From NCBI GenBank assembly GCA_002373085.1, contig DFJP01000105.1, positions 1 to 8,880 on the forward strand: 8,880 nucleotides of DNA. The letters are read 5' to 3'. The translations under genes were made by a program, and so were the position numbers. Positions 1 through 8,880 of this stretch are shown piece after piece. The notes under the pieces are model-generated. The model did no database searches. It was not told where the DNA came from and saw only the letters and a program-made list of their open reading frames with translations. Source of the DNA: Caryophanales bacterium UBA3668. Its GTDB lineage: Bacteria > Bacillota_I > Bacilli_A > RFN20 > CAG-826. The stretch's first letter is position 1, and each line of letters opens with the position of its first letter.

Positions 1-252
1 AAACTCGCCTTTGGTAACCGTATTTTGAAACAACTTGAAACATTCGTTCCAGTTTACGTTGGTTGTGGTGGAAGCGAAACTGAAGCATTTGACTTTATTT
101 TCACAAACAAAATCTTAAAGAAATTCGAATCCTTAAATATCGCTTTCTTAAAAGATGAATTAAAAGAATTACAAGCATTCTTAGACAAGCTTTACGGCAA
201 GAACCAATTCAAATTAGCGCAAGCAAAAATCTCAGCAATGCTTAAAGATTAA
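1..252 (+). CDS. C-terminal fragment of a probable McrB-like AAA+ ATPase (5' end outside window)
   Basis: The frame is open from base 1 and ends with TAA at 250-252, giving the last 83 residues of a longer protein; the TTG at 25 is an internal leucine codon, not a start. The fragment contains a hydrophobic strand (FVPVYVGCGG), then an alpha-helical stretch with the pattern FDFIFTNKILKKFE, then a C-terminal helix ending in KISAMLKD. This layout resembles what I know of the C-terminal lid of McrB-like AAA+ proteins that pair with DUF2357/McrC-like partners, where a KILPKL-type helix is followed by a final K(I/L)..M helix. The Walker A, Walker B and sensor motifs would lie upstream and cannot be seen. 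The next gene encodes a DUF2357-like protein 28 nt downstream, which fits the pairing. The family call is therefore an inference from a short C-terminus plus context. Confidence 0.6.
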   Translation, partial: KLAFGNRILKQLETFVPVYVGCGGSETEAFDFIFTNKILKKFESLNIAFLKDELKELQAFLDKLYGKNQFKLAQAKISAMLKD

Positions 253-268
253 TTAACATAGTTAATTA
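250..268. repeat. Perfect 8-bp inverted repeat across the stop codon of the upstream gene
   Basis: TAATTAAC (250-257) and GTTAATTA (261-268) are exact reverse complements separated by ATA. The left arm contains the TAA stop codon of the ATPase gene, and the right arm lies just before the start of the next gene. There is no T-run after it, so it is not a standard terminator, and the A/T-only core would make a weak RNA hairpin. It may be an operator, an mRNA-stability element or chance in AT-rich DNA. Confidence 0.4.
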
Positions 269-280
269 TTGAAATCATTT

Positions 281-2245
281 ATGGCAACAAGTGGCAAAAG
301 ACTTTTTCGCAAATACATCGATAAGATGAATTCCTTCAACAAAGATAAAAATGTTGAAGCGATTTACGATTCCTTGCTTAATGGAAGGAATTCTTATTTG
401 AGAATGTCAAAAAAAGGTTCATCTCGATTTGACCCAAGATGGATTACCGTTATTGAAGATTGCCTATTTGATTTAGGAGATATTATTAATAACCCAAGTG
501 AAGTGACCGCTATTGATAGTAGTATCACTCCAATTGAACTCGCTAAAAAGATTGATGGCAAGTCCGTCCAACATTTAGCGTCACACTCTCAATATGTCAA
601 AGAAATTGATGAAAATGGCAATGTCATTCCATCAAAGATTTTATCTCACTCTAATGTTCAAGATTTCCATACTTATGAGAATAGATTTATCGCGACTTTT
701 GTTCGTCGATTAGTCCTCTTCATTGAGAAACGTTATGAATTTATTCATAGTAATCTTAATTTAACTAAAGAAGATGTCTTGATGATCAAGAATAAATCTA
801 TCGTTGATGGTCAAGAAGTTGAAATCGAAACTAAAGTGACAATTAGAAGAGAAGAAAAAGACAAGAGTACGGTTGAGGCTAAAGAATATATCGAACGTAT
901 TAAATCAATGAGAGAATACGTCCAATTCTATTACACCTCTCCATTTATGAAGATGATGAAAAATGAACGAGATGTTCGTAAGCCAATCATCCAAACCAAT
1001 ATCTTAAGAAAAAATCCAAAATATCGAAAATGCTATGAAACATTCCTCTTCATTGAAAAATTCGATTCTTTAGGCGTGTCTTATCACTTAAATGAAAATT
1101 ATCAATCTTTCGATGAAGAAGAAAGAAGAAAAATGAATTTCTTAATGTTATCTGGCTTTTTAAGTGCTCAAACAAGAGACCGCATGGAAAGTATTAAGGT
1201 ATCGAATAAAGTTTATAAACCTAAATTCCTTACTAGCATGGATGATGAGATGTTCACCTATGGTGATATCCTTAAAGGTCCAATCGAATTCGTAAGAATT
1301 GATCAAACATATCGCGATTACTTAAGAAGTAAGATTAAGGCTGATTTGCCAGAACATCCAAATAAATACGAAAGAGCGTATTACGAAGAAGAATACGACT
1401 ATAAGAGAGAACAAAAACTCGATTCTCAAGAACTTGATCAACTTATCAACCGTAAGAAAAGAGAAATTGCAGCGTACGAGAAATATCTTGAAAAACTTAT
1501 TGCTCAGCGTGATAAGGAAGAGGCTGAACAAAGAAGAAAAGAACTCGAAGCTATTAAAGCTTATCAAGAAGGTCTTATCGCTCTTAAACGTCAAAAGATT
1601 ATTGAAGAAGCTGAGGCCAATAAGATTCCTTACGATATTAACGATGATATTGAGCCAGAAAGAACCATTGAGGATAATTCCTACTCAGACGAAGAAATTC
1701 CTCTAGAAGAGCCTTCTAGAAGCGAAGAATATGGTTTTGATGCAGTCGTTGAAAACGCTGAAGAAGAATTAATAGAAGAAAACGAACCTGAAGAACCAGT
1801 TTACACTGAAATTTCAACTGATAGTTCTGATAGTGAAGAAAGTGCTCCAATAGTTGTAGAACCTGTTAGTGAATCTATACCTATTAGTGAACCAGTTAAT
1901 GATGAATATCCTGAAGAACTCCTCGATGAAAGTGCATTTGCAGATAACGAAGTCGTCTACTTTGTTTCTGATGATGCAGAAATTAGAGAAGTCAATGGAC
2001 ATAAAGAAATGGTGTACTATTCCTCAAATTATGATGATGAGTTAGATAATGCATCTAATGAAGTCATTCCAAGCGTGGAAAACGAAGAAGTATATCAAGA
2101 AGTGACTGACGTTCCTGAAGAAAACGAGACTCTTTCAGATGAATCTGAAGGTGAAATTGTTTATTATGTCCAAGGAGATGCTGAAGTAATCGAAGTCGAT
2201 GGACATAAAGAATACATCTATAAGGCCGATGATGAGGACAAATAG
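281..2245 (+). CDS. DUF2357 / McrC-like protein with coiled coil and acidic tail, no visible nuclease
   Basis: From the ATG at 281 the protein has 654 residues. An in-frame TTG at 269 would add four residues; ATG is preferred, although neither start has a clear ribosome binding site. Residues 1-320 look like the DUF2357 core found beside McrB-like ATPases: a YENRF motif near 132-136 begins a long helix, and TNILRKNPKYRKCYETF near 239-255 matches the typical '(S/T).(L)...YR...' helix. McrC proteins normally follow this with a PD-(D/E)xK nuclease, but I see no D...ExK arrangement here. Instead residues about 380-447 form a Lys/Glu-rich coiled coil, and 455-654 form a strongly acidic, low-complexity tail with two related copies of a short motif (557-580 and 625-648). 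A role as a non-nucleolytic partner or scaffold of the upstream ATPase is inferred. The gene ends 2 nt before the signal peptidase gene. Confidence 0.65.
   Translation: MATSGKRLFRKYIDKMNSFNKDKNVEAIYDSLLNGRNSYLRMSKKGSSRFDPRWITVIEDCLFDLGDIINNPSEVTAIDSSITPIELAKKIDGKSVQHLASHSQYVKEIDENGNVIPSKILSHSNVQDFHTYENRFIATFVRRLVLFIEKRYEFIHSNLNLTKEDVLMIKNKSIVDGQEVEIETKVTIRREEKDKSTVEAKEYIERIKSMREYVQFYYTSPFMKMMKNERDVRKPIIQTNILRKNPKYRKCYETFLFIEKFDSLGVSYHLNENYQSFDEEERRKMNFLMLSGFLSAQTRDRMESIKVSNKVYKPKFLTSMDDEMFTYGDILKGPIEFVRIDQTYRDYLRSKIKADLPEHPNKYERAYYEEEYDYKREQKLDSQELDQLINRKKREIAAYEKYLEKLIAQRDKEEAEQRRKELEAIKAYQEGLIALKRQKIIEEAEANKIPYDINDDIEPERTIEDNSYSDEEIPLEEPSRSEEYGFDAVVENAEEELIEENEPEEPVYTEISTDSSDSEESAPIVVEPVSESIPISEPVNDEYPEELLDESAFADNEVVYFVSDDAEIREVNGHKEMVYYSSNYDDELDNASNEVIPSVENEEVYQEVTDVPEENETLSDESEGEIVYYVQGDAEVIEVDGHKEYIYKADDEDK
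1949..2020 (+). repeat. Copy 1 of a coding repeat in the acidic tail
   Basis: These 24 codons encode a segment with the pattern E-x-V-Y-x-V-x-x-D-A-E-x-x-E-V-x-G-H-K-E-x-x-Y. About 14 of 24 residues are identical to the copy at 2153-2224, and the substitutions are mostly conservative (V/I, F/Y, N/D). The alternating hydrophobic pattern suggests a small beta-hairpin within an otherwise disordered tail. Confidence 0.65.
2153..2224 (+). repeat. Copy 2 of the coding repeat, at the extreme C-terminus
   Basis: This is the second copy of the motif, 68 codons after the first and ending ten codons before the stop. The block DGHKEYIYK is the best conserved part (NGHKEMVYY in copy 1). Its placement at the very end of the protein suggests a C-terminal docking peptide; that role is inferred. 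Confidence 0.65.
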
Positions 2246-2247
2246 TT

Positions 2248-3210
2248 ATGGAAGAAGATATTAAAGATGTTAATGTTGAATCTTCTTCTATAGAAGAACC
2301 ATCTAATAACGGTAAAAGAATCAAAAGACCTAAAAGCAAGGCAAGAAAAATTATTGAATGGGTTCTCCTAGGTATATTCCTCGTCATATTCGGTGTTATC
2401 GCTGCTGGAACCATTGATTCAATGATCCATGCGAAAGAACATTATGGCGAAAAACTTAAGTTTGGAATTGGAAGCTTTGTCGTTTTGACTAATTCCATGG
2501 AGCCAAAATATAACAAAGATGACGCTCTTATCACTTATAAAGAGGATATGGAGGCTATTGTCTCTGAATTAAAAGCAGTTCCAAATGCGACAATTATCCA
2601 AGATGATGAAGTAAAATTCATCATTACTATGGATATTAACGACACTAATAAAGACCATGGGGTGGATATTACTTTCAAAAACGTCAACATGGGTATTGAC
2701 TGGAGCACATTCGAATTTGTTAATGATTGCTATAAAACTGGTCAAATGATTACAACTGGTTACGTCATGACCCATAGAATTATGGAATTACATGTCGATA
2801 AAACTATCGCATATGGCAACGGAAGATATACATTTGTTACCGCAGGTATCAATCATGGTGGAACCCATTCCTTAATGGGGCAGTATCAATTCGTTACCGA
2901 AAAGAATTACTTAGGAACTGTAAAAGTTAGTTCACAATTCTTAGGACAAATCTTCAAATTTGTCTCCTCTGCTTGGGGATTAATCATCTTATTATTAATT
3001 CCAGCCGCCTACTTAATTGTTGTTTCTGGAATTGATATCTTCCGAGCTTTGAAGGATACTGATGGAGAGGGAAGTAGTGAAACTAGAGTTTCTAATACAG
3101 ATAACTCTAAAAAGATTGAAGGATTAGAAGAGCTATCTGAAGAAGATAGAGAAAGACTTAAAAGAGAATTACTCGATCAAATGATCGAAGAGAAAGGAAA
3201 GAAGAAATAA
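2248..3210 (+). CDS. Signal peptidase I, Ser-His (SipW/Sec11-like) type, enlarged
   Basis: The product is a 320-residue membrane protease expected to cleave signal peptides on the outer face of the membrane. After about 35 polar, basic residues there is a transmembrane helix (about 36-57). The box SMEP (S83) carries the expected catalytic serine, and MTHRI gives H176, the histidine that replaces lysine in the ER/archaeal/SipW branch. Box E is recognisable as YTFVTAGINHGG (194-205) but lacks the acidic residue of the usual TKGDxN..D. A second transmembrane helix (about 244-266) and a charged cytoplasmic tail follow, as in SipW. The Ser-to-His interval of about 93 residues is roughly twice what I expect and contains an insert around 100-165. 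The start is the ATG 2 nt after the previous stop, with GAGG about 9 nt upstream. SipW-type enzymes often serve one or a few substrates; no substrate gene is in the window. Confidence 0.82.
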   Translation: MEEDIKDVNVESSSIEEPSNNGKRIKRPKSKARKIIEWVLLGIFLVIFGVIAAGTIDSMIHAKEHYGEKLKFGIGSFVVLTNSMEPKYNKDDALITYKEDMEAIVSELKAVPNATIIQDDEVKFIITMDINDTNKDHGVDITFKNVNMGIDWSTFEFVNDCYKTGQMITTGYVMTHRIMELHVDKTIAYGNGRYTFVTAGINHGGTHSLMGQYQFVTEKNYLGTVKVSSQFLGQIFKFVSSAWGLIILLLIPAAYLIVVSGIDIFRALKDTDGEGSSETRVSNTDNSKKIEGLEELSEEDRERLKRELLDQMIEEKGKKK

Positions 3211-4764
3211 ATGAAAGGTAACCCATTACTACGTTACTATATTGCCTTATCAATCACTCTTGCGGTGTTTGCGGCTTCTTTCATTGCGGTGTTTATTTCC
3301 GTTTTTGCGCCTGAATTATTCCACGCTGCACAAGGATTTATTACTGTTATTTTCTTTGCTGTGTCTCTTTCTACAGCGATTATTGCAGTCTTTACATTCT
3401 TATTTATTAATGCTCAACTTGCGATGTTTAAACAACTTAAGAGTGAAAATATTTATACACTAGGGCACGAATCATATTTTTTCAATTTATCTGCATTCCA
3501 AAACCGCGTTCTTAGATTAAGAAGAAATCCATCCTTGCATTTTAAAAAGCAATACTTAGTGGCGTTCTCTGCTACTTCTACAGAAACAAGCTATAACATT
3601 TTAAAAACCGATGCCTCGGTTCAATTAAATTATGAAATTTCTAATTTCATTGATGAAAAATATTCATTTGGCAAAGGTTTATTCTCGTTGAAGACAAATG
3701 TTTTTGGATTTAATCGTGGTGTTTTCTTCATCTATATGTTTGGTGTTACTGAAGAAGAAGTGAAAAATGTCGCTACCGAATTAACAAATAAAGTCTTTGA
3801 AATTGTTAAAGAAAAAGATCTAAAGATTTGGGCTCAACCATTCTTTGGAGTTACAGAAGTTGAACCAGATGAAAACCTTACTGGCGCGATTGAAAATGCT
3901 TTAATTGCTAGAAGCAATGGTGAAGCAAACTTCGAATCATTTGTTAAATATACAAAGAAAGAAAAAATTGAACACGAAGATGACTTGTTTGAAGAGATTA
4001 ATTACGCTCTTGAACATGGTGAATTCGTTCCATATTATCAACTTAAGTATAATTTAAAAAAGAAAGAAATTGTTTCTTGCGAAGCTTTAGCGAGATGGAA
4101 CTCTCCTAAGCGAGGTCTACTTACTCCTGGAACATTCGTTGAAAGAGCGGAGGAATTAGGCTTGCTTTCTTCTATTGACATCTATATTTTCGAAGCAGCG
4201 ATTAGAGATGTTTCTAACGCGCTTAAAAGAGGTCGTAGAGTGGTGCCTGTTTCATGTAACTTCTCGTTATATGAATTCTTCTCTCATACATTTATTGATA
4301 CAATTATGAACTTGCTTAATAAGTATCAAGTTCCAACCTCTTTAGTGGAAATTGAAATTACTGAAACAACTTCACAAGTTAACCAATTCTTATCTGTTTC
4401 TGTTATTAAGAAACTGAAAGACACTGGTATTCGAGTCTTAATGGATGACTATGGAGTTGGTTATTCTCAAATTTCTAACTTAAAGAACATTCCTTTTGAT
4501 GCGATTAAGATTGATAAATCTTACATTGATTTAATCTTAACAGATGAAAAGACTAAATCTATCGTTAAATTCCTTATTGATTTAGGTCACGTTAATGGAA
4601 TGGAAGTTATCGCTGAAGGTGTTGAAAAGAAAGAACAAGTTGAAGCTCTTAGAAGAATGGGAATCGATACGATTCAAGGATTCTATTATTCTAAAGCTGT
4701 CTCAATTGATGATTTCCAAGCGTTGCTTAAAGAAAATACTTTCGAAGGAGGTAATCAAAAATGA
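3211..4764 (+). CDS. Membrane-anchored degenerate GGDEF + intact EAL c-di-GMP phosphodiesterase
   Basis: This 517-residue protein probably hydrolyses cyclic di-GMP to pGpG at the inner membrane face. Two transmembrane helices (about 9-33 and 42-66) are joined by a very short outside loop, so any input is likely through the membrane or cytoplasm. Residues about 110-250 have a GGDEF fold, but the signature is replaced by N168-R-G-V-F172, so it should not synthesise c-di-GMP. The EAL domain (about 258-510) keeps every catalytic or metal-binding position I can place: E291 of EAL, N350, E382, D412 and D413 (DDYG), K433, E469 and E472 (EGVE), and Q489. The ATG follows the previous stop directly, with AAGGAAAG as ribosome binding site inside the upstream gene. 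Its end overlaps the next gene by 4 nt (ATGA), which implies translational coupling. The EAL assignment is firm; activity is predicted from residues only. Confidence 0.93.
   Translation: MKGNPLLRYYIALSITLAVFAASFIAVFISVFAPELFHAAQGFITVIFFAVSLSTAIIAVFTFLFINAQLAMFKQLKSENIYTLGHESYFFNLSAFQNRVLRLRRNPSLHFKKQYLVAFSATSTETSYNILKTDASVQLNYEISNFIDEKYSFGKGLFSLKTNVFGFNRGVFFIYMFGVTEEEVKNVATELTNKVFEIVKEKDLKIWAQPFFGVTEVEPDENLTGAIENALIARSNGEANFESFVKYTKKEKIEHEDDLFEEINYALEHGEFVPYYQLKYNLKKKEIVSCEALARWNSPKRGLLTPGTFVERAEELGLLSSIDIYIFEAAIRDVSNALKRGRRVVPVSCNFSLYEFFSHTFIDTIMNLLNKYQVPTSLVEIEITETTSQVNQFLSVSVIKKLKDTGIRVLMDDYGVGYSQISNLKNIPFDAIKIDKSYIDLILTDEKTKSIVKFLIDLGHVNGMEVIAEGVEKKEQVEALRRMGIDTIQGFYYSKAVSIDDFQALLKENTFEGGNQK
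4745..4751 (+). promoter_or_regulatory. Strong ribosome binding site
   Basis: AAGGAGG lies 9 nt before the ATG at 4761 and inside the end of the EAL gene. It fixes the start of the nucleosidase-like gene and indicates strong independent initiation in addition to the ATGA stop-start overlap. Confidence 0.9.
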
Positions 4765-5501
4765 TTGTCGTATTAGGTGCGTCTCATGATGATGTTCTAT
4801 ATTTCGATCGTGTTCTTTTAAATAGAAAAGAAGAACTTATCCTTAATAAATTTAAGGCATCAACAGGTACTATTTTCAATCAAGAAGTTTTGGTTATTTC
4901 TGGTTTATATAGTTCTGCTTTAACAAGCGCTGTTGTGACATATATTCTTCAAAAACACTATATTGACTTAGTTATCTGCGTTGGTAGATGCTTTGGATTA
5001 GATAAAGGAGTTGCCACTGGTGACATTGTTATCTCTAGTTCGATTATCGACACTAATATTGACTTAACTTCAATTTCAAATGTCGGACTAGGAGAAATTC
5101 CGGGATTTAAAAGAGAGTATAAAGTTCAAAACGATATTATTACTTACCTAAAGAAAGGTATTGCTAAAAGAACATACGTTACTTCTTATAACGCTTATTT
5201 CCTTTCTACCGATAACTTATCTGAGGAAGCAACTAGATTAATTTATCAAAAAAAGCATGTTTTCGGCATTAGTGACGAAAAGATTGTTGTTGATCATAAC
5301 TCAAGTGGTGCTGCTTTGGCAGCAAACATTAAAGATGTTCCTTTCGTAAGTATCAAAGTTGTACAAAATTCTTTAAATGAAAATACAAAAGTAGATGACT
5401 ATCTAAAAGTCCTTGAACGTTATATTGATTTAGGAAAAGCTGTAGCTGCTACTATCGGAGATATTGGTAGAAACGATGTCTTAAGAGGAGGACAATTCTA
5501 A
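4761..5501 (+). CDS. Nucleoside phosphorylase / MTA-SAH nucleosidase-fold protein, catalytic residues replaced
   Basis: The 246-residue product aligns by eye along its whole length with Pfs/MTAN-type nucleosidases (about 230 residues). The N-terminal strand VVLGASHDDV matches IIGAMEEEV; VICVGRCFGL (71-80) matches the VNTGSAGGL-type glycine loop; TGDIVIS (86-92) matches VGDIVVS; and LGEIPGF (110-116) matches the GQLPG loop. The residues that drive catalysis differ: the MEA/MES motif (Met and catalytic Glu) is H179-N180-S181, the catalytic Asp of the ..ISD motif is N203 in VVQN, and the first catalytic Glu is D11. Loss of both the ribose-binding Glu and the general-acid Asp predicts no ordinary hydrolase activity. 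A nucleotide- or nucleoside-binding sensor role is inferred from its position between two c-di-GMP-domain genes. It overlaps the upstream gene by 4 nt and the downstream gene by 1 nt. Confidence 0.82.
   Translation: MIVVLGASHDDVLYFDRVLLNRKEELILNKFKASTGTIFNQEVLVISGLYSSALTSAVVTYILQKHYIDLVICVGRCFGLDKGVATGDIVISSSIIDTNIDLTSISNVGLGEIPGFKREYKVQNDIITYLKKGIAKRTYVTSYNAYFLSTDNLSEEATRLIYQKKHVFGISDEKIVVDHNSSGAALAANIKDVPFVSIKVVQNSLNENTKVDDYLKVLERYIDLGKAVAATIGDIGRNDVLRGGQF
5484..5491 (+). promoter_or_regulatory. Strong ribosome binding site
   Basis: AGAGGAGG lies 9 nt upstream of the ATG at 5501, within the last codons of the nucleosidase-like gene. It supports the 5501 start, which overlaps the previous TAA by one base (TAATG). 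Confidence 0.88.
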
Positions 5502-8500
5502 TGGAAAGAAACAAAAAGAAAAATAGTATTAAAACTATTTTGAAGTCGTTCTCTTTGCTCCCAGTCTTTATGGCGGTTTTAGCCTCCTTAATCATTGCTC
5601 CTTTAGCTGTGGTTTATGTCATTAAAGAAGACATTGCCTTTTTAATTGTCGCAGTTGTTATTTTAGTCTTCCTTTTATTTGGATATGTTTTTGTTATTTT
5701 CTATATCTCGAGAATGGTTAGAGAAATCTTCTTTAATCAAATCTACGCAAAGACATACCGTAACTTTAAAAAGATTATTAAAAATGACATTAGTTTTGAA
5801 AGATACGATGACCAAAATATCGTTGAAATCGATGAATTAAATGAAATGGTCGATGATTTAAAAAAGAAACTCGATGGTGGATTCCTTGTTATTAGAGAGC
5901 AAGACTATTCATCTTTGAATTTAGAATATATCGATAAGTCAAAGAAGCTCATTACTTTTGAATCATTCAAAAAGAATATTGCTCATATCATCTATTTATC
6001 TCAATCATTCCGTAATATGGTTATCTCTATTTCTTATCCAATCAATCGTCCTTTAGAAGAAGAGGACAAGGATAGAATTCTTAACCTATACGCAAAAGTA
6101 TTTGAAGATTATTCAAATCCTCTATTTATTTATGGTGAAGATGGTAAGAGTTTATTAATTTATCTTCCTGTTATTTCTTCATTAAGTAGAGTTAAAGAAC
6201 AATTAGAACTCTCCTTACCTGATAGCGGTGTTGTTGTTAGAGGCGTTAACGGATTAGAGAATTATTCTCCTAAATTCGCTGCAGTTGTTTATCCATATTC
6301 CACTGAAGAATATATTTTAAGCGACTTAAGATACGCGAAAAGACAGGACAAAGAAATTAACTTCTTTATTCCAAATAGAACTGAAAGAAATAGTGAAAAA
6401 GACACTTTGATGAATACTTCAATGAATGTCAACTATATGTCAAAAATTGTCTCATGTATTTATGAACTTAACTATGACACAGTTGATAACGAAAAGAACA
6501 TTAAGGTCTTAAAGAAATTAGTTAACGATTTAGCAAGTTATCACAATATCGATGAAGCAGGCATTATATATTATAATGAAGCGATTAAAGCTTACATGCC
6601 TTATGTCACTGCTGATAATTCTAACTTATTTAAAGTTGGAGATAAGATTGATCCGTATTTTGTTAACTTATTAGCGAATAATGCTGATCCTGATAATTCG
6701 TATTATTTCTTTAGTAGAAATCACGCTAATAACCTTTTGGGTCGTCAATTCGATTTATATGGAATTACTAGTGGATTTTATCAATTAGCAAGAAATAGAA
6801 GCGGATTTCCGATTTCTTTAGTTTACTTCTTTAATAGAAAAGGAGTTTTGAACCTCAATTCTTATTTAAGAGAATCTTTCTTTGTTATCTGTTCTAGATT
6901 ATCTGGTTACTTTAATCAAAAAGAAGGAGCGGATTATGTTGATGTCCGTAATTCTGAAAATGAATACATCCTCTCTATGAGTGATTATATGATGTATAAA
7001 GTCAATGATGATTTTAACCTCGTTTATCTTTCTAACGGATTAAAGAAAGCATTCCCAAAAGCCGAAGTTGGTAAACCATGTCATAAATGTTTTTATGGCT
7101 TAGACAGACCATGTCACGATTGTCCAATTAAAACATATAAGAAAAAGAGCGCAACCATTAATAAGAGCGGTTATGATATTTCCTTAACATTAAATGACCG
7201 TAAGAGTCCTTTACGTACTTTGTTATGCACTAGAAATGATTCTAGTAGTGAAATTAACACGAAAGACTTATTCGATAGAGAATTCCTCACCTTCTCTTAT
7301 TTATCACTCTTAAATACCCTTAAAAACGAATATTACTCAAATGGTCGTGGATATATTCTTTTAATTAGTATTGATAATAGTGAAGACTTTATTTCTTCTC
7401 AAGGCAGTGAAGGCTTCTTATTTGCAACTAGATGCTTAATTAGAAATATTAAGAACAAATTAAAAACTAATGATGTCTTTATCTATAACCCAACCACTTT
7501 AGCGATTCACCTTGCTAATAAAGGTCACGCAGATATTTTAAATATCTGTGAAAATATTTACGAACTCTCAAAAGAACATTATTTTGATGATGGAAGTAAA
7601 GACAAATTTAATTTAACTTATTTACCAATAGGTTATCCACGTGGATACGCATCTGCGGATGATTTTATTAGACATATGACTGATGTTTATCACAACACTA
7701 GCTACGATAGAAACAAAGACTTTATTTACTTCTGCGACTATCCAATTAGCCGTAGTGCTTCTAAACGTGACTTCATGCTTTCAGTTATTGAAAACGAATT
7801 CTCTGGTCAAACATCTAACTCAGTTAATCTTCAACCAATCGTTTCAGTTAAGAATCGTCATATCTTCGGTGCTGAAATTCTTCTCCGTATTAACGACGTT
7901 CATAGAAATATCTTCTTTAACGCTGAAGAGATTTCCCGTATCGCTGAAAGCGAAAATAAGACTCATATCATTACAGAGTCTATCGTTAACTTTGTTGGTA
8001 AGCTTTATAAAGATTATGGCAAGAGCATCTTTAAGCTTCATGATTTCGGTCGTATCGCTATTAACATCGACCAAACTTACTTAAAAGATCCTAACTTAAT
8101 CAAAGCGGTTATTAAACTTTGCGAAGCAAATAATCTTCCAAATAACTTCATCTCATTTGAAATTCCAGAAGAGATGATTCCTGATAACATCGATAAGATT
8201 AAGAGATTTGCTGACGAATTATCTAACTATCATATCTATTTCTCTGTTGATAGATATACAGGTGCGTATATTGGTAGTGAAAAACTTAAAGATCTTGGCT
8301 TTAACGAAGTTAAGATTGCTCGTGACTTAATTACCAAGATTGATAAAGATCCAATTCAACTCAAGGCAGTTGCTGATATTGTTAAAAATGCGAAAAACGT
8401 CGGTATCTCTATTGCTTGCGTTGGTGTTGAAAATGAAGCACAATTCAAAGCACTTAAGAATCTTGATAGTGAAATGGTTGTCCAAGGTTACTACTTGTAT

Positions 8501-8554
8501 AAACCACTTACACGTGCAGACTTAATTACCGCATTAGTATCTTACGAACAATAA
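5501..8554 (+). CDS. Large membrane sensor: degenerate GGDEF, GAF-like, Cys-PAS, degenerate GGDEF, degenerate EAL
   Basis: This 1017-residue protein appears to be a receptor rather than an enzyme. Two transmembrane helices (about 17-41 and 45-70) are followed by a charged helical linker (78-125). Residues about 150-285 keep the GGDEF fold but have DGKSL (214-218) at the signature. About 315-475 looks GAF-like. About 485-580 is PAS-like and holds C527, C530, C538 and C541 in a CxxC-x7-CxxC arrangement. About 590-745 is a second GGDEF-like domain with NPTTL (663-667) in place of the signature. The C-terminal EAL domain (about 765-1010) retains E792, N855, E887, D917, K938, E977 and Q995, but the first Asp of the DD pair is V916 and the first Glu of EGVE is V974. 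Loss of a metal ligand and a key Glu predicts c-di-GMP binding without hydrolysis, as in LapD-type receptors. It is the last gene before the terminator. GAF and PAS boundaries are approximate. Confidence 0.88.
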   Translation: MERNKKKNSIKTILKSFSLLPVFMAVLASLIIAPLAVVYVIKEDIAFLIVAVVILVFLLFGYVFVIFYISRMVREIFFNQIYAKTYRNFKKIIKNDISFERYDDQNIVEIDELNEMVDDLKKKLDGGFLVIREQDYSSLNLEYIDKSKKLITFESFKKNIAHIIYLSQSFRNMVISISYPINRPLEEEDKDRILNLYAKVFEDYSNPLFIYGEDGKSLLIYLPVISSLSRVKEQLELSLPDSGVVVRGVNGLENYSPKFAAVVYPYSTEEYILSDLRYAKRQDKEINFFIPNRTERNSEKDTLMNTSMNVNYMSKIVSCIYELNYDTVDNEKNIKVLKKLVNDLASYHNIDEAGIIYYNEAIKAYMPYVTADNSNLFKVGDKIDPYFVNLLANNADPDNSYYFFSRNHANNLLGRQFDLYGITSGFYQLARNRSGFPISLVYFFNRKGVLNLNSYLRESFFVICSRLSGYFNQKEGADYVDVRNSENEYILSMSDYMMYKVNDDFNLVYLSNGLKKAFPKAEVGKPCHKCFYGLDRPCHDCPIKTYKKKSATINKSGYDISLTLNDRKSPLRTLLCTRNDSSSEINTKDLFDREFLTFSYLSLLNTLKNEYYSNGRGYILLISIDNSEDFISSQGSEGFLFATRCLIRNIKNKLKTNDVFIYNPTTLAIHLANKGHADILNICENIYELSKEHYFDDGSKDKFNLTYLPIGYPRGYASADDFIRHMTDVYHNTSYDRNKDFIYFCDYPISRSASKRDFMLSVIENEFSGQTSNSVNLQPIVSVKNRHIFGAEILLRINDVHRNIFFNAEEISRIAESENKTHIITESIVNFVGKLYKDYGKSIFKLHDFGRIAINIDQTYLKDPNLIKAVIKLCEANNLPNNFISFEIPEEMIPDNIDKIKRFADELSNYHIYFSVDRYTGAYIGSEKLKDLGFNEVKIARDLITKIDKDPIQLKAVADIVKNAKNVGISIACVGVENEAQFKALKNLDSEMVVQGYYLYKPLTRADLITALVSYEQ

Positions 8555-8559
8555 CAAAT

Positions 8560-8586
8560 AGGATCGGTTGTCCGATCCTTTTTTTT
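8560..8586 (+). terminator. Intrinsic terminator of the operon
   Basis: A perfect 8-bp stem (AGGATCGG, 8560-8567, with CCGATCCT, 8572-8579) closed by a TTGT loop is followed by a run of eight T (8579-8586). It starts 5 nt after the stop codon of the 1017-residue protein. Confidence 0.95.
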
Positions 8587-8691
8587 CACGTAAAGTATTT
8601 AATTTTAATTAAAGCAAAAGAAATTAAATAAGTTAAGTCAAGTAGATTTAATGTTTTTCTTTTTGGTGACTTTTTCTTTGAAGAAGGCACA

Positions 8692-8829
8692 ATGAAAACA
8701 AGTTTGCTATATGGATTGTTTAAAAAACTAGGTATAATTTACTTAGTTTCGAAACAAACTCCACTAGTAAACATACCGAAGATAGTACAGGCAAGTTTAC
8801 GACATGTGGCAACTGCAGCTACCTTGTGA
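8692..8829 (+). CDS. Possible 45-residue small protein or leader peptide
   Basis: An ATG at 8692 is preceded by AAGAAGG (8681-8687) at a short 4-nt spacing and opens a 45-codon frame ending in TGA at 8827-8829. The product would start MKTSLLYGLFKKLGIIYLV and be basic and hydrophobic, with no family I recognise. Against it: it uses ATA and CTA repeatedly, codons that are scarce in the neighbouring genes; a -10-like box and a palindrome lie inside the frame; and the stop falls in the loop of the terminator at 8815-8849. A frame of this length can arise by chance. For it: the ribosome binding site, and the end at a terminator, which would suit a leader peptide. Confidence 0.25.
   Translation: MKTSLLYGLFKKLGIIYLVSKQTPLVNIPKIVQASLRHVATAATL
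8725..8749 (+). promoter_or_regulatory. -10 box inside an operator-like palindrome
   Basis: TATAAT at 8733-8738 is a consensus -10 element. It sits within an inverted repeat of 10-base arms, AAACTAGGTA (8725-8734) and TACTTAGTTT (8740-8749), which match at 9 of 10 positions around the 5-bp spacer TAATT. A repressor dimer bound here would block RNA polymerase. No good -35 box is found at 16-18 nt spacing (the nearest TTG, at 8716, is only 11 nt from the -10 box), so the promoter would need an activator, or the -10 match is chance. Transcription would begin near 8745. Confidence 0.45.
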
Positions 8830-8849
8830 GGAAGGCCGCTGCTTTTTTT
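8745..8849 (+). ncRNA. Candidate structured small RNA or attenuated leader, class unknown
   Basis: Downstream of the -10-like box several segments are complementary in nested order. AGTTT (8745-8749) can pair with AAACT (8756-8760). CCAC (8761-8764) can pair with GTGG (8806-8809), enclosing a perfect GTAAAC (8767-8772) / GTTTAC (8795-8800) stem. The terminator hairpin follows at once. GTGGC (8806-8810) can instead pair with GCTAC (8818-8822), which would break both the outer helix and the terminator stem, as in a riboswitch or attenuator. The sequence does not fit the c-di-GMP, T-box, TPP or purine consensus patterns I know. The ends are estimates, and single-sequence folding is weak evidence. 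Confidence 0.35.
8815..8849 (+). terminator. Intrinsic terminator in the downstream intergenic region
   Basis: GCAGC (8815-8819) pairs with GCTGC (8838-8842). After a 2x2 internal loop, CCTT (8822-8825 region) pairs with AAGG (8832-8835), leaving GTGAGG (8826-8831) as the loop. Seven T follow (8843-8849). As the long operon already ends at 8586, this must end a separate transcript. Confidence 0.8.
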
Positions 8850-8880
8850 CTGATAATAGAATTTGGTTATTTGATTATCA

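Follow-up and report, generated by a model that had tools for sequence, protein, structure and literature searches.

Gene content of the window

The stretch of DNA analyzed here (the window) comprises 8,880 nucleotides from Caryophanales bacterium UBA3668, and open reading frame calling gave five complete genes together with the 3' end of a sixth, all on the + strand (Table 1). The second frame was called as 269/281-2245, and taking the ATG at 281 as its start the intergenic gaps are 28, 2, 0, -4, and -1 nt. The gene count, the gaps, and the single terminator given in an earlier sequence-only reading of this DNA were all reproduced by our frame list and terminator search. No Rfam match was found in the window at E ≤ 1, and a candidate RNA at 8735-8850 was rejected, its folding being about equal to that of shuffled sequences (z -0.87).

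Table 1 Features of the window and the support for their assignment.
Feature	Position	Strand	Support
McrB-like AAA+ ATPase/GTPase, 3' end, membrane-anchored, CoCoPALM "McrB"	1..252 (5' end open)	+	Aligns to C-terminus of the ~505-aa ATPase in loci
McrC-like DUF2357 protein with charged coiled-coil/disordered tail	281..2245	+	PF09823 in homologues
SipW/Sec11-type signal-peptidase-like membrane protein	2248..3210	+	NCBIfam SipW and TIGR02228 matches below cut-off
Peptidase, conserved Ser83 (NSMEP)	2494..2496	+	46/46 core, 88/88 wider set
Peptidase, conserved His176 (THR)	2773..2775	+	46/46 core, 88/88 wider set
Peptidase, G-I-N in place of canonical G-D-N (catalytic Asp position lost, Asn kept)	2845..2853	+	
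Peptidase, conserved cytosolic C-terminal helix (LSxEDRERLKxELLDxMI), common to small 2-TM protein of the loci	3124..3195	+	
EAL-a, membrane protein with predicted intact c-di-GMP phosphodiesterase (EAL) domain	3211..4764	+	EAL 1.2e-63
MTA/SAH-nucleosidase-like protein, predicted catalytically dead	4761..5501	+	PF01048 (PNP_UDP_1) 5.3e-12
EAL-b, membrane protein with C-terminal degenerate EAL domain, probable c-di-GMP receptor	5501..8554	+	EAL 3.7e-33
EAL-b, three-cysteine motif (C, ten residues, CxxC), possible metal site	7079..7123	+	36/36 covering sequences
Intrinsic terminator of the operon	8560..8587	+	8560-8579 then T run, 3' of last gene

Conservation of the operon in relatives

The order ATPase, DUF2357 protein, peptidase, EAL protein, nucleosidase-like protein, EAL protein is kept in 44 of 45 core loci as far as the contigs reach, the sole exception being L042, which is without EAL-b, and the median gaps over the 45 loci and the window are 10, -1, -8, -4, and -1 nt. 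Since the peptidase served to find the core loci, they are not counted as a test of its association with the other genes. The 80 loci L078-L157 hold 50 ATPases scoring at least 560 bits, and because 17 of these come from regions partly picked by peptidase or DUF2357 matches, the remaining 33 loci, picked by the ATPase alone, form the cleaner test. There the partners are equally constant, the ATPase being adjoined by a gene for a secreted protein (SUB, see below) in 30/30, by DUF2357 in 33/33, and by the peptidase in 28/29 informative loci. Loci L083 and L111 appear as misses for no other reason than a spurious ORF on the opposite strand, which interrupts the run, and L045 and L100 are one contig. 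Simple longest-frame ORF calling makes small genes and some of the starts approximate; u1 of L001, for example, is split.

In the relatives the full unit consists of a c-di-GMP-I riboswitch, U4 (a membrane-anchored base protein near the operon start), SUB, the ATPase, its DUF2357 partner, the peptidase, EAL-a, the nucleosidase-like protein, and EAL-b, and the window probably represents the 3' two thirds of such an operon, which would serve filament (pilus) assembly in uncultured Bacilli under c-di-GMP control. The idea of a single unit, already put forward in the sequence-only reading, is thereby borne out: the order recurs beyond this assembly, and the ATPase/DUF2357 pair, instead of usually lying apart from the peptidase and EAL genes, is linked to them in the loci of the relatives. 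That reading did not include filament-like substrates because their genes lie outside the window.

Secreted SUB proteins and the SipW-like peptidase

Upstream of the ATPase the relatives encode secreted SUB proteins carrying a cleavage site of SipW type (A-W-Y/F), one to four per locus, or two to four for loci of the core clade. A SipW-type signal peptide with aromatic residues past the predicted cleavage site, a rule taken from PMC10269814, is present in 92 of 93 full-length SUB proteins. In VIA-align the predicted SUB structure ranks best against TasA fibres and against archaeal pili resembling TasA, a ranking that we rate as middling; the archaeal bundling pili and threads (7ueg, 7pnb) were compared in fold alone. 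Foldseek gave no significant PDB match for either the SUB or the peptidase model, and Pfam and NCBIfam searches with ten proteins (SUB, U4-type, other upstream proteins, and one ATPase) named no SUB family. The presence of these secreted proteins upstream, with their SipW-type sites, supports the processing of exported proteins that had been proposed from the window.

The arrangement resembles tapA-sipW-tasA of Bacillus subtilis and sipW-tasA/calY of B. cereus in its secreted subunits, aromatic residues past the site, cognate SipW-type peptidase, and candidate TasA-like (jelly-roll) fold, and we know of no McrB/DUF2357 pair or EAL genes with either of them. Control there is by SinR/SlrR according to PMC13082335, whereas the operon described here has a c-di-GMP riboswitch.

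The peptidase of the window matches the NCBIfam models SipW (4.6e-8) and TIGR02228 (8.9e-7), both under the curated cut-offs. Nearly identical peptidases are encoded on contigs as long as 21 kb. Its active-site Ser and His are invariant in the core and in the wider set (Table 1), in which one of the 88 peptidases is a duplicate, leaving 87 distinct loci. The GD-box position reads GIN in 39, GTN in 6, and GVN in 1 of the 46 core peptidases (window included), so that GD is retained in 0/46 core versus 32/42 diverged homologues. SipW retains its Asp. The loss maps as one change on the ATPase tree, a quick tree built from 78 of the 88 scored sequences, 77 of them different. The former designation of a SipW-type signal peptidase overlooked the loss of the Asp.

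The tail helix is found with a looser pattern, a stricter one having proved too narrow, in 32/45 core peptidases, in 9/9 clustered small proteins, and in 7 of 1210 other ORFs, each of which looks by eye like the same small 2-TM protein. Alignment of the peptidase against PDB sequences gave nothing useful, and in the equally middling VIA-align ranking of its predicted model S. pyogenes SipA is among the top three. SipA is reported to be without Ser and Lys yet essential for pilus assembly; it works with sortase pili, whereas the peptidase described here keeps Ser and His and has lost the Asp alone.

EAL-a, EAL-b, and the nucleosidase-like protein

At each catalytic position of EAL-a, all sequences that cover it (42-44 of 45) keep the residue. 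In EAL-b the first D of DDFG is kept, as judged from a PDB alignment, and the second D and the E of EGVE are lost in 32/32 covering sequences. The two had been grouped as a "sensor set", but they are not equivalent, as EAL-a looks like an intact phosphodiesterase and EAL-b like a degenerate, receptor-like EAL protein. EAL-b appears similar to LapD-type receptors, membrane proteins with a catalytically dead EAL domain, here adjoining a putatively active phosphodiesterase. Unlike LapD, it has no LapG/LapA-like partner identified and its N-terminal architecture differs, with a three-Cys motif; the NCBIfam LapD model gives both EAL proteins scores far under its cut-off. The resemblance is one of logic, not of membership.

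The nucleosidase-like protein matches MTAN in the PDB (2.8e-22). The position of MTAN Asp197, which together with Glu174 we take to be catalytic, is N, R, K, A, or S in 41/41 nucleosidase-like proteins, and an acid occurs at the Glu174 position in 6/41. The loss at Asp197 in all of them agrees with the earlier suggestion of a dead nucleosidase-like gene.

The McrB-like ATPase and its DUF2357 partner

The 83-aa fragment in the window is the ATPase C-terminus only, without the N-N-D-D motif. The relatives' ATPases carry an N-terminal TM segment, Walker A, Walker B (LDEMN), and NNDD in 37/37, which by motif pattern fits the NxD clade (in which D or E usually comes after NxD), and an ungapped HMMER alignment pairs the second D of the motif with the D of McrB. 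McrB was the only molecule matched among PDB sequences (best E 9e-5). CoCoPALM GTPases (see below) are fused to an N-terminus with an FtsB-like TM and a coiled coil; in the ATPases studied here a hydrophobic segment is, by eye, conserved, followed by RKYVRF and a helical-looking region. PF09823 (DUF2357) is precomputed for several homologues of the partner. Of the genomes of 19 relatives, 15 have a hit above its curated cut-off, and in 14 of these the hit is, by position, the operon's own gene; the window protein itself has no Pfam match. A charged helical region, read by eye as coiled coil, lies 3' of the domain. Against PDB sequences the DUF2357 alignment gave only low-complexity FtsY matches, and Pfam, NCBIfam, and PADLOC called no nuclease family (PD-(D/E)xK or HEPN) among the six window proteins.

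Judged by sequence, the ATPase/DUF2357/peptidase trio matches CoCoPALM, a clade named in a 2024 census of restriction systems (PMC11090510), whose text, as far as consulted, leaves the details to a later publication. The likeness comprises an NxD-D McrB-like GTPase that has a TM segment and a putative coiled coil at its N-terminus, a McrC/DUF2357 partner, and an adjoining signal-peptidase-family gene, so that, for these three genes, the earlier remark of not recognising a described system no longer applies. Unlike here, no substrates, EAL/PNP genes, or riboswitch are given in the consulted account, and "c-di-GMP" and "EAL" occur 0 times in its main text. In the open-licence PMC literature we found no later CoCoPALM publication and, among the matches listed, no paper linking CoCoPALM or DUF2357 to biofilm filaments or c-di-GMP.

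The c-di-GMP-I riboswitch

A c-di-GMP-I riboswitch starts the operon in 19/19 core loci with enough upstream sequence and is found in 0/21 loci around distant ATPases, making the previously suggested c-di-GMP link stronger. The scan with R1 covered 71 of the 80 loci L078-L157, i.e. all except L081, L087, L089, L130-L134, and L136. In the core clade there is a competing terminator with the aptamer's own 3' strand as its 5' arm, and ligand binding should therefore prevent termination, from which we infer that c-di-GMP acts as an ON switch for the operon. Diverged loci are mostly without a clear riboswitch terminator (7/31).

Discussion

We consider it likely that the operon encodes a TasA-like machine for pilus assembly, which c-di-GMP switches on and EAL-a and EAL-b tune, and in which the McrB-like ATPase serves the peptidase or assembly platform and not DNA. 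The riboswitch, the operon, and the lost residues are evident from sequence; the roles in filament formation and as motor are predicted. At high c-di-GMP the riboswitch terminator would be kept from forming and the operon made. SUB would pass Sec and present its A|W-[YF] site, evident in the sequence, to the SipW-like protein, and cleavage would free an N-terminal donor strand for exchange as in TasA. The peptidase is predicted either to cleave by a Ser-His dyad or an Asn-assisted site, or to hold subunits like SipA. Its cytosolic helix may dock to a membrane-anchored McrB-like ring, which with the DUF2357 activator could gate or energise subunit release. EAL-b may read c-di-GMP at the platform and EAL-a degrade it, providing local feedback, with the dead nucleosidase fold as a possible adaptor. 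More tentatively, and with slightly less than even weight, we suggest that a McrBC-type NTPase was repurposed from DNA restriction to act as motor or gate, at the inner membrane, of this TasA-like pilus machine, wired to c-di-GMP at three levels (riboswitch, active EAL, and dead EAL receptor), with a peptidase whose Ser-His(-Asn) site arose once by Asp loss.

That the operon is instead a defence module (type IV restriction or CoCoNuT-like) standing by chance beside signal peptidase and c-di-GMP genes is very unlikely in view of the steady linkage to SUB proteins and riboswitch, the lack of a nuclease domain call in the window's DUF2357 protein, of a PADLOC match among the six window proteins, and of any peptidase relative confirmed in viral contigs. 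It would nevertheless fit a McrB-like ATPase, a DUF2357 that is the N-terminal domain of McrC, the origin of CoCoPALM in a restriction census, and the other ATPase relatives in the same order, which form tandem ATPase-DUF2357-ATPase loci without a peptidase. An ordinary SipW-TasA-type matrix operon with the ATPase, DUF2357, and nucleosidase as passengers lacking a role in filament assembly is suggested by the parallel of SUB, peptidase, and fold with tapA-sipW-tasA and by TasA having, to our knowledge, no dedicated ATPase; passengers would be lost, and the constant partners in ATPase-picked loci together with the invariant ATPase motifs (37/37) make this quite unlikely.

Within the proposed machine, an OFF switch, by which c-di-GMP represses the filaments, seems improbable because the aptamer strand shared with the core-clade terminator points to antitermination, even if the direction is deduced from folding alone and most diverged loci have no clear terminator. 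A serious though lesser possibility is that the peptidase-like protein is a pseudoenzyme scaffold like SipA, with SUB cut by another peptidase. The loss of the GDN Asp throughout the core in what fits one event, the structural rank of SipA, and its reported need in pilus assembly despite lost Ser and Lys speak for it, and GD-box-intact SPase-like proteins that could cut SUB are encoded in some of the same genomes (G007, G008, G011, and G017). The invariant Ser and His (88/88), unlike SipA, speak against it, as does TIGR02228 exceeding its cut-off in only 2/19 genomes, one of the two hits being an operon peptidase, although this profile scores the operon's family poorly.

Collectively, a conserved operon of uncultured gut Bacilli seems to build biofilm-type protein filaments under a c-di-GMP switch, and TasA-like filaments probably occur on the surface of uncultured ruminant-gut Bacilli. 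The operon offers, as far as the literature searched shows, a first concrete client and regulator for CoCoPALM, so far merely named, and leads us to expect a role in extracellular filament assembly for one branch of the restriction-type McrBC family. The peptidase provides a natural experiment in protease evolution, with one Asp loss kept clade-wide while Ser and His are invariant, and the coupling of c-di-GMP to protein filaments in Gram-positive gut bacteria becomes testable.

Conservation of the operon

Frame calling and a terminator search on the window bore out the genes, coordinates, spacing and terminator of the sequence-only reading. Domain calls were, in gene order, an AAA_5/McrB-like C-terminus, DUF2357, a SipW-like peptidase, EAL (EAL-a), PNP_UDP_1 (the nucleosidase-like protein) and EAL (EAL-b); PADLOC, Rfam and tRNA searches of the window gave no match. 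Searching the genome collection with 30 homologues of the peptidase yielded 45 loci, recorded as uncultured Erysipelotrichaceae, Bacillales and Bacilli, with Mollicutes, Clostridiales and Gammaproteobacteria once each; many isolate names indicate ruminant gut. The order from ATPase to EAL-b was kept on one strand, up to the contig end, in 44/45 loci, and is not confined to the window's assembly. The exception is L042, where EAL-b is missing and its place is taken by another riboswitch followed by secreted proteins of the SipW type; all other missing partners fall at contig edges (present: ATPase 37, DUF2357 43, EAL-a 44, nucleosidase-like 41, EAL-b 37). The operon is real and conserved. L044 is filed under Gammaproteobacteria, and P0354, a homologue of the secreted TasA-like subunits (SUB), lies on a 2.86-Mb contig recorded as Treponema rectale; these are either misassigned records or transfers.

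Among 196 genomes of the same taxonomic order the ATPase profile matched 127 and the peptidase profile 77 (E <= 0.001), and 80 further regions were taken, one of which (L100) shares its contig with L045. These held 50 ATPases of at least 560 bits, with DUF2357 next in 49/50, the peptidase in 44/46 informative loci, EAL-a in 35/40, the nucleosidase-like gene in 32/37 and EAL-b in 19/31; upstream lay SUB (45/46) and the membrane-anchored base protein U4 (36/39). In the cleaner subset of 33 picked by the ATPase alone, DUF2357 (33/33), nucleosidase-like gene (22/25), EAL-b (15/20) and U4 (27/27) recurred. The ATPase/DUF2357 pair is not usually separate from the peptidase (28/29) and EAL genes (EAL-a 24/26), and the genes preceding the ATPase, which the earlier reading had proposed to list, encode secreted SUB proteins in 30/30. 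Profiles for SUB, EAL and the nucleosidase-like protein matched nothing beside the remoter ATPases of these genomes, which sit in other layouts (L137-L157), so the c-di-GMP and filament genes are tied to this ATPase subfamily rather than to McrB-like genes at large.

A c-di-GMP-I riboswitch and the EAL genes

An Rfam c-di-GMP-I riboswitch lies directly 5' of the operon in 7/7 core loci (the peptidase-found set with the window) and 6/7 diverged loci tested (not L123), and no other Rfam family was found in 286 kb of those 14 loci. A custom model, built from 12 Rfam-found riboswitches, gave 28 matches in 46 core sources, 43 in 71 others and none in 21 loci around remoter ATPases. In loci that include U4 and reach 450 nt or more upstream, the riboswitch was present in 19/19 core and 26/34 diverged loci, mostly 90-240 nt 5' of U4. 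A downstream complement to the aptamer 3' strand, followed by a U tract, was seen in 18/23 core (shuffled mean 0.25, max 2) and 7/31 diverged riboswitches (shuffled mean 0.55, max 2). At least in the core clade, then, the aptamer has a competing terminator, and c-di-GMP should turn the operon ON.

GGDEF and EAL proteins occurred in 19/19 genomes examined. EAL-a keeps the full catalytic residue set in every sequence covering those positions, whereas EAL-b lacks two of them, the second D of DDFG and the E of EGVE (32/32), and the nucleosidase-like protein, suspected from the start to be dead, has lost the MTAN Asp197 position (41/41). From these residues the operon tail is predicted to comprise one enzyme, EAL-a, and one receptor-like protein, EAL-b, with a dead nucleoside-binding fold between them. 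The proposed c-di-GMP link is strengthened by the riboswitch, but the two EAL genes do not form an equivalent sensor set. The three-cysteine site of EAL-b is possibly a metal or redox sensor.

Features located in the window and in relatives
Feature	Location	Remarks
Ser-box to His-box stretch of peptidase	window 2520-2760	length very variable among relatives
Three invariant cysteines of EAL-b	window 7079-7123	C, ten residues, CxxC; upstream of degenerate EAL domain
AT-rich intergenic stretch	window 8587-8880	3' of terminator; no Rfam match; folding about equal to shuffled sequence
GCAGC...GCTGC hairpin, T run	window near 8815-8850	within AT-rich stretch
Second c-di-GMP-I riboswitch, 3' of operon's conserved part, ahead of other genes	L043:16241-16316	then e.g. 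1300-aa protein
Same	L042:13185-13264	then SipW-type secreted proteins
Same	L008:16286-16363	
Same	L119:16522-16596	
Same	L121:4271-4345	
Same	L118:15287-15364	
Small two-TM protein (112-137 aa) near operon	L043:3376-3753	C-terminus repeats peptidase's cytosolic helix, DLSDEQKEALKKELLKDL; also L001-L003, L007, L008, L011, L012, L014, L015, L020, L023, L028, L034, L042, L045
Second conserved order	L149:7331-17493	similar sizes in L143, L145, L146, L153-L156, same taxonomic order

Other arrangements of the same families

The L149-type order runs from a signal-peptidase-like protein through a ~605-aa McrB-like ATPase, a ~450-aa protein (TackOD1/zinc-ribbon matches below cut-off; domain scan of L149 only), an ABC ATPase, an ABC-permease-like protein and a ~810-aa protein to a List_Bact_rpt protein. 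These loci gave no EAL, SUB or riboswitch match, and the order looks like a different export system built on the same ATPase family. Tandem ATPase-DUF2357-like-ATPase loci (L138-L141, L144, L147, L148, L150-L152), most adjoining 1000-1400-aa proteins, had no peptidase match and are possibly defence-type relatives. L078 (G019:C35) is a second, divergent version in a genome of the set; its peptidase, which precedes the ATPase, scores above the TIGR02228 cut-off and retains GDN, and SUB-like genes flank both sides.

Relation to known systems

Walker A, Walker B and NNDD are present in 37/37 ATPases, and the ATPase/DUF2357/peptidase trio fits CoCoPALM (PMC11090510) on the features tested, although a resemblance of the ATPase's N-terminus (a hydrophobic segment and a helical-looking region, read by eye) to the FtsB-like one is only tentative. 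A search for that name among open-licence PMC papers gave no related title beyond the work that coined it. The view that the set is undescribed accordingly fails for the trio. As far as our searches show, novelty lies in the TasA-like secreted clients with their base protein, in control by a c-di-GMP riboswitch, in the tail of EAL-a, dead nucleosidase and EAL-b, and in the peptidase's one-time loss of its Asp. Lacking that Asp, the peptidase is not SipW sensu stricto. The operon would work like SipW-TasA with the addition of its own dedicated NTPase of the McrBC type, a candidate motor, and its context ties it strongly to filaments and to c-di-GMP.
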